Below, one piece after another: positions 1 through 64,000 of a stretch of DNA of 64,000 nt. Under the pieces are notes generated by a model that saw only the letters and a list, made by a program, of their open reading frames with translations, had not been told where the DNA came from and searched no databases. A program made the translations under genes and the position numbers. Position 1 is the stretch's first letter. The number at the start of each line of letters is the position of its first letter. The DNA is from Edaphobacter lichenicola (GTDB taxonomy: Bacteria; Acidobacteriota; Terriglobia; Terriglobales; Acidobacteriaceae): assembly GCF_025264645.1 (NCBI RefSeq), contig NZ_CP073696.1, positions 4,340,001-4,404,000 of the forward strand, in the 5' to 3' direction.

Positions 1-1341
1 CGATTCCACCAACAGCGCCCCCATCCGGCTCACCATCCCAGGCTTCGACCCCGCCGTCGTCAGCCATCCTGCAACGCCTGCCTGCCCATACACTCGCGCA
101 TACCGCTCCACACTATCCAGATAAGCAAGCACGCCAGCTCCATGATTATTCCTCTCCACAGCAATCGTCGCCCCGCCATACTCTCTCGCCAGCTCCGCCG
201 AAACCCTCGCCAGCTCCAGCGTCCCCAACCTCTGCTGCAACTCCGCACACTGCATCCCGGATCCCATCTCAATCACCTGCACCGCAGCAAAATCACCATC
301 GGCCCCACCGCCGGCGGTATCCACGGCAACCACATATTCCTTCCCGGCAATCGGCGGCAACCAAACCTGCAAAGCGCCTCCGCGCCGCGTCTCCACAGGC
401 CCTCCCAACTCAGCAAGCCGAGCCTCTACGGTCGAAACCTCAAAGCAACACTCACCCGTAGCCTTGAAGCAGCTCTCCGCATCCTCTGCAAACTCCTGCG
501 ACCGCAGCCCCCGATAGCTCATCTCCAGCCCCCGCCGAAACCCAATCTGCTCTGCAGTCAAACCATGCGCCGACACGAGCCGCCGCTCATCCTCCCTCAG
601 ATCGCCCACTGGCGCCCCAACATAAGCCTCTTCCATCCACCATGGAAAAAAATGCCGCACCACATCGTCACTCAGACAGTCTGACCCGCCAACCCCCAGC
701 TCAACGCCGCGCCCCCACTCCTCATAGAAACAGCCGTAAGCTCCATTCGGCGTCGACTCCATCACCATCTCGCCACCTGGCACCAGCGCCGCCCGCAACC
801 CGGCAAGCGCCGCCCCTGCATCTCCCGGCCATCGGCTCACCTCGCTGCAGTGCAGATACTGCACCGTCAACCCTCGCCCCGCGCTCTCATCCGCAGCACT
901 CACGACACGAAACTCGCTATCCAACTCCGGAAAACACATCTGCCCCGCATTCGCTCGACTTCGCCGCAGCGGCCCCTCCCGAAGCTCAACCGGCAGACAC
1001 TCCCAGAACCGCTGCACCATCCGAAAGATCCCCTCTGCAGCCTCTCTCGTCTGTGCCACCTGCACCGTCATCACACCACGCGCCGTAATCGTCTTCAGAA
1101 AAAATCGCCCGGCCACCCAAGTCGTAATCCCCATCTGCCGAGCCTTCAGCACAATGTTCTGACGCCCGCGCCTCCGTTCAAACTCCCTCTGCACCGCATT
1201 CGCCCGCAGCGGCCTCTCCACGCCCTCACGATCCCGAACCCTCAACAAACCCTCAGCCACATGCCGCAAAGCTGCTGGCTGCAATTCCATATACTTCCCC
1301 AGCATCAGCAGCTCCTCGACATCCATTGGAGCCTTACCCAT
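1..1341 (-). CDS. Phage terminase large subunit (TerL), 3' end cut by window edge
   Basis: This is the ATP-driven DNA-packaging motor and headful/cos nuclease. The first 447 residues are visible and the frame is still open at base 1. Walker A-like ARQMGITT is at residues 67-74, a Walker B-like VQYLHCSEV near 160-168 with E167, and the coupling motif STPNG near 196-200. The RNase H-like nuclease domain shows VVAVDTAGGG with D341 and AVERNNHG with E395. The ATG at 1341 is preceded by GGGGGA at good spacing; an in-frame ATG at 1380 has a poorer site. It lies downstream of the tail fibre gene, which is an unusual place for a terminase. Confidence 0.9.
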   Translation of the reverse strand, partial: MGKAPMDVEELLMLGKYMELQPAALRHVAEGLLRVRDREGVERPLRANAVQREFERRRGRQNIVLKARQMGITTWVAGRFFLKTITARGVMTVQVAQTREAAEGIFRMVQRFWECLPVELREGPLRRSRANAGQMCFPELDSEFRVVSAADESAGRGLTVQYLHCSEVSRWPGDAGAALAGLRAALVPGGEMVMESTPNGAYGCFYEEWGRGVELGVGGSDCLSDDVVRHFFPWWMEEAYVGAPVGDLREDERRLVSAHGLTAEQIGFRRGLEMSYRGLRSQEFAEDAESCFKATGECCFEVSTVEARLAELGGPVETRRGGALQVWLPPIAGKEYVVAVDTAGGGADGDFAAVQVIEMGSGMQCAELQQRLGTLELARVSAELAREYGGATIAVERNNHGAGVLAYLDSVERYARVYGQAGVAGWLTTAGSKPGMVSRMGALLVES

Positions 1342-1415
1342 TCCATCCCCCAACCAATCACAACGTAGGTGCGGCCTCATCCTTATCAGAGCGAAGCCGC
1401 ACCCAAGTTCAACCT

Positions 1416-4400
1416 CTACATCTCCCAGTGACAACCCGATACCGTCTTTGGATTCGGCACATCGCGGAACGTCAATGAGCCATTCGCAGCAACCGGCACC
1501 ACCGTCCCCACCGAAAGCCCGTTGATCAGCTGCGACGAACTTCCCGCAACCACACCCACCGTAAAGGCAGACTGCAGATTCGCCACCGTATACACCGCCC
1601 CACTCTGCCCCGTGCAATCCGGCAGCGTCAACGTCTGGTTCCCTGTCGGAGCCGCCGTGACGTAGCCATCGCCGGCCGTCATGGCATAGGTCGCCGCGGT
1701 CACCACATGCGGGTTCGCTGCCGTAGAGCCGAAGTAGTAGTTCAGTGCATTACTGGCCTCCACAGCAAGCAACAGCTGCCCGGCCGCCGTCGGATGCGTA
1801 TGATCCCCTTGAAAGTAGGTCGCGTTCGCATTGGCTCCATCTGCACCGAGCAGCGGATTCGCAGCAAAGTCAATCACGCCATCCGCGCCAACCCTCTGCG
1901 CATTCTGCAGCATCAGCGCATCGTAAGAATCCTTCGAAGCGTCCAGACCGGTGCGCGAGATCATTGTTCCCACAAATGCCCTGCAGCCCGCCTTCTTCAC
2001 CGTCTGAACCCAGCTCGACAACCGCCCGAACACAGTCTCCAGCGTTGCAGACGACGCAAAGTCGTTCGTTCCCGCGAACCCAATAGCGATCGAAGGTCCG
2101 TTGAGCGTGCTGCAAAGCGTGCCCACTCTGTTCGGTTCAGACCCTGCAATCGCGCCAAAGCTCACCCCAGCCAACCCCATGTCGACAACTTGATAGCTCG
2201 GCTGATTCGTCAATGCCAGGTTGAACGGCCATGCCTGCGTCGCCGGATTCGCGGTACCGAGTCCATACGTAATCGAATCCCCTACCGCAAACAACTGAGG
2301 GCTCACCTGCACCACCGGGACCGGCGTCACCGGTACAGAACGGGAGTTGATGTCATTCAGAATCTTCTGATAGTTGCCCTGCACCGTAGCAGGACTATCT
2401 TCTGTTGCCGAAAACACGGCGCGGTAGAAAATCCCGTTGAAGCCCGATCCGTTAAAGAAACCGGTGTTCGGTGCGCCAAGCAGGAAGTTCCCAGAACCCT
2501 GGGCCCCGAAAGACCCCTGTTGGAACGCATAGGGAATTTCAACTCCATTGATGTAAAAACGATCCACATCCCCGCTTATTCCGTTGCCCAGCGTGACCGT
2601 CAATATGTTGAAGCCTGAAATAAACAAGCTGGACATACTGCTGTAGTTGCCATTTGCAACCGTTCCAGGAGCAAATGCCGGCAGTGTCCCTTGATCCTGA
2701 CTGCTGCTCGTAATAATATTCACTCCCGTATTTCCCAAAGAGCTTCCCACCAGCATTGGAAAGCTCTGTGGAACGAACTGCGCCGCATTCGTCGGTAAGG
2801 GATTCAGATAAAACGCCAGGTAAAAAGTCCGTGTATTGTTCAGTGTCGCCGGCAGACTAACGTTCTCCGGAAGACTGAAGCTCAACCCACCATTCACCCA
2901 AGCTGGAGCGTTAGCACCTGTCCCCAGTGTGCCGTTATTGCCGTTGCCCGTGTTGTCGGTCAACACCGTCCCCGTTCCTTGCAGAAAGTTATAGTCAGCC
3001 GTCGCTCCTGCAATCGGTGCAGCGCCACTTGGTAACGACGATCCTACCGACTGTCCCCCCGAACCCGAACTTCCAGGAACTGCCCATGTTCCATCCTCTC
3101 GCAGATACCGCGTCGCCCCTGCCGTTGCGCCAGGATCCGGCACCGCTCCCCGTGCATGACCGCTCCCCGAAGCGACAAACAAGGGAAGCTGCGCCGCACC
3201 CACCGCGCCATTCAACGTCGTCGCATTCACCGTTCCTGCATTGATCGTTCCAGCCGTGAACGCCTGCGGGCTAAATTGATAACTGGTACCCCGCATACTC
3301 ATCTGCAGCGTGCTCGTCGTCGGCTGAAACGTCAACGTGTCGATGCTTGCTTCGCTGTCCAGTTCAAACAAATCGTAGCCCGAATTCCACTTGCCGCAAC
3401 CATGCGAGTTGCAGTGAACTGAGAACACGCTCTGTTGACCAGCTTGCATATCCATCGTTCGCTGCCAGACGCCTGTTGCGGAATACGCAGCAAACGGTGC
3501 AGTATGCGTACCACCATTGCCAAAGTAGCTCGTCGCCGGGACTGTGTTTGAGATGGTCCAGCCGGTCATGCCTGGCCCAACGTTCTCCTGGTATTGAAAT
3601 CCAGATGTCTGCGAAACCGTCGGTCGCGGCGTTACCTGTCCGACAAACGAGATATCGCCAGCGATCTGCTGTTGGTAGTAGTGTGGCTCCTCGACCGCAT
3701 CGTTCGCGCTCCAGGCCACCGTGTTCGGCGCAAGTGTCAACTGACCATCGACAGTATTTGTCGCCGTATCGAAGACACCTAGAACCTCCGCCATTGGATA
3801 CAGAACATACCCACCCGTAAGCTTCGATACAGTACCGCCTGAGCTTGTACTATTCGCTCCGGCCTGCGCATACGTCAGCGCATTCGATGCCGTTGAAGTC
3901 ACCACAAAGCTACCGTTGTAACTCTGGTCCGCAACACCCGAGATGGTCATGGTCAAACCATTCACATCCACCGGGAGCGCACCCGCAGTCGTAACCGTGA
4001 CCAACCCGTTATTTCGTGCGATTACGGTGATCTGCGCCGTCAAATTAACAAACGAACTGGTGTTCGACTGCACACCTACAATCGCAGCCAACCCGCCCGC
4101 ATAGTACAGTCCAGTCGAAGAGGAAGATCCAATCACCGGAAATATCTGGCGAATTGATCCCACTGTGTCTACAGTCTGCTCCAACCCATACCCGCATAGT
4201 CCACCAAACGCGATCGTTGATCCCGCACGGTGCGGTTTGTTCAAAGTCATCTGTAGATGAGTTCCATCGACGACCGAATACTTCGCCATCTCGTAGTTAT
4301 GCGGTTCAGTGCTCACAGGCTGGTCCACAACGCATGCCACGCCGCTCGGACTCGGAACTGCCGCCGTACTCGTCGCGAATCCCGCAGTCACTCCGCTCGT

Positions 4401-6050
4401 TGCGATCGGCACCGTCACAACTCCTGGAGCAGCATTCTGCGCCTGAGAAGGAATCAACTGAGCCGTAGCAAGAAACACACTCACAGGAAAGTTCGTTCCA
4501 CTGAAGGTTGCACTGGCTCCAGGAACCCCACTGACCTGTCCCGTCCCGCCAGTCAGGCTGCCGATCGTAATCACCTTCGCCGGATTTTTGTCGATCAGGT
4601 ATCGTCCCTCACCCTGTGTCCCGGCACCAGAGGTCGTCGCAACCGTCACGACGGTCGATCCCGCTGTACAGCCCACGCTGCAGGTTCCTTCAAAGACATT
4701 CGAGTCTTCTTGAAATTGCAAATCGAACGGATGTGCCCCCTCGTCCGCTTCATCGCGAAATCCACCAGAAGACACAATGAACTGCGATCCAATCAGGCAA
4801 TCCCCAACCCCATAACAATCGATCACCTGAGAGTCGAGTATGTGCTGGCCCATCGTATTGTAGGTGCCTGTCACATTCATAGCGTTGTAGTTCGTCTTGA
4901 AGTAAGGCACACTCCCAAGCGAAGGGTCGAATATGTTCGACCCCCCCGTCAGGCCCTGGTGTTTGATCAACAGTGCAAACGAAGACGGATCGCTCGATCC
5001 GCCCGCCGCAACCTCGGCCGCAGAGCTTCGTGTTGAACTCACATCGACGACCTGACCCGCGTCTTCTCCATTCTGGAGCGAAGAAGTTGGATTCATGTAG
5101 ACGTCACGCCGCTGTCCGTTCCGGTCATCCTCCACATGGGTACCGCCAGCAGTACCTGTCCCGCTGTTCCACGTCGTTGACAGGTAATTTTCAGATGCCG
5201 TATAGCTGCGGTCCACCTTTACATCGCAACCCTTCGCGCAATCAGTACTGGTCACGGCATTCGCGATTCCATTTCCACCCGTCACCCCGCTGACATACTG
5301 ACTCGCATACTCCTCGCCGTTCAAAATGTTGACCTGCAACTCAGTGCCTACAGGTTGCGACACCACCTGCGAAGTCGCAGGCAACATTGAAACTTTCTGC
5401 CCTGATCCCGCCGCCACACTGGCCACATTCACATCGACGTAGTGCTTATCTGCGGCTTGATTCGGAGTCGTTGGGTCTCCTGGCAGCACGAGAGGCCCAG
5501 TCATCGTGTCCCCTGTCTTCTCCACAAATGGATTCGTGCTGTCCAGAGGGTGCCCGGTCACCGCTGCGGCAATCGCCGTGTCCACGTAGCTCTTGCTAAC
5601 CGTCTGCATCGCAACAGACGTCGGCAATACGGTACTCTCGATCGCGCTTACCTGCACGGGGACCTGGCTTACAGGAACAACCCAGAACTGCCGGCTCACG
5701 CTCCCATCACTCAAATGATAGATCGCCGTGTAGTAAGTTCCCATCGGAGTCGATCCGGCATTCGGAATCAACTGCAGACTCAGAGCGCCCGCCGTAATCG
5801 TAGCGGACGTGGTACCACTCGGCACAGACTCTCCGCTCGCAGTGGTAAACGCCTGCCAGCTTACAATCACAGTTCCCGTCGCCGGCGTCCCATCGCCCAG
5901 GAAAACCGTATCTGTAATCTGCGTCGTAGCAATTGTTCCAGTTGAAGCGGTCTGCATCGCTGCGGCCGCCTTCATCAATGTCATCGCTCCCGGAATAACC
6001 AGCAGCAGCATTCCGATCAGCGTCCATCCCCTAGCCTTCCAATGCATCAT
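1416..6050 (-). CDS. Phage tail fibre/tailspike with LamG-like and SGNH esterase domains
   Basis: This 1544-residue protein is probably a receptor-binding fibre or spike. Residues 1-33 look like a signal peptide or membrane anchor (KAR followed by a hydrophobic run and AAAA). Residues about 150-205 carry fibre-type blocks with YVDTAIAAA and GDTMTGPL. A long serine/threonine/glycine-rich beta region follows. About 1020-1235 resembles a LamG jelly roll. About 1250-1425 is an SGNH hydrolase: block I GDSITYG, block III GTND and block V GDHTHP are all present, so the esterase is probably active and may deacetylate host surface glycan. GAGGAG lies seven bases before the tandem ATGATG. It could instead be a host-secreted adhesin, but its position inside the phage operon argues otherwise. 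Confidence 0.75.
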   Translation of the reverse strand: MMHWKARGWTLIGMLLLVIPGAMTLMKAAAAMQTASTGTIATTQITDTVFLGDGTPATGTVIVSWQAFTTASGESVPSGTTSATITAGALSLQLIPNAGSTPMGTYYTAIYHLSDGSVSRQFWVVPVSQVPVQVSAIESTVLPTSVAMQTVSKSYVDTAIAAAVTGHPLDSTNPFVEKTGDTMTGPLVLPGDPTTPNQAADKHYVDVNVASVAAGSGQKVSMLPATSQVVSQPVGTELQVNILNGEEYASQYVSGVTGGNGIANAVTSTDCAKGCDVKVDRSYTASENYLSTTWNSGTGTAGGTHVEDDRNGQRRDVYMNPTSSLQNGEDAGQVVDVSSTRSSAAEVAAGGSSDPSSFALLIKHQGLTGGSNIFDPSLGSVPYFKTNYNAMNVTGTYNTMGQHILDSQVIDCYGVGDCLIGSQFIVSSGGFRDEADEGAHPFDLQFQEDSNVFEGTCSVGCTAGSTVVTVATTSGAGTQGEGRYLIDKNPAKVITIGSLTGGTGQVSGVPGASATFSGTNFPVSVFLATAQLIPSQAQNAAPGVVTVPIATSGVTAGFATSTAAVPSPSGVACVVDQPVSTEPHNYEMAKYSVVDGTHLQMTLNKPHRAGSTIAFGGLCGYGLEQTVDTVGSIRQIFPVIGSSSSTGLYYAGGLAAIVGVQSNTSSFVNLTAQITVIARNNGLVTVTTAGALPVDVNGLTMTISGVADQSYNGSFVVTSTASNALTYAQAGANSTSSGGTVSKLTGGYVLYPMAEVLGVFDTATNTVDGQLTLAPNTVAWSANDAVEEPHYYQQQIAGDISFVGQVTPRPTVSQTSGFQYQENVGPGMTGWTISNTVPATSYFGNGGTHTAPFAAYSATGVWQRTMDMQAGQQSVFSVHCNSHGCGKWNSGYDLFELDSEASIDTLTFQPTTSTLQMSMRGTSYQFSPQAFTAGTINAGTVNATTLNGAVGAAQLPLFVASGSGHARGAVPDPGATAGATRYLREDGTWAVPGSSGSGGQSVGSSLPSGAAPIAGATADYNFLQGTGTVLTDNTGNGNNGTLGTGANAPAWVNGGLSFSLPENVSLPATLNNTRTFYLAFYLNPLPTNAAQFVPQSFPMLVGSSLGNTGVNIITSSSQDQGTLPAFAPGTVANGNYSSMSSLFISGFNILTVTLGNGISGDVDRFYINGVEIPYAFQQGSFGAQGSGNFLLGAPNTGFFNGSGFNGIFYRAVFSATEDSPATVQGNYQKILNDINSRSVPVTPVPVVQVSPQLFAVGDSITYGLGTANPATQAWPFNLALTNQPSYQVVDMGLAGVSFGAIAGSEPNRVGTLCSTLNGPSIAIGFAGTNDFASSATLETVFGRLSSWVQTVKKAGCRAFVGTMISRTGLDASKDSYDALMLQNAQRVGADGVIDFAANPLLGADGANANATYFQGDHTHPTAAGQLLLAVEASNALNYYFGSTAANPHVVTAATYAMTAGDGYVTAAPTGNQTLTLPDCTGQSGAVYTVANLQSAFTVGVVAGSSSQLINGLSVGTVVPVAANGSLTFRDVPNPKTVSGCHWEM

Positions 6051-6165
6051 CGTTCTCCTCGTTCCGTTCCCACTCGTTCACAACTCGCGGATCCCACTCC
6101 CTCGCGAACTTCAGGCGCAAAGCTGCCACGCCCGACCGCACATACAGCGGCATTGCCGCTATCAT
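6031..6165 (-). CDS. Small phage protein overlapping the fibre start
   Basis: A 44-residue ORF with ATG at 6165 is preceded by GGAAGG at seven bases and ends in TAG inside the first codons of the fibre gene, in another frame. That overlap suggests translational coupling. The product is charged (RLKFAREWDPRVVNEWERNEEN) and has no recognised family. It fills the otherwise empty space between the tail protein and the fibre. It is short enough to be chance, so the call rests on its ribosome site and packing. Confidence 0.4.
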   Translation of the reverse strand: MIAAMPLYVRSGVAALRLKFAREWDPRVVNEWERNEENDDALEG

Positions 6166-6228
6166 GCAGCTGCCTTCCACCCATCAACCTTCTTGTGCGT
6201 CAGTCACCGCTGCACAACGAACCAGCCC

Positions 6229-7215
6229 TCACACCGCTCGCATGGCGCCCGGCAGATAACTGCGAAAACACAAAACCGTCTCGCCGTCATTCGCATCCTT
6301 CACAGGCAGCGCCCGAAACGCGCCCGCCAGCTTCACCCGCTCCAGCGGCCCTGCCAGTTCCTCCACCATCTCTGCCGAACCTTGCATCGCCTGCAGCCTT
6401 GGGTAGTGATAGATCACCCGATCACCTTGCTCCCCATCCATCACAAACAAACCCGACCACTCTTGAAAGAACCCACCGCCCTCGCGGTCCACAAAACCCA
6501 CCAGCGGACTCACCTGCATTCCACTCGGCGGAGCTCCCGCCAGCAGCGCGGCACCCAACTGCAAGCTGCCATTCGCGATCCCCACGACGCGCCCTACATT
6601 CAAAGTCACCCGGCGAATGTAGTTGATGTCATTGGCCACGGACGCCGGAGAACTGACATAAGCTGCACTTACACCGCTCCCTACAAACCCTGTCTGCGCG
6701 ACATAATCCTCATCGACGGCGACCAGTTCACCAACCTGAAACTGGGCCGCCGCCGTCGCCCCCACATTCAACGAAGTGGCCGTAGATCCAGCCAACAGCT
6801 GAGTCGCTGTCGCGGCCACGCCGCCACTTCCATTCGCTGCCGCACCATTCGCAGTCTGCAACAGGTTCATCTGTTGCGAACCCGATGCCAACGCTAGCTG
6901 CAGCTTCCCCCAACTCGCAAACTCAAGCTGCACCGTTGCTTCTACCTGGGTCACAACCTGGCTTTGCACGACCGCTGGAGCCCCTGTCATGAGCGCTCCA
7001 ATCTTCGTCGCACTCTTCCGGGCAAAATTCGAGCACCATCCCAGATCAATCCACGGCGCAGGTGGCGCACTCAAAGCGAACGTCCCCATCTGCGCCGCGT
7101 CAAACAACGTAGGCACTCCCGCATCTCGATTCACCGGTGCGAAATAAGCTCTCACTCGCCGCGTCACCGGAGCCACCGCCCCAACCAGACTCACTGCCGT
7201 CACCGTCGTACTCAC
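6229..7215 (-). CDS. Phage tail protein, probable tail-tube-like structural protein
   Basis: A 328-residue protein of alanine, glycine and valine-rich beta character with no signal peptide or membrane segment. The GTG start at 7215 overlaps the stop of the upstream gene by four bases (GTGA), so the two are translationally coupled. Its place after the connector genes and before the fibre is where a tail tube or major tail protein normally lies. I do not recognise a specific family; a baseplate or decoration protein is an alternative. Confidence 0.55.
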   Translation of the reverse strand: MSTTVTAVSLVGAVAPVTRRVRAYFAPVNRDAGVPTLFDAAQMGTFALSAPPAPWIDLGWCSNFARKSATKIGALMTGAPAVVQSQVVTQVEATVQLEFASWGKLQLALASGSQQMNLLQTANGAAANGSGGVAATATQLLAGSTATSLNVGATAAAQFQVGELVAVDEDYVAQTGFVGSGVSAAYVSSPASVANDINYIRRVTLNVGRVVGIANGSLQLGAALLAGAPPSGMQVSPLVGFVDREGGGFFQEWSGLFVMDGEQGDRVIYHYPRLQAMQGSAEMVEELAGPLERVKLAGAFRALPVKDANDGETVLCFRSYLPGAMRAV

Positions 7216-7724
7216 AGCTCACCCACTTCCTGGTAGCTGAAGACCTCGACCGTCGCCACCCGTTCCAGTCGCTCTCCATTCGCCACCGCAGCTCCAAACG
7301 CCGCATCATTCCAAAAGACGTTCGTCGTCAGCGCCACTGGCGCCAAACCCGACCCGCCCGCAGCACCAACATAGTTCATCTTCATCGCATGATGCGGCAC
7401 CGCGCCCAATGCCGTCACCAGCTCTGCATCCATCCCCGACAGCAGCCGCCCCCGATCCATTCCTCCATTGCCCGAGTCTCCATCGGTCGCATACCGTATC
7501 TCACACACCATCGTCACCAGCGGCAGCGCGCCCTGTGTGTCCACACTAAGCCCTGCCCACTGCAGACAAAACACATTCACCGGCATAGTCGCAGAAGCCA
7601 GCTCGTTCTCCTCCACCAGCACGCCAGGCCGCGTTACTCCACGCAACACCATCGTTCGTGCCGGATTTATAGCCGCCAGCCTGTCGCGCAGCGTGACATA
7701 AAACGTATCCCTAGCATTCTGCAT
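7212..7724 (-). CDS. Phage neck/tail completion-type protein, unknown family
   Basis: A 170-residue soluble protein. The N-terminal segment MQNARDTFYVTLRDRLAAINP and the middle region resemble the size and composition of tail-terminator or minor tail proteins, which sit between head-tail connectors and the tail tube. The site AAAGG lies eleven bases before ATG. The stop overlaps the GTG start of the next gene. The function is inferred from order only. Confidence 0.5.
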   Translation of the reverse strand: MQNARDTFYVTLRDRLAAINPARTMVLRGVTRPGVLVEENELASATMPVNVFCLQWAGLSVDTQGALPLVTMVCEIRYATDGDSGNGGMDRGRLLSGMDAELVTALGAVPHHAMKMNYVGAAGGSGLAPVALTTNVFWNDAAFGAAVANGERLERVATVEVFSYQEVGEL

Positions 7725-7761
7725 TTATATGTAACCTTTCTAGTGTTATTTACGTCCGCAA

Positions 7762-8193
7762 CTAAACCACCAACGCCAGTGGAGCGCGCAGCACCAGCCG
7801 ATACACATAGGTAGCGCCTCCCACCTCCGACTCCGTAGCCGATTCAATCTCCATCAGCACCTCATCGATCAGCACGCCAAATGCTGTAGCAAACAGCACA
7901 TTTGCAGCCGAGTAGCCCATCGAGCCGACCAGTGCATTCACCGCCGTCGCCGAAACCATCAGCTCGCTCGTCGCCGCCTTCCCATCGGCGATGGTTGCGC
8001 GCGCCTTCCGAAACACCACAGGCTCAAGGGCCACATCCTGAAACGACGGAACCGCCAGCCCCAATTGTTCCGTTGTATCTCCCGAGCTAGCCGGTGCTGG
8101 CATCCTCAATAACACCGACCTCCCCCCGCCACATCGCAGCAGAACATCCGCCGCCCGCTGCGCTATGATCGACGCATCCCGTAACTCTCCCAT
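7762..8193 (-). CDS. Phage head-tail joining-type protein, unknown family
   Basis: A 143-residue protein beginning MGELRDASIIAQRAADVLL if the ATG at 8193 is used. That start lies directly after the TGA of the upstream gene (8198-8200) with GAGGCG close by; an alternative start at 8220 overlaps the upstream gene. Residues near the C-terminus (VGGATYVYRLVLRAPLALVV) suggest a beta-rich neck protein. The assignment to head-tail joining comes from its place between a connector-like gene and tail genes. Confidence 0.5.
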   Translation of the reverse strand: MGELRDASIIAQRAADVLLRCGGGRSVLLRMPAPASSGDTTEQLGLAVPSFQDVALEPVVFRKARATIADGKAATSELMVSATAVNALVGSMGYSAANVLFATAFGVLIDEVLMEIESATESEVGGATYVYRLVLRAPLALVV

Positions 8194-8197
8194 CGCC

Positions 8198-8822
8198 TCA
8201 CCCCAGCCTCTCCGCCACATAGGGCCTCAGCAACAGCTGCACCTGCGGATCAATCAGAGACCCGCTGAAGTACTGCATCTGCATCGTGTCCATCTTGCTC
8301 GACTTCACATTCATCGCCGGGGTCGCCTGCGCATTCTTCACAATCTGCACACACGCAACCTTCACCGCATCGGGGATCGTCGCCAGCCCCGACGTATATG
8401 TGGCCTCAACCTCGTTGTAATCCAACCCGAGAAAGTTTGTCGGGAATGTCAGCTCTGCTGTCGTCTCGTTTACATCCACCGTTGTCACATCCAGCGAACT
8501 CCAGCTTCCCGGGACGCTGAAGGCCCGCGCGATCTCCTCACGAAACGGATCCGGCAACTCCCCTCGTCTCTTCTTCCCGAACCGAACTCGTATCTCAACC
8601 AGTGCAGAAGGCGCTCCCACTGACGCTGCCAGCGGACGATAGCTCAGCCGAACCGTCTGCGCTCCACTCGTCAGCCGCATCCGCTCCACATACTGTGTCA
8701 CCAGCAAACTCGGCCGCCGGCAATAAGCCTCCATCAGCGTAGAGGCCATCGTCACCCCAATCATCCGTAGTCTCCGCCGTCAGGCCATACTGCACATACT
8801 CCGTCGGCAACAAATAACCCAT
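8198..8822 (-). pseudogene. Head-tail connector-like gene with a single-base frameshift
   Basis: The natural start appears to be ATG at 8822 (MGYLLPTEYVQYGLTAETTDDW). After that tryptophan the frame is lost at a run of four G on the coding strand (CCCC at 8755-8758). Removing one G joins it to VTMASTLMEAYCRRPSLL and gives a continuous 207-residue protein. Without the correction the second part could only start inside, at 8764 or later. The length and the mixed helix/beta layout fit a gp6-like connector. This may be a true mutation, ribosomal slippage, or a sequence error in the homopolymer. Confidence 0.65.
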
Positions 8823-8845
8823 CGCAAGCCCCTCTCAAAAAGCAA

Positions 8846-8874
8846 CAGGGACCGGCACAAAATACCGGCCCCTG
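8846..8874 (-). terminator. Terminator-like hairpin after the capsid gene
   Basis: A ten-base stem with one mismatch (CAGGGRCCGG paired with its complement) has a nine-base AT-rich loop. On the minus strand it is followed by TTGCTTTTTG. It lies between the capsid stop (8975) and the connector start (8822), so it could trim the abundant capsid transcript from the downstream genes. Confidence 0.6.
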
Positions 8875-8974
8875 TAATCAGCTCACAGCTCTAGATCTGC
8901 AGCCGCTTCCAAGTACGCCAAGACTTCAGCCTCGGCGTTCTCGATTCGGCGTACCCGTTGGTTTAGCTTCAGAC

Positions 8975-9946
8975 CTAGCGGTCGACCAGAACTTGATAGT
9001 GCGCATAGCTCGCGCCCTTCACAACCACGCCGCCGAACTTCACGACAACGTACTGCGAAGCCAGCGAACCAGGGACGCCAAGTTGGAAGATGCGCGGGTT
9101 CGGATCGCTCAGCCAGTGGTACTCGATCAGGTCCTCAGTAACGATGTAAGCCGGAAGCACAGCCGAACCTGAACCAGGAGTACCCGTAAAGCTCAACGTC
9201 CATTCAGGAATTAGCGGAATATCTCCAGCCTGAGTCGAAAGCGTCTTCACAGTAAGGCCCGCTGCAATCTCCTTCGTGTTCAACACGACGTTGAACTCCG
9301 TCTTCATCTCGCGATCGATCAGATCCAGCAGTACAGGATTCGCATAGATCGCCGTAGGACGAACGCCGAACGAGCTGTTCGAAACCATCTGTGCAATCGT
9401 CGACTTGAAGCCGTCAACGATGCTCGCGTTCGTGCCGATCGAAATGGTATTTCCGCCTGCTGCAATCTGTGCGCCTGCTCCAAAGTACTGCGGAGTCGTC
9501 GGCGAGCTCAAGCTGGTGTCAGTGCCGTTCCACAATGCAACATCATGCGTGCGCAAAACTCCATCAACAGTATCGGCAAGGTCTTTCGCCTGCAGATACG
9601 CAAACTGACTCTGCTGCTGACCCAGCTCCATATCAAACAGGTTGTAGTTGATCTGTGCAACCAGAGCCTTCAACGGTACGCTGTTCTCCACGCGCGTCGG
9701 GCTCACCAGCGGAGCAATAATGTTGCGCGGGTCCACAAAGCCCGTACCCGCGGCAGGGGACGGAATTGAAGTCTCTTCAAAGTAGCGTGAAGGATGGCCA
9801 GTAGCTGGCACTTGCTTAATTCTCTGCCCAAAGATACCCCGGCGTCGAACAAGATCTAGAATCTCTGTCTGGTACAACGGAACTTCAATCGCACCAGGTC
9901 CAATGAAGTCCGCTGCGCCATGAATATAGGTAAATTTCGCGTTCAT
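8975..9946 (-). CDS. Phage major capsid protein, HK97-fold type
   Basis: The 323-residue protein fits the main shell protein of a tailed phage. It has an N-terminal MNAKFTYIHG segment, a P-loop/E-loop region rich in glycine and proline (residues about 60-85), a helix-rich middle with QINYNLFDMELGQQQSQFAYLQ, and a beta C-terminus ending YAHYQVLVDR. The ATG at 9946 has GGGAGA at a five-base spacing; the longer frame reads through a hairpin and is rejected. No N-terminal delta domain is attached, which fits a separate scaffold encoded just upstream. It is flanked on both sides by hairpins, consistent with a separately adjusted expression level. Confidence 0.75.
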   Translation of the reverse strand: MNAKFTYIHGAADFIGPGAIEVPLYQTEILDLVRRRGIFGQRIKQVPATGHPSRYFEETSIPSPAAGTGFVDPRNIIAPLVSPTRVENSVPLKALVAQINYNLFDMELGQQQSQFAYLQAKDLADTVDGVLRTHDVALWNGTDTSLSSPTTPQYFGAGAQIAAGGNTISIGTNASIVDGFKSTIAQMVSNSSFGVRPTAIYANPVLLDLIDREMKTEFNVVLNTKEIAAGLTVKTLSTQAGDIPLIPEWTLSFTGTPGSGSAVLPAYIVTEDLIEYHWLSDPNPRIFQLGVPGSLASQYVVVKFGGVVVKGASYAHYQVLVDR

Positions 9947-9960
9947 CTTTCTCCCTTTCA

Positions 9961-9989
9961 AACAAAAAGGTGCAGCCGCAGCTGCACCT
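9961..9989 (-). terminator. Hairpin with T tract in the capsid leader
   Basis: A perfect nine-base stem AGGTGCAGC / GCTGCACCT with a four-base loop (9968-9989) is followed on the minus strand by TTTTTGTTT. The capsid ribosome site begins only about ten bases farther on. It may be a terminator separating the scaffold and capsid transcripts, an attenuator, or a 5' stabilising hairpin. Confidence 0.55.
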
Positions 9990-10053
9990 GCTAAAACCAA
10001 TGACGGTTTTTTATTAAGTCCGAAGCATGTCTCACACTGGGGATGCGCGAACG

Positions 10054-10482
10054 TTAACCCAGCAGGCCAGCCTGCATCAACTGAGACTTCACTGCGATCC
10101 TCTGTTCAACGCTCAAACTCACAAGAGCAGCATCCACCGCTCCCGCCTCCATCGCATCTACCGTCACACCCTGCTTCGCCAGCAGGTTCACCATGGAGGC
10201 AGGAAGAGTCTTCCGTCCATGTGTAACCTCGGCAGGTACAGAATGCGCCGCGGCAGCTTTTAGCTCTGCGATCTGAGCTTCAGCCGCAGCCAGCTTCTCT
10301 TCGAGCTCAGCCTCACGCTGTCTCTCAACCGTAGCGACAATCCGGCCAATCGAAGCCTCGGCATCCAGCGCAAAATCGTTCTGTCGTTGTGCCAGCCGTT
10401 CTACTGCCTGCTCAAGCAAACCAGCTGCCGCAGCCAACCGTTCCACTGTGCTTCCCAGTTCGTCTTTCATCTTCATCTCCAT
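10054..10482 (-). CDS. Coiled-coil protein, probable phage scaffold
   Basis: A 142-residue, highly charged, alanine/glutamate-rich protein. Residues about 5-75 form a predicted long helix or coiled coil (EREAELEEKLAAAEAQIAELKAA), and the C-terminal part carries a short hydrophobic helix (MVNLLAKQGVTVDAMEAGAVDAA). ATG at 10482 follows GAGGAAGCA; an upstream in-frame ATG at 10506 lacks a site. Its place directly before the capsid gene and its composition match phage scaffolding proteins, but no specific family is recognised. Confidence 0.55.
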   Translation of the reverse strand: MEMKMKDELGSTVERLAAAAGLLEQAVERLAQRQNDFALDAEASIGRIVATVERQREAELEEKLAAAEAQIAELKAAAAHSVPAEVTHGRKTLPASMVNLLAKQGVTVDAMEAGAVDAALVSLSVEQRIAVKSQLMQAGLLG

Positions 10483-10533
10483 TGCTTCCTCGCCTTTCTC
10501 TTCCATCAATCAGTCCACCCACTGAACCCTCGT

Positions 10534-10932
10534 CTAAGCCGCGCTTGTTGCAGTGCCTGCAGGACTCTGGCCATTCTGCACATTCAGAATCGCCACCACA
10601 GCAGAAACCACGTTAGAGATATAGGTACTATCTGCAGTGATCCCAGCCTTCGCCAACAATGCAGCAACCGACTGCTCGGTCAGTAGCATCACCTCTGAAA
10701 GCTTCTGCGCCCCGGTCCCATTCTGCACACCCGAAGCTGCATACTTCTGCTCCACCAGCAGCACCGCTGTCTGTATCAGCGAAGTAGCATCGGCTACCTC
10801 GTTTGCCACCGGAGCAGCCGCAGGAAACAGTAGCCCCGCCAGCCTCTCTACGGGAACGGCATACTCCACCGCCCACTTCAGCCCTTTTGCGAAACCTTTA
10901 CCGATCGTCTCCATCACGCTCACGAAACTCAT
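10534..10932 (-). CDS. Small phage protein of unknown function, possible holin or head protein
   Basis: A 132-residue protein starting MSFVSVMETIGKGFAKG; the ATG at 10932 has GAGGAG at a five-base spacing. It contains a moderately hydrophobic stretch around residues 28-45 (LAGLLFPAAAPVANEVADA) and a second hydrophobic end (ISNVVSAVVAILNV). The middle, EQKYAASGVQNGTGAQKL, faintly recalls LLH-type phage holins, but no clear two-segment membrane topology is seen. It sits in the head gene block. Confidence 0.4.
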   Translation of the reverse strand: MSFVSVMETIGKGFAKGLKWAVEYAVPVERLAGLLFPAAAPVANEVADATSLIQTAVLLVEQKYAASGVQNGTGAQKLSEVMLLTEQSVAALLAKAGITADSTYISNVVSAVVAILNVQNGQSPAGTATSAA

Positions 10933-10979
10933 TCCATCTCCTCGTCTTGCCGTTGCTTCTTCTTCGTTCAACGCACCCA

Positions 10980-11606
10980 CTACCGACCCACGGCCACCCG
11001 TCGCCCGGCATTCACCGGCCGCTTCAAATGAAAGCTAGTGCTCCGGTAGGCCGCTTTCTCCCGCAGCAAAATCGCTGCACCGGTAAACGTCGCCCGAGTC
11101 AGAGTCCAGACCTGCGCCCGCATATCCGCCACATGCGCATCCGCCAGCTCATAGCTCATCCCCATCGCGCCATCGACCTGGATCTTTGCCTCCATCTCCG
11201 GAAAGTCCCGCGCAAAGAGATAACCCGCCACCGTTAGCTTCTGCCCGTCGATCTCAGCCGAAGTAATAATGCCGCACTTTTGCCTTGCGTCATGACCATC
11301 CCATCCCGCCTTGTAGTCGACAGCCATACCCAGCAGACTTGGCAGTGCGGTCTCCGCGGCCGATCGAGTCAGCACCACACGATGCCCACGCGACCCACTT
11401 GGAGCCTTGTCGCTGGCCACATCCACCAGCGTCAACACACCTTCAAACGGCAACCGGTTCGGATGTCCATGCACCACCGGAAATTCCACCGCCATCGCCC
11501 GCATCTGCAAGCCGGCCCCACCTCGCAAACCGTCCCGACTGCTCGTCCGTTCCGGTAATCCAGCAAGCCCGAAACTCCGCCGATGAAGCCCTTCCGAGTG
11601 TCCCAT
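10980..11606 (-). CDS. Putative prohead protease-like protein
   Basis: A 208-residue protein with ATG at 11606 behind GAGGAGGT. Residues about 60-165 show the layout of prohead maturation proteases: VDYKAGWDGHD with candidate catalytic histidine or aspartate, a KCGIIT strand, then GAMGMSYEL with a candidate serine, and WTLTRATFTGAAILL. The N-terminal 45 residues are basic and may be cleaved. The place upstream of scaffold and capsid supports the idea. The catalytic residues are guessed by eye and the assignment needs structural comparison. Confidence 0.45.
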   Translation of the reverse strand: MGHSEGLHRRSFGLAGLPERTSSRDGLRGGAGLQMRAMAVEFPVVHGHPNRLPFEGVLTLVDVASDKAPSGSRGHRVVLTRSAAETALPSLLGMAVDYKAGWDGHDARQKCGIITSAEIDGQKLTVAGYLFARDFPEMEAKIQVDGAMGMSYELADAHVADMRAQVWTLTRATFTGAAILLREKAAYRSTSFHLKRPVNAGRRVAVGR

Positions 11607-11762
11607 TGCACCTCCTCTATTTTCTAAGCCCAACACGCACACCTGCCCTCGTTCCGCAGAACATAGCGGTCGCCTTGTTTTTCAGCCGCTACATCCAACG
11701 AACCCGCCACGTTCGCCCGAACAACCAGGACCAACGCCCAACCACCCAGGAATTTCTCTTGC

Positions 11763-12092
11763 CTACTTCTCCGGTTGTCTCGACAGACTTTCAAGCAGCT
11801 TCCCCACAGCGCTCTTCCCCCGCCGCTTCTTCCGTTCGGGCATCTCACCCTTGTCCAGCCCACCCAGATTCGTCAGCATCTTCGCATGCGCAATGCTGCC
11901 CTTCTTGGCCTCCTCTACAAACCGATCCACAATCTCCGGCAGCGCCTCCGCCACCTTCGCTCGTGTGAACGTCCTACAGGAATTGGGCCGCGGTCCACCT
12001 GCAGCCGAAGCCTTACTCTCCGCTGTCTGGGCACCGCTCACCCCGTCCAACCCCTGACGCACAAACCGACCTGCCACCCGTTTCCGTTCCAC
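11763..12092 (-). CDS. First gene of the phage operon, possible small terminase or packaging accessory
   Basis: A 109-residue basic protein. A GTG at 12092 lies six bases after GGGAGGAG and is preferred over the TTG at 12107. Residues about 50-80 form a helix with VDRFVEEAKKGSIAHAKMLTN, a pattern I associate with small proteins near terminases. The C-terminus is lysine/arginine-rich (ERKKRRGKSAVGKLL). It directly follows the tandem repeats. Confidence 0.45.
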   Translation of the reverse strand: MERKRVAGRFVRQGLDGVSGAQTAESKASAAGGPRPNSCRTFTRAKVAEALPEIVDRFVEEAKKGSIAHAKMLTNLGGLDKGEMPERKKRRGKSAVGKLLESLSRQPEK

Positions 12093-12112
12093 CTGGTCTC
12101 CTCCCAAAGCAA

Positions 12113-12143
12113 ACGGGAGAGCAGCCGCCAGGCGCTCTCCCGT
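12113..12143 (-). terminator. Hairpin of repeat unit 1
   Basis: A ten-base GC-rich stem is followed by TTTGCTTT on the minus strand; the other side is CTCATTTCTTT, so it could act in both directions. It lies just ahead of the ribosome site of the first structural gene. Confidence 0.6.
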
Positions 12144-12324
12144 CTCATTTCTTTACTACCTTTCCAGAATATCAACTGGCGCATAACTAATACGCCAACT
12201 TTGCAAAAGAATTATCTGTAATTGAAACAGTTACTTATATCGAAATCAACACAATCGCCCTCTTGACAACTTTTCGTTGCGACCGTGAAACGCCTCAATC
12301 TCGACCGCTCTCGCAAAAACAAAC

Positions 12325-12352
12325 AGGAGAGCAGCCGCCAGGCGCTCTCCCG
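12325..12352 (-). terminator. Hairpin of repeat unit 2
   Basis: This is the same stem as in unit 1 with one base change at the outer end (AGGAGAGC). On the minus strand it is followed by TTTGTTTTTG, an intrinsic-terminator-like tail. Confidence 0.6.
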
Positions 12353-12536
12353 TCTCATTTCTTTTACTACCTTTCCAGAATACCAACTGGCACATAACTA
12401 ATACGCCAACTTTGCAAAAGAATTATCTGTAATTGAAACAGTTACTTACATCAAAATCAACGCAATCGGCCTCTTGACAACTTTTCGGGGCAGCGTCGAA
12501 ACACCTCAATCTCGACCGTACTCGTAAAAAGCAAAA

Positions 12537-12565
12537 CGGGAGAGCAGCCACGAGGCGCTCTCCCG
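12537..12565 (-). terminator. Hairpin of repeat unit 3
   Basis: CGGGAGAGC pairs with GCTCTCCCG around an altered loop. The minus strand continues TTTTGCTTTTTAC. It is the first of the three met by a transcript coming from the regulator gene. Confidence 0.6.
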
Positions 12566-12652
12566 TTCGATTTTGGTACCTTACCAGATAGCAGTTGACG
12601 CATTCCTCATACGCCAACCTCAAGACAGAAATAACAACAAATGAAACAAGCG

Positions 12653-13147
12653 TTAGAGTACAGTTCCCGCTTCTTGGCTCGCTTTGGAAGGCTCCAGCAG
12701 GTTTCGTTCCAGGAAGATCTCCGTCAGCTCATCCAGCGCATCCGCATACCGCCGGTGCACTGTCCTCAGGCTCAACCCCAGTAAGCCAGCCGTCTCAGCC
12801 TGCGTAAACTCCTGCAGGGCGATCCGTCTCACCAGATGTTGTTGTCCTTCGTCGAGCTTTTTCAGGCAGCTCTCTACGTCGTGCACGAAGATCACCACAT
12901 CTTCGAAACTCTGCACCCGATAGTTCGTCACCTTTCCGCGAAACATCTCCCGGCCCAGTAAGGAAGGCGCTCGTCCCGCCTCCATCGACAGCTTCACATA
13001 CCGGCGCAGCAACCCTTCCGTATACTTCCGGTAGAACGCCAACTCCGGTGCCGTCTTCTTCTGCTCAACCACCTCAGGCAGCGTCTTCAAACGCGAAGGC
13101 GCAGCCGTAGCCCAGACCACAGGTAGAATTACCAGAGCTGCACTCAT
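12653..13147 (-). CDS. Sigma-70 region-4-like phage transcription regulator
   Basis: A 164-residue protein. Residues about 105-160 contain a helix-turn-helix of sigma region 4 type: FTQAETAGLLGLSLRTVHRRY followed by ALDELTEIFLERNLL. No region-2 domain is evident, so it more likely acts as a late-gene activator (ArpU/RinA-like role) than as a full sigma factor. The ATG at 13147 has GGAGGT five bases upstream and overlaps the stop of the zinc-ribbon gene as ATGA, which couples their translation. It faces the structural operon across the tandem repeats, so it probably drives that operon. Confidence 0.65.
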   Translation of the reverse strand: MSAALVILPVVWATAAPSRLKTLPEVVEQKKTAPELAFYRKYTEGLLRRYVKLSMEAGRAPSLLGREMFRGKVTNYRVQSFEDVVIFVHDVESCLKKLDEGQQHLVRRIALQEFTQAETAGLLGLSLRTVHRRYADALDELTEIFLERNLLEPSKASQEAGTVL

Positions 13148-13356
13148 CGCACACCTCCAGCTACTCCCACTGCCGGTGTACATCCCGAGACCCGTGCTAG
13201 TGGTCGTCTCCGGCCTCCAGCATGTTTGCCTCGCGGTGACGGAAACTCCGCCAGTCGCCCAGCGCAGCCCCGGCAGTACACACCGTCTGCTCCCATGCGG
13301 AGCCAAAGCGCTCCACACCCTTCACATACCTTCAGTTCCATGCGCAAGTAGTTCAC
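13144..13356 (-). CDS. Small zinc-ribbon protein coupled to the phage regulator
   Basis: A 70-residue protein with a clear CxxC...CxxC zinc ribbon: CEGCGALW and YCRGCAGRLAEFP. The rest is basic (GGRRRPLARV). The GTG at 13356 has GGGA at a five-base spacing; a later ATG at 13341 is possible. The stop overlaps the next start by four bases. It probably helps control transcription, but no partner or target is shown by the sequence. Confidence 0.6.
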   Translation of the reverse strand: MNYLRMELKVCEGCGALWLRMGADGVYCRGCAGRLAEFPSPRGKHAGGRRRPLARVSGCTPAVGVAGGVR

Positions 13357-13824
13357 TTTGTTCCCTTTCAAAGCGTGCTTCTCCCCCGGCAAACCTCGAT
13401 TTTTTCAATGGTCGAGTGGGCCTGCCCGAGCTGCTATGGAACGCCGCCCGCCTGTTCGCAGAGCTCTATGGCTCCGTCAACCACGCGCCAGCATTCATCT
13501 GTTGTTGATCAGTGCGCTTGTAGTACCTTGGGAAAAATTGAATCCACCCTACATCCCATCCACTCAGGCCCCAGATTGCAGTTGCTCTCTTGCTCTTGCA
13601 GACAACGTTGCGGCTCCTTTGCAGCTCTGTTTCCCATAATGGAAAGTCTCAAGGTTATAGCTTTCGACAAAACTGCTGTCAACCTGAATCTTTCCTCAGG
13701 CTAACGAACGTCGTAAATCCCACATTAGCAGTAGGATGGGCAAATGAAGTTATTGCATCAAGCGAATACTTCGCTAAAAATTCGCCTTGTCAAATGATAT
13801 AGATCACCATGGAAACCCTTTAGG
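13357..13824. other. Divergent control region, no convincing gene
   Basis: This 468-base stretch lies between the divergent zinc-ribbon/regulator pair and the repressor. Short open frames on the plus strand lack ribosome sites and family resemblance. Apart from the operator described separately, I see only AT-rich stretches near 13640-13800. Confidence 0.5.
13761..13793. promoter_or_regulatory. Candidate repressor operator overlapping a leftward promoter
   Basis: AGCGAA-TAC-TTCGCT (13761-13775) is a perfect palindrome, and a further TTCGC half site is at 13781. On the minus strand TTGACA (13788-13793) lies 17 bases before a weak AGTATT, so the palindrome overlaps a possible leftward promoter. 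A plus-strand transcript for the repressor would also start nearby (TATAGA at 13798). Layout is that of a lysogeny switch; binding is inferred. Confidence 0.45.
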
Positions 13825-14541
13825 ATGAACTTTCAAGACCTCCACGAACTCCTCCGGCTCGAACTCCTCCGACGCATCGACCGGGGCACTCTCACTCAGA
13901 GCCGTCTCGCCCAACAGACCGGGTTCCAGCAAGCCCACATCTCGAACTTCCTCAACCGCAAGCGCGCCCTCTCGCTCGAAGGTCTCGACCGCGTTCTCGC
14001 CTCCCAGAACCTCTCCATCGACCAGATCCTCCCACTCGACCTCACCGCCGCAGCCATCCCCCCACCCACCCAGACCAGCGATCCCATCGAGATCATTCCC
14101 GTCGTCTCCCCTTCGGCCGCCATGGATGACGCCCGCATCTCCCCAGCCTCCATCATAGAGACCATCCAGGTCTCCGCCTCCCGCCTGCACGACAACCGCG
14201 CACGCCCATCCACGCGCCACGCCCACTGGCAGCGCTTCCTGGCTATTCGCGCTGACACCCAGCAATCCGCCGCCATGGACCCGCTTCTGTCCCCCGGAGC
14301 TATCGCCGTCCTCGACCGCCACTACAACTCACTCTCTCCCTACCGCGCCCACCAGCCCACGCTCTATGCCGTTCGTTGCGGCGCCGCCCTCCTCCTGCGC
14401 TTCGTCGACTTCGATGAAGGCCGCCTCATCCTCCGCCCCTACTCACGCGACTTCCCCGTACAGCTCCTTCCTCTCGCCACCCACGAAACCCCCGGCGACT
14501 ACATCGTCGGCCGCGTCTGCCTCGTCTTCTCCGAGCTCTAA
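13825..14541 (+). CDS. XRE-type CI-like repressor with a degenerate S24 domain
   Basis: A 238-residue protein. Residues about 8-70 form an XRE helix-turn-helix (LTQSRLAQQTGFQQAHISNFLNR). The C-terminal part, about 150-238, has the layout of the LexA/CI S24 domain (AAMDPLLSPGAIAVLDRHY, then VRCGAALLLRF). Alanine stands where the catalytic serine should be, and arginine replaces the lysine, so self-cleavage looks impossible. It is divergent from the zinc-ribbon/regulator pair and is the likely repressor of the element. The ribosome site is weak (TTTAGG next to ATG). Confidence 0.7.
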   Translation: MNFQDLHELLRLELLRRIDRGTLTQSRLAQQTGFQQAHISNFLNRKRALSLEGLDRVLASQNLSIDQILPLDLTAAAIPPPTQTSDPIEIIPVVSPSAAMDDARISPASIIETIQVSASRLHDNRARPSTRHAHWQRFLAIRADTQQSAAMDPLLSPGAIAVLDRHYNSLSPYRAHQPTLYAVRCGAALLLRFVDFDEGRLILRPYSRDFPVQLLPLATHETPGDYIVGRVCLVFSEL

Positions 14542-14676
14542 CGGCACTTGTAGGGTCTCAGTTGCACTTGTATTTGCGGTCCACCAGCCGCAAGCACCCA
14601 GAATCCATCCTGGGTGTACCCTTGATTCCGCAGTATCCGCACGTCTACGCCGCTCTACCGTCGTCATAGGAGTTCA

Positions 14677-15111
14677 ATGTCCAACGCCGACCCTATCCTC
14701 CAGCAAATCATCCACGATCAGGAGACCGCCTGGAACGCGGGAGACGGCATTGCCTGGGCATCTGTCTTCACTGAAGACGCAGACTACGTCAACGTCCTCG
14801 GTGACGTCTTTCAGGGCCGCGATGAAATCGCCCGCCAGCACGTCTTCATTCTGGGCGGCCCCTATAAAGGCAGCCACATCAGGATCACGATTCGCAAGAT
14901 CACCCAACCCGCTCCCAACATCGCCGTCATCGAAACTGAATATGACCTCACACGCTTCAACGTCCTCGCTCCCGGCATCGCGCCCACCACTCCCGGAGTT
15001 CTCAAGTCACGTATGAAGTACGTCGCCCTCAAAGACGGTGACCAATGGAAGTTCATCGCCGCGCAAAACACCGCCATCCAGCCAACATGGCCCAGTCCCT
15101 CACGCCCTTGA
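14677..15111 (+). CDS. SnoaL/SgcJ-like (NTF2-fold) protein
   Basis: A 144-residue soluble protein with the NTF2-like pattern of the SgcJ/EcaC group: an N-terminal helix (ADPILQQIIHDQETAWNAGDG), then VFTEDADYVNVLGDVFQGRDEI, and a C-terminal strand ALKDGDQWKFIAAQNTAI. AGGAG lies five bases before ATG. These proteins bind small ligands and some act as cyclases or isomerases; the substrate is unknown here. It begins the chromosomal genes to the right of the phage element. Confidence 0.75.
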   Translation: MSNADPILQQIIHDQETAWNAGDGIAWASVFTEDADYVNVLGDVFQGRDEIARQHVFILGGPYKGSHIRITIRKITQPAPNIAVIETEYDLTRFNVLAPGIAPTTPGVLKSRMKYVALKDGDQWKFIAAQNTAIQPTWPSPSRP

Positions 15112-15142
15112 CACCCGCCCGAATGCTACGCTGTCCTTAGCA

Positions 15143-15448
15143 ATGAATCTCCGCATAGCAGCCATCCGTTCCGGCACCGACCCCGTCCGCAAGCTCACCA
15201 CCGGATCCTTTCAGCGCTGGCTCGAAACCCCTCTCGTCTGTCCCAAATGCGATGCCTCCTACAACCTCGCCGTCGACTGGGATCAATCCTCCGACCGCTG
15301 GTTTCCTGAGACCTCTCGTCCACTCATCACCCTCCTCAAGAAGGCGATCTTCATGGGTCATAGCACCAACCACCGCATCACCCACTTCGAGACCGAAGGC
15401 GTCATCGTCGAAAGCGTCACGCCGCCAATCCCAGAGCCGAAACAATAG
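15143..15448 (+). CDS. Conserved hypothetical protein with a CxxC motif
   Basis: A 101-residue protein containing VCPKCDASYNLAVDWDQ near residues 32-50 and a histidine-rich segment FMGHSTNHRITHFETEGV near 70-88. The single CPKC pair with later histidines could bind a metal. The longer frame from 15038 overlaps the upstream gene and lacks similarity, so I start at 15143. Function unknown. Confidence 0.6.
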   Translation: MNLRIAAIRSGTDPVRKLTTGSFQRWLETPLVCPKCDASYNLAVDWDQSSDRWFPETSRPLITLLKKAIFMGHSTNHRITHFETEGVIVESVTPPIPEPKQ

Positions 15449-15450
15449 TC

Positions 15451-15873
15451 CTACCCACGAAACACCACCCAAAGCCCCCCAACAGCAAGCAGAGAAAGCA
15501 GCAGACAGATCGTAATGCTCAGAGGCCACGCAGCCGGCACCGGTATCTCACCTGCCCGCAGCTTCCGAAGCATCGACAGATGCGAGATCGCTACCAGCAC
15601 CGACGCAATCACACCAATCGACACCAGAAGCACGCCGAAGTGAATCGCGCCTTCGTGCAACCGAACGCTCTCAGGCGTCTCGGCATGTTCGCGAGCAGAG
15701 CGAAAGAAGCCGATCATCCCAAGTCCAAAACTAGACATCCCAAGCGTCGTTCGTATCCACGCTAGCGTCGTCCGATCGATCGCCAATCCGACCCGCAACG
15801 CTGCCATCTCCGTACGATCTTCCGCTAACTCAGTTGGCAGTCTCTTCGCATCCACCTTCGAATCTGGACTCAT
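15451..15873 (-). CDS. DUF202 inner-membrane protein
   Basis: A 140-residue membrane protein of the YidH/DUF202 family. The family signature LAIDRTTLAWIRTTLGM is at about 33-49 and leads into the first membrane segment (FGLGMIGFF). Two more segments follow (FGVLLVSIGVIASVLVAI and a C-terminal leucine-rich one). ATG at 15873 has GGGAG upstream. It converges on the preceding gene with two bases between the stops. The molecular role of the family is not known. Confidence 0.8.
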   Translation of the reverse strand: MSPDSKVDAKRLPTELAEDRTEMAALRVGLAIDRTTLAWIRTTLGMSSFGLGMIGFFRSAREHAETPESVRLHEGAIHFGVLLVSIGVIASVLVAISHLSMLRKLRAGEIPVPAAWPLSITICLLLSLLAVGGLWVVFRG

Positions 15874-16134
15874 CGCATCGCTCCCGTTCTTTTGCCTTGA
15901 AGCGTACTCAAGCTTCAACGCAATTTCCAGATGAAACGGTCAAGCGACCATCGTCATAATCAATCGGAATAAACAGTCGGAAGATCAATCGAAGCCAAGC
16001 GTAAACGCTCAACCTGCAGGATAGTCATACTTCGCGGCCCCCCCGGCCGCCTCCGAACCTGAGAACTACCGCCCAAGTCTGCATAGATCGTGCGCAGACG
16101 AGGGCATCCATAAAGGATCGGAACAGGTCACCCT

Positions 16135-16398
16135 CTAGGCTACCGCCAACTCAAGCTCTATTCCGGTCGCGGCTTCAGGCACGCTTGCAACAGGTCGCTT
16201 CCAGTCACCGAGCGAACGGCTCAACAACGATGCAGCGCAACCCTCTCCGCAAAGGATAACGATGTCCCGGCTCATCGCAAGATCGGTGTCCCATGGCATA
16301 AACGTAATGCCACGCGACGTGACCTTAGCCAGCACCCAGTGGTTGCTTGTCTTCTTCTGTACTCCGCAAAGGCATGTAAAAAGCGTGATCGCTGCCAT
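16135..16398 (-). CDS. Small cysteine-containing protein of unknown function
   Basis: An 87-residue protein starting MAAITLFTCLCGVQKK; ATG at 16398 follows GGGAGG with ideal spacing. Cysteines at CLC and in LCGEGCAAS could coordinate a metal. The segment WVLAKVTSRGITFMPWD is beta-like. No known family is recognised. The strong ribosome site supports it being real. Confidence 0.5.
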   Translation of the reverse strand: MAAITLFTCLCGVQKKTSNHWVLAKVTSRGITFMPWDTDLAMSRDIVILCGEGCAASLLSRSLGDWKRPVASVPEAATGIELELAVA

Positions 16399-16786
16399 AT
16401 TGTTGCCTCCCTTCAAGATTCGCAGTGTGCTACATCTTGCACAGTTGCACGTTGGGTGCCGTTGCCGCGAAAACCCCTGTCATTCTTTGTTTTCAATACG
16501 TAAAGCCGCAACGTTGCTACTACGTTGGATGCCGTTTGTCCCCGAGAATGAGGGCAAAAGTGGTAAAACTTTTCCACTTTACGCGGTTCATAAAAACAGA
16601 TCTTGTCCCGCACAGACGTTCTTTCACTCCGCCCGAAGAAAAAACGAAGATGAGATCATGTTGGCAAGCAAGGCGCTCAAGTCCCAGCACTTAGCGCACA
16701 TAGGCTGTCAAAGGGGGCGCCCACGCCAACTTCCACCGCAAACCAACTTCGATCTACCGCATAAGTCCGCCAGACACTCACTCCAC
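16399..16786. other. No supported gene
   Basis: Open frames exist on both strands, including a long plus-strand one that is antisense to the neighbouring genes, but none has a ribosome site or recognisable sequence. No tRNA or hairpin stands out. Confidence 0.4.
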
Positions 16787-16984
16787 CTAGTTGACCAGCT
16801 GCCTGCAGCAAACCGGGCACTCTACCTTGTGCTTCTCCCAAAGCGCCCTTGCAGTGATCAACCCCATATGGGCGTCGTTCACACGATTGACCGGTCCCTG
16901 TTGGTGACTATTCAACTTCACCAATGCGTCTTCAACCACGTCGATCAGCATCATTTCGATTTGGCACTTCTTCGTATCGTACAT
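16787..16984 (-). CDS. Small CPVC-motif protein
   Basis: A 65-residue protein starting MYDTKKCQIEMM with AAAGGA four to five bases before the ATG. It has a helical middle (MLIDVVEDALVKLN) and a C-terminal CPVCC. It lies just downstream of the frameshifted response regulator, on the same strand, whose own C-terminus is a zinc ribbon. No family is recognised; it may be part of the same operon. Confidence 0.45.
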   Translation of the reverse strand: MYDTKKCQIEMMLIDVVEDALVKLNSHQQGPVNRVNDAHMGLITARALWEKHKVECPVCCRQLVN

Positions 16985-17038
16985 ATCGTCCTTTCCAACT
17001 CAATAGCGACAAACAGGGCCTTCACGCAAGTTCGAGCG

Positions 17039-17675
17039 TTATTGCACTACAGTCGAAACCTTAAGATTGAAAGGGAAATGAGTGATTGGCGTGTCGATCA
17101 CGGAGTAGCTGATATGACCGCCGCAGTATATGCACTTCGTCTTCTGAACCAGCAGAGGATTCGCCTCCACAAAGCCGTTTGGGAAGGAGCGAAAACAGTC
17201 AGGACACGCCAGCAGGATTGAAAAGCTGTCGGTCCCCTCGTACGGAATCTTGGCAGTCCAGAAAGGAGGCGTCGCGTCTCCAGAGCGAGGACTCTCCATC
17301 CGCTCCCGCGTCACAACCTCCGTGAGGAGGTCGAGCAAAACCGCTGGGCTGTTCTTACCCTTCGGATAAAACGCATCGGCACACAAGCCAGCGGGAATGC
17401 TGCTCTCCGCAAAAGCGCCGCTCATCGCGATCACCTGCACAAACGGGAACCGACGCCGAACAATCGACAGCAGTTCAAAGCCTGACATCACAGGCATATC
17501 GAGATCAGAAACAAGCAGATCGGGAACATGTTCACGCAGCGATTGGAGAGCTTCCACACCGTTTCCGGCCGTCTGAACAAAGTAGCCGATCGATTGAAGC
17601 AGGGCGGAGTACAACTTCAGTATCGATCGAAACATTATCGTCAACCAGAAGCACAGATAGCTTGTCGTCTAGCAT
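17039..17675 (-). pseudogene. Response regulator receiver plus zinc ribbon, frameshifted near the start
   Basis: The intended start is ATG at 17675 behind GAGGAG (MLDDKLSVLLVDDNVSI). The frame breaks at the repeated ATCGATCG near 17621-17632; removing one base joins it to LKLYSALLQSIGYFVQTAGNG. The receiver domain then has the acidic pair DD, phosphoacceptor D in LLVSDLDMPVMSGFE, and the conserved lysine in YPKGKN. A C-terminal zinc ribbon follows, CPDC...CIYC (about residues 165-195), instead of a DNA-binding output. As written the acidic pocket is lost, so it is either inactive or a sequence error. Confidence 0.7.
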
Positions 17676-17768
17676 GGCCGTCTCCTCTTTGAAGACATGC
17701 CCGGTCTTCACCATCCAAGCATTTCACTTGGAATCTTGACGAGCTGTCCGTTTAAGAACAACGATCGA

Positions 17769-18506
17769 TTATTTCCTCTTCTTCATAGGCTTGGGAGATA
17801 TCTCGTTTGGCCTCTGCGCTTTCACAGTCGATCTTTCCCGAATCGCCGGATCGGCATCGTGAAGAAGAACATTCAGCAGAGAGCGGTTGACCTTGATATG
17901 TCCGTTGTATTCGATGTATCCCGCCTTGCGAAACCGATTCATGAACAGATTGACGCGACTGCGCGTGCAACCGATGATCGACGCCAGAGCCTCCTGGCTG
18001 ATCTTCGGAATATTCGTCTCCGGCTCGTTGACCTTGCCGAAATTCGCCATATTCAGCAGCGCCCGCGCGAGCCGCTTCTCCGTGGAGTTAAACAGTTGAT
18101 CGATCAGGTCATCTTGAATGCGACTCGTTCGCTCCAGCAGATACGCAACAAAAAACTCCGACATAATCTGTTCATCGTGAAGGACGCGAATCATCTCCTT
18201 GCGACCAATGCGCAGCATTACGCACTCGGTCAGGGCTGTCGCTGAAGCAATGTGGAGTTGGTGTTCCGTAGGCAGGCACTCCTGACCCACAAAATCTCCC
18301 GCATTCAAAATCGCCAGCGTGACCTGTTTACCAATCTCCGAAATGACAGTAAGTCTTGCCTTGCCCTGTTGAATGTAGAAGATGCTCGCACCGATATCAC
18401 CCTGCGAAAAGACCTTCGCACCCTTGCGAAACCGCACGATCTTCTTCCCCAGGCCCGCTTGGGCGAGAAAGTCGGCGGCGTTGAATGGAGTCGGACTTTC
18501 AGGCAC
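17769..18506 (-). CDS. Crp/Fnr-family transcription regulator
   Basis: A 245-residue protein. Residues about 25-140 form the cyclic-nucleotide-binding-type fold (FSQGDIGASIFYIQQGKARL, then LNAGDFVGQECL). The C-terminal winged helix reads ISQEALASIIGCTRSRVNLFMNRFRKAGYIEY. No cysteine cluster for an FNR iron-sulfur centre is seen. I prefer the GTG at 18506, preceded by CGGAGAG; an upstream ATG at 18659 would add 51 unusual residues with no ribosome site. The basic tail PMKKRK is notable. Targets are unknown. Confidence 0.8.
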   Translation of the reverse strand: MPESPTPFNAADFLAQAGLGKKIVRFRKGAKVFSQGDIGASIFYIQQGKARLTVISEIGKQVTLAILNAGDFVGQECLPTEHQLHIASATALTECVMLRIGRKEMIRVLHDEQIMSEFFVAYLLERTSRIQDDLIDQLFNSTEKRLARALLNMANFGKVNEPETNIPKISQEALASIIGCTRSRVNLFMNRFRKAGYIEYNGHIKVNRSLLNVLLHDADPAIRERSTVKAQRPNEISPKPMKKRK

Positions 18507-18810
18507 CAGGCAACTCTCCGAGCCATCTTGCAGATCGTCACTGTTCCTCTCTGCCGCCCATGCAAAGGGCAAAACAGAGTCAACATCATTCAGCGAAGAC
18601 AGCCAATGTTGGCTGCCACACATAAGAATGTCACACCGGGCCGGAACTGTGTGTCTCATTCAGGACCAAATTCCAACTTTCTCTTTACCTGACAGAAGCG
18701 GGAGCGTCGCGCAGAGGTCAGACCGATGCGCCATGGCACGAATCTGCTGCCCTTTTCGCTTTACTTGAGTGAAGGCAGTTGTGAACCTGGCCTGCAGAAG
18801 GAGGACGAGT

Positions 18811-18951
18811 ATGTTAAACGAATTGGTTGCAGCCATCACAGCAGTTTCCATCCTTGCAGCTGTCTATCTGCTCTGCATGGACATCTATCAACTAAACCGC
18901 CTCCGACCCCGCTCGCCGGCTCATAACTCCAAGAGCATCGCTGGTCGTTGA
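18811..18951 (+). CDS. Small single-span membrane protein
   Basis: A 46-residue protein beginning MLNELVAAITAVSILAAVYL, with one membrane segment (about 5-24) and a basic tail ending SIAGR. GGAGGA lies five bases before the ATG. Function unknown; the excellent ribosome site makes translation likely. Confidence 0.55.
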   Translation: MLNELVAAITAVSILAAVYLLCMDIYQLNRLRPRSPAHNSKSIAGR

Positions 18952-19048
18952 GATTCGTATCGCAACCAGGCTGTCCAGGTGACGAAGGATGCGGCACACG
19001 AAGACGGAAGCACTGACAATCGCTAACCGGCGATTGCCTCACGAACGA

Positions 19049-20014
19049 TCACTGCAATGCTGTCCAGGTGTTGTCAGGATTGAACGTAGCCGTTCTCTTT
19101 GCCGCATCCACGGTATCTGGTCCAAGGTCTTTCTCGAACACCACATCATCCTGATTGATCATGAACGTCTTGATACCCGAGTCGCCATACTTCGCTGGAT
19201 ACGCAAGATAAGCGAATCCACCGGTCATCTTTCCATTCACGACAAACGCCTTCGCACCGCCCTTCGCATTGGGGCCTTGCGAATCCAGCCGACGATAAAA
19301 ATAACCGTAATAGGGTTGTGCTTTATCCGGTTTGATCTTGATCCCTTCGTCTGACGCAAACGCAACCAGCGGTCCAAGCGGGCTGCGAGGAGCACCCTCC
19401 GGTGACTCCCAATACAAGCCATCCTGCTGGCCCGCATCGCTGATGAACTTCTGCGCGTACTGCTTCACCCCTCCATGCTTCTGCGAGAAATACTGCGCCT
19501 GCGACTGCGCCAGCGCTCCACAAACATAGATAGCGGCAATCTCGTCCCTGCCGATGCGCCGCGCCAGAATCTCCTTCTTACCAGCCTGCACATCGAAGTA
19601 CCACGCACCCCCAGCATTCTTCATCAGCGGTATAGGAAACGCTTGATTATCCGCGCCCACCAGCAGCACCTCGCTGCCATCTCCCATCTTTCGCCATCGA
19701 TTCATCACCTGGTACGCCTGCGCAAATCCATCAAGCGCCGCGTTATCTTCAGCCGCGTCGCCAGAGGAGATGATCTCCTTCGATCCCGGGCCAAAGATCG
19801 CAACAACCGTATCCCCACTATGCGCCTTGGCGGCATCGCTTAAAGCCTTACTCGCGTCATCTGGCGAAGCGAACGTCTTGGGCCCAGCCTCTGTCGCGGG
19901 AGCCTGCTGTCCCTGCTTATTGCACGCTGCAACGGAAACAAGCAAACCAAAACCCATCGTTAGACAAAAAAAACGCCGCGCGAAAACGGTGCGACCACGG
20001 ACTAAACAAAACAT
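19049..20014 (-). CDS. DUF2950 family lipoprotein
   Basis: A 321-residue exported protein. The N-terminus has a signal peptide with a lipobox (LVSVAACN, cysteine near residue 31). The rest matches the DUF2950 layout: FASPDDASKALSDAAKAH, GSEVLLVGADNQAFPIPL, and a C-terminal GGFAYLAYPAKYGDSGIKTFMINQDDVVF. GGAGGA precedes the ATG. It lies 52 bases after the DUF3300 gene on the same strand; the two families commonly occur together. Role unknown, presumably at the cell envelope. Confidence 0.85.
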   Translation of the reverse strand: MFCLVRGRTVFARRFFCLTMGFGLLVSVAACNKQGQQAPATEAGPKTFASPDDASKALSDAAKAHSGDTVVAIFGPGSKEIISSGDAAEDNAALDGFAQAYQVMNRWRKMGDGSEVLLVGADNQAFPIPLMKNAGGAWYFDVQAGKKEILARRIGRDEIAAIYVCGALAQSQAQYFSQKHGGVKQYAQKFISDAGQQDGLYWESPEGAPRSPLGPLVAFASDEGIKIKPDKAQPYYGYFYRRLDSQGPNAKGGAKAFVVNGKMTGGFAYLAYPAKYGDSGIKTFMINQDDVVFEKDLGPDTVDAAKRTATFNPDNTWTALQ

Positions 20015-20066
20015 TCTGATCCTCCGATGGATGTGTTCGTCATGCTCACGGTCTCAAAAGCCTTCT

Positions 20067-21488
20067 CTATCGCCTGCCGCCGAAACTACCGCCACCACCA
20101 CCTCTGCCGCCCCATCCGCCACCGCCGCCACTACTGCCCCAGCCGCGTGAACTCGAAGAGCGCGAACCCCATCCACCACCGGAGCCATCCGAGTGGCTCC
20201 CCCATCCGCTGAACGCCGATGAACTCCCGCCGCTGTGCGATTGCGCAGGAGAACTCCCGCTACTCCCACCCCAGCCATGCGCAGCATCCGAGTTCGACCC
20301 GCCTGCATTCTGCCACCCGCTCCCGGTGTTCTTATAGGCGTTGCCGTTCGCGGTCGCATACTTATTTCCGTTTGAACTCTCCGCCGTCCCAACCGTCCCA
20401 TTCGCATCCGAGTAGTGCTGCGAGTCCACCGTCGTCCCATTCTTCGAAGCCGTCGAACTCCCCCAGCTTGAATACGCGTTCGATCCCTGGTGCGTAGCCC
20501 CGTACGCTCCTGTGGACGGGTTATACGCCTGCCCAACCTTCTGCGTCCCATACGCGGTCGAAGTCGAAGCGCCCCGCGCATAGGTCCCTGTGGACGGGTT
20601 ATATCCCGAGCCATAGTGCGCGCTACCGTACGCCCCATACGCGCTCCCGCTGGTGCCGTAGTATCCGCCGTGCCAGGCTGTATTCCCGTAGTACGCCCCG
20701 CCGTGATAATAGGCCGCACCACCGTACCAGTTACAGCTCCAGCTGCTGTATCCCCAGCCGCTGCTCATCATCGCTCCAATCGCTAACCCGGCACCAAACG
20801 AAATAACGCTCGCCGCCACAAGATCTCCGGTCGAGTAACCCGGAACCACATAAGGAGTGCCATAGACAACCGTGGGGTTATACACCGGCACATACACGAT
20901 CTGCGGATTGGTCGGTTGAATCACAATCGTCTGCGGAGCCTGCTGCACCACAGTGATCTGCGATCCCGACTTTAGATTACCTGCGGTCTTAGCCTTCGCA
21001 CGCAACGCCTGTATGGCCGTCATCACATCGGCCTGCTGATTGTGATACGCCTCACCGAGTTGTGACGTCCACGAGAGGTTCTGCGCCATGTTGTTCAACA
21101 CAGACTGGAACTGCGTCAACGCCTTCACGCTCGGATCCCACGTCTGTTTATCCACCGCGGTCGTCAGAGCGCTTCCCGTCAAAGTCTTGTTCTGCTGAAC
21201 CCAATAGTTAGCCACCGCCACCTGATCAGGAAAGGTCGCAGCACTCAAAATCTGTGCCACCAACGCATCCGGATAAAGAGCAATCGGCGCCACCAGACTC
21301 TGCAACTCCTCAGCGGTCGCCGGTGCCCCCTGCCCGGGATAACTCGCAGGCGGCGCAGGAGCCGGAGCAGCAGTAGGTGCAGTCGTTTGATACGCCATCC
21401 CGCTACCCACTCCCGGGCCAACCGTGAAGACTAAAGCAATGCTCAATCCGAGAGAGATACTCTGCTTCGCCACCGCGATGCAACCCAT
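20067..21488 (-). CDS. DUF3300 family secreted protein with glycine-rich tail
   Basis: A 473-residue protein. It has a signal peptide (MGCIAVAKQSISLGLSIALV) and a DUF3300 domain at about 45-230, with LVAPIALYPDALVAQILSA and TNPQIVYVPVYNPTVVYG. A long low-complexity tyrosine, serine, glycine and tryptophan-rich tail ends in repeats of GWGSS and GGGG, finishing FGGRR. ATG at 21488 follows GAGGAGGAG; the longer frame upstream is not credible. It is the first gene of the pair with DUF2950. The tail could self-associate or bind wall glycans; that is inference. Confidence 0.85.
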   Translation of the reverse strand: MGCIAVAKQSISLGLSIALVFTVGPGVGSGMAYQTTAPTAAPAPAPPASYPGQGAPATAEELQSLVAPIALYPDALVAQILSAATFPDQVAVANYWVQQNKTLTGSALTTAVDKQTWDPSVKALTQFQSVLNNMAQNLSWTSQLGEAYHNQQADVMTAIQALRAKAKTAGNLKSGSQITVVQQAPQTIVIQPTNPQIVYVPVYNPTVVYGTPYVVPGYSTGDLVAASVISFGAGLAIGAMMSSGWGYSSWSCNWYGGAAYYHGGAYYGNTAWHGGYYGTSGSAYGAYGSAHYGSGYNPSTGTYARGASTSTAYGTQKVGQAYNPSTGAYGATHQGSNAYSSWGSSTASKNGTTVDSQHYSDANGTVGTAESSNGNKYATANGNAYKNTGSGWQNAGGSNSDAAHGWGGSSGSSPAQSHSGGSSSAFSGWGSHSDGSGGGWGSRSSSSRGWGSSGGGGGWGGRGGGGGSFGGRR

Positions 21489-21858
21489 ATACTCCTCCTC
21501 AAAACAACACTTCGTCACCATCTTCAATCGACGACGGGTCGATCTTCTTCTCCGACTGAGAAAACTCGCGACGTTCTCGGGATAAAAACCAACTCCTGCA
21601 TTTAGGAAGGAAAGTCTTTCCGGCCGCTCGATAAAGACCGACGAAAGAATCACAATCCTTGCCTGCGTCGGTAGTTTAGCTGCACCATCTGCCTCCAACT
21701 ACTAGCAAAAGTTGCAGCACACAGATATCAGCCACATTCAAATCGTGAAAGATACGCGGGCGAATTCAATCTTTTTTCCAGGCAGCAATACAAAACCGAC
21801 GAAGAACTCATGTAGGATCGAATCGAATTTGTGAACACGCGCACTCTGGAGGAATGGG
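21489..21858. other. Divergent intergenic region, no gene seen
   Basis: About 370 bases separate the DUF3300 gene (leftward) from the DUF3011 gene (rightward). Both promoters should lie here. I see no clear operator, hairpin or RNA gene. Confidence 0.4.
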
Positions 21859-22425
21859 TTGATCGTCTCTCGTGCCGTATCCGCGCTCCTCATCGTTTCA
21901 CTTACCACCTTCACAATGGCTCAAACAGGCGGCCTCACCTGCTCGAGCGACGACGGCGACTACCACTACTGCCGCGCAGACACACAGAACCAGGTGCAGC
22001 TCGTGCGGCAGATCTCCGGCTCCCGTTGCGAACAAGGCTACAGTTGGGGATTCGACCCCCGCGGCATCTGGGTCGATCGCGGTTGCCGGGCTCAGTTCAG
22101 CTATGGCCGCGTCAATACTCACACTAGCAGCGGCAACAATAACAACAACTCCGGTGCTGCCATCGCAGGCGGCATCCTCGGCGCACTGATCCTTGGCGCA
22201 GCGGTCGCCGCTGCAAACAACAACAACAACGACGACTCTCATCACGACCACGATCGCGTGAACTACTACAACGATGGCTATCGCATGGGACGGCAGGACG
22301 CGGACAATGGCAGACCGAACTTCCCTGGGTATTGGAGTGAGCGTCGCCCAATGAAGTACTCCAATGACTTCGACGCCGGCTACGCTGACGGTTACAACGG
22401 CTTTGGCCGACATCCGCCACGCTAG
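21859..22425 (+). CDS. DUF3011 domain secreted protein
   Basis: A 188-residue protein with TTG start, GGAGGA five bases upstream. A signal peptide (about 1-21, ending TMAQ) is followed by a DUF3011-like cysteine-containing beta domain (LTCSSDDGDYHYC...SGSRCEQGYSWGFDPRGIWVDRGCRAQF). Then come an asparagine-rich linker, a hydrophobic glycine/alanine segment (AAIAGGILGALILGAAVAAA) that could span the membrane, and a histidine/aspartate-rich tail. Function is not known. Confidence 0.75.
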   Translation: MIVSRAVSALLIVSLTTFTMAQTGGLTCSSDDGDYHYCRADTQNQVQLVRQISGSRCEQGYSWGFDPRGIWVDRGCRAQFSYGRVNTHTSSGNNNNNSGAAIAGGILGALILGAAVAAANNNNNDDSHHDHDRVNYYNDGYRMGRQDADNGRPNFPGYWSERRPMKYSNDFDAGYADGYNGFGRHPPR

Positions 22426-22498
22426 GCATTCGCCGAGTAAGCAAGCTCCATTGCCTTTATGCAACTGCCTTTACGCAACGAACGGAGGTCCGCAAGAA

Positions 22499-23371
22499 AT
22501 GAAGAAATCGCCCGCTTCTGTATCGATGCAATGCCTTGTAGTCATAGCAGCATCGCTGATCTGTGCCACGGCGCAAACACAGCAGACTACGCCCACACCA
22601 CCGTCAGCCGTCGCCGCCGAAGCAACGGTTGCTCCTCGCAGCAACATCGATATGCTCGCCGAGATCAAAAAGAGCGGCAAGCTGCGCGTGGGCGTCGCAG
22701 AGATCGTTCCTTGGGCAATGCACGACAAAGACGGCAATCTAATCGGGTTCGAGATCGACGTCGCAAGAAAGCTCGCCCGCGACCTCGGAGTCAAGGCCGA
22801 ATTCCACCCAGACGAATTTCGCTACCTTATTCCGGACCTCGATGCTGGCCGATTCGACATCATCATCGCTGGTTTCTCAATTGAGGCACATCGCGCTCTG
22901 CTGGTGAACTTCAGCCAGCCCTATAACGTGACCGATGTGACCATAGCCGCGAGTAAAAAGTTGGGCGGCGATCTCAAGACCATAGACGACTTCAACAAAA
23001 AGGGCGTCACCATCGGCGTGATCGAAGGAACGACAGCAGAAGATTTAGCGGCGTTGGCATTTCCAAAAGCCTTCCTCCACACCTATACCGAAGACAGTGA
23101 GTTATTCACCGATCTGGTTGCTGGCAAGCTGACCGCCGCCGTCGCCGACAGTCCTCGCCTGGATATTCTCTCCAAGCTCTACCCGGACGCAGTGTCGGTG
23201 CCGACCATCGCTCCCCTCGGCACCTTCCCTGCGGCCTTCGCCGTTCGCAGGGGAGACATGGACTTCGTCAACTATCTCAACTCATGGATCGCCGCGCGCT
23301 CTGCCGACAAGTGGTTCGACAGCCGCCGCATCTTCTGGTTCAAATCGACCGATTGGGCATCCAACTTATAG
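22499..23371 (+). CDS. Periplasmic solute-binding protein, amino-acid type (SBP_bac_3)
   Basis: A 290-residue exported protein. Residues 1-28 are a signal peptide ending ICATAQ. The mature part has the family-3 pattern: KLRVGVAEIVPWAMHDKDGNLIGFEIDVAR, then FDIIIAGFSIEAHRALLVNFSQPY, and GVIEGTTAEDLAAL. GGAGG precedes the ATG. No ABC permease or ATPase lies nearby, so it is either an orphan binding protein or serves a transporter elsewhere. Ligand unknown. Confidence 0.8.
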   Translation: MKKSPASVSMQCLVVIAASLICATAQTQQTTPTPPSAVAAEATVAPRSNIDMLAEIKKSGKLRVGVAEIVPWAMHDKDGNLIGFEIDVARKLARDLGVKAEFHPDEFRYLIPDLDAGRFDIIIAGFSIEAHRALLVNFSQPYNVTDVTIAASKKLGGDLKTIDDFNKKGVTIGVIEGTTAEDLAALAFPKAFLHTYTEDSELFTDLVAGKLTAAVADSPRLDILSKLYPDAVSVPTIAPLGTFPAAFAVRRGDMDFVNYLNSWIAARSADKWFDSRRIFWFKSTDWASNL

Positions 23372-23381
23372 CGCACCAACT

Positions 23382-24911
23382 TCACGAAGCCTCTTCACAC
23401 AAGCTTGGAGACTCATTCAGGGAGAGCACCAGCGCCTTGCGGTCGATCTTTCCGCTTGCATTATGCGGAAGCTCATCGAGTTGCACGATGCGGCGCGGCA
23501 CCATGTAGGAAGGCAGCGTGCGTCGAAGCGATTCGAGCAGCTCCTGCGGAGACGCCGACACCGCACTGGTAAACCCAACAACACCCTGAACGAGACCGTC
23601 TTCGATTGGCCACGCCACCGCAGCGACGTTATCCGAGTTAGAGACCGAGCGCAGATGCGCCTCAATCTCTTCCAGCTCCACGCGCTGGCCCATAAGCTTA
23701 ATCTGCCGGTCCATTCGGCCTAGGTGGTGGAACGCACCGTGTTCGTCCTGTCGAGTAAGATCGCCTGTCAGATACCACCTCTTGCCGTCGATCGTAGGAA
23801 AGCGTTCACGATTCAGCTCCGGTTCGTTGTAGTACCCCTCTGCAAGTTGGCCGCCGGCGAGAACGAGTTGCCCTACCTCTCCAACTGGCAAAAATGCGAA
23901 CGAATCATCAACAACTGCAGCTTCGACTCCGGGCAGCGGTAATCCGCTTGGAACAAGATTGAGGGTTGGCGTAGCAGGGAACTCAGCACCCACCGTCGCA
24001 CTCACGCAACCGACCGTCGCCTCGGTCGGGCCATACAGATTGTCGACAATGCTCCAGGGAGCAGCCGCTTGCCACGCTTCAGCCAGCGGGTAGGGCAGCG
24101 CTTCACCGCAAAAAACGCTGTAACGAAGTGAGGGAAACGCCCCAGGCTTCAGCGTCTTCATGCCACGCATGAACGCAGCGATGGACGGAACCGAAGACCA
24201 TATCGTCAACCCGTGATCCGTGATGAAGCGGGAGGGCGACATCAGTTGGGTCGCCGGTACAACGTGCACAGAAGCACCGCTGCCCCACGCAAGGAACATC
24301 TCGAAGACGCTTACGTCGAAGGAAAGCTCAGAGGTCTGCGAGATCCGATCCGCTGAAACAGGTTGAATGCGGACCCGCACTGCCTCAAGGAACTGAGCAA
24401 TGCTTCCCAACTTGATCACAACTCCCTTGGGAACTCCAGTCGTGCCCGACGTAAAGATCACGTAGGCGAGATCGTCTGCGCCACGAAGGACCGGCGCCTC
24501 CACTCGCCCTTCAGGCAACGAATCAAGTTGGCCCGAAAGATCGAGAATCAGCGGAGGCGCAATCGCACGGAGAGCCGGAGTCATTCGAGCGAGGCCCACT
24601 GCGTCGACGACCAGCGCGTCCGGCCGAACGATCTCTAGAATCGCGGCCAGTCTCTCGTCCGGAAGCTTAGTGGGGCTCAGTGGAATATAAGCAGCGCCAC
24701 TCCAGCTGGAGGCTAGGATTCCCACGTAAGCCCCCAGGGTTCGTGAGGCGAGCACCCCAACTTTTCTTGCATCTCCCAACATGGCAGCGGCACTACCTGT
24801 CAGGGCAGCCAACTCCCCATACGAGTAAGACCTGCCCAAGACGCGCAGCGCAAGATTTTCAGGATGAGCACGTGCCTGCTCGTAAAAAGGCGATGCCAAG
24901 TTGAAGTTCAT
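23382..24911 (-). CDS. Stand-alone AMP-forming adenylation enzyme (DltA/NRPS A-domain-like)
   Basis: A 509-residue enzyme that should activate a carboxylic or amino acid with ATP. The P-loop FTSGTTGVPKG is near 153-163. NLYGPTEATV, WYLTGDLTR, GRMDRQIKLMGQRVELEEIE and the C-terminal catalytic lysine motif NASGKIDRKAL are all present, so it looks active. Length and style resemble D-alanyl carrier ligase (DltA) or an isolated NRPS adenylation domain. No carrier protein, thioesterase or DltB-like acyltransferase lies beside it. The ATG at 24911 was chosen over a TTG six codons earlier. Confidence 0.85.
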   Translation of the reverse strand: MNFNLASPFYEQARAHPENLALRVLGRSYSYGELAALTGSAAAMLGDARKVGVLASRTLGAYVGILASSWSGAAYIPLSPTKLPDERLAAILEIVRPDALVVDAVGLARMTPALRAIAPPLILDLSGQLDSLPEGRVEAPVLRGADDLAYVIFTSGTTGVPKGVVIKLGSIAQFLEAVRVRIQPVSADRISQTSELSFDVSVFEMFLAWGSGASVHVVPATQLMSPSRFITDHGLTIWSSVPSIAAFMRGMKTLKPGAFPSLRYSVFCGEALPYPLAEAWQAAAPWSIVDNLYGPTEATVGCVSATVGAEFPATPTLNLVPSGLPLPGVEAAVVDDSFAFLPVGEVGQLVLAGGQLAEGYYNEPELNRERFPTIDGKRWYLTGDLTRQDEHGAFHHLGRMDRQIKLMGQRVELEEIEAHLRSVSNSDNVAAVAWPIEDGLVQGVVGFTSAVSASPQELLESLRRTLPSYMVPRRIVQLDELPHNASGKIDRKALVLSLNESPSLCEEAS

Positions 24912-25117
24912 CGGACCCCTGCGACTCAAATATGCTTAGCGATCACAGTTCCTGAGGAGAACTAACTTCATCTCTATCAAATCTTACGTCGTCGCCCTGC
25001 TCAGAAAAACTATCCCTGACGGGCTGACAGAAATTCCAGACCGTAATCCCCTACAAAGCAATCTGTTTTTCGATGACGATCATCCTCACGTAGTAACTGT
25101 CGCACAGCCCACGCAGA

Positions 25118-25564
25118 TTAGGTAGCCGTATCCAGTTGGAAAGACTCTTTATAAGCCTCTACCGGATACCCTTTTGCCTTCCACGACGCCAGCCCTCCCT
25201 TCAACATCTTGACATGAGTAAAATTCAACGCCCGTGCCTTCCCAAGAACCATCAGGCTAGTCTCATCGTCGGCTCCAGTGCAATAGATCACGGAGTTTTG
25301 GTCGCGAGAAAACGACGCCGTCTGCTCCGCGATATCCTTTGGCGCAATCCTCATCGCCCCCGGAATGATCTCCGGATACGCCAGAAAATCCAGCGGTTGA
25401 CGCACGTCATATAGCAGAACCTGTTTCGCACGAAGCAACTTGTAAAGCTCCTCCGGCTCAATACTCTTGGACTCCACCTCGCGTTTAGCGCGCAGGCGTC
25501 TCGCGACGATCCACCCCAGAATCAAAACGCAGAACACCGCTGCCCAGATCAACGCCATGCTCAT
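25118..25564 (-). CDS. Membrane-anchored rhodanese-like protein
   Basis: A 148-residue protein. Residues 4-22 form one membrane segment (LIWAAVFCVLILGWIVARRL). The rhodanese domain follows: LLYDVRQPLDFLAYPEIIPGA, then the active cysteine in VIYCTGADDETS, and LKGGLASWKAKGYPVE. GGGGGA is five bases before the ATG. The reaction would be sulfur transfer or persulfide carriage at the membrane; partner unknown. Confidence 0.8.
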   Translation of the reverse strand: MSMALIWAAVFCVLILGWIVARRLRAKREVESKSIEPEELYKLLRAKQVLLYDVRQPLDFLAYPEIIPGAMRIAPKDIAEQTASFSRDQNSVIYCTGADDETSLMVLGKARALNFTHVKMLKGGLASWKAKGYPVEAYKESFQLDTAT

Positions 25565-25745
25565 CTCTGTCCCCCTGGTACAACCGTTAGATGCATGACG
25601 GACCAAGGAATGAACTGTAGATTGAAAAGATTTTCCCTGCGCAAAGTACTAGGGATGGCCGGTCACCGAATTGCGAGCGAACTCTGCGTACGCGACATTT
25701 TCTGCTGATTCCACTAATATGTAGCCCCAACAAGGAGGAGTACTC

Positions 25746-26801
25746 ATGGCACTCGATATGGACAAGCTCAACACATTTGTTGGCCGCTTCGTAGGAGACC
25801 TAGGAGCAACAGTACATGCCGGAATGGTGGTCATCGGCGAGAAGCTCGGGCTCTATAAAGCCCTTGCCGCCCTCCCCATGACCTCCGCCGAACTCGCGGC
25901 CAAAACCTCCACCGATGAACGCTACGTACGCGAGTGGCTCAGCTCGCAGGCGTCTGGCGGCTACGTCACCTACGACGAAAAGACAAACAAGTTCAGCCTC
26001 ACCGAGGAGCAGGCCTTTACGCTCGCGAACGAAGACAGCCCCGCCTACCTTCCCGGCGCATTCGAACTCGCGTTAGGCTCGCTCGCAGCCGTGCCGCGTA
26101 TCACCGAGTCGTTTCGCACGGGAGCAGGCATGGGCTGGCACGAACATAACGAGGGCGTTTTTCACGGCTGCGAGAAGTTCTTCCGCCCAGGCTACGCCGC
26201 CAATCTCGTCACCTCATGGATCCCCGCACTCGACGGCGTGCAGCAGAAGCTCGAAGAAGGTGCGCAAGTCGCCGACGTCGGCTGCGGAAAAGGCGCATCA
26301 ACCATCTTAATGGCCAAGGCATTTCCCAAATCACGCTTCGTTGGATTCGACTCTCACGACCAATCGATTGCAGGAGCGCGAGACTCGGCGAAGCGACAGG
26401 GAATTGGCGACTCCGTCAACTTCGAAGTCGCCAAAGCCAAGGTGTATCCAGGAAAAGACTACGACTTCGTTGCCGTCTTCGATTGCCTCCACGACATGGG
26501 CGATCCCGTCGGAGCCGCCACCCACGTTCTTAAGTCGCTGCGAAAAGACGGCACCTGGATGATCGTCGAGCCATTCGCGAACGATCAGTTGAAGGACAAC
26601 CTGAACCCAGTAGGCCGCGTCTACTACTCCTTCTCCACCTTGCTCTGCACGCCCTGTTCGCGATCGCAGGAGATCGGGCTGTGCCTGGGTGCGCAATCTG
26701 GCGAAGCGCGCATCCGTGATGTCGTCACCTCTGCTGGCTTCACCCGTTTCCGCCGCGCCGCCGAGACTCCGTTCAACATCGTATATGAAGCGCGGCCCTG
26801 A
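25746..26801 (+). CDS. Class I SAM-dependent methyltransferase with N-terminal winged helix
   Basis: A 351-residue protein. The N-terminal part (about 20-95) is a dimerisation/winged-helix region (EKLGLYKALAALPMTSAELAAKTSTDERYVREWL). The catalytic domain has SAM motif I VADVGCGKGAS near 175, then FVGFDSHDQSI, and FDCLHDMGDP. The layout matches the Rv2258c-like methyltransferases. GGAGG precedes the ATG. Substrate unknown. Confidence 0.8.
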   Translation: MALDMDKLNTFVGRFVGDLGATVHAGMVVIGEKLGLYKALAALPMTSAELAAKTSTDERYVREWLSSQASGGYVTYDEKTNKFSLTEEQAFTLANEDSPAYLPGAFELALGSLAAVPRITESFRTGAGMGWHEHNEGVFHGCEKFFRPGYAANLVTSWIPALDGVQQKLEEGAQVADVGCGKGASTILMAKAFPKSRFVGFDSHDQSIAGARDSAKRQGIGDSVNFEVAKAKVYPGKDYDFVAVFDCLHDMGDPVGAATHVLKSLRKDGTWMIVEPFANDQLKDNLNPVGRVYYSFSTLLCTPCSRSQEIGLCLGAQSGEARIRDVVTSAGFTRFRRAAETPFNIVYEARP

Positions 26802-26973
26802 AGAATCAGCACCGTAGCGGCTCCTGATCTGGCTATAGATCTACAGACCTACGCCAAGCCTTCGCCTCGCAAAAAAATAACGCAGAAGTGTTGCCCGAAT
26901 CCTCCTGTCCTTGCGCTTTACAAAGCGAGGGCAGTTATCCGTGTCCTCCGCTGAAGAATCTTGGGAGGGCATC

Positions 26974-27144
26974 ATGGCAATCGACTTCATTGCAGGCATC
27001 ACCGTATTTTTCATCCTTGCAACCATCGCTTTGATCTGCGCATACGCCGACACGTCTCACTCGCATCGCCGTCGCAGGCGCTCGCTCCTTCGCGATCCCA
27101 AAAATCTGGCCGATGCCAACATTCATCTCCACACGCGCCTGTAA
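26974..27144 (+). CDS. Small single-span membrane protein with basic tail
   Basis: A 56-residue protein (MAIDFIAGITVFFILATIAL) with one membrane segment and a cluster HSHRRRRRSLLRD directly after it, which fits the positive-inside rule. GGGAGG lies five bases before the ATG. No family recognised. Confidence 0.5.
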   Translation: MAIDFIAGITVFFILATIALICAYADTSHSHRRRRRSLLRDPKNLADANIHLHTRL

Positions 27145-27230
27145 AGGTCGAACGCTCGACTCTGCGCTGCAATTTTGTTGTAGGTCCAGCTATTTCAATG
27201 ACCCTCAAAGACCCACGGGAGGAACACTCG

Positions 27231-28253
27231 ATGCAAATTGCATTCATGGCATTTCAAGGCGCGGAAGACGATGGAATCTACTATCAGCACACGCAGAACT
27301 ACACTCCAAACAACGGCTACACGTACTACGAAGCGTTCATCTCCGATCGCGTAGGAGTCATCGGCTTCGGAACATCCACCCGCCCCGCTCTTCTCCAGGT
27401 AGGCAACACGATGCTCATGGCGTGGAAGGGCATCGTGAACGACGGAGCCATCTGGATGAGTAAGTACATCGCCAATCCCTCAGTGGCCGCGCCATTCTCC
27501 GGCCTGTCCGTCACCCCTGCCGAAGCCGGTTGGACGAACAATCTGGCGATCGTTGGTCCCGGCAACGATCCCATGCCTCACACATCCTTCGGGCCGTCGC
27601 TTGCAAACTGGAATAACACCGCGATCATGGTCTGGCACGCTGCCGGAAATGACAACTCGATCTGGTACGGCATCTTCGATGCGAACCTCAGCAACCAGAT
27701 CGCACAGTTCCCAACCGGCATCAACAGTGAGTTCACGCCCGCCATCGTCAACTTCGCCGGTACTCTCATCATGGTCTGGCGCGGCGAAGGCAGCGACGAC
27801 GCCCTCTACTGGGCCACCTCACAGGATCCCAACGTCTGGTACCACCATGGCGCCATCCCCGGTGCTGGCAGCAGCTTCGTCCCCTCGCTCACCGTATTCA
27901 ACGGACAAGTCTTTCTCGCCTTCAAAGGAGTCGGCAACGACACCAGCATCTACATGTCGCAGATCGTCAACGTCGGCCTTCTCCCATCGAACACCGCGTC
28001 CTGGGTCTATCGATGGAACGTCCCCGGAATCGGAACCTCCACTGGCCCCAGCCTCTGCCTCCTCAACTCACAACTCTTCATGAGCTGGAAGGGTGACCCC
28101 GGCGATACCGCCATCTGGTACTCCTCAAGCCCAACCGGCGCACAAAACAGTTGGGCGCCTCAACAAACTCTCGGCAACGGACCACCCAGCGACCCGCAAT
28201 CCTTGAACTATGGATCGTCCATTGGCCCAGCCGTTGCAACATTTTCTGCTTAG
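27231..28253 (+). CDS. Beta-propeller protein of lectin type, six repeats
   Basis: A 340-residue protein built of repeats with the pattern MxWxGxxxDxxIW: MAFQGAEDDGIYY, MAWKGIVNDGAIW, MVWHAAGNDNSIW, MVWRGEGSDDALYW, LAFKGVGNDTSIY and MSWKGDPGDTAIW, about 50-60 residues apart. This is the signature of PLL-like (Photorhabdus lectin) propellers, which bind sugars between blades. There is no signal peptide. ATG at 27231 follows GGGAGGA. A sugar-binding role is inferred from the repeats. Confidence 0.7.
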   Translation: MQIAFMAFQGAEDDGIYYQHTQNYTPNNGYTYYEAFISDRVGVIGFGTSTRPALLQVGNTMLMAWKGIVNDGAIWMSKYIANPSVAAPFSGLSVTPAEAGWTNNLAIVGPGNDPMPHTSFGPSLANWNNTAIMVWHAAGNDNSIWYGIFDANLSNQIAQFPTGINSEFTPAIVNFAGTLIMVWRGEGSDDALYWATSQDPNVWYHHGAIPGAGSSFVPSLTVFNGQVFLAFKGVGNDTSIYMSQIVNVGLLPSNTASWVYRWNVPGIGTSTGPSLCLLNSQLFMSWKGDPGDTAIWYSSSPTGAQNSWAPQQTLGNGPPSDPQSLNYGSSIGPAVATFSA

Positions 28254-28374
28254 GTACCCTCTCGCCGTTCCTGACGACGCGTTGCTGCTGCCAGCCTCCT
28301 ATTCACTCGCAACCGCAGCGCGTCTCTTGAGCCAGTCGCACGAAAAAAATTTATCAAAGAGTTAGAGGCCAGCC

Positions 28375-28575
28375 ATGTGCAATCCGAATCCGCACTCAAA
28401 CGAACTCACCAACTCATGCACAGCGTGCAAACACAAATGCGCGCCAACCCACCCAATGCAAGCAGAGGAGCAATCCTTCGAACTCGACGGACTCTCGGCG
28501 CTTCAGTTTGCACTGGCCCGAACACTGCGCCTCATCGAGAGTTCGCGTCTAAAATCAATCGCGCAAGATGATTAA
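28375..28575 (+). CDS. Small cysteine-rich protein (uncertain)
   Basis: A 66-residue ORF starting MCNPNPHSNELTNSCTACKHKCAP with four to five cysteines in CxxCxxxC spacing, then an ordinary helical C-terminus. GAGG lies upstream. Its end overlaps the 3' end of the convergent serine hydrolase by 44 bases. It could be a metal-binding peptide or a chance frame. Confidence 0.35.
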   Translation: MCNPNPHSNELTNSCTACKHKCAPTHPMQAEEQSFELDGLSALQFALARTLRLIESSRLKSIAQDD

Positions 28576-29683
28576 ACTGATCATCGAAAATTGCATGCTT
28601 ATCCTGGGCTGCCAGCAATACTGACTTGGCGTCATGAGCCGCAGGTTCGTTATCGTACTGATTCACGATCACAACATTCAGGCTCGGAACATTGAGAATG
28701 TAGTGCCCTCCAGCCCCTTGCGCTGAAAACATCCCAGGCAGTGTCGCTTCGCCAAGATGCACGCCTCCATACTCCACCCACCAAAGATACTCATAGCCTC
28801 CCACCGCCATCTTTCCGAAACGCGCCATCTCGGTCGCGTGACTACTCTTCTCCACCCACTCTTCGGGAACAACCTGTTGCTTCTTCCAACGGCCGTGATT
28901 CAGATACAGCAGCCCAAAACGCGCCATATCGCGCGCGCTCATCTGAAACATATAAGCCGCATGCTGGGACACCCCTTTGTCTTCGACGTAGTACACGTCA
29001 CTCGGTCGAAAGTCCTGCATCCCTGTCGGCTTCGCGATGCGCTGATAGAACGCATCACCGATCTTCATGCCGGTCTTCTCTTCAAAGATCGTTCCCAGCG
29101 CATTGAAGTCCCAGTTGTTATAAAACCAGAAACTCCCCGGTGCATGGCTGCCGCGAGCAGGACGCATCTTGCGTTGAAAGTCAGTCTCGAATCCCGCCGC
29201 ATGATAGACCCCGGAGCGAGCCCGCAACAGATCGACGATCTTTGCCTGCCGCTCTTCTTTCGTCAGCGGTGAAGGGAAGTCATCGATCCCCGCCTGCTCC
29301 AGAGTCTCGTTAACATCGATCTTTCCCTCAGCCGAATAGATTCCGTACAGTGCGCTGATCAGGCTCTTGCGCACCGAGAAGGTCGTGAGCTTCTTACTCG
29401 TATCTCCCCACTCATCCACCACCCGCCCACACTGCACAATCATCATCGACTCATCATGAAGCGAGCCCGCATAATGTTCCGCCGCTACGAGCTTCGGCTC
29501 CGACCATCCACCACTCTTGCCCTTGCCATCGCGCTTCCACTCCTTCCCAGGAAACTCAGAGTTGGCACAAGAAGCAGCCCGCACGTGAGCATCGGAAGCC
29601 TGCGTGTTCACAGGACTCTGCCCAGTAAGTCCCACGACAACCAAAGATACGAACGCTGCGCAAGCAAAAAGCCTCGTCACCAT
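28532..29683 (-). CDS. Secreted serine hydrolase, class C beta-lactamase family
   Basis: A 383-residue exported protein. A signal peptide (about 1-24) precedes the penicillin-binding fold. The SxxK nucleophile motif is SVRK (FSVRKSLISALYG), and the YxN-type motif is FWFYNNWDFN. The C-terminal GAGGHYILNVPSLNVVIVNQ fits the third motif region. These enzymes hydrolyse esters, amides or peptides rather than being resistance lactamases in most cases. The gene stands alone. Confidence 0.8.
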   Translation of the reverse strand: MVTRLFACAAFVSLVVVGLTGQSPVNTQASDAHVRAASCANSEFPGKEWKRDGKGKSGGWSEPKLVAAEHYAGSLHDESMMIVQCGRVVDEWGDTSKKLTTFSVRKSLISALYGIYSAEGKIDVNETLEQAGIDDFPSPLTKEERQAKIVDLLRARSGVYHAAGFETDFQRKMRPARGSHAPGSFWFYNNWDFNALGTIFEEKTGMKIGDAFYQRIAKPTGMQDFRPSDVYYVEDKGVSQHAAYMFQMSARDMARFGLLYLNHGRWKKQQVVPEEWVEKSSHATEMARFGKMAVGGYEYLWWVEYGGVHLGEATLPGMFSAQGAGGHYILNVPSLNVVIVNQYDNEPAAHDAKSVLLAAQDKHAIFDDQFNHLARLILDANSR

Positions 29684-29899
29684 CTCGCTCCTATCACGAC
29701 CGCCAACACCAACAGACTACACAGATGCCTAATAGCCTGACGCGCCGCAGCACACATTCTTCAAATTGAGCCTATTCGCAAGGTACTTTAGGTGCCTCAC
29801 TTCGGTCCCATGTCATGGTGGCAGGGCAACCCCGGCGATACAGACAGAGTCGTACCTGTCAGGTGAGTGGTGCCGCATGGCACCCATCTGGAGGTTCTT

Positions 29900-30262
29900 A
29901 TGATTTTTCGCAAAAACACTTGGGCATGTGTAGCGCTTGCATGTGCGCTCTCTTTCAGCGCTGTCCCCGCTGGTCTGGCGCAAGCTCCGCAAAGTGATGA
30001 CTCGGCGAGCTGGAGCGCGCCACGCGGCTACGATTTAGCCTATCCCGAGAACGGCACTCCCAACATGGTTGCTCGTCAAGGCTATGCTGCAGGCTTCAAC
30101 CAGGGCCAGGCGGACGTTTCGCGAGGCCAGGCATTCCGCCCTACCGAGAACAAGGCTTATGCTCACGCGAAGATCCCGAAGGGGATGGACAAAGATCAAT
30201 TCAAGACAGAATTTCGTGAGTCATTCGTGAAGGGCTACACAAACGCATACAAGGGTCAGTAG
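29900..30262 (+). CDS. Small secreted protein of unknown function
   Basis: A 120-residue protein with signal peptide (MIFRKNTWACVALACALSFS, cleaved near LAQ). The mature part has two similar segments, MVARQGYAAGFNQGQADVSRG and FRESFVKGYTNAYKG, which may be short helical repeats (GYxxGxxxG). A similar GYRMGRQDADNG / GYADGYNGFG pattern is in the DUF3011 protein at 21859. GGAGG lies five bases before the ATG. Confidence 0.6.
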   Translation: MIFRKNTWACVALACALSFSAVPAGLAQAPQSDDSASWSAPRGYDLAYPENGTPNMVARQGYAAGFNQGQADVSRGQAFRPTENKAYAHAKIPKGMDKDQFKTEFRESFVKGYTNAYKGQ

Positions 30263-30376
30263 GGCTTCCTATATCGATCATTTGATCTCTGGCTTCGTTG
30301 ATCGCAAAGCGAAAGAAATTCATAAGCTGAACCAGAGCCTCGAACTTCGTTGTCCGTCGAAGGAGCACTGAACTAG

Positions 30377-30886
30377 CTATTCCGCATCCTGAAGATTCTC
30401 CTGAATACTCCGAGCCATAGCCTCAATGGAGGTGTGCTCGCTTAGCTTTTTGATTTCGGGCTGGTCTGCTACTTTTCCCAGGCCAGCCTGTTTTGCCAGC
30501 TGCCGATTCATCTCAAGGACAGCAGTGATCTCCTTCTCTGCCAGAAGGAGAACCTGCAACATCAAATGGTCTCGTTCATCCGAGCGCCGCCCTAAACGGG
30601 ATTGCCGAATAAGAATGAAACTCGCCAGCAGGATCGCTTCAAGGGCAACAATCGTACTGAGAAGAGAGTACGGAGCAGGATCGAAGCGGTGAGTCTGGGT
30701 TATCCGGAGACTGTTCACAGCGATCCAGGCAGTAAAAATCATCAAGTGAATACAGATGAAGGCAAGACTTCCGGCGAACCCAGCGATGTCATCGCTTAGC
30801 TTTTCGGCTTTAGTTCTTCGCGACTGAAAGTCCTGCTCGTGCTTGGCGATCAGATCGACGTGTTCCTGAACGTGGCTTTGAGACAT
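30377..30886 (-). CDS. DUF1003 membrane protein
   Basis: A 169-residue membrane protein. Two membrane segments (FAGSLAFICIHLMIFTAWIAV and SLLSTIVALEAILLASFILI) with the linking FDPAPYSLLS are typical of DUF1003. It is followed by RQSRLGRRSDERDHLMLQ and a helical tail. AGAGGGA precedes the ATG at 30886. Role unknown. Confidence 0.8.
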   Translation of the reverse strand: MSQSHVQEHVDLIAKHEQDFQSRRTKAEKLSDDIAGFAGSLAFICIHLMIFTAWIAVNSLRITQTHRFDPAPYSLLSTIVALEAILLASFILIRQSRLGRRSDERDHLMLQVLLLAEKEITAVLEMNRQLAKQAGLGKVADQPEIKKLSEHTSIEAMARSIQENLQDAE

Positions 30887-31314
30887 CGCAATTCCCTCTG
30901 GTAATTTAGCTGCTGGCACCTCTTCCTATACAGAGGTCTGTTCACATTCGATGCAAGCTACCCCGATCCGTTATCCCCTTTGTGCTGTCGTCTCTAGTAC
31001 GAATCGGTCTCAATTGCAGATCGGTCTGACAAGTCGACTTGGAAGTGATAAGGTCGAGCCGGTCACCTCCGAGAAGCGCGTTTATCACGAGTAATGCTCG
31101 CTGGCCGTTGCTCGATGAGCGCATCGTCTGTTCTCGACAGTTGAGAACGCCCAAGCGGATCGCCCATGCGGAGAGTGTTAAAGGGAGTGGTGGTCACGCC
31201 CTCGGCACCTTTCCGCATCAGGAAGTTGGCAACCATCCCGAGTCCGCTCAAACGGGTTACGGGAGCCGTTCTCCAGGAGAGCGGAATCACGTTTGGTAGA
31301 CTTGTCCACATCCT
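30887..31314. other. No supported gene
   Basis: A minus-strand frame (31063-31458) and a plus-strand frame (31039-31299) run through here. Neither has a ribosome site or recognised family, and the first overlaps the MarR gene. An inverted repeat GTTCTC...GAGAAC is at about 31132-31150. Confidence 0.35.
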
Positions 31315-31758
31315 ATGATCAGCAAAAGCAAGGCATCGGATTTGTTGGATCTTTTCTCCACGCTTCAGCGAGCAAGGGGCTGGACCGACAAACGACTGTT
31401 TTTGTCTCTCGATCTGAGCCCGGCCAAAGCGCGGTTGCTTGAATACATTGCATCGCATGACGGAACATCGCAGACAGAACTTGCCAGGGCCACAGATACC
31501 GATAAGGCATTGACTGGAAGGTCGGTGGAAGCTTTCGTAGCAAGTGGGTGGGTGCAGCGAAATCGGAGTAAGGAGGACGCCCGGGCCTACATTCTTTCTC
31601 TCTCGCCGTCAGGTCACAAAGTGGTCCTGCGATTCGGATCGGTTCGGAATGAGATTCTTGAACGAGTCACCAAATCGCTCGACAGCCGTGACGTCGACGA
31701 CTTCCGGAGAATTGTGAACAAACTTCTCGCCACAATGAAAGATCACGGCACCCTCTAG
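31315..31758 (+). CDS. MarR-family transcription regulator
   Basis: A 147-residue winged-helix regulator. The DNA-binding part reads TSQTELARATDTDKALTGRSVEAFVASGWVQRNRSKEDARAYILSLSPSGH, the usual MarR layout with the wing at DARAY. It converges on the SDR gene (31774-32700), whose promoter holds perfect palindromes of MarR-operator size, so the SDR is its most likely target. No clear ribosome site was seen before the ATG. Confidence 0.8.
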   Translation: MISKSKASDLLDLFSTLQRARGWTDKRLFLSLDLSPAKARLLEYIASHDGTSQTELARATDTDKALTGRSVEAFVASGWVQRNRSKEDARAYILSLSPSGHKVVLRFGSVRNEILERVTKSLDSRDVDDFRRIVNKLLATMKDHGTL

Positions 31759-31773
31759 CAGCCTCGAATCGCT

Positions 31774-32700
31774 CTAGTGAGGCCATCCAACTTTGGTGAG
31801 AGCTTCTGACACATCCCACAATCTCTTGGCTAAAGCAGCATCCTTCGCCTTCGTGGACAGCACGGAAGGTCCAACTGGGCTTTTGAGCTCGAATAAGCCG
31901 CTCGGTCCGTAGTACCCCATTGGAGCTGCATCCGGGGAGGTAGCCGCAAAGAGGATCGGAAGAGCGCCTGCCGCTGGAGAGTGTCCGATCAACTCAACGA
32001 AGCGCGCTTGGAGTTTCTTCAAAATCGTGTCCGAGCCAGCCCCGTTTCTTATCAGATCAGTCGTTGATGCTCCCGGATGAGCGGCATTGCTCATCAGATC
32101 CCAGCCACCCGCATCGCTTCGCCGCTGCAGCTCCAACGCAAAGAGTACGTTGGCTAACTTGGACTGGGAATAGGCTGCATTAGCCTGGTATTTGCGGGTC
32201 CACTGCAAATCATCAAAATGAATAGCTCCCCCAAGCCGATGGGTCAAGCTGCTTACTGTCACAACCCGCGCACGATGCCCTTGCAGAAGCGTTATTAGTC
32301 GGGCGGTCAGAGCGAAGTGCCCAAGATAGTTGGTGCCAAACTGAAGTTCAAATCCGTCAGCCGTTTCTCGACGATCCGGAGGCGTCATGATGCCTGCGTT
32401 GTTTAGCAGCACATCGATGGTCCGGCCCCGCTCCAGCATACGATTTGCAAACGCTTCAATCGACTTCAAACAAGCCAGATCGAGTAGTTCAAACGCGATG
32501 GTCGCTTGGGGTGACTGGTGAAGAATTGACCGCAGCGCATCCAATCCTTTGCTCTCGCTTCTACCGGCCAGAATGACTTCGGCTCCCGCTGCCGCCAAGG
32601 CGAAGGCGGCCTCGTACCCAAGACCTCCAGTTCCCGTTACGACAGCAAGCCTGCCCGCTTGAGATGGGATGTCGGCGATGCTCCATTTCGTCATGAACAC
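31774..32700 (-). CDS. Short-chain dehydrogenase/reductase (retinol dehydrogenase-like)
   Basis: A 308-residue NAD(P)-dependent oxidoreductase. The cofactor motif is VVTGTGGLGYEAA near 20-32, then VLLNNAGIM, and the active site is a serine in VSSLTH with YSQSK near 180. Glycine-rich TGTGGLG differs slightly from the usual TGxxxGIG. The start at 32700 could be 32694. It is likely controlled through the palindromes about 55 bases upstream. Confidence 0.85.
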   Translation of the reverse strand: MFMTKWSIADIPSQAGRLAVVTGTGGLGYEAAFALAAAGAEVILAGRSESKGLDALRSILHQSPQATIAFELLDLACLKSIEAFANRMLERGRTIDVLLNNAGIMTPPDRRETADGFELQFGTNYLGHFALTARLITLLQGHRARVVTVSSLTHRLGGAIHFDDLQWTRKYQANAAYSQSKLANVLFALELQRRSDAGGWDLMSNAAHPGASTTDLIRNGAGSDTILKKLQARFVELIGHSPAAGALPILFAATSPDAAPMGYYGPSGLFELKSPVGPSVLSTKAKDAALAKRLWDVSEALTKVGWPH

Positions 32701-32736
32701 TCCTTCTGTCCAACCCTGGACATCGCCACAAAGCGA

Positions 32737-32772
32737 TAGACACGTCTACCAATATAGTAGATATATCTACTA
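32737..32772. promoter_or_regulatory. Twin palindromic operators upstream of the SDR gene
   Basis: TAGTAGATATATCTACTA (32755-32772) is a perfect 18-base palindrome, and TAGAC-AC-GTCTA (32737-32748) is a second one beside it. Their centres are 21 bases apart (two helical turns), so a dimeric repressor could bind side by side. They sit between the SDR gene and the divergent gene at 32907. Confidence 0.6.
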
Positions 32773-32906
32773 AAGCAAAACACGCTATACCCATGCAGCG
32801 TCTGACCGGTAAACGCCATGCGCGAGCGGAGGCATCAGACGGAATGCATGACAAGTTGGTTCGCTGAAACGCATCGAGGCTTCAAAGCGAAGGATACTGA
32901 ACGGGC

Positions 32907-34037
32907 ATGAGGATAAGAATAAACAAGTGGATGGGGATGTTCTTTTTGGCGTTGGTCGTTATTGAAATGGGGGACCTCAAAATGGCAGCTCAATCGCGAC
33001 ATGACCCGTTACAGGTTCTTGGAATAAGCGAGGACCAGATATGGAACGGTATCACTGTGAGTGACGATGGCAGGATCTTCGTCAACTTTCCCGCGATTTC
33101 ACCGCGGCCGATCCAGGCAGTCGGAGAGATCGGTGCCGATAAGCGAAGCCACCCTTATCCGGGGGGCGATTGGAATTCGTGGGAGCCGAGCAAACCCGTG
33201 GAGCATGCCTTTGTAGGAACGAACTCTGTCCGGATAGGACCGGATGGTGCTCTGTGGGTCGTCGATACGGGAAGCCCGAGTTTCGGCAAAGAGGTCCTTC
33301 CCAATGCCACGAAGATCGTGAAGATCGACCTGTCGACGAACACCGTGTCACGCGTGTATCCGTTAGGCAGTGACGTGGTTAAAAGCAAGAGCTACATCGA
33401 CGACATTCGCTTTCATGGCGAGACAGCCTATCTCACGGACGCGGGTGTACCTGGAATCCTCGTACTTGATCTGACTACCGGCAAAGTGCGACGGGTCTTG
33501 GACCACGATCCTTCAACGACAGGGACTCGTGTGATCAAGGTTAATGGAGAGGTCCTGCTTGGGCCGGATGGAAAACCGCTGATGCAGCATGCCGACCAAA
33601 TGGAAGTAACCCCTGACGGTCAATGGCTGTACTTCCAACCCTTGGCTGGCCCGATGTCGCGCATAGCTACGCGATGGCTCGATGACCCAGGCATTCAACC
33701 AGGGGAGCTCTCAACGAAAGTCGAGCCCTGGTTCAATACTGGTTCGCTGGGCGGCACGGCGATCGATTCTAACGGCGACCTCTATCTCGAAGACCTGAAC
33801 ACAAGTTCGATTCTTAAGCTCACCCCGGACCGTAAGCTCTCTATTGTGTTTCATGACGCTCGCCTCCATTGGGTTGACGCGCCCTGGATTCAGGACGGCT
33901 GGCTTTATTTGCCTGAGGCTCAACTCGATCGCGCAGCCCAGTTCCACCAGCAACAATCTAAGGTTCAATGGCCGCTTCATCTCTATCGGTTGAGACTCGC
34001 CGCCCTACCCAACGCGCAGCCGCATCACGCTCAATAG
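32907..34037 (+). CDS. Secreted MRJP/yellow-like or SMP-30-like beta-propeller protein
   Basis: A 376-residue protein with a signal peptide (hydrophobic about 8-21, ending KMAAQ). It then shows propeller blades: ISEDQIWNGITVSDDGRIFVNF, VRIGPDGALWVVDTG, SYIDDIRFHGETAYLTDAG and GGTAIDSNGDLYLEDLN. The pattern RIFVNFP and VVDTG is typical of the major-royal-jelly/yellow family found in bacteria. It is divergent from the SDR and shares its operator region, so the two may be co-regulated. Ligand or substrate unknown. Confidence 0.7.
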   Translation: MRIRINKWMGMFFLALVVIEMGDLKMAAQSRHDPLQVLGISEDQIWNGITVSDDGRIFVNFPAISPRPIQAVGEIGADKRSHPYPGGDWNSWEPSKPVEHAFVGTNSVRIGPDGALWVVDTGSPSFGKEVLPNATKIVKIDLSTNTVSRVYPLGSDVVKSKSYIDDIRFHGETAYLTDAGVPGILVLDLTTGKVRRVLDHDPSTTGTRVIKVNGEVLLGPDGKPLMQHADQMEVTPDGQWLYFQPLAGPMSRIATRWLDDPGIQPGELSTKVEPWFNTGSLGGTAIDSNGDLYLEDLNTSSILKLTPDRKLSIVFHDARLHWVDAPWIQDGWLYLPEAQLDRAAQFHQQQSKVQWPLHLYRLRLAALPNAQPHHAQ

Positions 34038-34296
34038 CGCCTCAACCCCTAAAAGACTCAAAAAGCCCCATGGCCACCGTAAGAAAAGTTCTTTTCGACC
34101 TGATGCGCCAACTCGTCACCTATCTTCAACCGAGTGCGACCGCTTCGGTTTCATAAGAAGTGCGAAATCGCCCAATGCACTCACCGACATCGAATTGGTA
34201 ACGATAAGTCGGCTAGTCGTCAGCAATCATGGGACCTACGAAAGCTATCAGAGCGGAAACAAGCAAGCTCCCACCCACACTTGATAAACTGAATGA

Positions 34297-35541
34297 ATGC
34301 TCTCGAGGCTTTATGCAAAGTGGATGTACTCCTGGGAGACAGCTCTCACCAATCGCGACAAAAATCGCATCGTTCGCCCCCTCGAGTGGGGCTTTGACTG
34401 GCTCCAGGACTTCAGCCCTCTCGCTGCCGCAGCCGTGGAGGCATCCCCGGCAGAGCCCGCCTCAGTAGCAGACGACTACGCCCGCATGATCGCCGTCAAC
34501 GCCGACATCGTCGCCCGCGCCGACGAGTTCTACAGCTACACCACCCCAACCGACTTCCGCCTCGAGCGCCGCCACCCCCAGCTCTTCCCAACCAATGTCC
34601 GCCCCGAGACCCTGCAGGAAGACGCCGAGATCAAGCGCCAGGCTGAAACCGGCGAACTCGAAGCCGCGGAGTTTCTCCGCTTCACCTCACCCATCCGCAC
34701 CCGCTACCCGGAAAACGACACCGTCAACGCCCGCTGGTACCCCGCCCATCCCGAATCGCAAAAGGGTAAGCCGAAGCAGGCCATGATCGTCATGCCCCAG
34801 TGGAACGCCGACGCCTTCAGCCACAACGCTCTCTGCACGCTCTTCAACAGCTTCGGCATCTCGTGCTTGCGCCTCTCGAAGCCGTACCACGACATCCGCC
34901 GCCCCGCAGAGCTTGAGCGATCCGACTACGCCGTCAGCTCCAACGTAGGCCGCACCACCGAGGCCTGCCGTCAGGCCGTAGTCGACATCCGCAGTTGCAT
35001 CGACTGGCTCGAGTCGCAAGGTTATGAGCAGTTCGGAGTCTTAGGCACCAGCCTCGGCAGCTGCTACGCCTTCATCGCCGCAGCATTCGACCCGCGCATC
35101 CAGATCTGCGCCTTCAATCACGCTTCAACATGGTTCGGCGACGTCGTCTGGACCGGCCAAAGCACCCGCCACATCCAGGCCGCCTTCGAGCAGGCAGGCC
35201 TCACTCAAGATCAAGTACGCAAGATCTTCAGCATCGTCAGCCCGATGTCCTACATGGACCGCTTCGCCGCGCAGCCCAAGCGGGTCTTGGTCGTTCATGC
35301 CACCTACGACCTCACGTTCCCGCTCAAGTACTCCCTCGACGTCCTCACCAACTTCGACGCCCTCAACATCGACTACGTCTCGAAGGTCCTCCCTTGCGGC
35401 CACTACACCACCGGCGAAACCCCCTACAAATACATCGACGGCTGGTACCTAGGCTCCTTCATCTACAAATCCTTCAAGCGCCTCGCGCAAACGAAGTCAG
35501 CCACAGCCTTGGAATCGCACGCAACCGCAAAAGCTCAATAA
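34297..35541 (+). CDS. Alpha/beta hydrolase
   Basis: A 414-residue protein. The nucleophile elbow is GTSLGS (FGVLGTSLGSCYAFIAA) near residue 250; a late aspartate/histidine pair lies in ATYDLTF and CGHYTTGETPY, completing a likely catalytic triad. The N-terminal 150 residues are helical and proline-rich (DFRLERRHPQLFP). Substrate unknown. No ribosome site is obvious before the ATG at 34297, so the true start may be a little downstream. Confidence 0.7.
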   Translation: MLSRLYAKWMYSWETALTNRDKNRIVRPLEWGFDWLQDFSPLAAAAVEASPAEPASVADDYARMIAVNADIVARADEFYSYTTPTDFRLERRHPQLFPTNVRPETLQEDAEIKRQAETGELEAAEFLRFTSPIRTRYPENDTVNARWYPAHPESQKGKPKQAMIVMPQWNADAFSHNALCTLFNSFGISCLRLSKPYHDIRRPAELERSDYAVSSNVGRTTEACRQAVVDIRSCIDWLESQGYEQFGVLGTSLGSCYAFIAAAFDPRIQICAFNHASTWFGDVVWTGQSTRHIQAAFEQAGLTQDQVRKIFSIVSPMSYMDRFAAQPKRVLVVHATYDLTFPLKYSLDVLTNFDALNIDYVSKVLPCGHYTTGETPYKYIDGWYLGSFIYKSFKRLAQTKSATALESHATAKAQ

Positions 35542-35574
35542 GCCCGCCACCTCTGACCCGTTCAAAGATGGCGG

Positions 35575-38500
35575 CTATTGGATCGTGACCGTATAGGTCG
35601 CCGTATGAGTCGCACCGCCGCTGGTGGCCGTGACGGTGAGGGGATAAGTGCCGGGAGTTGGCGTGTTGGTTGTCGCCGGTGGTGTCGTGGTCGTATGGTG
35701 GCCTCCGCAACCTGCTACGGCCAACAGGGTCGCTAGGGTGGCCAGCGAAAGCAGCTGCAAACTCCAGCCGATCTTGCGACGTCGTCCCAGCGTAAAGATG
35801 GCGGCACTACTGAGAAGCCCGAAAGGAAGTAGGGCGGCGAATTCGAACTCGTGACGCGTCGGAACAAGCGAAGCAACTGGAGTGTCAGCCGTGAGGGTCA
35901 GCGTTGAGGTAACGGCAGCGGTACCGGTTGGCGTCACTGACGTCGGCGAAAGTATGCAGGTGGAGTTGGTCGGCGCGCCGCTGCAACCAAGAGTAACCGT
36001 CTGATTGAACCCGCCAGCCGGAGTAATCGTAACGGTATCCGTTACATTAGAGCCGACAGCAACCGTGCCGGTAGCATTCGCAAGCGCAATCGAGAAAGTA
36101 GCAGCTGGAGGCGGCGCGGTGACGGTGATCGTCAAGCCGCTCGACGTAGAGGTGCTAAAAGCGCTGTCTCCGGAGTAGACAGCGGTGATGCTGTGGCTAC
36201 CGGCTGCCAGCGCGGTGGTGGTGTAAGAGGCGGCCCCGGAGCTGAGGGTTACAGTGCTGAGTGATGTGGTGCCGTCGAGGAAGTTGACGGTGCCGGTTGG
36301 TGTTGCTGTGCTGCCTGCGGCGCCGGCGATGGTCGCGGTGAAGTTGATGCTGCCACCGGTTGCGATGGAGCTGGCGGATGCGATGAGTGCGGTGGTGGTG
36401 GCAGTAAGACCGGATGGAGGCGGAGTTGTAGCGGCGCTGCCGTAGAGACTAAGCAAGATGGCGTTGCCCGTAAGGATGTCAGGATGTCCGTCTTTATTCA
36501 GATCGAGAGCGATGGTTCCAAGAGACGAGCCGACGGAGAGGTTGACGAGGTCTTTAGGCGAGATAGCGCCGTCCTGGAGAGGTACGGAGGTGAAGGTACC
36601 GTCGCCTTTGCCGTAGAAGATGCCGGAGAAGGATTCCGAGTCGAGATAGGCGAGGTCGATGTTGCCGTCACCGTCGAAGTCTGCAGCGGCGAGGCCGGAC
36701 TCAGGCACCACGTCGCCACCGTCAAGCAGCTGGGTAATGGGAGCGGAGAAGCTGCCGTCGCCTTTGCCTAGGGCGAGGAAGAGCTGACCCTGTTCGGTGT
36801 TGTTCTGGGTAGAAACCTGCTCTGCGAGAGCTGCAACGTCGAGTTTGCCGTCATGGTTTATGTCGGCAAGGACGATGGGTCCGAGTTTGTTAGTCGTAAG
36901 TATGGTGTTGGGAGAGTTGAACGTCCCATCGCCTTTGCCGGTGTAAGCCTGGAGATTCACGGTAGTGACGCCGAAGCCGTTGACGATGGCGAAGGTGGAG
37001 TTGGTTGCGATGAGGTCGGGATTGCCGTCACCGTTGAGGTCGGCGATGAGGTCGACGGTGGGCGGGTTGTTGTTGGCGGCCGGAGCGGTAGCGCTGTTGT
37101 AGGTGTAATTGAGAATTGGAGCGCCGTAAGTTCCATCGCCATTACCCGGCAGGACGGCTAAACCCTGGAGATAAGTTTGGGCGGGTTCAGCGATGTCGGT
37201 GAAGTTGAAGATGAGATCGGCTTTCCCGTCGTGGTTGAAGTCACCGATTTGGAGGTTGCCGGTCGTCGCTTGGTTGTCGTATCCACCGGCAGGCGCGATC
37301 TGTGGTACGCCATAGCCGACAGGGTTGGCGAAGGTGCCATCTCCATTACTGAGCGAAATGAAGTACACGAGGTAGCCATTGTAGTTGGCGAGAAATGCAA
37401 GGTCCGCCTTGCCATCGCCGTTGAGGTCGCCGACGGCGTAGCTGGTGATGCTGGCGTTAGCTAAGCTAAGAGTCACTGGATTAGGCGATTGACCAGTGGT
37501 GATAGTGATGGTGGAGGGCATAGTAATGGTAGAGACTGGGTTGAAGGTGCCTTTGGATGTGCCAAGCTCGACGGTGAAGGTCAGGGTGGCTTGATTGTAT
37601 TGACTGATGTTGTTGGTGATGAGATCGGGCTGACCATCTCCGTTGACATCGCCGAGGTTGTTTCCGGTGTATTGACCGGTGATCATGGGGGCGCCTGAGA
37701 ACGTGCCGTCGCCGTTGCCCATAAGGGCGTAAGCAATGTTGGTGTCGCCGCTGTCACCGCGGAAGAGACCGTTGTTGGCGTCGCCGACGTAAATGTCGGG
37801 ATTACCGTCGCCGTCAAGGTCGGTGACGGTGATGAAGCCGTCGGTGTTTATGGTTACGTAGCCTGCGCCGGGCGTGAAGGTTCCGTCGCCCTTTCCAATG
37901 TACGTGGTAAGGCCCTCTCCGCTGACTACGAGGTCAAGTTTGCCGTCGCGGTTGATGTCGCCTGTGGCGAGGTAGGGGCCGCCGTTGCTGAACGAGGTGG
38001 TCGGGGGAAAGGCAGCGCTGGCGGCTGCGGTGAAGTTGCCTGTTCCGTCGTTGAGCAGCACGAGGCCGTTGGAGGCTATGAGGTCTTTGTGAGAAGTGCC
38101 ACGGAGGTCTGCACTGACGAGGTTGAAGATGGAGGTGCTTGGCGTGAGAGCGGAGCCGGGATAGACAGGGGCAGGTGGAGTGAAGGACTGTGCGGTGTTG
38201 AAAGTTCCGTCCCCTTTGCCGGTAAGAAGAGAGACTTGGCCATTGTCGGAGGTGGCGACAATATCGAGTTTTCCGTCGCCGTTGAAGTCGTCGACAACTG
38301 CGGTGAGAGAGTTCGCACCGGGAATGGTGTAAGGGACGGCGGTCCCAAAGGTTCCGTCAGCGTTGCCGAGCATGATGTAGACCTGAGCGGAGCCGGCGCT
38401 GGTAGAGCTAACGCCGTTGACAACGATGAGGTCTCCGTTACCGTCGCCGTTGAGGTCTGCGGTAGCGAGGAGGCCGGCGCGGGAAAAGCTGAGAACGCTG

Positions 38501-39054
38501 ACGTTGAAGCTAGTGGTGCCGGTGAGGACGTAGAGGGATTCGGCCTGGGTCATGAAGTTATAGAAGACGCCAGCGTAGACGTTGACGCCGGAGGTGGTTT
38601 TGCCAACATAGGTGGCGGGGCGCGCGCCTATGCCGCGGGTTGGATCAACGCATCCTGCGGGGACGGAGTCGGCGGTAGTGGTAAGGCCGGCTTCGCTGTG
38701 CAGCGTCCGCTCATAGTTCGGCGTCATGCCCGTCGAGGTATAGCTGAAGCTCGATCCGTTGTTGTACGTGCCGGTAAGAAAGAGGAGCGAGCAGTTCGTC
38801 TGTCGCAACAGCGCAAGCACTTGGCCGGGAGGGGCCGAGATGACAGTGGAATTGCCTTGAAACTTTGCGACGCCGGTCTGCGAGCCGTCGGTTCCGGTTA
38901 GCTTGGGCGACGCAGTCGCGCTCTTCCGGCCGGATCTCTGGTGTTGGTGAGTGCTTCCCGTCTGGGCAAGCACTCGGTTGCTAGAGCAAGCAGTGGTGAG
39001 GGTGAAGGCTAGGAAAGCGGTTAAGGCAACAGCAGACTCGGGAAGTTTCAGCAT
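35575..39054 (-). CDS. Large FG-GAP (VCBS) repeat surface protein with Ig-like domains
   Basis: A 1159-residue exported protein. The N-terminus has a signal with a possible lipobox (LTTACSS). About 15 calcium-binding FG-GAP repeats (ADLNGDGNGDLIV, DFNGDGKLDIVA, DINHDGKLDVAAL and others) fill residues 165-870 and should make one or two propellers. A bacterial Ig-like domain (about 890-985, GTVNFLDGTTSLSTVTLSSG) follows. The C-terminus has a membrane segment, GRRRK, a second hydrophobic stretch ending LLAVAGCGG, and a last Ig-like strand. ATG at 39054 is chosen because it starts the signal peptide. Probably an adhesin or integrin-like surface protein. Confidence 0.8.
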   Translation of the reverse strand: MLKLPESAVALTAFLAFTLTTACSSNRVLAQTGSTHQHQRSGRKSATASPKLTGTDGSQTGVAKFQGNSTVISAPPGQVLALLRQTNCSLLFLTGTYNNGSSFSYTSTGMTPNYERTLHSEAGLTTTADSVPAGCVDPTRGIGARPATYVGKTTSGVNVYAGVFYNFMTQAESLYVLTGTTSFNVSVLSFSRAGLLATADLNGDGNGDLIVVNGVSSTSAGSAQVYIMLGNADGTFGTAVPYTIPGANSLTAVVDDFNGDGKLDIVATSDNGQVSLLTGKGDGTFNTAQSFTPPAPVYPGSALTPSTSIFNLVSADLRGTSHKDLIASNGLVLLNDGTGNFTAAASAAFPPTTSFSNGGPYLATGDINRDGKLDLVVSGEGLTTYIGKGDGTFTPGAGYVTINTDGFITVTDLDGDGNPDIYVGDANNGLFRGDSGDTNIAYALMGNGDGTFSGAPMITGQYTGNNLGDVNGDGQPDLITNNISQYNQATLTFTVELGTSKGTFNPVSTITMPSTITITTGQSPNPVTLSLANASITSYAVGDLNGDGKADLAFLANYNGYLVYFISLSNGDGTFANPVGYGVPQIAPAGGYDNQATTGNLQIGDFNHDGKADLIFNFTDIAEPAQTYLQGLAVLPGNGDGTYGAPILNYTYNSATAPAANNNPPTVDLIADLNGDGNPDLIATNSTFAIVNGFGVTTVNLQAYTGKGDGTFNSPNTILTTNKLGPIVLADINHDGKLDVAALAEQVSTQNNTEQGQLFLALGKGDGSFSAPITQLLDGGDVVPESGLAAADFDGDGNIDLAYLDSESFSGIFYGKGDGTFTSVPLQDGAISPKDLVNLSVGSSLGTIALDLNKDGHPDILTGNAILLSLYGSAATTPPPSGLTATTTALIASASSIATGGSINFTATIAGAAGSTATPTGTVNFLDGTTSLSTVTLSSGAASYTTTALAAGSHSITAVYSGDSAFSTSTSSGLTITVTAPPPAATFSIALANATGTVAVGSNVTDTVTITPAGGFNQTVTLGCSGAPTNSTCILSPTSVTPTGTAAVTSTLTLTADTPVASLVPTRHEFEFAALLPFGLLSSAAIFTLGRRRKIGWSLQLLSLATLATLLAVAGCGGHHTTTTPPATTNTPTPGTYPLTVTATSGGATHTATYTVTIQ

Positions 39055-39641
39055 AGCAACAGTTACCTCGAGAGTGCGGAATACGCACTCGAACGGACTG
39101 GATTCTTCGGGGAGGCCACCAATATAGCACGAAGCGTTTTTCACAAAACCAGCTCTTGTGCGGATCGGCGGTTTATGTGACGAAGCGTTTTGCCGCTGTC
39201 GGAATCTTCGCGATCATGTATTCCAGATCGTCGCTGATCCAACGAAAGCCAGCTTCGACAACGGTCTCGTTGAAACCCGTCAGGCAAGGTACAGGATTGA
39301 TCTTCGACTCGAGAGAAGGAACGTGGCATTGATCGTCCGTCCGGCGATCACGCCACCCGGCGTCTCGTTATCTTCATAGCCGTCTTTCTCGTCATCTAGC
39401 CATCGGCTCCCAGCCCGGGCAGGGCGCTACGAATAAATCCACTGACTCCATGTGCGTCTGCATTCCGTCTCGGGCAGGGGGTTACTCACCAAGTCGGCAC
39501 TTGCGAAGACCCAGGCCCGGTCGAAGGCTTTACTCACAGGCATCTGTTACCCAGTAGCACGACGCCTCCGCACCACGCAGAGAAAAGCCACGAATGAGAG
39601 ACTCACTCGTGGCCCTTCGAATCTTTGTCCGTCGGAAACTT
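39055..39641. other. No supported gene; possible gene remnant on the minus strand
   Basis: A start-less minus-strand frame ending at 39174 reads like protein (NPVPCLTGFNETVVEAGFRW...AAKRFVT) but has no upstream start and no family I know. Other frames are unconvincing. A terminator-like hairpin lies at its right end. Confidence 0.35.
39588..39612 (-). terminator. Terminator-like hairpin after the small membrane gene
   Basis: CCACGAATGAG / CTCACTCGTGG form an eleven-base stem with one mismatch and a three-base loop. On the minus strand it is followed by CTTTTCTC, about 30 bases after the small gene's stop. Confidence 0.5.
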
Positions 39642-39761
39642 TTACTGCTCTCTGCGGCTGAAAGCTTCGAACTCATCTCGCGGCGATCCGCTCCACTTGG
39701 CGACAAGAACTGGGAGAATCACCATCATCGAAAAAACAAGCGCCACATATAAGGTCTGCAT
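39642..39761 (-). CDS. Small single-span membrane protein (39 residues)
   Basis: ATG at 39761 follows AAGGAT at a six-base spacing. The product MQTLYVALVFSMMVILPVLV spans the membrane once and ends in a charged tail (KWSGSPRDEFEAFSRREQ). A hairpin with T-rich tail lies downstream on the same strand. Ribosome site, membrane segment and terminator together support a real gene, although it is short and unnamed. Confidence 0.5.
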   Translation of the reverse strand: MQTLYVALVFSMMVILPVLVAKWSGSPRDEFEAFSRREQ

Positions 39762-39895
39762 GGGTGATCCTTTCAAATTCTGTCTGCTTCTACATCTGCT
39801 GTACATAAGAACGCCTGCCGGCTCCGAATGGATGCCCGCCGGAAAAGTTTATTGTTCGGAATCGAAATCAATTACTTCAGATCTTTGAATTAATC

Positions 39896-40030
39896 GGCAC
39901 CCTTCGCCGCCTGCCAAAAATAAAGTTGCAAAACGTGGCGCATTTTTCGGCCGCGAAAAATTGGTTGCCAAACGACCACAACAACCATGCAATCCACCAC
40001 AAACTCACCACCAAAACACCACACTAAAAC
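39896..40030 (-). repeat. Dispersed noncoding element, copy A (before glyA)
   Basis: Read on the minus strand it contains GTGGTGTTTTGGTGGTGAG, TTTGTGGT, then CGAAAAATGCGCCACG, TTTTG and TTTATTTTT, ending near GGTGCC. The same blocks in the same order occur on the plus strand at 63187-63346. It has no open frame. It fills most of the region between the small membrane gene and glyA. Confidence 0.6.
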
Positions 40031-40135
40031 CGTCGTTTTTCCAGAACCCCCCTCAAAAAGCCCACAAAACGACAAAATTCCATCTCAAACTCCGTCCAGA
40101 AAAAAACACGCAAAATCGTGACATAAAATAACGCC

Positions 40136-41401
40136 ATGTCCATTGATTTGAACGCTCCGCTGGCCACCTCCGACCCCGAGATTGCCGCGCAGATTGAAAA
40201 CGAAGTAGAGCGCCAGCACGAAGGCCTCGAAATGATCGCCTCCGAAAACTTCGTCAGCCGCGCAGTCCTCGAAGCCGCAGGCACCGTTTTTACCAACAAA
40301 TACGCGGAAGGTTACCCCGGAAAGCGCTACTACGGCGGCTGCGAGTACGCCGACGTCGTCGAAAACCTGGCCCGCGACCGCGCCAAACAGCTCTTCGGCG
40401 CCGAACACGTCAACGTCCAGCCCCACTCCGGCTCACAAGCCAACGCCGCCGCCTACATGACCCTCCTCAATCCCGGCGACTGCATTTTAGGCCTCGATCT
40501 GGCCCACGGCGGCCACCTCACCCACGGCCATAAGCTCAATTTTTCGGGCAAACTCTACAGAATCGTCGGCTACCAGGTCCGCAAAGATACCGAAACCATT
40601 GACTACGATGAGCTCGAAGCCCTTGCAGAACGCGAAAAACCTAAGGTAATCGTAGGTGGAGGCAGCGCCTACCCGCGCCAGTTCGACTTCCCGCGCATGC
40701 GCGCCATCGCCGACAAAGTAGGTGCCTACCTCATGGTGGACATGGCCCACTTCGCCGGCTTAGTCGCTGGCGGCGTCCACCCATCCCCCATACCCCACGC
40801 CCACATCGTCACCACAACCACCCACAAAACACTGCGCGGCCCCCGCAGCGGCCTCATTCTATGCCGTCAGGAGTTCGCCGCCGGCGTCGATCGCAGCGTA
40901 TTTCCCGGCCAACAAGGTGGCCCTTTAATGCACATCGTTGCTGCGAAAGCCGTGGCCTTCAAAGAGGCGCTCGCGCCAGAGTTCGCCGCCTACGCCAAGC
41001 AAGTCGTAGCCAACGCAAAGACCCTCGCCGAAGCGGTAGCCGCCCACGGATACCGCATCATCTCCGGCGGAACCGACACCCATCTGATGCTCATCGACGT
41101 ATTCCAGAAGGGAATTCTCGGTTCAGAGGCAGAACATGCGCTTGGAGAAGCAGGGATCACGGTCAACAAAAACGCCATTCCCTACGACACCAACCCACCG
41201 ATGAAACCCAGCGGAATCCGCATCGGTACGCCTGCCCTCACAACCCGCGGAATGAAAGAGCCCGAGATGCTCATCATCGCAGGCTGGATCGCTCAAGCGC
41301 TCGAACATCGGACTGACGCCGCAAAACTGCAGCAAATCCGCGGTCAGGTGTTAGAGATGGCAGAGAAGTTCCCCTTGTACGGCTGGCTCCGCGCAGAATA
41401 A
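40136..41401 (+). CDS. glyA: Serine hydroxymethyltransferase
   Basis: A 421-residue PLP enzyme converting serine and tetrahydrofolate to glycine and methylene-tetrahydrofolate. Family marks: [55 protein letters not shown] and the PLP lysine in [15 protein letters not shown]. Length is normal for bacterial GlyA. No glycine riboswitch was recognised upstream; the upstream region is the dispersed element. It stands alone. Confidence 0.95.
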
Positions 41402-41532
41402 ACTCCACTCGGATGCGACGGACTGCGTCTAAAGAACTCAGCGAGTACACCCTCGTTGATCTGCTAGACCGTACCTTGGCATGCACTTTAGTGCCCGCAG
41501 TTCCCGGCATCTCACGGAGAAAGAGGAGCCAA

Positions 41533-42021
41533 ATGGCGCTGACGATGATGACGTGGCTGTTCGCCATCCCCTTGCTCGGCGTGGTGACAGGCATGCGAAC
41601 CATGACCGCGATAGCGATACTCTGCTGGTTTGCCCATGTGGGTCACCTGCCGGTTGAGGACACTTGGGCCTTCTGGTCAGCGAAGCTCGTAACCGCTATC
41701 GTCTTCAGTGTCTTTGCACTAGGTGAGTACATCGTCGATAAGTTGCCCAAGACACCAAACCGAACAGCTCCTTTCCCGTTGATAGCGAGGCTGGTCTTTG
41801 CCGGACTCGTTGGCGCCATTGTTGCGGCCGGTTTAAACGGCTCCGGAGTAGAAAGTGTCATCCTGTGTATTGGCGGCGCCTTGGTTGGAGCCTTTGCCGG
41901 ATTTTTGATCCGGCGAGAGATCGTGATCCGGCTAAACAGTAAGGACTGGCCCGTGGCCTTGGTGGAAGACGCCAGTGCAATCCTCTGTGCAGTGCTGGCC
42001 ATGGGAATCATTACCGGATGA
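41533..42021 (+). CDS. DUF4126 membrane protein
   Basis: A 162-residue membrane protein. MALTMMTWLFAIPLLGVVTGMRTMTA is the DUF4126 N-terminal pattern; four hydrophobic segments follow, with GEYIVDKLPKTPNRT in a loop and glycine-rich pairs (GALVGAFAGFLI). ATG at 41533 follows GAGGAG; the longer frame from 41413 lacks a site. Transport function is possible but unproven. Confidence 0.75.
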   Translation: MALTMMTWLFAIPLLGVVTGMRTMTAIAILCWFAHVGHLPVEDTWAFWSAKLVTAIVFSVFALGEYIVDKLPKTPNRTAPFPLIARLVFAGLVGAIVAAGLNGSGVESVILCIGGALVGAFAGFLIRREIVIRLNSKDWPVALVEDASAILCAVLAMGIITG

Positions 42022-42243
42022 CCGAACGATTACGTCGAGTCCGGCAGGCATAGTTGCAAACTGTTGCACCCTCCGCATGAGATCCTCCAAAAACTGTGGC
42101 CGAACGCTGGTTTGTTGGAGTAGCATGTGCGGTACTGTAAGGCTTTTGAGCCTGTCCCGGATTGTCTTCGAGACAGCACGAGTCAAACAGGAAAACAGCG
42201 TTGTGCCGATGCAGAAGTTCTGGGTCCACGAGGGAGGTAGAAC

Positions 42244-42453
42244 GTGACGAGAAGCATCACACGAATTGTGCTCACAATCCTGATGTACGCCGGAGTTGTT
42301 GTCTTCCTTTTTCCCTACTTCGCTGGCAGGCTCACAACCGGCGTGCTCTTCATGATCATCGGTGCTGGATTCGCCGTGGTCTGCGGGGTGCTTCGTTGTT
42401 ACCTGACCGAAGGAGATTGCGGACGCATCCCTCACCACAGCCGCGATTGGTAA
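42244..42453 (+). CDS. Small two-span membrane protein
   Basis: A 69-residue protein with GTG start behind GAGGGAGG. Two hydrophobic segments (IVLTILMYAGVVVFLFPYF and LFMIIGAGFAVVCGVL) are followed by a short cytoplasmic-like tail. No family recognised. Confidence 0.55.
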   Translation: MTRSITRIVLTILMYAGVVVFLFPYFAGRLTTGVLFMIIGAGFAVVCGVLRCYLTEGDCGRIPHHSRDW

Positions 42454-42597
42454 GTCCGCACGGATAAAAACACAGAACGAAGCGACCAGGGGGACCGCCC
42501 CAGATCGTGCTGTCTGAAATATCATTTTTTTCAATCAGGCGTACCAAAAACAGAGCGTTTCCCGCATCACACTCTTCAGCTCTCTAGAAAGAGGAAG

Positions 42598-42801
42598 ATG
42601 CTTATGCTCACTTCTACACTAATCAGCGTCATCGTCACCCTGATTGTGGTTGGTCTTCTGTTGTATTTGATTGGGTTAATCCCGATGGACGGAACGATCA
42701 AACAGATTATCCGTGTAGTGGTGATCATCGCGGTGATTGTCTGGCTGTTGCAGACGTTTGGTCTACTCGGATCACTCGGACTTCACCACGCGCTGCGATA
42801 A
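42598..42801 (+). CDS. Thivi_2564-type small membrane protein
   Basis: A 67-residue protein with two membrane segments separated by GLIPMDGTIKQIIRVVV, a pattern I associate with the Thivi_2564 family. AGAGGAAG lies directly before the ATG. Role unknown. Confidence 0.65.
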   Translation: MLMLTSTLISVIVTLIVVGLLLYLIGLIPMDGTIKQIIRVVVIIAVIVWLLQTFGLLGSLGLHHALR

Positions 42802-42814
42802 ATCGGCCGATAAC

Positions 42815-43261
42815 TCAAACTGACGATGTCACCGTGGCTGATCTCAACCAGCCCTCCATCACGTCGTGACCGACAACCCCAGCCTGTTGTTTAACCAGTT
42901 TGCCCGCCGAAAAAATCGCAAAATTAGGGATGCCGCGCACATTAAATCGCGCAGCCAGCCCCTGGTTTTTATCGGTGTCGACCTTCAGCACCAGAGCATT
43001 ACCAGCCATATCTTTCGCGGTGCGCGCAACTTCGGGCGCAGCCGCACGACACGGCCCACACCAGTCCGCCCAGAAATCGACAAGCACCGGAACCCGAGAG
43101 CTTTGCACAATCTCGTCGAACAAAGCCGCGTCAACCTGCATCGGCTCGTCGAGCGGAGGCAGTGCAGTCTTGCACGCACCGCACCTGCCCATGTCCGCCA
43201 AGTGATTAGAGGCAATGCGGTTCTTTTGGCCGCAGCTCTTGCAGGTTCTGATAGCAGGCAT
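42815..43261 (-). CDS. trxC: Thioredoxin 2-like, with N-terminal zinc motif
   Basis: A 148-residue protein. An N-terminal zinc-binding pair (CKSCGQKN, CGACKTALP) precedes the thioredoxin domain with active site WADWCGPCR near residue 67 and cis-proline GIPNFAIF. This combination defines TrxC-type thioredoxins, which reduce disulfides and respond to oxidative stress. It converges on the Thivi_2564-like gene. Confidence 0.9.
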   Translation of the reverse strand: MPAIRTCKSCGQKNRIASNHLADMGRCGACKTALPPLDEPMQVDAALFDEIVQSSRVPVLVDFWADWCGPCRAAAPEVARTAKDMAGNALVLKVDTDKNQGLAARFNVRGIPNFAIFSAGKLVKQQAGVVGHDVMEGWLRSATVTSSV

Positions 43262-43315
43262 CTGTTAGCTCCTGACGATTAGATGATGGTATGTACCGCT
43301 GGTTGCAAGCGAGCT

Positions 43316-44092
43316 CTAGGCGCGTCGGCGATACCGGATCGAAAACTCATAGTTGTGATTAGGCGGAAATAGCTTGGCAACGAGACGAAGACGGTCAGCC
43401 AGAGCCAGCGGCGCCAGCAGCGGATACTCACGCTCCCTCAGCTCAGAGTAGTCGAAGTCAACCGACAGAGAGAGCTGATAGATTGCCAGCGCATCAGAAA
43501 ACGCAGACTCAAGAAAGTCTGTCTTGGCCTTCTCATCAATGACGGGTTTGCCGTCAATCTTTTCTCCCTTACCGTTGGATGCGATAGCGAGATTTCGGCT
43601 CTCCCATGCATCCTGGCTGGTCTCGCCTCGAACGTCAGCAAGCGCCTGCGTCCACGCGAGCTGCTCAAACGCTTCAGGAACGCCGAGAATGTCGACGAAG
43701 GCGTGACCCACATTAATGAAGAACTCAAATGCCAACGCAAAGCGATCACCCAGCAGCCGCGTGGATATAAAGACCCCCTCAACGCCATCGTGACTCACGT
43801 TACGGTGGCATATCGCCTGGTCTCCCAACTCAGGCGTGTAAGTAGAGGAAACCAGTGTGGCATCGCTGCCTCGAGCTTCGCTCATGGCAAGTGGCACAAA
43901 ATAATATGTCTTGCCCGTCAATGCTCCTGCGATTGCAATCGGTACTGCCTGGACCATTCGTTCGAGGTCTTTGTCGGCGAAGTTGTTATCGCCAAATGAT
44001 GCGTAATTAACACCGTTTGGCGCTTGACGCACCGCTGCTTCGCGGATAACCTGCGCCGCCTGAACTACACCGCTATGAACACCTTCTGCCAT
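43316..44092 (-). CDS. Conserved hypothetical protein
   Basis: A 258-residue soluble protein starting MAEGVHSGVVQAAQVIREAAV. No signal or membrane segment is seen. It shows KTYYFVPLAMSEARGSDATL and SFGDNNFADKDLERMVQA, which I do not recognise as a named family. The start at 44092 avoids overlap with the divergent gene at 44112; a longer frame to 44281 would overlap it completely. Confidence 0.65.
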   Translation of the reverse strand: MAEGVHSGVVQAAQVIREAAVRQAPNGVNYASFGDNNFADKDLERMVQAVPIAIAGALTGKTYYFVPLAMSEARGSDATLVSSTYTPELGDQAICHRNVSHDGVEGVFISTRLLGDRFALAFEFFINVGHAFVDILGVPEAFEQLAWTQALADVRGETSQDAWESRNLAIASNGKGEKIDGKPVIDEKAKTDFLESAFSDALAIYQLSLSVDFDYSELREREYPLLAPLALADRLRLVAKLFPPNHNYEFSIRYRRRA

Positions 44093-44111
44093 AAAGCAGT
44101 ATTCTACTGGT

Positions 44112-44429
44112 ATGGCGCAAGCATCGCAGAACAGAACCACGAGCTCTCCCCAAACCTCAGGCGCGGGGTATTTATTTGGTGTGCCCCTGGGGGATCTCGG
44201 CTTCTTCACCAGCCTGTTGATGAGCTTTGCGCTTGGGTTTGCTGCGTTCTTCGCAGCGACCTTCTGCGCAATTATCGGCATCCTCTTCTACAACACGGCA
44301 ACTCACCACGCGGTCGACTTCGCCTTGACATACACAAGGTTTGGGCTGCCAGTCGGCTTGCTGGTACTGGTGATAGCTCTAGGTTATCTGGGCACACTAT
44401 GGACTCGCCGAAAGCTCCGCAAAGCTTAA
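44112..44429 (+). CDS. Small three-span membrane protein
   Basis: A 105-residue membrane protein. After a hydrophilic start (MAQASQNRTTSSPQTSG) there are segments around LGFFTSLLMSFALGFAAFFAATFCAIIGI and GLPVGLLVLVIALGYLGTLW, ending with TRRKLRKA. It is divergent from the preceding gene, only 19 bases between starts, so the two share a promoter region. Confidence 0.6.
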   Translation: MAQASQNRTTSSPQTSGAGYLFGVPLGDLGFFTSLLMSFALGFAAFFAATFCAIIGILFYNTATHHAVDFALTYTRFGLPVGLLVLVIALGYLGTLWTRRKLRKA

Positions 44430-44564
44430 GACCATCCCCTTCGGCCAACATAAGATCGACATACCTCCAACGTTGATGAAACAGCTCGGGCATAGAGCCT
44501 AAGCCTGTGATATCTGCTATTCTTCGCATCATCGCAATTCAAAACTCCCGGAGGAACACCGAGT

Positions 44565-46343
44565 ATGTCATCCGTTCGTGCCCTTGCACGTTGGGGCTGT
44601 TGCACCGTCGCAATCGCAAGCCTTGTAGTGCCCGTCTACTCCGCTGACAAAAAGGCAAAAGAGGCCGTAGCTGAAACGCCGTCCTACTACGGGCCTCAGC
44701 CAGCAACCGAAGATATTGATCTCACCATGTATGCGCGCATCCGCGAAGAGGGCCTGAAGCACTCTCACGTCATGGAGTTTGGCGCTGCGCTGGCAGATGG
44801 CATCGGACCTCGACTGACCGGCTCGCCGAACATGACGAAGGCGAATGCATGGACTCGCGACACCCTGACAAAGATTGGCTTGGAGAACGCGCACCTAGAG
44901 GATTGGGGCGAGTTCGGTATGGGCTGGCAGCAGATCAACACCTGGGTCCGAATGGTCTCGCCCGACCCCGAACCGCTGTGGGCGCAGGCTGCACCCTGGT
45001 CGCCGGCGACCAATGGCCCGGTCACGGGCGAAATCGTCTACATGAATGTGCAGGAGCTCGGTGACCTCGATAAGTACAAAGGCACGTTGAAGGGCAAGAT
45101 CGTTCTCCTCGGCGCGATGCGGCCCACGCCGGACATCACAACTCCCCTCTTCACCCGCTATACGGACGCGGAGTTGAAAGAGATGGAGGCCTACGAGACG
45201 CGTGGCGGGCGCTACACTCCTGGCTCGCCTGAGTTCGCGAAGTTCCTGGCCGATCGCATGAAGCTCGCCGAACTTCGGAAAGCTGCGTTGAAGATGATGT
45301 CCGACGAAGGCACGCTTGCAGTGCTGACGCCAAGCCGCGATGGTGGCGATGGCGGTGGCACCGGCATCATCTTCGATGACAACGGAGCGAACCTCGCCCG
45401 CGATGCTCAGAAAAAAGAAAATGCGGTCACCATACCCAACGCCGTCATGATGATCGAGCACTACAATCGGCTCGCGCGACTTGCTGAAAATCATGTCCCC
45501 GTGACGCTTGAGGTGAACATCGAAACAAAGTTCACTGGCGACCACGAGCATGGCTTCGACACCGTCGCCGAGATCCCCGGTAACGACCCGAAGCTGAAGG
45601 ATCAGGTTGTCATGGTTGGAGGACACCTCGATAGCTGGATCTCCGGCACCGGTGCGACCGACAACGGCGCAGGCTCCATCGTCGCGATGGAGGCCGTACG
45701 AATCCTAAAGGCGCTCAACGTCAAGCCGAAGCGCACCATACGAATCGCACTCTGGTCCGGCGAGGAGCAAGGCCTCTTCGGCTCGCAAGGGTACGTGAAG
45801 AGTCACTTTGGAACCTTCGCGGAGCCAAAGGTGCCCGAACCGGCGAGCGTTCCGTCCTTCCTCCGCCAGCACGGCCCTCTCACCACAACGAAGGAGTGGG
45901 AGACGCTCGACGCCTACTACAACCTCGACAACGGCACCGGCAAGGTACGCGGTGTCTACACGCAGGAGAACTGGGCCATCGCTCCGATCTTCAAGCAGTG
46001 GATCGCGCCACTCGCCGACCTTGGCGTGACAACCATCTCCTACCGCAACACAGGCGGCACCGATCACCTCTCGTTCGATGCAGTCGGTCTCCCGGGCTTC
46101 CAGTACATTCAGGATCCGATGGACTATGAGACCCGGACGCATCACTCAGATATGGATACCTATGATCGTCTGCACGCGCTCGACCTCGAGCAGGCTGCAG
46201 TGGTCGAGGCGATCTTCCTCTACAACACCAGCGAACGCGAAGCCATGATGCCGCGCAAGCCATTCCCACATCCAGAGTTGGAAAAGCAAAAGACCGCGCC
46301 GATTCCGGACATCTATCCAAGCGCAGTGCCTCCTGCGAAGTAG
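44565..46343 (+). CDS. Secreted M28-family zinc metallopeptidase
   Basis: A 592-residue exported peptidase. The signal peptide covers about 1-26. An inserted PA-like segment (about 150-190, KYKGTLKGKIVLLGA) precedes the M28 catalytic core: zinc ligands in VMVGGHLDSW, GATDNGAG and SGEEQGLFGSQGY, with a late histidine in TRTHHSDMDT. Probably a periplasmic aminopeptidase or glutamate carboxypeptidase-like enzyme. GGAGGA precedes the ATG. A strong terminator follows. Confidence 0.9.
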   Translation: MSSVRALARWGCCTVAIASLVVPVYSADKKAKEAVAETPSYYGPQPATEDIDLTMYARIREEGLKHSHVMEFGAALADGIGPRLTGSPNMTKANAWTRDTLTKIGLENAHLEDWGEFGMGWQQINTWVRMVSPDPEPLWAQAAPWSPATNGPVTGEIVYMNVQELGDLDKYKGTLKGKIVLLGAMRPTPDITTPLFTRYTDAELKEMEAYETRGGRYTPGSPEFAKFLADRMKLAELRKAALKMMSDEGTLAVLTPSRDGGDGGGTGIIFDDNGANLARDAQKKENAVTIPNAVMMIEHYNRLARLAENHVPVTLEVNIETKFTGDHEHGFDTVAEIPGNDPKLKDQVVMVGGHLDSWISGTGATDNGAGSIVAMEAVRILKALNVKPKRTIRIALWSGEEQGLFGSQGYVKSHFGTFAEPKVPEPASVPSFLRQHGPLTTTKEWETLDAYYNLDNGTGKVRGVYTQENWAIAPIFKQWIAPLADLGVTTISYRNTGGTDHLSFDAVGLPGFQYIQDPMDYETRTHHSDMDTYDRLHALDLEQAAVVEAIFLYNTSEREAMMPRKPFPHPELEKQKTAPIPDIYPSAVPPAK

Positions 46344-46371
46344 GCAAGCGTTGTCGAACAAGCTGGAAGCA

Positions 46372-46394
46372 AACCCCCTCCGTAAGAGGGGGTT
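46372..46394 (+). terminator. Intrinsic terminator after the M28 peptidase
   Basis: AACCCCCTC / GAGGGGGTT form a perfect nine-base stem with a five-base loop, followed on the plus strand by CTACTTTTAC. Confidence 0.65.
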
Positions 46395-46406
46395 CTACTT
46401 TTACCG

Positions 46407-46973
46407 TTAGACTGCTTTACGACGAAAGCAATCCGGGCTGTGATCATTGACGATGCCAACCGCCTGCATCCACGCATACACAATAACCGGGCCAACAAAC
46501 TTGAAGCCCCGCTTCTTCAGCGATACAGATATCTCTTCCGACAGTGGAGTCTTCGTCGGAACAGGGCCGCTATTTTGAATCGGCTTATTACCCGCCATGC
46601 CCCAGATGTACTTTGAGAAATCCTCGCCAGCATTCGCCATTGCCATATAGATCTTGGCACCGTTGATGGTCGCCTCAATCTTCGCGCGCGAACGAATGAT
46701 GCCCTCATTCTGCAGCAGCCGCTCGATGTCCGCCTCACCCATGCGCGCTACCTTCTTCGGATCGAAGTTGTGGAACGCTTTACGAAACGCCTCCCGCTTA
46801 CGCAGGACCGTGATCCACGAGAGACCAGCCTGGAAGCCGTCAAGCATCAGCGCCTCCCACAACACACGGCCGTCGCGCTCCGGAACTCCCCACTCCTCGT
46901 CGTGATAGGTACGCATCAATGGATCATTGTCGGCCCAGGAGCAGCGATGAATCACGTTCTTCGTTTTAGCCAT
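46407..46973 (-). CDS. tag: DNA-3-methyladenine glycosylase I
   Basis: A 188-residue base-excision enzyme that removes 3-methyladenine. It shows the Tag pattern: RCSWADNDPLMRTYHDEEWGVP, FQAGLSWITVLRKREAFRKAF, IRSRAKIEATINGAK and FKFVGPVIVYAWMQAVG. The cysteine and histidines of the zinc snap are at the N-terminus (C11) and C-terminus (NDHSPDCF). Length normal. It converges on the M28 peptidase gene. Confidence 0.93.
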   Translation of the reverse strand: MAKTKNVIHRCSWADNDPLMRTYHDEEWGVPERDGRVLWEALMLDGFQAGLSWITVLRKREAFRKAFHNFDPKKVARMGEADIERLLQNEGIIRSRAKIEATINGAKIYMAMANAGEDFSKYIWGMAGNKPIQNSGPVPTKTPLSEEISVSLKKRGFKFVGPVIVYAWMQAVGIVNDHSPDCFRRKAV

Positions 46974-47059
46974 ATAATTGTGCGCTCCCGATTATGGTTC
47001 GTGAAACATCATCGCTTACGGCAGCAAGCTTCGACAAACCCAACAAGTCAGCCACGAAG

Positions 47060-47905
47060 TCAGATCCATGCGCTCAGTAAGCGCCCTGCACTTCCAAGAG
47101 TTTTGAGCGAATCACTTCGATTCGCGAAGTAGCGCGAGTTGATATCGGGCGTACCAAGATCTTCAAGATTGTAAAAGTTGGCGAGCTCGAACGCGATCTT
47201 AGGTGGAGTGAAGAAAAGCTGAAAGGGTTCCCCTGCTTGCTGAACTCGCGAGGCGAGAGAGTCATAAGCAAGCTGTTCGAAAAACGGCAGTGCGGAACGT
47301 GGTTGGCTGTAATCAAGTACCACTCCGGAACCTACAGGCTGAGACGCGATGAAGGCAACCGTCGCGCGAAACGCTTCGAGCGTCAGATAAGGTACAACGC
47401 CGAGCCACGCAAAGAACGTTGCAGCCTTAGGATCAAAGCCAGCCTCTAAAAGTTGTTCAGGAAGCGACTGGCACTCGAAATCAACTGGCGTGTAGATCAG
47501 ATTGCCAGGCACAGGCATCGAGTTCGTCTGAATGAGATCGCGCTTCCACTGCTGCGTGGCGGGATGGTCAACCTCGAAGACGCGAAGCTGCGGGTAAGGA
47601 TTGCGATGAGCAAACGTATCAAGGCCCGCTCCGAGCAAAACGTACTGGGTTACGCCTTCTGCGACCGCAGTAGCAAGCATGTCTTCGGCATAGCGGCTTC
47701 GCGCAACCAGAAAGGCCCGCAGCGCTATAGAAAAAGGGCGATCAGGCCGCGTCGGCGTGCGTCGAAGCTCATCCGCATATGTGTCGCCAAGAATCGGCAC
47801 CGCGATTGGATCGTCCAGAACGAGCGGCGTCGCATCATAGAGCTGATGAGCAGCTCGTCGTAGTGCGACACGAAGCGCGGTGCGCGATGGAGTAGCTGCT
47901 TGCAT
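47060..47905 (-). CDS. Class I methyltransferase of the LCM/SAM-dependent family
   Basis: A 281-residue protein. N-terminal ALRRAAHQLYDATPLVLDDPIA leads into RSRYAEDMLATAVAEGVTQYVLLGAGLDTFAHR, the signature of the leucine carboxyl methyltransferase/TIGR00027 group. VFEVDHPATQQWKR and FFAWLGVVPYLTLEAF are further marks. The substrate is unknown; related enzymes methylate small carboxylates or natural products. Confidence 0.8.
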   Translation of the reverse strand: MQAATPSRTALRVALRRAAHQLYDATPLVLDDPIAVPILGDTYADELRRTPTRPDRPFSIALRAFLVARSRYAEDMLATAVAEGVTQYVLLGAGLDTFAHRNPYPQLRVFEVDHPATQQWKRDLIQTNSMPVPGNLIYTPVDFECQSLPEQLLEAGFDPKAATFFAWLGVVPYLTLEAFRATVAFIASQPVGSGVVLDYSQPRSALPFFEQLAYDSLASRVQQAGEPFQLFFTPPKIAFELANFYNLEDLGTPDINSRYFANRSDSLKTLGSAGRLLSAWI

Positions 47906-47978
47906 CTACTCCAAGTTTAGCGGCATCTCGCACGCAACCAAGCGAAACACGTGGGGAGCGGCATGAGAGAAATCGGAG

Positions 47979-48818
47979 TTAAGCCGTCATCCAGCTCAGA
48001 GTCTGCGAAAGATATTGCTTCATCTCTTTCCGCGGCACAATAGCGTCAAGAAAGCCGTGCTCAAGAAGGAACTCCGAGCGCTGAAAGCCCTCAGGAAGCT
48101 TCTGCCGGATCGTCTGTTCAATGACGCGCGGCCCGGCGAAACCAATCAACGCGCCCGGCTCTGCAATATTCAGATCACCCAACATGGCGAAGCTCGCCGT
48201 AACACCACCGGTGGTGGGGTCGGTCATCACGGAGATGTACGGAATCTTGGCGTCATCCATGCGAGCAAGCCCGGCAGAGACCTTCGCCAACTGCATCAGC
48301 GATGCAATCCCCTCCATCATGCGCGCACCGCCCGACGCAGCGACAATAATCAGCGGATGGCGCGTCTCGAGCGACCGGTCAACAGCCCGCGCGATCGTCT
48401 CACCAACCACCGAGCCCATGCTGCCGCCGATAAATCCATACTCCATCACGCTGAGGACAACATTGTGTGGCCCGAGCATGCCAATGGCATTGATGATTGC
48501 GTCGTTGAGACCAGTCTTCTGCTGCGCCTCGGCCAGCCGTCGTTTGTAGGGTTTCAAATCAGTGAACTGCAATGGATCAGTGGACCGAAGTTCCAGATCC
48601 ACCAGCTCATAGCCGGGTTCCAAAAGACTTTCGATACGGGTTCGGGCGTCGATGCGAAAGTGATGTCCGCAATGGGGGCAAACCTGCTGGTTACCCTCTA
48701 GCTCTGCTTTGAATAGGATCTTGCCGCAATCAGGACAACGAATCCACAAACCTTCGGTGCGGACCGTCTTCTCCGAATCATTGACGATCTCGTTGTCTTC
48801 GCGCTTAAACCAACTCAT
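47979..48818 (-). CDS. accD: Acetyl-CoA carboxylase carboxyltransferase subunit beta
   Basis: A 279-residue subunit of the carboxyltransferase that makes malonyl-CoA. The N-terminal zinc ribbon is CPDC...CPHC at about 28-50. The crotonase-like core has SVMEYGFIGGSMGSVVGE, AASGGARMMEGIASLMQ and MTDPTTGGVTASFAMLGD. Length is normal. The alpha subunit is not in this window. Confidence 0.95.
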   Translation of the reverse strand: MSWFKREDNEIVNDSEKTVRTEGLWIRCPDCGKILFKAELEGNQQVCPHCGHHFRIDARTRIESLLEPGYELVDLELRSTDPLQFTDLKPYKRRLAEAQQKTGLNDAIINAIGMLGPHNVVLSVMEYGFIGGSMGSVVGETIARAVDRSLETRHPLIIVAASGGARMMEGIASLMQLAKVSAGLARMDDAKIPYISVMTDPTTGGVTASFAMLGDLNIAEPGALIGFAGPRVIEQTIRQKLPEGFQRSEFLLEHGFLDAIVPRKEMKQYLSQTLSWMTA

Positions 48819-48913
48819 TGCTGTGCGTGTCCTCTCAATCAGTACCTGATCATTGTAACGATTGAGTTGAATGTACGCGTCGGGCCGACGCGCATTGTCG
48901 AACAGCGCTCAGT

Positions 48914-49444
48914 CTAAAGGGCCTCGACGAGACGAGGATAGAGACCGGCATGGTTGGTCTGATATAAGGCCAGAAGCCGCTGTCGCATCAGGTAGTACGA
49001 GGAAGCTGCTTCGTGCAGGTGGAAGGGTATGTGTACCTGCTTCATGCCGATGAAGGTCTCAAGCATGATCCGCGTCACCGCCCGCCGAAGTTGCAATCCA
49101 TCGCGGCGCATACGTTCGGCGATGATGACGCCCTCTTCATAGTTCCAGCGCTCCACATACGATGCCAGCGCAATCAGGATGCGGCCATTTTCACGCATCT
49201 GCTGCAAACCTTCCAGGCCGCCCAGCAGATTCCACATCTCCTCGGGCTGAAGCTCAAGCTGGTCTTTTGCTGGTACCAGGTGATTCATAGCCACTGTCAC
49301 GATACCGGCCGACTCGAGAGGATGCAACTTCCCCACAAGCTCCTCCCAGCTGCAGCGAGCCAGACGATTCGCAGAGATGTACGAGTGCAGGAGTGCGCAA
49401 CCAAGCAGGGTGGTAACTAGCGCGAGCATTACTACAGTGGCCAT
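48914..49444 (-). CDS. Membrane-anchored hypothetical protein
   Basis: A 176-residue protein with one N-terminal membrane segment (VVMLALVTTLLGCALLHSY) and an otherwise helical body (RAVTRIMLETFIGMKQVHIPF). It lies five bases after the next gene, so they are co-transcribed. No family is recognised. Confidence 0.6.
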   Translation of the reverse strand: MATVVMLALVTTLLGCALLHSYISANRLARCSWEELVGKLHPLESAGIVTVAMNHLVPAKDQLELQPEEMWNLLGGLEGLQQMRENGRILIALASYVERWNYEEGVIIAERMRRDGLQLRRAVTRIMLETFIGMKQVHIPFHLHEAASSYYLMRQRLLALYQTNHAGLYPRLVEAL

Positions 49445-49449
49445 ATGGG

Positions 49450-50226
49450 TTACGTAGAATTGCGGCTTCGAGTTACTTTCTCTAGATCGTATTGCACCCG
49501 GCTGTGAAGAGCAACCAGATAATCCTTCATTTCCACAGATAAAGGTTCACGTACCTGTTCGGGACGCCAAAAGGTGACGGTCCAATATACAAGCGTAGCC
49601 AGGTAAAGAAACATTAAAAGATGATCGAGAATTAAAAAGTCCTGCGACCAGCCATAAATAATGTGAGCGATATCGCTGGCTACAGCTCCAAAAGCCCAAA
49701 TGGTCAGGCCCTGTGCGAGTCCCATGACATGGTTGCGCCAAACCAACCCCAGCCGATTCGAGGCATACAACATCGCAAGGAAAAGCTCGCAGTCCAGGAG
49801 CGCGGTAAAGAGGTCGCCACGAATCTCCCAAATATCCAAAGTAGACGGCATCATTGGTTTTATTGCGAGACTAAACGCGAGGGCGATAGCGGCGCCAATG
49901 GCCCCCATCAGAATAAAGGAAGAGCGAGCATCGCGAACCCATGTGCCCGTTGGACGTAGAACCACGCGGGCTACTTCAAAGATGAGCGCTAACTGAAACA
50001 GGAAGTCGAGCGCAGATGTTGACCAGTAAGCGACAGAGTAGGCGTGTCTGCTGCCATAACGAGAGATGATGAAGAGGGTTATTGTGACGAGGACGTGAGT
50101 TGCGATAAAGCAGGTGAAGATTGGAAACTGCCGGCTCCGGTGGCGAACTAACAGCACGAGAAGGAGGGCGGCGTGACCAACGAAGCCCGCCGCCCATAGG
50201 ATTTTGTCCAGTGCCGTTAAATTCAT
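49450..50226 (-). CDS. Polytopic membrane protein of unknown function
   Basis: A 258-residue protein with about seven hydrophobic segments, beginning LDKILWAAGFVGHAALLLVLL and including MGAIGAAIALAFSLAI and HLLMFLYLATLVYW. It ends in a soluble helical tail (LHSRVQYDLEKVTRSRN). It appears paired with the anchored protein downstream. No transporter or enzyme motif is seen. Confidence 0.65.
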   Translation of the reverse strand: MNLTALDKILWAAGFVGHAALLLVLLVRHRSRQFPIFTCFIATHVLVTITLFIISRYGSRHAYSVAYWSTSALDFLFQLALIFEVARVVLRPTGTWVRDARSSFILMGAIGAAIALAFSLAIKPMMPSTLDIWEIRGDLFTALLDCELFLAMLYASNRLGLVWRNHVMGLAQGLTIWAFGAVASDIAHIIYGWSQDFLILDHLLMFLYLATLVYWTVTFWRPEQVREPLSVEMKDYLVALHSRVQYDLEKVTRSRNST

Positions 50227-50256
50227 TCCTGCCTCGCAGGAGGATTATCAACGATT

Positions 50257-50418
50257 CTACAGGCCAACGATAGAGAGAACGATGCTGGCATAGTCGCCAA
50301 GCGAGATGCCAATGGTCAGCTGCGGATGAGGATCTGTACCGGTTCTATTCGCAAACATAGGGGAGGTGGAGAGGAGGAGGGCTGTGGTGAGCGCAAGATT
50401 ACGGATCGACTTATTCAT
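50257..50418 (-). CDS. Small exported peptide
   Basis: A 53-residue ORF (MNKSIRNLALTTALLLSTSP) with a good signal peptide cut near MFAN and a short mature tail (GTDPHPQLTIGISLGDYASI). AAGGAG precedes the ATG at 50418. It lies upstream of the two membrane genes and may belong to the same transcript. Confidence 0.5.
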   Translation of the reverse strand: MNKSIRNLALTTALLLSTSPMFANRTGTDPHPQLTIGISLGDYASIVLSIVGL

Positions 50419-50669
50419 GGGATGAGGCTCCTTAGGGCGCAAAGATGCGCAGTCACAGGTTAGGCCTAGAACGCCCCGTTCCCTAGTAAAATCAGTACTT
50501 GAACTACACTTTTGACGATCCATTGTGGGATGGACGGCGCGATCTTTTCCGGATACCACGGTAGGTCAGTCTTTAGGCCAAAGGTCAAACGGTGGTGTAA
50601 ATCAATGTTCCGCCGAAGCTTCGTCACGTGCGCCATGTATCGTTTGACAAGCGTGCCGTGGAGGGCTGA

Positions 50670-50912
50670 TTGCCGTACATCTACATTGACAAGGTGTTTC
50701 ATGAACTAAGGTCGGAACTGCTGTCCGCCATGCACGCTGCCCTGGAGGCTCAAGGACGCAGAGGGCAGGTCGATGTGGACAGGCTCTACCGAGCGTTCAC
50801 GCGGGCCGCTGCAGGAAAGTGTTCCACTCCTCAGCGAGTGTCGGAAAAATGTGTTACCGAAACCGTCTCGACAAAGCCGCGTAAGGCCAAAGATGCCCGT
50901 ATCGACGACTAG
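50670..50912 (+). CDS. Small hypothetical protein, TTG start
   Basis: An 80-residue frame with a TTG start behind GGAGGG at four bases. The product is MPYIYIDKVFHELRSELLSA with a helical middle (VDVDRLYRAFTRAAAGKC) and a basic, charged end. No family recognised. Its presence rests on the ribosome site and codon flow. Confidence 0.4.
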   Translation: MPYIYIDKVFHELRSELLSAMHAALEAQGRRGQVDVDRLYRAFTRAAAGKCSTPQRVSEKCVTETVSTKPRKAKDARIDD

Positions 50913-50945
50913 ATTCCTATTCCAGAAACAATGTTTGTCCCCTAT

Positions 50946-51395
50946 TCAGTGACCCGAATGGTAGGGATGGCCAGCCAGAATGGTCAGGGCGCGGTAAACC
51001 TGTTCGGCCAGGACAACACGAGCCAACTGATGCGGCAGGGTAATACGGCCCAACGACAGGACAAGATTGGCACGTTGACGCGCGGCGTTAGACCATCCAT
51101 CTGCAGGACCAATCGCGAAGACGAGCCGTTGGGTGCCTTCGTCCCGCAGGCGTCCCACCAGGGCTGAGATCTCCTCCGAAGAGTGCTGCTGGCCACGGCT
51201 ATCGAGCAGAATCGCATACGCTGGCGATCTACCCGCCAGCCGGTCCAGCCATTCAAGCAGCGCCACCTCCGATCCAAAGACCTGTGACTCGCACGGCATA
51301 TAGCGCCCCGTCCGTTCGACATACTCGGCCAGCAGCCGTTCGGCAGCCTCATCCTTCGATCGTCGCGTCGCGATAGCGGTAAGCGTCAACTTCAT
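50946..51395 (-). CDS. rlmH: 23S rRNA (pseudouridine1915-N3)-methyltransferase
   Basis: A 149-residue SPOUT enzyme that methylates pseudouridine 1915 of 23S rRNA. Family marks: MKLTLTAIATRRSKD, LLDSRGQQHSSEEISALV, FAIGPADGW and the C-terminal knot LSLGRITLPHQLARVVLAEQVYRA. The frame extends upstream, but similarity begins at MKLTL, so I start at 51395. Confidence 0.92.
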   Translation of the reverse strand: MKLTLTAIATRRSKDEAAERLLAEYVERTGRYMPCESQVFGSEVALLEWLDRLAGRSPAYAILLDSRGQQHSSEEISALVGRLRDEGTQRLVFAIGPADGWSNAARQRANLVLSLGRITLPHQLARVVLAEQVYRALTILAGHPYHSGH

Positions 51396-51556
51396 ATTTC
51401 CAGTGTGCACTTCGCCACTTCTAAATAGGAAATTTGACAAGAAAATGACATCGCTACAGTTCCTCACAGCGCGCCTACAAGTTTACGTATGACTGGAGTT
51501 ATCGCTTCTTCGCACGGTTGCAAATCAGGAATACGTCGCCCTCATTTTTGTTTACT

Positions 51557-51588
51557 TTCGTCACAAATATCCAGCCCTTCGTCACAAA
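51557..51588 (+). promoter_or_regulatory. Direct repeats TTCGTCACAAA, possible activator sites
   Basis: Identical 11-base copies at 51557-51567 and 51578-51588 are 21 bases apart, two helical turns, placing them on one DNA face. They lie about 200 bases upstream of the sigma-54-like promoter, the usual distance for enhancer-binding proteins. Confidence 0.45.
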
Positions 51589-51777
51589 AAATGGCTATGT
51601 CTGCTTGGAAGGAAATGGCTATTGTTTTAGACCAGATTGAAGTTCATGGTAAAGGGGTAAGTGGTTATCGTAAGGATGGGCGATGAGATCGAAATCGTAG
51701 GTCCTCTCAAAGGGACAGCCATCGAGGCCTGTCCGACATCGAGCCAAAGAGATCGGGTGTGAGTTTACGATTTTTTT

Positions 51778-51793
51778 TGGCACGCCAATTGCT
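51778..51793 (+). promoter_or_regulatory. Near-perfect sigma-54 (RpoN) promoter
   Basis: TGGCACGCCAATTGCT matches the -24/-12 consensus TGGCACG-N4-TTGCW exactly. It lies 48 bases before the TonB receptor ATG, on the correct strand. Transcription would then need an activator with an AAA+ domain, which is not in this window. Confidence 0.65.
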
Positions 51794-51840
51794 TTCTTCC
51801 AGCACGGGCGGCACCCAGCCACCCACCCCAGGAGCGACTC

Positions 51841-54800
51841 ATGCGTCTAAAACTAGTTGTTAGTGTGGTTTTGGCATTTGGTACCTTGGTTGGCGCGGGC
51901 GTCGCGCAGACCGGCAACATCACTGGCCAGGTCCTTGATCCCACCGGTGCGGCCGTGGTCGATGCAAAGGTGACTGCAACCTCATCTTCCACCGGCATCA
52001 CTCGAACCGTCTCATCCACTTCTGCTGGTATCTACAACCTCGCCGCTTTGCCGCCGGCTGTATATGACGTCACCGCGTCTGCCAGCGGCTTCCAGACTGA
52101 GACTCGAAGGAATGTCATTCTGAACGTCGCAGCCGTCCTCCCGGTTAACTTCAAGTTGTCGGTTCTCGGTGCGGCAACCTCCGTCGATGTACAGGACAAC
52201 ACTTCCGGCACGATCGAAACCGACAGCTTCCAACTCTCGACCGTCATCGACTCCAAACAGATCAACGCCCTCCCTCTGATCCTGCGCGATCCCTATCAGT
52301 TGGTGCTTCTCTCACCAGGCGTCGTCACTGCGATGAACAACGATGGCGGCGTCTCCGTCAACGGCCAGCGTGATCGAAACAACAACTTCATGCTCGACGG
52401 CGCAGACAACAATGACACGTCGGTCCCAGGCGCTCTCGGCGGCATCTCAACAGCAAATCCGGATTCGGCGCAGGAGTTTCGCGTCATCACCAACAACTTC
52501 GACGCCGAGTACGGTCGCAACACCGGCGCTATCGTCGACGTCGTTACCCGCAGCGGCACGAACCAGTTCCATGGCGATGCCTATGAGTTCGGTCGCTACA
52601 ATGCACTCGGCGCACGCGACTTCTTCAACACCAAAGCGAACGGGCCGCAAGACCCCTACGTTCGCAATGACTTCGGCGCCTCCGTCGGCGGCCCAATCTG
52701 GAAGGATCGCACTTTCTTCTTCCTCAACGGCGAAGTCCAGCGCTTCCGCACCACACGCACAGAGTCCACGACCACGCCGAATGCCGCATTTAGAACCGGC
52801 GTATTCACTTACATTGATCCCACGGACGGCAGCCAGACGCCCGTAAACCTCACGAACCCGGCCGCCAATCCCAACAACCTCTCCGGTCTCCCGGTGAATC
52901 CCACTATCGCTCAGATCTTCGGCGTAACACCAGTCGGCCAGGCAGATAACGGCGACGGCGTCAGCACAACATACTTTTTCGGCTCGCCCGACGCTCTCAA
53001 CTCCTACACGCTCACCGGCCGCTTCGATCAGAAGCTCACCGACAAGCATCAGCTCACCGTCCGCTACATCTACGGCCACTCCAACGAGAGCGACCCCTTC
53101 CACGATGAGAGCATTCCTGGCTATGGCAACACCGCCGTCATCGGGACGAACCATAACGGTGTTATCTCTATAGCCTCTGCTCTCACAGCTAACACCACCA
53201 ACCTCTTCCGCGCTGGCTACAACCAGAACAACGCAGGCTTCTTCTGCAACCACGCCCCCTTCGACGCCCTCCTCGGCGTCGACGGCTTCGGCAACGGTCG
53301 AGACGTCGCCGTTCCATACTTCTACAACGGCAACTCCTTCGGCTGCTTCGACCTCGGCGACAGCAACGGCCAGGCTCGCCTCAGCTCAACTCTGCTCTTC
53401 GCCGACACCTACTCCGTCACCAAAGGCGCACACACCATCAAAGTCGGTGGCGAGTTCCGCAGCGTCAAAGATGGCAACTACGACAACTTCGCTTCACGCG
53501 ATCTTATTTCGCTCAACAACTTCACCAACTACGGCGCTTCAGCCTACACCTTTGCCGGCGACCCCAACTCACCAAGCCTTCTCTCCTTTGAGGACCTCAT
53601 CTGGGGCGCGCAAGGCTCCGTTGCAAACGCAACGGAAAACCAGTTCTTCACCGCCGGTGGCGTTCGTAGACCAAGCGACCTTACCCATTTCGTCCAGCAC
53701 GAGTGGGCCATTTTCGGCCAGGACACATGGAAGGTTGGTCCTCGCTTCACCGCAGTCCTCGGCCTGCGATACGCGTTCAACGGCGTGCCTTATGAAGCGG
53801 CCGGAAACTTCGCTAACTTCTACGGCGATGCCTCTGCTCCGCTTCCCGCAGCCGGTTTCTTCTCATTCACAACAGTCGGCCCAGGAACTGGACGTCAGCT
53901 TTACGCAAACAGCTGGAAGCTCTTTGAACCTCGCGTTGGCTTCTCTTACGACGTGAATGGCGATGGTAAAACCGCCATTCGCGGTGGCTTCGGCATCTTC
54001 CACGACCGCGTCTTCGACAACATCTTCGGAAACGCCAAGTCCAATCCGCCCTTCCAGGCAACCTTCAACGACTTCCCCTTCGATCCCACCAATCCCACGG
54101 GCAGCCCTACCCTCACCAACTATCCTGACCCGGGAAATCTAACCCCCTCGGCCAACATCACCAACGGCGACTACAACGAGCCTGTCGTGATCGACCCCAA
54201 CCTTAAGATGCCCACCAACTATAGCTACAACATCGGCATCCAGCGCCAGCTCAGCCCCAGGGCGACCCTCGAAGTCAACTACGTTGGCAACCACGGTCTC
54301 CATGGGCTTCGTGAGATTGACGGTGCCCCGCCGCAACAGAACCTCGTCCAGGCCGACATCGCAGCTGGCGTCTTGCCCTCTGCGCTCACGCTCAACGCTC
54401 TCTACCTCGGCGGCACCGACGCCAACGGCACCAACTTTGATCCTGCCGTCAACAACACAGCCTTCTTCCACGAGCTCTTCCAAACCTCGATCGTCAGCAG
54501 CAACTACAACGCATTGCAGGTTCGGGTGCAGGGTCAGTTCGGCGGCCTCAATCTCCTCGGCAGCTATACCTACTCCCACTCGCTCGACAACGGCTCCGAC
54601 CCACTCGTTCCCGGCGCAGGCGGCTCCGGCCTTCCTCGCAACAGCGCCGATCTCGGGCCGGAGTACGGCAACTCCGACTTCGATGTTCGTAACCGGGGTA
54701 CAGTAGCGGCGACCTACAACCTGCCAATCGGAACTGGTGCTGCGCACCTCAATCACGGCTTCGCCGGTGCAATCTTCAGCGGAATCCAACTCTCTGGAAT

Positions 54801-55272
54801 CCAACAGGTCCAGACCGGCCTGCCCTTCGATCTCAGAGGGACAGCCGATAACCTCCACACCGGTGTCACCAATCGTCCTCAGCTCATCGGTGCTCCTTAT
54901 CCGTCGGGACGTGGCACCATCGTCGCAGCTGGCAAAATCGTTGGACCCAACCCGCTTGCCTTTGCCAACGCACCCTACGGAGAAAGTGTCTCCATTCACC
55001 GCAATGCGTTCTATGGAAGTGGCTTCGTGAACACAGACGTAGTCTTTCAGAAGACTCAGACCATATACGAGCAGGTAAAGCTGGTATTCCGCGCTGAGAG
55101 CTATAACGTCTTCAACCACCCCAACATGGTCACGCCCGGAAGCTCCGGCCTCTCGTCGGGCACGACCTCCATCAGCTCACCGCTATTCGGCATATCCACG
55201 GCAGAGGTCGGCCAGAACGACGGAACCACCGGGGCGCGTCAGATTCAAGGCGCTCTCAAAGTGATCTTCTAA
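51841..55272 (+). CDS. TonB-dependent receptor, Oar-like with CarboxypepD_reg N-terminus
   Basis: A 1143-residue outer-membrane receptor. A signal peptide (about 1-22) is followed by a carboxypeptidase-regulatory-like domain (TGNITGQVLDPTGAAVVDAKVTA, about 24-110), then a plug with GVSVNGQRDRNNNFMLDGADNND and a barrel rich in aromatic strands (FFFLNGEVQRF, TLEVNYVGNHG). The C-terminus ends QGALKVIF. AGGAG precedes the ATG. It probably takes up a large substrate such as a polysaccharide or peptide with energy from TonB. No SusD-like partner is seen. A terminator follows. Confidence 0.9.
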   Translation: MRLKLVVSVVLAFGTLVGAGVAQTGNITGQVLDPTGAAVVDAKVTATSSSTGITRTVSSTSAGIYNLAALPPAVYDVTASASGFQTETRRNVILNVAAVLPVNFKLSVLGAATSVDVQDNTSGTIETDSFQLSTVIDSKQINALPLILRDPYQLVLLSPGVVTAMNNDGGVSVNGQRDRNNNFMLDGADNNDTSVPGALGGISTANPDSAQEFRVITNNFDAEYGRNTGAIVDVVTRSGTNQFHGDAYEFGRYNALGARDFFNTKANGPQDPYVRNDFGASVGGPIWKDRTFFFLNGEVQRFRTTRTESTTTPNAAFRTGVFTYIDPTDGSQTPVNLTNPAANPNNLSGLPVNPTIAQIFGVTPVGQADNGDGVSTTYFFGSPDALNSYTLTGRFDQKLTDKHQLTVRYIYGHSNESDPFHDESIPGYGNTAVIGTNHNGVISIASALTANTTNLFRAGYNQNNAGFFCNHAPFDALLGVDGFGNGRDVAVPYFYNGNSFGCFDLGDSNGQARLSSTLLFADTYSVTKGAHTIKVGGEFRSVKDGNYDNFASRDLISLNNFTNYGASAYTFAGDPNSPSLLSFEDLIWGAQGSVANATENQFFTAGGVRRPSDLTHFVQHEWAIFGQDTWKVGPRFTAVLGLRYAFNGVPYEAAGNFANFYGDASAPLPAAGFFSFTTVGPGTGRQLYANSWKLFEPRVGFSYDVNGDGKTAIRGGFGIFHDRVFDNIFGNAKSNPPFQATFNDFPFDPTNPTGSPTLTNYPDPGNLTPSANITNGDYNEPVVIDPNLKMPTNYSYNIGIQRQLSPRATLEVNYVGNHGLHGLREIDGAPPQQNLVQADIAAGVLPSALTLNALYLGGTDANGTNFDPAVNNTAFFHELFQTSIVSSNYNALQVRVQGQFGGLNLLGSYTYSHSLDNGSDPLVPGAGGSGLPRNSADLGPEYGNSDFDVRNRGTVAATYNLPIGTGAAHLNHGFAGAIFSGIQLSGIQQVQTGLPFDLRGTADNLHTGVTNRPQLIGAPYPSGRGTIVAAGKIVGPNPLAFANAPYGESVSIHRNAFYGSGFVNTDVVFQKTQTIYEQVKLVFRAESYNVFNHPNMVTPGSSGLSSGTTSISSPLFGISTAEVGQNDGTTGARQIQGALKVIF

Positions 55273-55327
55273 CCCCCTTGGCTTCGGTCAGAGTCGAAGG
55301 AGACACATCACGAACGAACAAACAAAG

Positions 55328-55356
55328 AGGCCCATCCATGACGGATGGGCCTTTTT
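55328..55356 (+). terminator. Intrinsic terminator after the TonB receptor
   Basis: GGCCCATCC / GGATGGGCC, a perfect nine-base stem with five-base loop, is followed by TTTTTGTTTT. The opposite strand also has a pyrimidine-rich flank, so it may serve the convergent rsfS gene too. Confidence 0.8.
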
Positions 55357-55381
55357 GTTTTAATAATCAAACGACCGTCGT

Positions 55382-55978
55382 CTACTTCTTGTTCGTTTTT
55401 GACGAAGTCTTTTTTACCGTCTTTGCTGGAGCCTTCTTTGCAGCAGTAGAGACAGCCTTTACCGCTCTCTTCTTCGCTGGAGCTTTCTTAGCGACAGGCT
55501 TCTTCGCGGCCGCCTTAACAGGCGCAGCCTTCTTCACTGTGGCCGACTTCACTGCGGGTGCGGCCTTTTTGGAAGTCTTCGCACGAGCCTCGGCGATCTT
55601 CCGACTCACCTCGGCATCAAGGTCAGCAACGCTGATCGTCGTCGCCGACTTACGCAGACGCTCAAGACCGTAGAACGCACGCTTCTCCGCAGAGAACACG
55701 TGAACGATGAAATCGACATAGTCCATCAGGATCCACTCAGCCTGGCGGCGGCCCTCGACCGAGTTGGGATAAACGCCGAAGTCGCGCTTCAGCCGAATCT
55801 CGATCTCGTCCGTGATCGCGACGTTCTGACGTTCGTTCGTGCCATTGCAGATCAGAAAATAATCCGTAAGTCCGCTCTCCGCCGGATCAAGCGCGAGGAT
55901 GCGGATGTCTTCAGCTTTTTTGTCTTCGCAGGCGGCGGCAGCGGCAATCAGCAGCTGGTTGCTTTCTATTGAGGCCAT
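55382..55978 (-). CDS. rsfS: Ribosomal silencing factor RsfS with a histone-H1-like tail
   Basis: A 198-residue protein; ATG at 55978 follows AAGGAG. Residues about 1-115 are RsfS, which binds ribosomal protein uL14 and blocks subunit joining: EDKKAEDIRILALDPAESGLTDYFLICNG, then EGRRQAEWILMDYVDFIVHVF. The usual family length is about 105-130 residues. The extra ~75 residues are lysine/alanine repeats (KKAPAKK, VKKAAPVKAAAKK), which could bind RNA or DNA nonspecifically. Confidence 0.9.
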   Translation of the reverse strand: MASIESNQLLIAAAAACEDKKAEDIRILALDPAESGLTDYFLICNGTNERQNVAITDEIEIRLKRDFGVYPNSVEGRRQAEWILMDYVDFIVHVFSAEKRAFYGLERLRKSATTISVADLDAEVSRKIAEARAKTSKKAAPAVKSATVKKAAPVKAAAKKPVAKKAPAKKRAVKAVSTAAKKAPAKTVKKTSSKTNKK

Positions 55979-56065
55979 GAGACTCCTTGGAGTCTCCATG
56001 GTAGCGGGTTGTGGCTTCAGAAGCCAGTATTTACAGGCCCGTCGCAACAATCATGCCTGATCATC

Positions 56066-57457
56066 TTACTTTTTCCAAAGGGACAGCATAGTCCGGCCAT
56101 TCGACAGCGTCAGCTCATCGCGGACAACAAAATATTGGGCGAATGCCTCGCGGAACACCGCCTCCGAGATGTGCTCGTAGATGGTGTCCCGCCCGCGCAG
56201 CAGCTCCTGAAACTTCGGATCGGCTGGTGGCACCCATTCAAGGATCAGATGCCGTGTCGTCAGCCGACTGCATAGGGCGGCGATACGATCCATCGGGATT
56301 TGATTTCGTAGCAGCAAGTGGTGCAGAACAGCCAGCATCATCACCGTATCGAAGTGCCCGTCACACCGGCTGAGGAACGAAGCATTCTCGCGGTTCTCCC
56401 ACCCGGCGGCAGGCGTCGGACGAGCCAGATCGACGCACAGTGGGAGAATCTTTTTTCTGCTGCCCTTTAAACTCGCGCAAAGCCGATCGACAGCTTGCAG
56501 ATCGGTATCGATCGACACCACCTCTACACCCGTGTCGGCCGCAAGGTTTGAATACACGCCAGTATTGCAGCCAACATCGAGCAGGCGGCCAGGCTCTGCG
56601 TTCCTCAACGCCTGCGTGACAAAGCCCCGCTTTCTTTCATGGTCCTCACCGCTATAGTGAGTGGCCGTCTCCGCGTAGTTCGACCACGTAGACGCACGAT
56701 GTGTCGGTGTCACCTGACGCATCTGAGCCAGCAAAGTCTTCAACGTCTTCAGCAGAATCTGTTTCGCGAGCTCCGGATCCTTGACCGATCGCGAAGCAAC
56801 TCCCGCCGGCTGAATCTTTTTCGTACGGGCGAGCACGGACGGCAGCGTAACGCCCGACAGTGCTGGCTGCCGCAGCCGCGCGCTCCACGAGAGCGCTGGA
56901 TACAGCTCTTCCGGTTCGTATCCATCGCGCCGAGTCAGCGAAGTCTGCAGAGGCCATCCCAGCCGCGCATGCGCCAGCATAGGCAAAAGAAACGTACGGA
57001 CGAACTGGCCGTACGCAAGCCAGATCGGTTGATGCGGGTCCGCGCGTTGGATCGATAGCACATCCACGAAGACAGGCCGCGTGCCTTCAAAGAGCACGTT
57101 GAGCGGTGTCGCATCCTTCAGAACCCAGCCCCGCTCGACAAGATCGCTGCACAGATTCAGCGTAAGCTCTGCCGCCGCCAGCCACAGTCCCGGTGCCCAC
57201 TCCCATGGATACGACTGAAACGACACCCGAGGATGCCGAAGCACCAACGTCTCAGCAGAAGGGGACGACACAACCTCGCTCGCGACGAGCCGTCCCTGCG
57301 TCACCAGCTCCGACGCGAATGGCAGTGCAAGAAACTCCAGTATCTCGACGTCAAACGGTGAGTGAATGCTCCGGTACGCTCCGTCAGCTCGCATTTCGAC
57401 GCTACCCGCCGGATCGCGAAACGTAGGGAGTACCGGGAGCGTCGATAGTTCTGCCAT
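56066..57457 (-). CDS. Methyltransferase with an N-terminal kinase-like region (NoeA-like)
   Basis: A 463-residue protein. The N-terminal ~200 residues show a protein-kinase-like catalytic loop (WVLKDATPLNVLFEGTRPVFVDVLSI, with D and N in the right order). The C-terminal part is a class I methyltransferase (RLLDVGCNTGVYSNLAADTGVEVVSIDTD, then VMMLAVLHHLLL). The combination resembles the NoeA/nodulation methyltransferase group. It overlaps no neighbour and stands as a single gene. Substrate unknown. Confidence 0.7.
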   Translation of the reverse strand: MAELSTLPVLPTFRDPAGSVEMRADGAYRSIHSPFDVEILEFLALPFASELVTQGRLVASEVVSSPSAETLVLRHPRVSFQSYPWEWAPGLWLAAAELTLNLCSDLVERGWVLKDATPLNVLFEGTRPVFVDVLSIQRADPHQPIWLAYGQFVRTFLLPMLAHARLGWPLQTSLTRRDGYEPEELYPALSWSARLRQPALSGVTLPSVLARTKKIQPAGVASRSVKDPELAKQILLKTLKTLLAQMRQVTPTHRASTWSNYAETATHYSGEDHERKRGFVTQALRNAEPGRLLDVGCNTGVYSNLAADTGVEVVSIDTDLQAVDRLCASLKGSRKKILPLCVDLARPTPAAGWENRENASFLSRCDGHFDTVMMLAVLHHLLLRNQIPMDRIAALCSRLTTRHLILEWVPPADPKFQELLRGRDTIYEHISEAVFREAFAQYFVVRDELTLSNGRTMLSLWKK

Positions 57458-57623
57458 ACGTGTGAGATGCCCCAGATTCGATGAATGTATGTCGGTGCCG
57501 GCTTTTATCCGGAACCTGAAAAGTTGATAGAGCCATCAATAAAAACAAGCATGGCTCACAAAGTTGCCGCGAACCAACCAGTATTTTAGCGGTTGAAAGA
57601 TGTATCCAGCCGAAAATAGGAAA

Positions 57624-58223
57624 CTAGCGGTAGAGCCGATGCTCCTTGATATATGCGGCGACTGCCTCCGGCAGCACATCAGCACACGGGTCGCCCGCCT
57701 CCAGCCGTTCCCGCAGATTCGTCGCCGCTACATCCTCATGCACCGTCTGGAGCAGATGGATGCGCCCCCTTTGATTCGGTGTGAGTCCAAGCTCCGACAG
57801 GCTTCCAATCGGAAAGCCCGGCCGACTCACCACAATCCACTCAGCCAGCTCAAGCAACCGCTCCGGCAGCCGCCAGCGCGGCAGATCCAGAAAGCTGTCC
57901 GCCCCCACCAGGTTGAAGAGCTTCGCCTCGGGCATCATCTCCTTCAGCAACGTCAAAGTCTCAACCGTATAGTTCGGCATACCGTCAGGCCGGGGAGAGT
58001 CAACCTCCGAGGCCTCAAATCGCGGGTCTTCCGTGCAAACCAGCTCCACCATGGCCAACCGGTCGGCAAATCTGGCGGACGCCCCCTCCGGCTTCAGCGG
58101 CTGATGACCCGTCGGTGCAAAAAGAACCCTATCCAGCTCAAACGCGTCTGCGGCAGCGGTTGCGATGGCAATATGACCGTGATGTGGCGGGTCGAAACTT
58201 CCACCGAAGAGGGCTACGCGCAT
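57624..58223 (-). CDS. nadD: Nicotinate-nucleotide adenylyltransferase
   Basis: A 199-residue enzyme that adenylates nicotinate mononucleotide in NAD synthesis. Family marks: MRVALFGGSFDPPHHGHIAI (the HxGH motif), FAPTGHQPLKPE, NLVGADSFLDLPRW and the C-terminal SxTxxR-like region replaced by AATNLRERL. Length normal. In many genomes nadD is near rsfS, as here (one gene between). Confidence 0.92.
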   Translation of the reverse strand: MRVALFGGSFDPPHHGHIAIATAAADAFELDRVLFAPTGHQPLKPEGASARFADRLAMVELVCTEDPRFEASEVDSPRPDGMPNYTVETLTLLKEMMPEAKLFNLVGADSFLDLPRWRLPERLLELAEWIVVSRPGFPIGSLSELGLTPNQRGRIHLLQTVHEDVAATNLRERLEAGDPCADVLPEAVAAYIKEHRLYR

Positions 58224-58308
58224 GGTGCATTCTCTCGCGTGTGCGCTGGACTGTCAGTACCAAATTCACTCGAAGCCATCGAGAGAAACCATCAACGGCG
58301 TCACGCAA

Positions 58309-58950
58309 CTAGGGAAGATGGAAGACGAAGCCCATGCTGACTTGCTTGATGGGATAGTTATGGCTGAGGTTGCCGAATGGATCAAGACCGCCATAGCCGA
58401 ACTCGGCGACACGATAGTCCATAATCGGCAGCAGTTTGATATCCAGCCCTGCCAGCCCCTCGTACTCGAAGTTGCTGTAGATCTTGTTTGGTAGGGGAGC
58501 CGATGACTGCGATTGGTTTGAGTACAACCCGTAGTCGCTGCGGCCCAGGCCGACCGAGCCCTGAACATAAGGCTTCAGCACCTTTACCGGCGGATGGAAC
58601 TCCGCGCGGACACCCCCCAGCACCGAATAAATACGAGCACCCGGACCGTTGAAATTTTCGTAAGCGCCTCGCTTGGTGGTCAAAATGGTCCCGCGCAAGT
58701 CTGCACCTAGCGTCACGATCCCAGCCTTCTTGAAGTTGTAGAAAACACCTCCAGTGCCACCCAGCGGATCAACCGTATTGGCCCGCGTAAAGGCCGAATC
58801 AGTCGAATTGGGGGGTGGCGGCACTGGCGACGAAGCAATATTGCTGAGTCGGTCGACGGTGAACATCCCATAAACGCCAACTTGCGCGTGAGCGGAGACG
58901 GTCGTGGCTACAAGGGCGGCAAGAAGGAGAACTGCTTTGCGGAAACTCAT
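58309..58950 (-). CDS. Outer-membrane beta-barrel protein
   Basis: A 213-residue exported protein with signal peptide (MSFRKAVLLLAALVATTVSA, cleaved near AHAQ). The mature part alternates aromatic and small residues, beginning VGVYGMFTVDRLS and ending VSMGFVFHLP with a terminal-type aromatic strand. A proline-rich segment (SSPVPPPPNSTD) marks a loop. Likely an eight-strand OmpA/OmpW-size barrel; role unknown. Confidence 0.7.
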   Translation of the reverse strand: MSFRKAVLLLAALVATTVSAHAQVGVYGMFTVDRLSNIASSPVPPPPNSTDSAFTRANTVDPLGGTGGVFYNFKKAGIVTLGADLRGTILTTKRGAYENFNGPGARIYSVLGGVRAEFHPPVKVLKPYVQGSVGLGRSDYGLYSNQSQSSAPLPNKIYSNFEYEGLAGLDIKLLPIMDYRVAEFGYGGLDPFGNLSHNYPIKQVSMGFVFHLP

Positions 58951-59045
58951 GTACCGTTAGTTTACTAGTTCAAGCCGCCACAGTGCAGCGACAGACACTA
59001 TTTGTGCTGCGCAAAGCACGAGAGCTGCATAAAGTGGCCGCTGCC

Positions 59046-60287
59046 TCAACCCCGCAGTTTAATCACCTCATCCAGAATCCGGTCGGCCATCGCCGCCTTA
59101 CTCATCACCGGAAATTCAACCGCTCCGTCCCTGGTCAAAAAGCTCCCGGCATTCTCCGCCGAGTCGAAGCCGATCCCTTCCGCCGAAACATCGTTGACCA
59201 CCACCGCATCCACGCCCTTCCTCACAAGCTTGCCGCGCCCGTTCGCCACCGCGTCCTCGGTCTCCGCCGCAAACCCCACGACCACCGTCCCCTTCACCCG
59301 CGTCGCGGCCACCTCGCTCAAAATATCCTCAGTCGCCTCAAGCTCCAGCGTCAAAGCTTTCGTCCCCTCCCGCTTGATCTTCTGCGCAGCGACGTTCTTC
59401 ACCCGATAATCACTCACCGCCGCCGCCATCACCACCACGGTCGACTCCTTCAGCCGCTCCATCACCGCGCGACGCATCTCGCCCGCACTCACCACATGCA
59501 CCATCTCCACACCCACCGGACAAGCCAACCCGGTAGGCGCACTAATCAAAATCACCCGCGCTCCCCGCCGCTTCGCCGCCTCCGCAACCGCATACCCCAT
59601 CCGCCCGCTCGACCGATTCCCAATGAACCGCACCGGATCCACTGCCTCCCGCGTCCCTCCAGCAGTCACCAACACAGTCTCCCCTGCAAAATCACCACCT
59701 GCCAAACCCTCCGCCAGCGCAGCCATAGCCGCTGCTGCAATCGTAGCCGGCTCTGCCAACCGCCCACCCCCAACCATCCCACACGCCAGATACCCACTCC
59801 CCGGCTCAATCACCCTCACGCCCCGCGCCCGCAGTGTCGCCACATTCGCCTGTGTCGCCGCATGCTCCCACATATTCACATTCATCGCCGGAGCCACAAG
59901 CACCGGAGCCGTCGTCGCCAGAAACATCGTCGAAAGAAAATCATCCGCAAGCCCATGCGCAAACTTCGCCAGCATATTCGCCGTCGCCGGAGCCACAATC
60001 AGCAGCTTCGTAGACTGCGCCGCCTGAATATGCTCCACACTACTGTGCTCGCCCGACCCATCGTCCTCCGACCCCGTGCCCGCCTCTTCTCCCCAAAGCG
60101 TCGTTATCACCTTATGGCCCGAGATCGCCGCAAACGTCAGCGGCCGCACAAACTCCTCCGCCGCCTTCGTCATCACGACATGCGGATCATATCCGGCATC
60201 CTGCAACAATCGCACCAACTCCACCGACTTATACGCCGCAATCCCACCACAAACCCCAACCGTAACCTTCACGCGCTCTGCAGCCAT
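59046..60287 (-). CDS. coaBC: Bifunctional CoaBC (phosphopantothenoylcysteine decarboxylase/synthase)
   Basis: A 413-residue bifunctional enzyme of coenzyme A synthesis. The CoaC half has GVCGGIAAYKS, the catalytic histidine in SSVEHIQAAQ, PAMNVNMWEH, and the ACGMVGGGRLAEP lid with its cysteine. The CoaB half has VLVTAGGTREAVDPVRFIGNRSSGRMG, and MAAAVSDYRVKN. A short acidic insert (about residues 68-80, EEAGTGSEDDGSGE) before the catalytic histidine is not typical. Confidence 0.95.
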   Translation of the reverse strand: MAAERVKVTVGVCGGIAAYKSVELVRLLQDAGYDPHVVMTKAAEEFVRPLTFAAISGHKVITTLWGEEAGTGSEDDGSGEHSSVEHIQAAQSTKLLIVAPATANMLAKFAHGLADDFLSTMFLATTAPVLVAPAMNVNMWEHAATQANVATLRARGVRVIEPGSGYLACGMVGGGRLAEPATIAAAAMAALAEGLAGGDFAGETVLVTAGGTREAVDPVRFIGNRSSGRMGYAVAEAAKRRGARVILISAPTGLACPVGVEMVHVVSAGEMRRAVMERLKESTVVVMAAAVSDYRVKNVAAQKIKREGTKALTLELEATEDILSEVAATRVKGTVVVGFAAETEDAVANGRGKLVRKGVDAVVVNDVSAEGIGFDSAENAGSFLTRDGAVEFPVMSKAAMADRILDEVIKLRG

Positions 60288-60383
60288 TCCAACCTGCCTT
60301 TTTCCTACCTCGCAAATGGTCTCACAGCCGCCTCCCGGTCAAGGCGCTGCGGCACTTACAAAGTCGCGCGCAACGCAGAAGAA

Positions 60384-61700
60384 CTACTTATCCCGAACCC
60401 GAAGATGCGTCGAGCAAGCATCCGAAAACGGATTAACCAGAAACGTCCCTGCAATTCCCGAAACAAGAATCGTCCCATCCGAGCTGAAGTGCGACGACCG
60501 AAACTCCTCCTCCGGAAGATCATTCAACCGTCTCCACGTCACTCCGCTGTCCTCGCTCGCGTACACGCCCGTCAGCGCAGTAATCACCTCACGATTCGGC
60601 CTCGAAGGGTCCACCTCAACCGTGTAAGCCCGAACATTCGACCCCGTCTCATCCGTACTCCGATGAATAAGAAATCTCGCATTCGTCACTCGCCTCACCG
60701 AGCCCGGCCCCGAAGGGTTATAAACACCCCAACACGCCGCCAGATGAAGCCCGCCCACCACACTCATCCCATGAATCGCTGAGTCCGGCCCCACTCCCTC
60801 AATCCGGCTCCACTTCATCGAACGCAGATTCAGCAAATAGACCTGATCCCCAGTCCCTACATACACGAACGCCGGGTCGGCCTTCTTAGGATTGTCAAAC
60901 TCCATCGACAAAAGATCCATCTCCGTTGGAGGCTGCGGCAGCTCCCCATCTTCAACCCACGAGCCATCCTTACCCTGGTGATAACTGAAAAGCTGCGGCT
61001 CCCGATCGAAGTAGCCGTACCCGATCAACAGCCGCCGCCCGTCAGCCGTCAACTCAACCACGTTCGCCCTCACTGGCTCACCCGGCTTCTTCGTAATCGG
61101 CACCTTCGGAGCCTCATCAGGAACACGAGGCCCCGCAATCGCCTTCACCACCGTCTCCGCCGCACCCGGCTGAGGAAACACCTGAAACGCTCCCCGCTGT
61201 GTCGTAATCACAAAGTATGTTCCACCAGGAGATACGCTGAAACCGTTACGCAGCCCCTCACCAATCTTCGCGTCAAAGTATCGCGAATCCACCCGCGCAA
61301 CCTGAGTCCACGTCGCACCACTATCAACCGACTTCGAGATGTACAGCGCTCGATCCTTCGCCGGAACCTCACCGCTCAAATCCGCAGTGAGCCCCCATAT
61401 AACATCAGGATCTTTAGCGTTAGGATCGGGATCACTTGCGATCGCCTCAATAAAATCGCTGGCAAACTGATGACTCCCCGGCAGACTAGTCACTCGATGA
61501 ACCCGGCAGCTATCCAGATCGTCCTGTAAATCTCCCGCACTGTTCTCAGGCGTTGACGAAGAACCACCTAAAACAGGATTAGATGTCTGCGAGTGCAGAG
61601 CCTCCCCTGGCCCCATCAAAGCAACAGCCATCAGCAGCATCATCGACAGAGATATTCTGCTGCTGTTCAACGTGGCCCGAAGTATCTGCGTGAGCACCAT
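60384..61700 (-). CDS. Secreted BNR-repeat/exo-sialidase-like beta-propeller protein
   Basis: A 438-residue exported protein starting MVLTQILRATLNSSRISLSMM; AAGGTG precedes the ATG at 61700. After a signal segment (to about 38) it shows BNR-type Asp boxes: SVDSGATWTQVARVDS and SEDSGVTWRRLND, along with DVIWGLTADL. This is the glycosyl-hydrolase/photosystem-assembly propeller layout without clear catalytic residues. Probably a glycan- or protein-binding propeller. Confidence 0.65.
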   Translation of the reverse strand: MVLTQILRATLNSSRISLSMMLLMAVALMGPGEALHSQTSNPVLGGSSSTPENSAGDLQDDLDSCRVHRVTSLPGSHQFASDFIEAIASDPDPNAKDPDVIWGLTADLSGEVPAKDRALYISKSVDSGATWTQVARVDSRYFDAKIGEGLRNGFSVSPGGTYFVITTQRGAFQVFPQPGAAETVVKAIAGPRVPDEAPKVPITKKPGEPVRANVVELTADGRRLLIGYGYFDREPQLFSYHQGKDGSWVEDGELPQPPTEMDLLSMEFDNPKKADPAFVYVGTGDQVYLLNLRSMKWSRIEGVGPDSAIHGMSVVGGLHLAACWGVYNPSGPGSVRRVTNARFLIHRSTDETGSNVRAYTVEVDPSRPNREVITALTGVYASEDSGVTWRRLNDLPEEEFRSSHFSSDGTILVSGIAGTFLVNPFSDACSTHLRVRDK

Positions 61701-61831
61701 GACCAGAACACCTTCAATGCGCTTGAACCACACCACAAATCTACTGCAAAGCAGCAAAATCCCACGCAGATTACGAACTGATCAAGAGAGAAAGCTTCGC
61801 CACGGCCTCACGCCAGCGAAGTGACAAGAAG

Positions 61832-62485
61832 CTAAGGAGCAACCACGATGCGAATTGCCTGCGCATCGCATCCGCGTATCCCCTGACAAGAGATCGGCTC
61901 CAGCCCGATCTTCGCCAAACAAACCTCAACCGCCGTGAGCCGTCCCTTCTCGCAGCTCACAACGACACTATTTTGCGGAAACGAAGGGTTCGCCTTCGCA
62001 AATAGATCGACAACATCCTTCGGTCGCATCGGCTCCTCATGTTTCAACTCACGCAGCTTCTTTGGAATCCTCACCGAATGAAACGCCTGATGTTCCAGGC
62101 TGAAAAACTCCTCCGGCGACATCGTCGTGCATGTCCCATGCTTACTCCACTCGTGGTCCAGCAGCGGACGGTCAGGAGTGATATCCAGATTATTCTCCGG
62201 TCGCGGCGGCCCCGGCCGCTCCGCACAGTTCACCGGATAAGAGCCGTCATAGTTCTGCGGCCACAGCCCATGCAACACAAATCCACGAGGTGTCTTGCAT
62301 GCCGCACCCGCTCCTGGAACCGAACAGAATTCAGGCCCCCAGGCAAGATTCATCAGATAAAAATCGAACTTTCCCGGCTCGCCCTTCTGCTGCGCCCTAG
62401 CGGACGCAGACATCGCGAGTAGCCCAACAACCGCTAAACAGAACACCATGGAGCGTCGCAAGAAGTTCGTACCCATATCCATCAT
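61832..62485 (-). CDS. Secreted ribonuclease T2 family protein
   Basis: A 217-residue exported RNase. A signal peptide (about 1-31) ends ARAQ. The two catalytic segments are GFVLHGLWPQN and HEWSKHGTC, each with its histidine, and disulfide cysteines are in place, so it should cut RNA after all bases through a cyclic phosphate. ATG at 62485 follows GGAAGG. It is divergent from ruvA, 56 bases apart. Confidence 0.9.
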   Translation of the reverse strand: MMDMGTNFLRRSMVFCLAVVGLLAMSASARAQQKGEPGKFDFYLMNLAWGPEFCSVPGAGAACKTPRGFVLHGLWPQNYDGSYPVNCAERPGPPRPENNLDITPDRPLLDHEWSKHGTCTTMSPEEFFSLEHQAFHSVRIPKKLRELKHEEPMRPKDVVDLFAKANPSFPQNSVVVSCEKGRLTAVEVCLAKIGLEPISCQGIRGCDAQAIRIVVAP

Positions 62486-62541
62486 GCTAATGCCTTCCAT
62501 CGAATAAACAGACGCCGCGAACAAGCTACAATCAGCCAAGC

Positions 62542-63141
62542 ATGATCGCCCATCTCCGCGGACGTCTCCTCTCTAAAACCCCGAACCAGGCCATCGTCGA
62601 ATGCGCTGGCGTAGGCTACGACGTCACCATCAGTGTCGCCACCTTCTCCGCCTTACCGAGCGAGGGCACAGACGCCGCGCTCCACATCCACACCCACGTC
62701 CGCGAAGACCAGATCTCCCTCTTCGGCTTCTCCGAGACGCAGGAGAAGCACCTCTTCGAGAAACTCCTCACCATCAGCGGCATCGGCCCAAAGCTGGCCA
62801 TCACGGTCCTGAGCGGCATCGACGCCAGCAGGCTCGTCACGGCCATCCGCTCCGGCGACCACGCCACCCTCACCCGCATCCCCGGCATCGGCAAAAAAAC
62901 TGCCGAGCGCGTCGTCCTCGAACTCAAGGACAAGCTGGACGACCTTGCCGTATCCATCCCCACGTCAGGGGCAGGCCCGCATCACGGCCCCGCCGGCGAT
63001 GACGCCCTCTCCGCCCTCGTCAATCTCGGCTACGCGCGACCTGTCGCCCAGAAGGCCATCGAAACCGCCATTACCAAGACCCCCGAAGTCGCCAACGACT
63101 TCGAAACCCTCTTCCGTGCCGCCATGCAAGCCATCCGTTAG
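62542..63141 (+). CDS. ruvA: Holliday junction branch migration protein RuvA
   Basis: A 199-residue protein that binds Holliday junctions and loads the RuvB motor. The N-terminal OB domain begins MIAHLRGRLLSKTPNQAIVE. The two helix-hairpin-helix motifs are LLTISGIGPKLAITVLSG and LTRIPGIGKKTAERVVLEL. The C-terminal domain III ends DDALSALVNLGYARPVAQKA. Length normal. ruvB and ruvC are not in this window. Confidence 0.95.
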   Translation: MIAHLRGRLLSKTPNQAIVECAGVGYDVTISVATFSALPSEGTDAALHIHTHVREDQISLFGFSETQEKHLFEKLLTISGIGPKLAITVLSGIDASRLVTAIRSGDHATLTRIPGIGKKTAERVVLELKDKLDDLAVSIPTSGAGPHHGPAGDDALSALVNLGYARPVAQKAIETAITKTPEVANDFETLFRAAMQAIR

Positions 63142-63186
63142 CCATTTTTTCTGGTTTTGATTCCAGGATTTTTTCTGGCATGGTCG

Positions 63187-63346
63187 ATGTGGTGTTTTGC
63201 AGGGGTTTTCGCAAAATCCGGGTGCGAAACGTGGTGTTTTGGGTGGTGATTTGTGGTCACTTTGTGGTGTTTTGCGTGGCTGGACGTGCGCTTATTTTGG
63301 GGACGAAAAAAGTGCCACGGTTTTGAGATTTATTTTTTAGGTGCCC
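63187..63346 (+). repeat. Dispersed noncoding element, copy B (after ruvA)
   Basis: Contains GTGGTGTTTTGGGTGGTGAT, TTGTGGT, then GGACGAAAAAAGTGCCACG, TTTTG and TTTATTTTTT, and ends near GGTGCCC. The blocks match copy A before glyA in order and spacing, on the opposite strand. A shorter GTGGTGTTTTGC is repeated at 63189 and 63264. No open frame. Confidence 0.6.
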
Positions 63347-63502
63347 TGCCGGACGGACCTCCTACGCGGAGAGCGGTCACTTCGTGACTTGTATACCTCT
63401 TCGCGTGGCGAGGAAGATGACTCCGACCAACGGGAGGACCAAGCGAAGCTCCAAAAAGGCGTGTAAACGCCCGCCCTCCGCGCAGGAGGCCTGTCCGGCA
63501 GG
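63345..63502. repeat. Long imperfect inverted repeat beside rnpB (MITE- or REP-like)
   Basis: Arms at 63345-63371 and 63476-63502 (27 bases) match with three mismatches: CCTGCCGGAC then CCTCCT then CGCGGAG, against the complement. The 104-base interior has smaller palindromes (GTCACTTCGTGAC; GGCGT-GTAA-ACGCC). No transposase is visible. Confidence 0.65.
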
Positions 63503-63526
63503 ACGTTCGCTTTGCAAAAGCGAGAC

Positions 63527-63558
63527 GGCCTCGAAACCGTTTTTGCGGGTTCGAGGCC
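63527..63558 (-). terminator. Terminator-like hairpin after rnpB
   Basis: GGCCTCGAA / TTCGAGGCC form a nine-base stem with further internal pairing. On the minus strand it is followed by GTCTCGCTTTTGC. It lies about 15-20 bases after the RNase P RNA 3' end. Confidence 0.6.
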
Positions 63559-63572
63559 ATAGGTTTGCAGAC

Positions 63573-64000
63573 GGCCCGTAAGCCGAATTCTGTTTTAGAC
63601 GATCATTCCTCTACGCGACGCATTACTGCGGCGCTTTAGCAACCTACCCGCAAGTTTCGGCTCCCAAACCATTGATAAATCAACAGCTGGATCCCTCCGC
63701 CTAAGCGCATCGGGCCGATACGCTCCTGCCGCCTGGAGAGAAGCGGCAAGATCCCTGCCTATTTGGTCTTGCTCCGTGTGGGGTTTACCCTGCCGCGGTC
63801 ATTACTGGCCGCGCGGTGCGCTCTTACCGCACCTTTTCACCCTTACCTCAAGCCGCTTGCGGATCTACCGAAGCAGATCACCAACTTGAGGCGGTTCCTT
63901 CTCTGTTGCACTTGCCGTCCAGATGGCTTGAACCATCCGTCCCGGACGTTATCCGGCACACTGCCCTGCGGAGTTCGGACTTTCCTCCCCCGCCCAACGC
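63573..64000 (-). ncRNA. rnpB: RNase P RNA (type A), 5' end cut by window edge
   Basis: The minus strand carries the conserved core at both ends: GAGGAAAGTCCGAACTCCGC (63968-63987), near the 5' side, and ACAGAATTCGGCTTAC (63578-63593) close to the 3' end, with which it pairs as helix P4. Between are GGGTGAAAAGGTGCGGTAAGAG and the GCAAGACCAAATAGG block. The molecule is the catalytic RNA that matures tRNA 5' ends. Only a short 5' piece (P1) should lie beyond base 64000. Confidence 0.93.

Follow-up and report, generated by a model that had tools for sequence, protein, structure and literature searches.

Three tandem units, spaced by about 211 bp, lie between a sigma-region-4-like regulator gene and a phage-like operon in the window (the whole 64,000-nucleotide stretch of Edaphobacter lichenicola DNA that was analyzed), and each unit carries a promoter-like part followed by a terminator-like hairpin. 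The units, the regulator gene, and the operon are all on the minus strand, which is referred to here as the sense strand. From its sequence, this arrangement is probably a late promoter kept shut by its own terminator until an antiterminator resembling Q, AlpA, or GafZ opens it. The features, in window coordinates, are as follows.

1416 to 11642, minus strand: phage-like genes, including orf220, orf148, orf151, a putative capsid (341 aa), a phrog_442 head-tail adaptor, a fibre-like protein bearing a GDSL domain, and others
11763 to 12107, minus strand: orf114, the first gene of the operon, with a GTG start 19 nt past the proximal hairpin
12103 to 12198, minus strand: unit B2, proximal and intact, with its TTGGC box from 12198
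12174 to 12166, minus strand: extended -10 of unit B2, TGATATTCT, with the proposed +1 near 12159, a position taken from the alignment of related loci
12144 to 12112, minus strand: terminator hairpin of unit B2, with a U-rich tail to 12103
12313 to 12409, minus strand: unit B1, middle and intact, with its TTGGC box from 12409
12385 to 12377, minus strand: extended -10 of unit B1, TGGTATTCT, with the proposed +1 near 12370
12354 to 12322, minus strand: hairpin of unit B1, with a U-rich tail to 12313
12527 to 12617, minus strand: unit A, distal and decayed, with its TTGGC box from 12617
Within unit A, minus strand: decayed -10, TGCTATCTG, which is the motif minus one base
About 12565 to 12537, minus strand: hairpin of unit A, with a U-rich tail
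12653 to 13147, minus strand: sigma-region-4-like regulator, 164 aa, with its ATG at 13147; proposed Q-like antiterminator
13144 to 13356, minus strand: small cysteine-rich ORF whose CEGC...CRGC pattern looks like a zinc ribbon by eye; it runs into the start of the regulator gene
13654 to 13682, minus strand: TTGACA-N17-TATAAC, by eye a consensus-like sigma-70 promoter for the small ORF and the regulator
13825 to 14541, plus strand: divergent protein with an HTH_26 (Cro/C1-type) domain; proposed repressor

A repeat search of the window returned a 180-nt direct repeat (12152 to 12331 and 12363 to 12542; 88% identity at a spacing of 211) together with three copies of a 49-nt hairpin repeat, which start at 12106, 12316, and 12529 (spacing 210 and 213) and of which the second and third are 96% and 78% identical to the first. 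These values bear out the first-pass annotation, which had described three tandem units, two of them near-identical and one decayed. That annotation called them hairpin units; the hairpins are there, but it missed the promoter-like part upstream of each one and the conservation of the units far beyond this genome. In intact units, an extended -10 (TGnTATTCT) is preceded by a box (TTGGC..A.TA.TT) at about -39 to -26, and the terminator follows about 21 nt after the -10. Within its own 5.66-Mb genome, the unit DNA had no further match at E 0.001, and the pattern TTGGC-N19-TGnTATTCT occurred exactly twice, at the two intact units. We rejected other target promoters as a candidate, as allowing one mismatch gave 6 matches in this genome, no more than the reversed-pattern control (6).

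As DNA, the unit was matched at E 0.001 in 20 of 61 genomes, all of the same genus (20 of 37 inside it, own genome included, and 0 of 24 outside). The regulator gene and orf220 adjoin the unit match in 18 of the 19 other loci, while L017 has neither, and a unit profile based on the genus matched 43 of 63 regions. Of 63 deduplicated loci, 54 have the pattern TGnTA[TC][TGC]CT within 200 nt of the regulator stop codon, although this pattern was written after inspection of many of these same loci. The pattern occurred in a mean of 0.74 loci (maximum, 3) in 50 shuffles, in 1/63 loci on the other strand, and in 2/63 at 300 to 500 nt. The window and L054 carry the motif further down, in the proximal unit, which brings the total to 56/63 and leaves 7 loci without it. 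These loci are mostly from Acidobacteriaceae; the exceptions are L096, which was taken from a collection of viral contigs, and L073 and L083, whose metagenome bins carry the label Rhodanobacteraceae. For a check set, 20 stretches were fetched later, 5 of which had no regulator match. The motif was present in 10 of the other 15 and, once three repeats already among the 63 (L168, L171, and L174) were removed, in 8 of 12 new loci, the remaining 4 being without it.

Alignment of the 54 loci, in which columns 0 to 8 are fixed by the search pattern itself, identified the -10 motif as the most constant part of the region. TTGGC ends 22 nt before the -10 hexamer and gives way to the looser A.TA.TT, the expected +1 (the seventh base after the hexamer) is a purine in 54/54 loci, and the stretch from the proposed +1 to the hairpin is short and A-rich. 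This layout would also fit the first-pass suggestion that the sigma-like regulator binds at the repeats, since the conserved box upstream of the -10 would be a natural site for that protein. Two further candidate elements were looked for. A -10-like pause element scored best at an offset of -1 to +5, without a clear sign of conservation (mean of 2.81 of 6 matches in 21 representatives). An upstream inverted repeat exceeded shuffles across all 60 sites (reached by 2 of 1,000 shuffles), whereas in 31 representatives it did not (reached by 607 of 2,000); because the signal is lost there, we regard the repeat as a genus-level feature only and not as a general RNA hairpin or operator.

By sequence, the hairpins are terminators. 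A single stem of -15 kcal/mol or lower with a T-rich tail was found on the sense strand at 59 of 62 homologous sites, to which some loci contribute two, compared to 2.9% of dinucleotide shuffles; the T-rich flank that had initially been noted for each hairpin is on this sense (minus) side. The hairpin begins a median of 21 nt after the -10, and this distance is nearly fixed. Stem sequences diverge freely while pairing is kept: among 22 distinct 7-bp stems, 154 of 154 positions were paired, versus a mean of 93 of 154 when arms were swapped. Pairing was read from predicted folds, so only this contrast is informative. On the opposite strand, 49 of the 62 sites likewise pass the terminator test, so the hairpins may act in both directions. 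It is conceivable, if quite improbable, that they mainly end transcripts from the regulator gene or, on the opposite strand, from outside, with the promoter-like motif being incidental or otherwise used. The intergenic position of the units would suit such a role, as would hairpins that at most sites have T-rich flanks on both strands. Yet the -10 motif is the most constant part of the region, and a terminator that follows a conserved promoter and precedes a gene by about 20 nt would block that very gene.

The position of the proximal hairpin relative to orf114 argues for read-through. In all 12 loci where orf114 follows the unit and its start could be placed, 17 to 23 nt separate the hairpin from the first start codon behind a purine-rich stretch, a distance set by the rule of our script (L008 has a likelier ATG at 29 nt). 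Such a gap leaves no room for a promoter, and the orf114 mRNA must thus pass through the proximal terminator. On this sequence evidence, an antitermination gate is the best supported of the three readings that the first-pass annotation had offered. The read-through argument fails in L007, L014, L022, L063, and L068, where orf114 was not recognized and orf220 lies hundreds of bases from the unit, so that another promoter could exist. Leader-peptide attenuation was considered and rejected: an ORF runs into the hairpin at 46 of 60 sites, but it has no constant start codon, position, or length (6 to 220 codons among the 40 sites listed).

A promoter and a terminator with little between them is also the anatomy of a small-RNA gene, and some units lie a long way from the next recognized gene. 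We nevertheless consider it very improbable that the units encode trans-acting regulatory RNAs of about 55 nt whose copy number sets the dose. Rfam covariance models found no family at gathering score at the units in the window, any such RNA would have only a short, A-rich stretch ahead of a hairpin whose sequence is free to diverge, and in 12 loci orf114 follows the hairpin directly. The small-RNA array proposed at first pass therefore gained no support of its own. The sole gathering-score Rfam match in the window is a class A RNase P RNA at 63563 to 64000, which is cut by the window edge.

One copy of the unit is usual, two are present in some close relatives, and three are present in this genome. 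A profile search for sense copies counted three in the window and two each in L002, L003, L004, L005, L053/L122, L121, L123, and L054/L124; the other 11 loci in this search have one unit each. We built a tree from sense units only, leaving out two duplicate loci. The middle and proximal copies of the window form a pair (support, 0.95) nested among the proximal copies of relatives with two units (0.87), while the distal copy of the window groups with the distal copies of L002 and L123 (0.95). The distal copy of L054 is on a long branch, apart from the other distal copies. Since the tree places the middle and proximal copies together among proximal copies, the third copy most likely arose by recent duplication of the proximal one, which agrees with the recent duplication suggested by the initial reading of the repeats.

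The regulator was found in 88 of 120 Acidobacteriaceae genomes, with one match each. It matches Sigma70_r4 (Pfam) and was aligned with 29 relatives, and its predicted model has a mean pLDDT of 71. The best structural match to sigma region 4 was 3hug (Z, 9.2; RMSD of 1.3 over 74 residues), and that to phage 21 Q was 6p18 chain Q (Z, 9.0; 102 residues; RMSD of 5.9), with five more Q21 entries at Z scores of 7.2 to 7.9; a Foldseek search with the same model returned nothing at E 0.001. By the rule of the tool, the two folds are tied, and the model resembles them about equally. Because a region-4-like fold also underlies Q21 itself, according to the accessible part of its report (PMC6606751), these matches suit a Q-like protein without proving one. 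Synonymous distances for the regulator were 0.58 to 1.39, versus nonsynonymous distances of 0.05 to 0.27 (five pairwise comparisons). No relatives were present in 50,697 phage records, and a single contig in IMG/VR carried the regulator.

These same features could suit a different function for the protein. In T4, the MotA/AsiA middle promoters have an extended -10 and no canonical -35, and they are activated at initiation. It is unlikely, although the main alternative, that the sigma-like protein is likewise an initiation activator that replaces or helps host sigma region 4, with a terminator that only damps leakage and that some polymerases pass. The box at about -39 to -26 is conserved near the place where region 4 binds, the regulator has a clear region 4 domain, and its top structural match is a sigma region 4 chain. 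However, a terminator kept at 59 of 62 sites, at a nearly fixed distance and with a free stem sequence, is hard to explain if it is purely costly, and the Q21 alignment is longer than those to region 4 chains, albeit with a higher RMSD.

In several relatives, a TTGACA..TTGTCAA dyad, identified by eye, overlaps the -35 of the regulator promoter. Upstream of both intact units, at 12259 to 12269 and 12470 to 12480 on the minus strand, there is a second conserved box, TTGTCAAGAGG, which resembles half of this dyad and may be a putative repressor site. The 8-mer TGTCAAGA occurs on either strand in 20 of 67 regions, versus 0.6 in shuffles.

The units precede a phage-like cluster of about 20 kb (G000:C1:4334116-4354541, equivalent to window positions 1 to 14541 plus L118:9116-17000). 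The terminase (phrog_2, E 5.5e-23; no Pfam or NCBIfam match) and portal (phrog_2662, E 3.9e-40; Phage_portal PF04860, E 1.8e-55) genes are to the left of the listed phage-like genes in the same cluster, and the end of the terminase gene reaches into the window. Genes for a HipA-like kinase and a DUF3037 protein lie between them (L118:12871-14882). The head-tail adaptor matched phrog_442 (E 2e-12), and the fibre-like protein, with a GDSL lipase domain, has 1,544 aa (window 1416 to 6050). In other genera, the fibre-like gene comes first after the unit and orf220 follows several kb on in 16 of 19 stretches. The capsid is putative and assigned by position alone; an assignment by fold or sequence was tried and dropped, with a mean pLDDT of 34.5 for the predicted model and no sequence match in the PDB. 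No integrase or replication genes were recognized among the listed cluster ORFs, part of which were searched with profiles.

The first-pass annotation had assumed a prophage, a label that is too weak for a cluster inherited family-wide. Of 150 genomes sampled from the order, 98 carry the putative capsid, each with one match, and all 98 belong to Acidobacteriaceae. Among 92 genomes with both capsid and hemB (own genome and the G194 fragment dropped; G010, G227, and G232 without a hemB match; the G242 fragment not entered), 56 have both genes on one contig, and in 38 of these 56 they lie within 50 kb. With hemB as the host marker, capsid and hemB identities are correlated (Spearman, 0.85 in 92 genomes; 0.84 in the 80 left after removal of 12 genomes with partial hemB matches), but since hemB is a neighbor, the correlation alone is also compatible with joint transfer. 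Synonymous distances for the capsid were 0.78 to 1.15, versus nonsynonymous distances of 0.03 to 0.06 (five pairwise comparisons); judged by these sequence distances, both capsid and regulator are under purifying selection. No capsid relatives were present in 50,697 phage records, whereas 27 contigs in IMG/VR carry the putative capsid. Neither a capsid nor a unit match was found in G025, whose hemB is 94% identical, or in G187, which is also among the nearest by hemB, indicating that the cluster is sometimes lost. Contigs L073, L083, and L075, which carry cluster genes, belong to metagenome bins labelled Rhodanobacteraceae or Verrucomicrobia. With respect to the criteria for a gene transfer agent (GTA), we found phage packaging and head genes, a single copy, vertical inheritance, and often one chromosomal place. 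The cluster is a domesticated phage, inherited and kept, and a candidate GTA, known here from its genes.

The units, the conservation of motif and terminator, the short gap after the terminator, the fold class of the regulator, and the inheritance of the cluster can all be read from the DNA; promoter activity, termination, repression, binding, antitermination, and an effect of copy number are what we infer from them. Starting at the extended -10 (TGnTATTCT), RNA polymerase with a host sigma factor would by default stop about 55 nt on, leaving a tiny RNA. Once the divergent repressor leaves its promoter, the sigma-region-4-like regulator would be made. Bound to the conserved box (about -39 to -26), it would join polymerase, which would then read through the terminator into the operon. 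Three tandem copies would provide several start points and up to three stops, and should thereby tighten the off state. A wider proposal is tentative, and we hold it with some doubt: the cluster may be an undescribed Acidobacteriaceae GTA, inherited beside hemB since early in the family, whose switch is a set of tandem self-terminated late promoters opened by a Q21-like antiterminator. The array would gain and lose units, the number of serial locks would set how rarely the system fires, and Caulobacter may have reached its three GTA terminator repeats independently.

If true, this reading means that promoter-loaded antitermination controls an inherited phage-derived cluster in Acidobacteriota, and two distant lineages may have reached stacked terminator repeats separately. 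The natural unit numbers (one, two, and three) offer a ready test of whether stacked terminators set the frequency of particle production. Promoter-loaded antitermination is already known as a kind. A literature search, partly at the level of titles, found no description of tandem whole promoter-terminator units or of a variable unit number, and none of a GTA or such a switch in Acidobacteriota; nor did the literature search return a described placement of such units before an inherited phage-like cluster in Acidobacteriaceae. The nearest reports, as far as their accessible text goes, are a prophage survey of Acidobacteriota (PMC5900883) and a peat-moss virome paper that describes Acidobacteriaceae phage-like contigs (PMC12142844).

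Three known systems are closest to the arrangement described here, and each is compared on the basis of the accessible portions of its reports. The Q system of phage 21 shares a regulator with a sigma-region-4-like fold and, at PR'-tR', a late promoter followed by an intrinsic terminator (PMC6606751). In that account, Q needs a -10-like pause element as well as its own element, which lies between the -35 and -10 (PMC6606751), whereas here the box is mostly further upstream, there is no clear pause element, and the units are three in tandem. AlpA of Pseudomonas aeruginosa is likewise a promoter-loaded antiterminator acting on an intrinsic terminator tens of nucleotides past a promoter and before the first gene; the reported distances from start site to terminator are 54 and 26 nt (PMC7969949). 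The AlpA -10-like pause element is placed at -1 to +5 (PMC9371919), which is also the best -10-like offset in our units, but with a weak score here. AlpA differs in driving lysis genes and in having its element between the -35 and -10, and the available sections of these papers contain no repeated promoter-terminator units (PMC7969949, PMC9371919). The GTA of Caulobacter crescentus (CcGTA; RogA, GafY, GafZ) also pairs a phage-like cluster with a repressor and a regulator with a sigma-like HTH, the regulators being likened by description. The available account of CcGTA gives RogA as the repressor and GafZ, with its sigma-like HTH, as an antiterminator whose element is within the promoter, and describes a strong terminator in which a 150-bp direct repeat occurs three times (PMC11150451). 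Both systems thus have three tandem direct repeats with inverted repeats that need to be read through. In Caulobacter, as described there, the 150-bp repeats come after the first gene, apart from the promoter, whereas the 211-bp repeats found here each carry a promoter-like part and precede the first gene.
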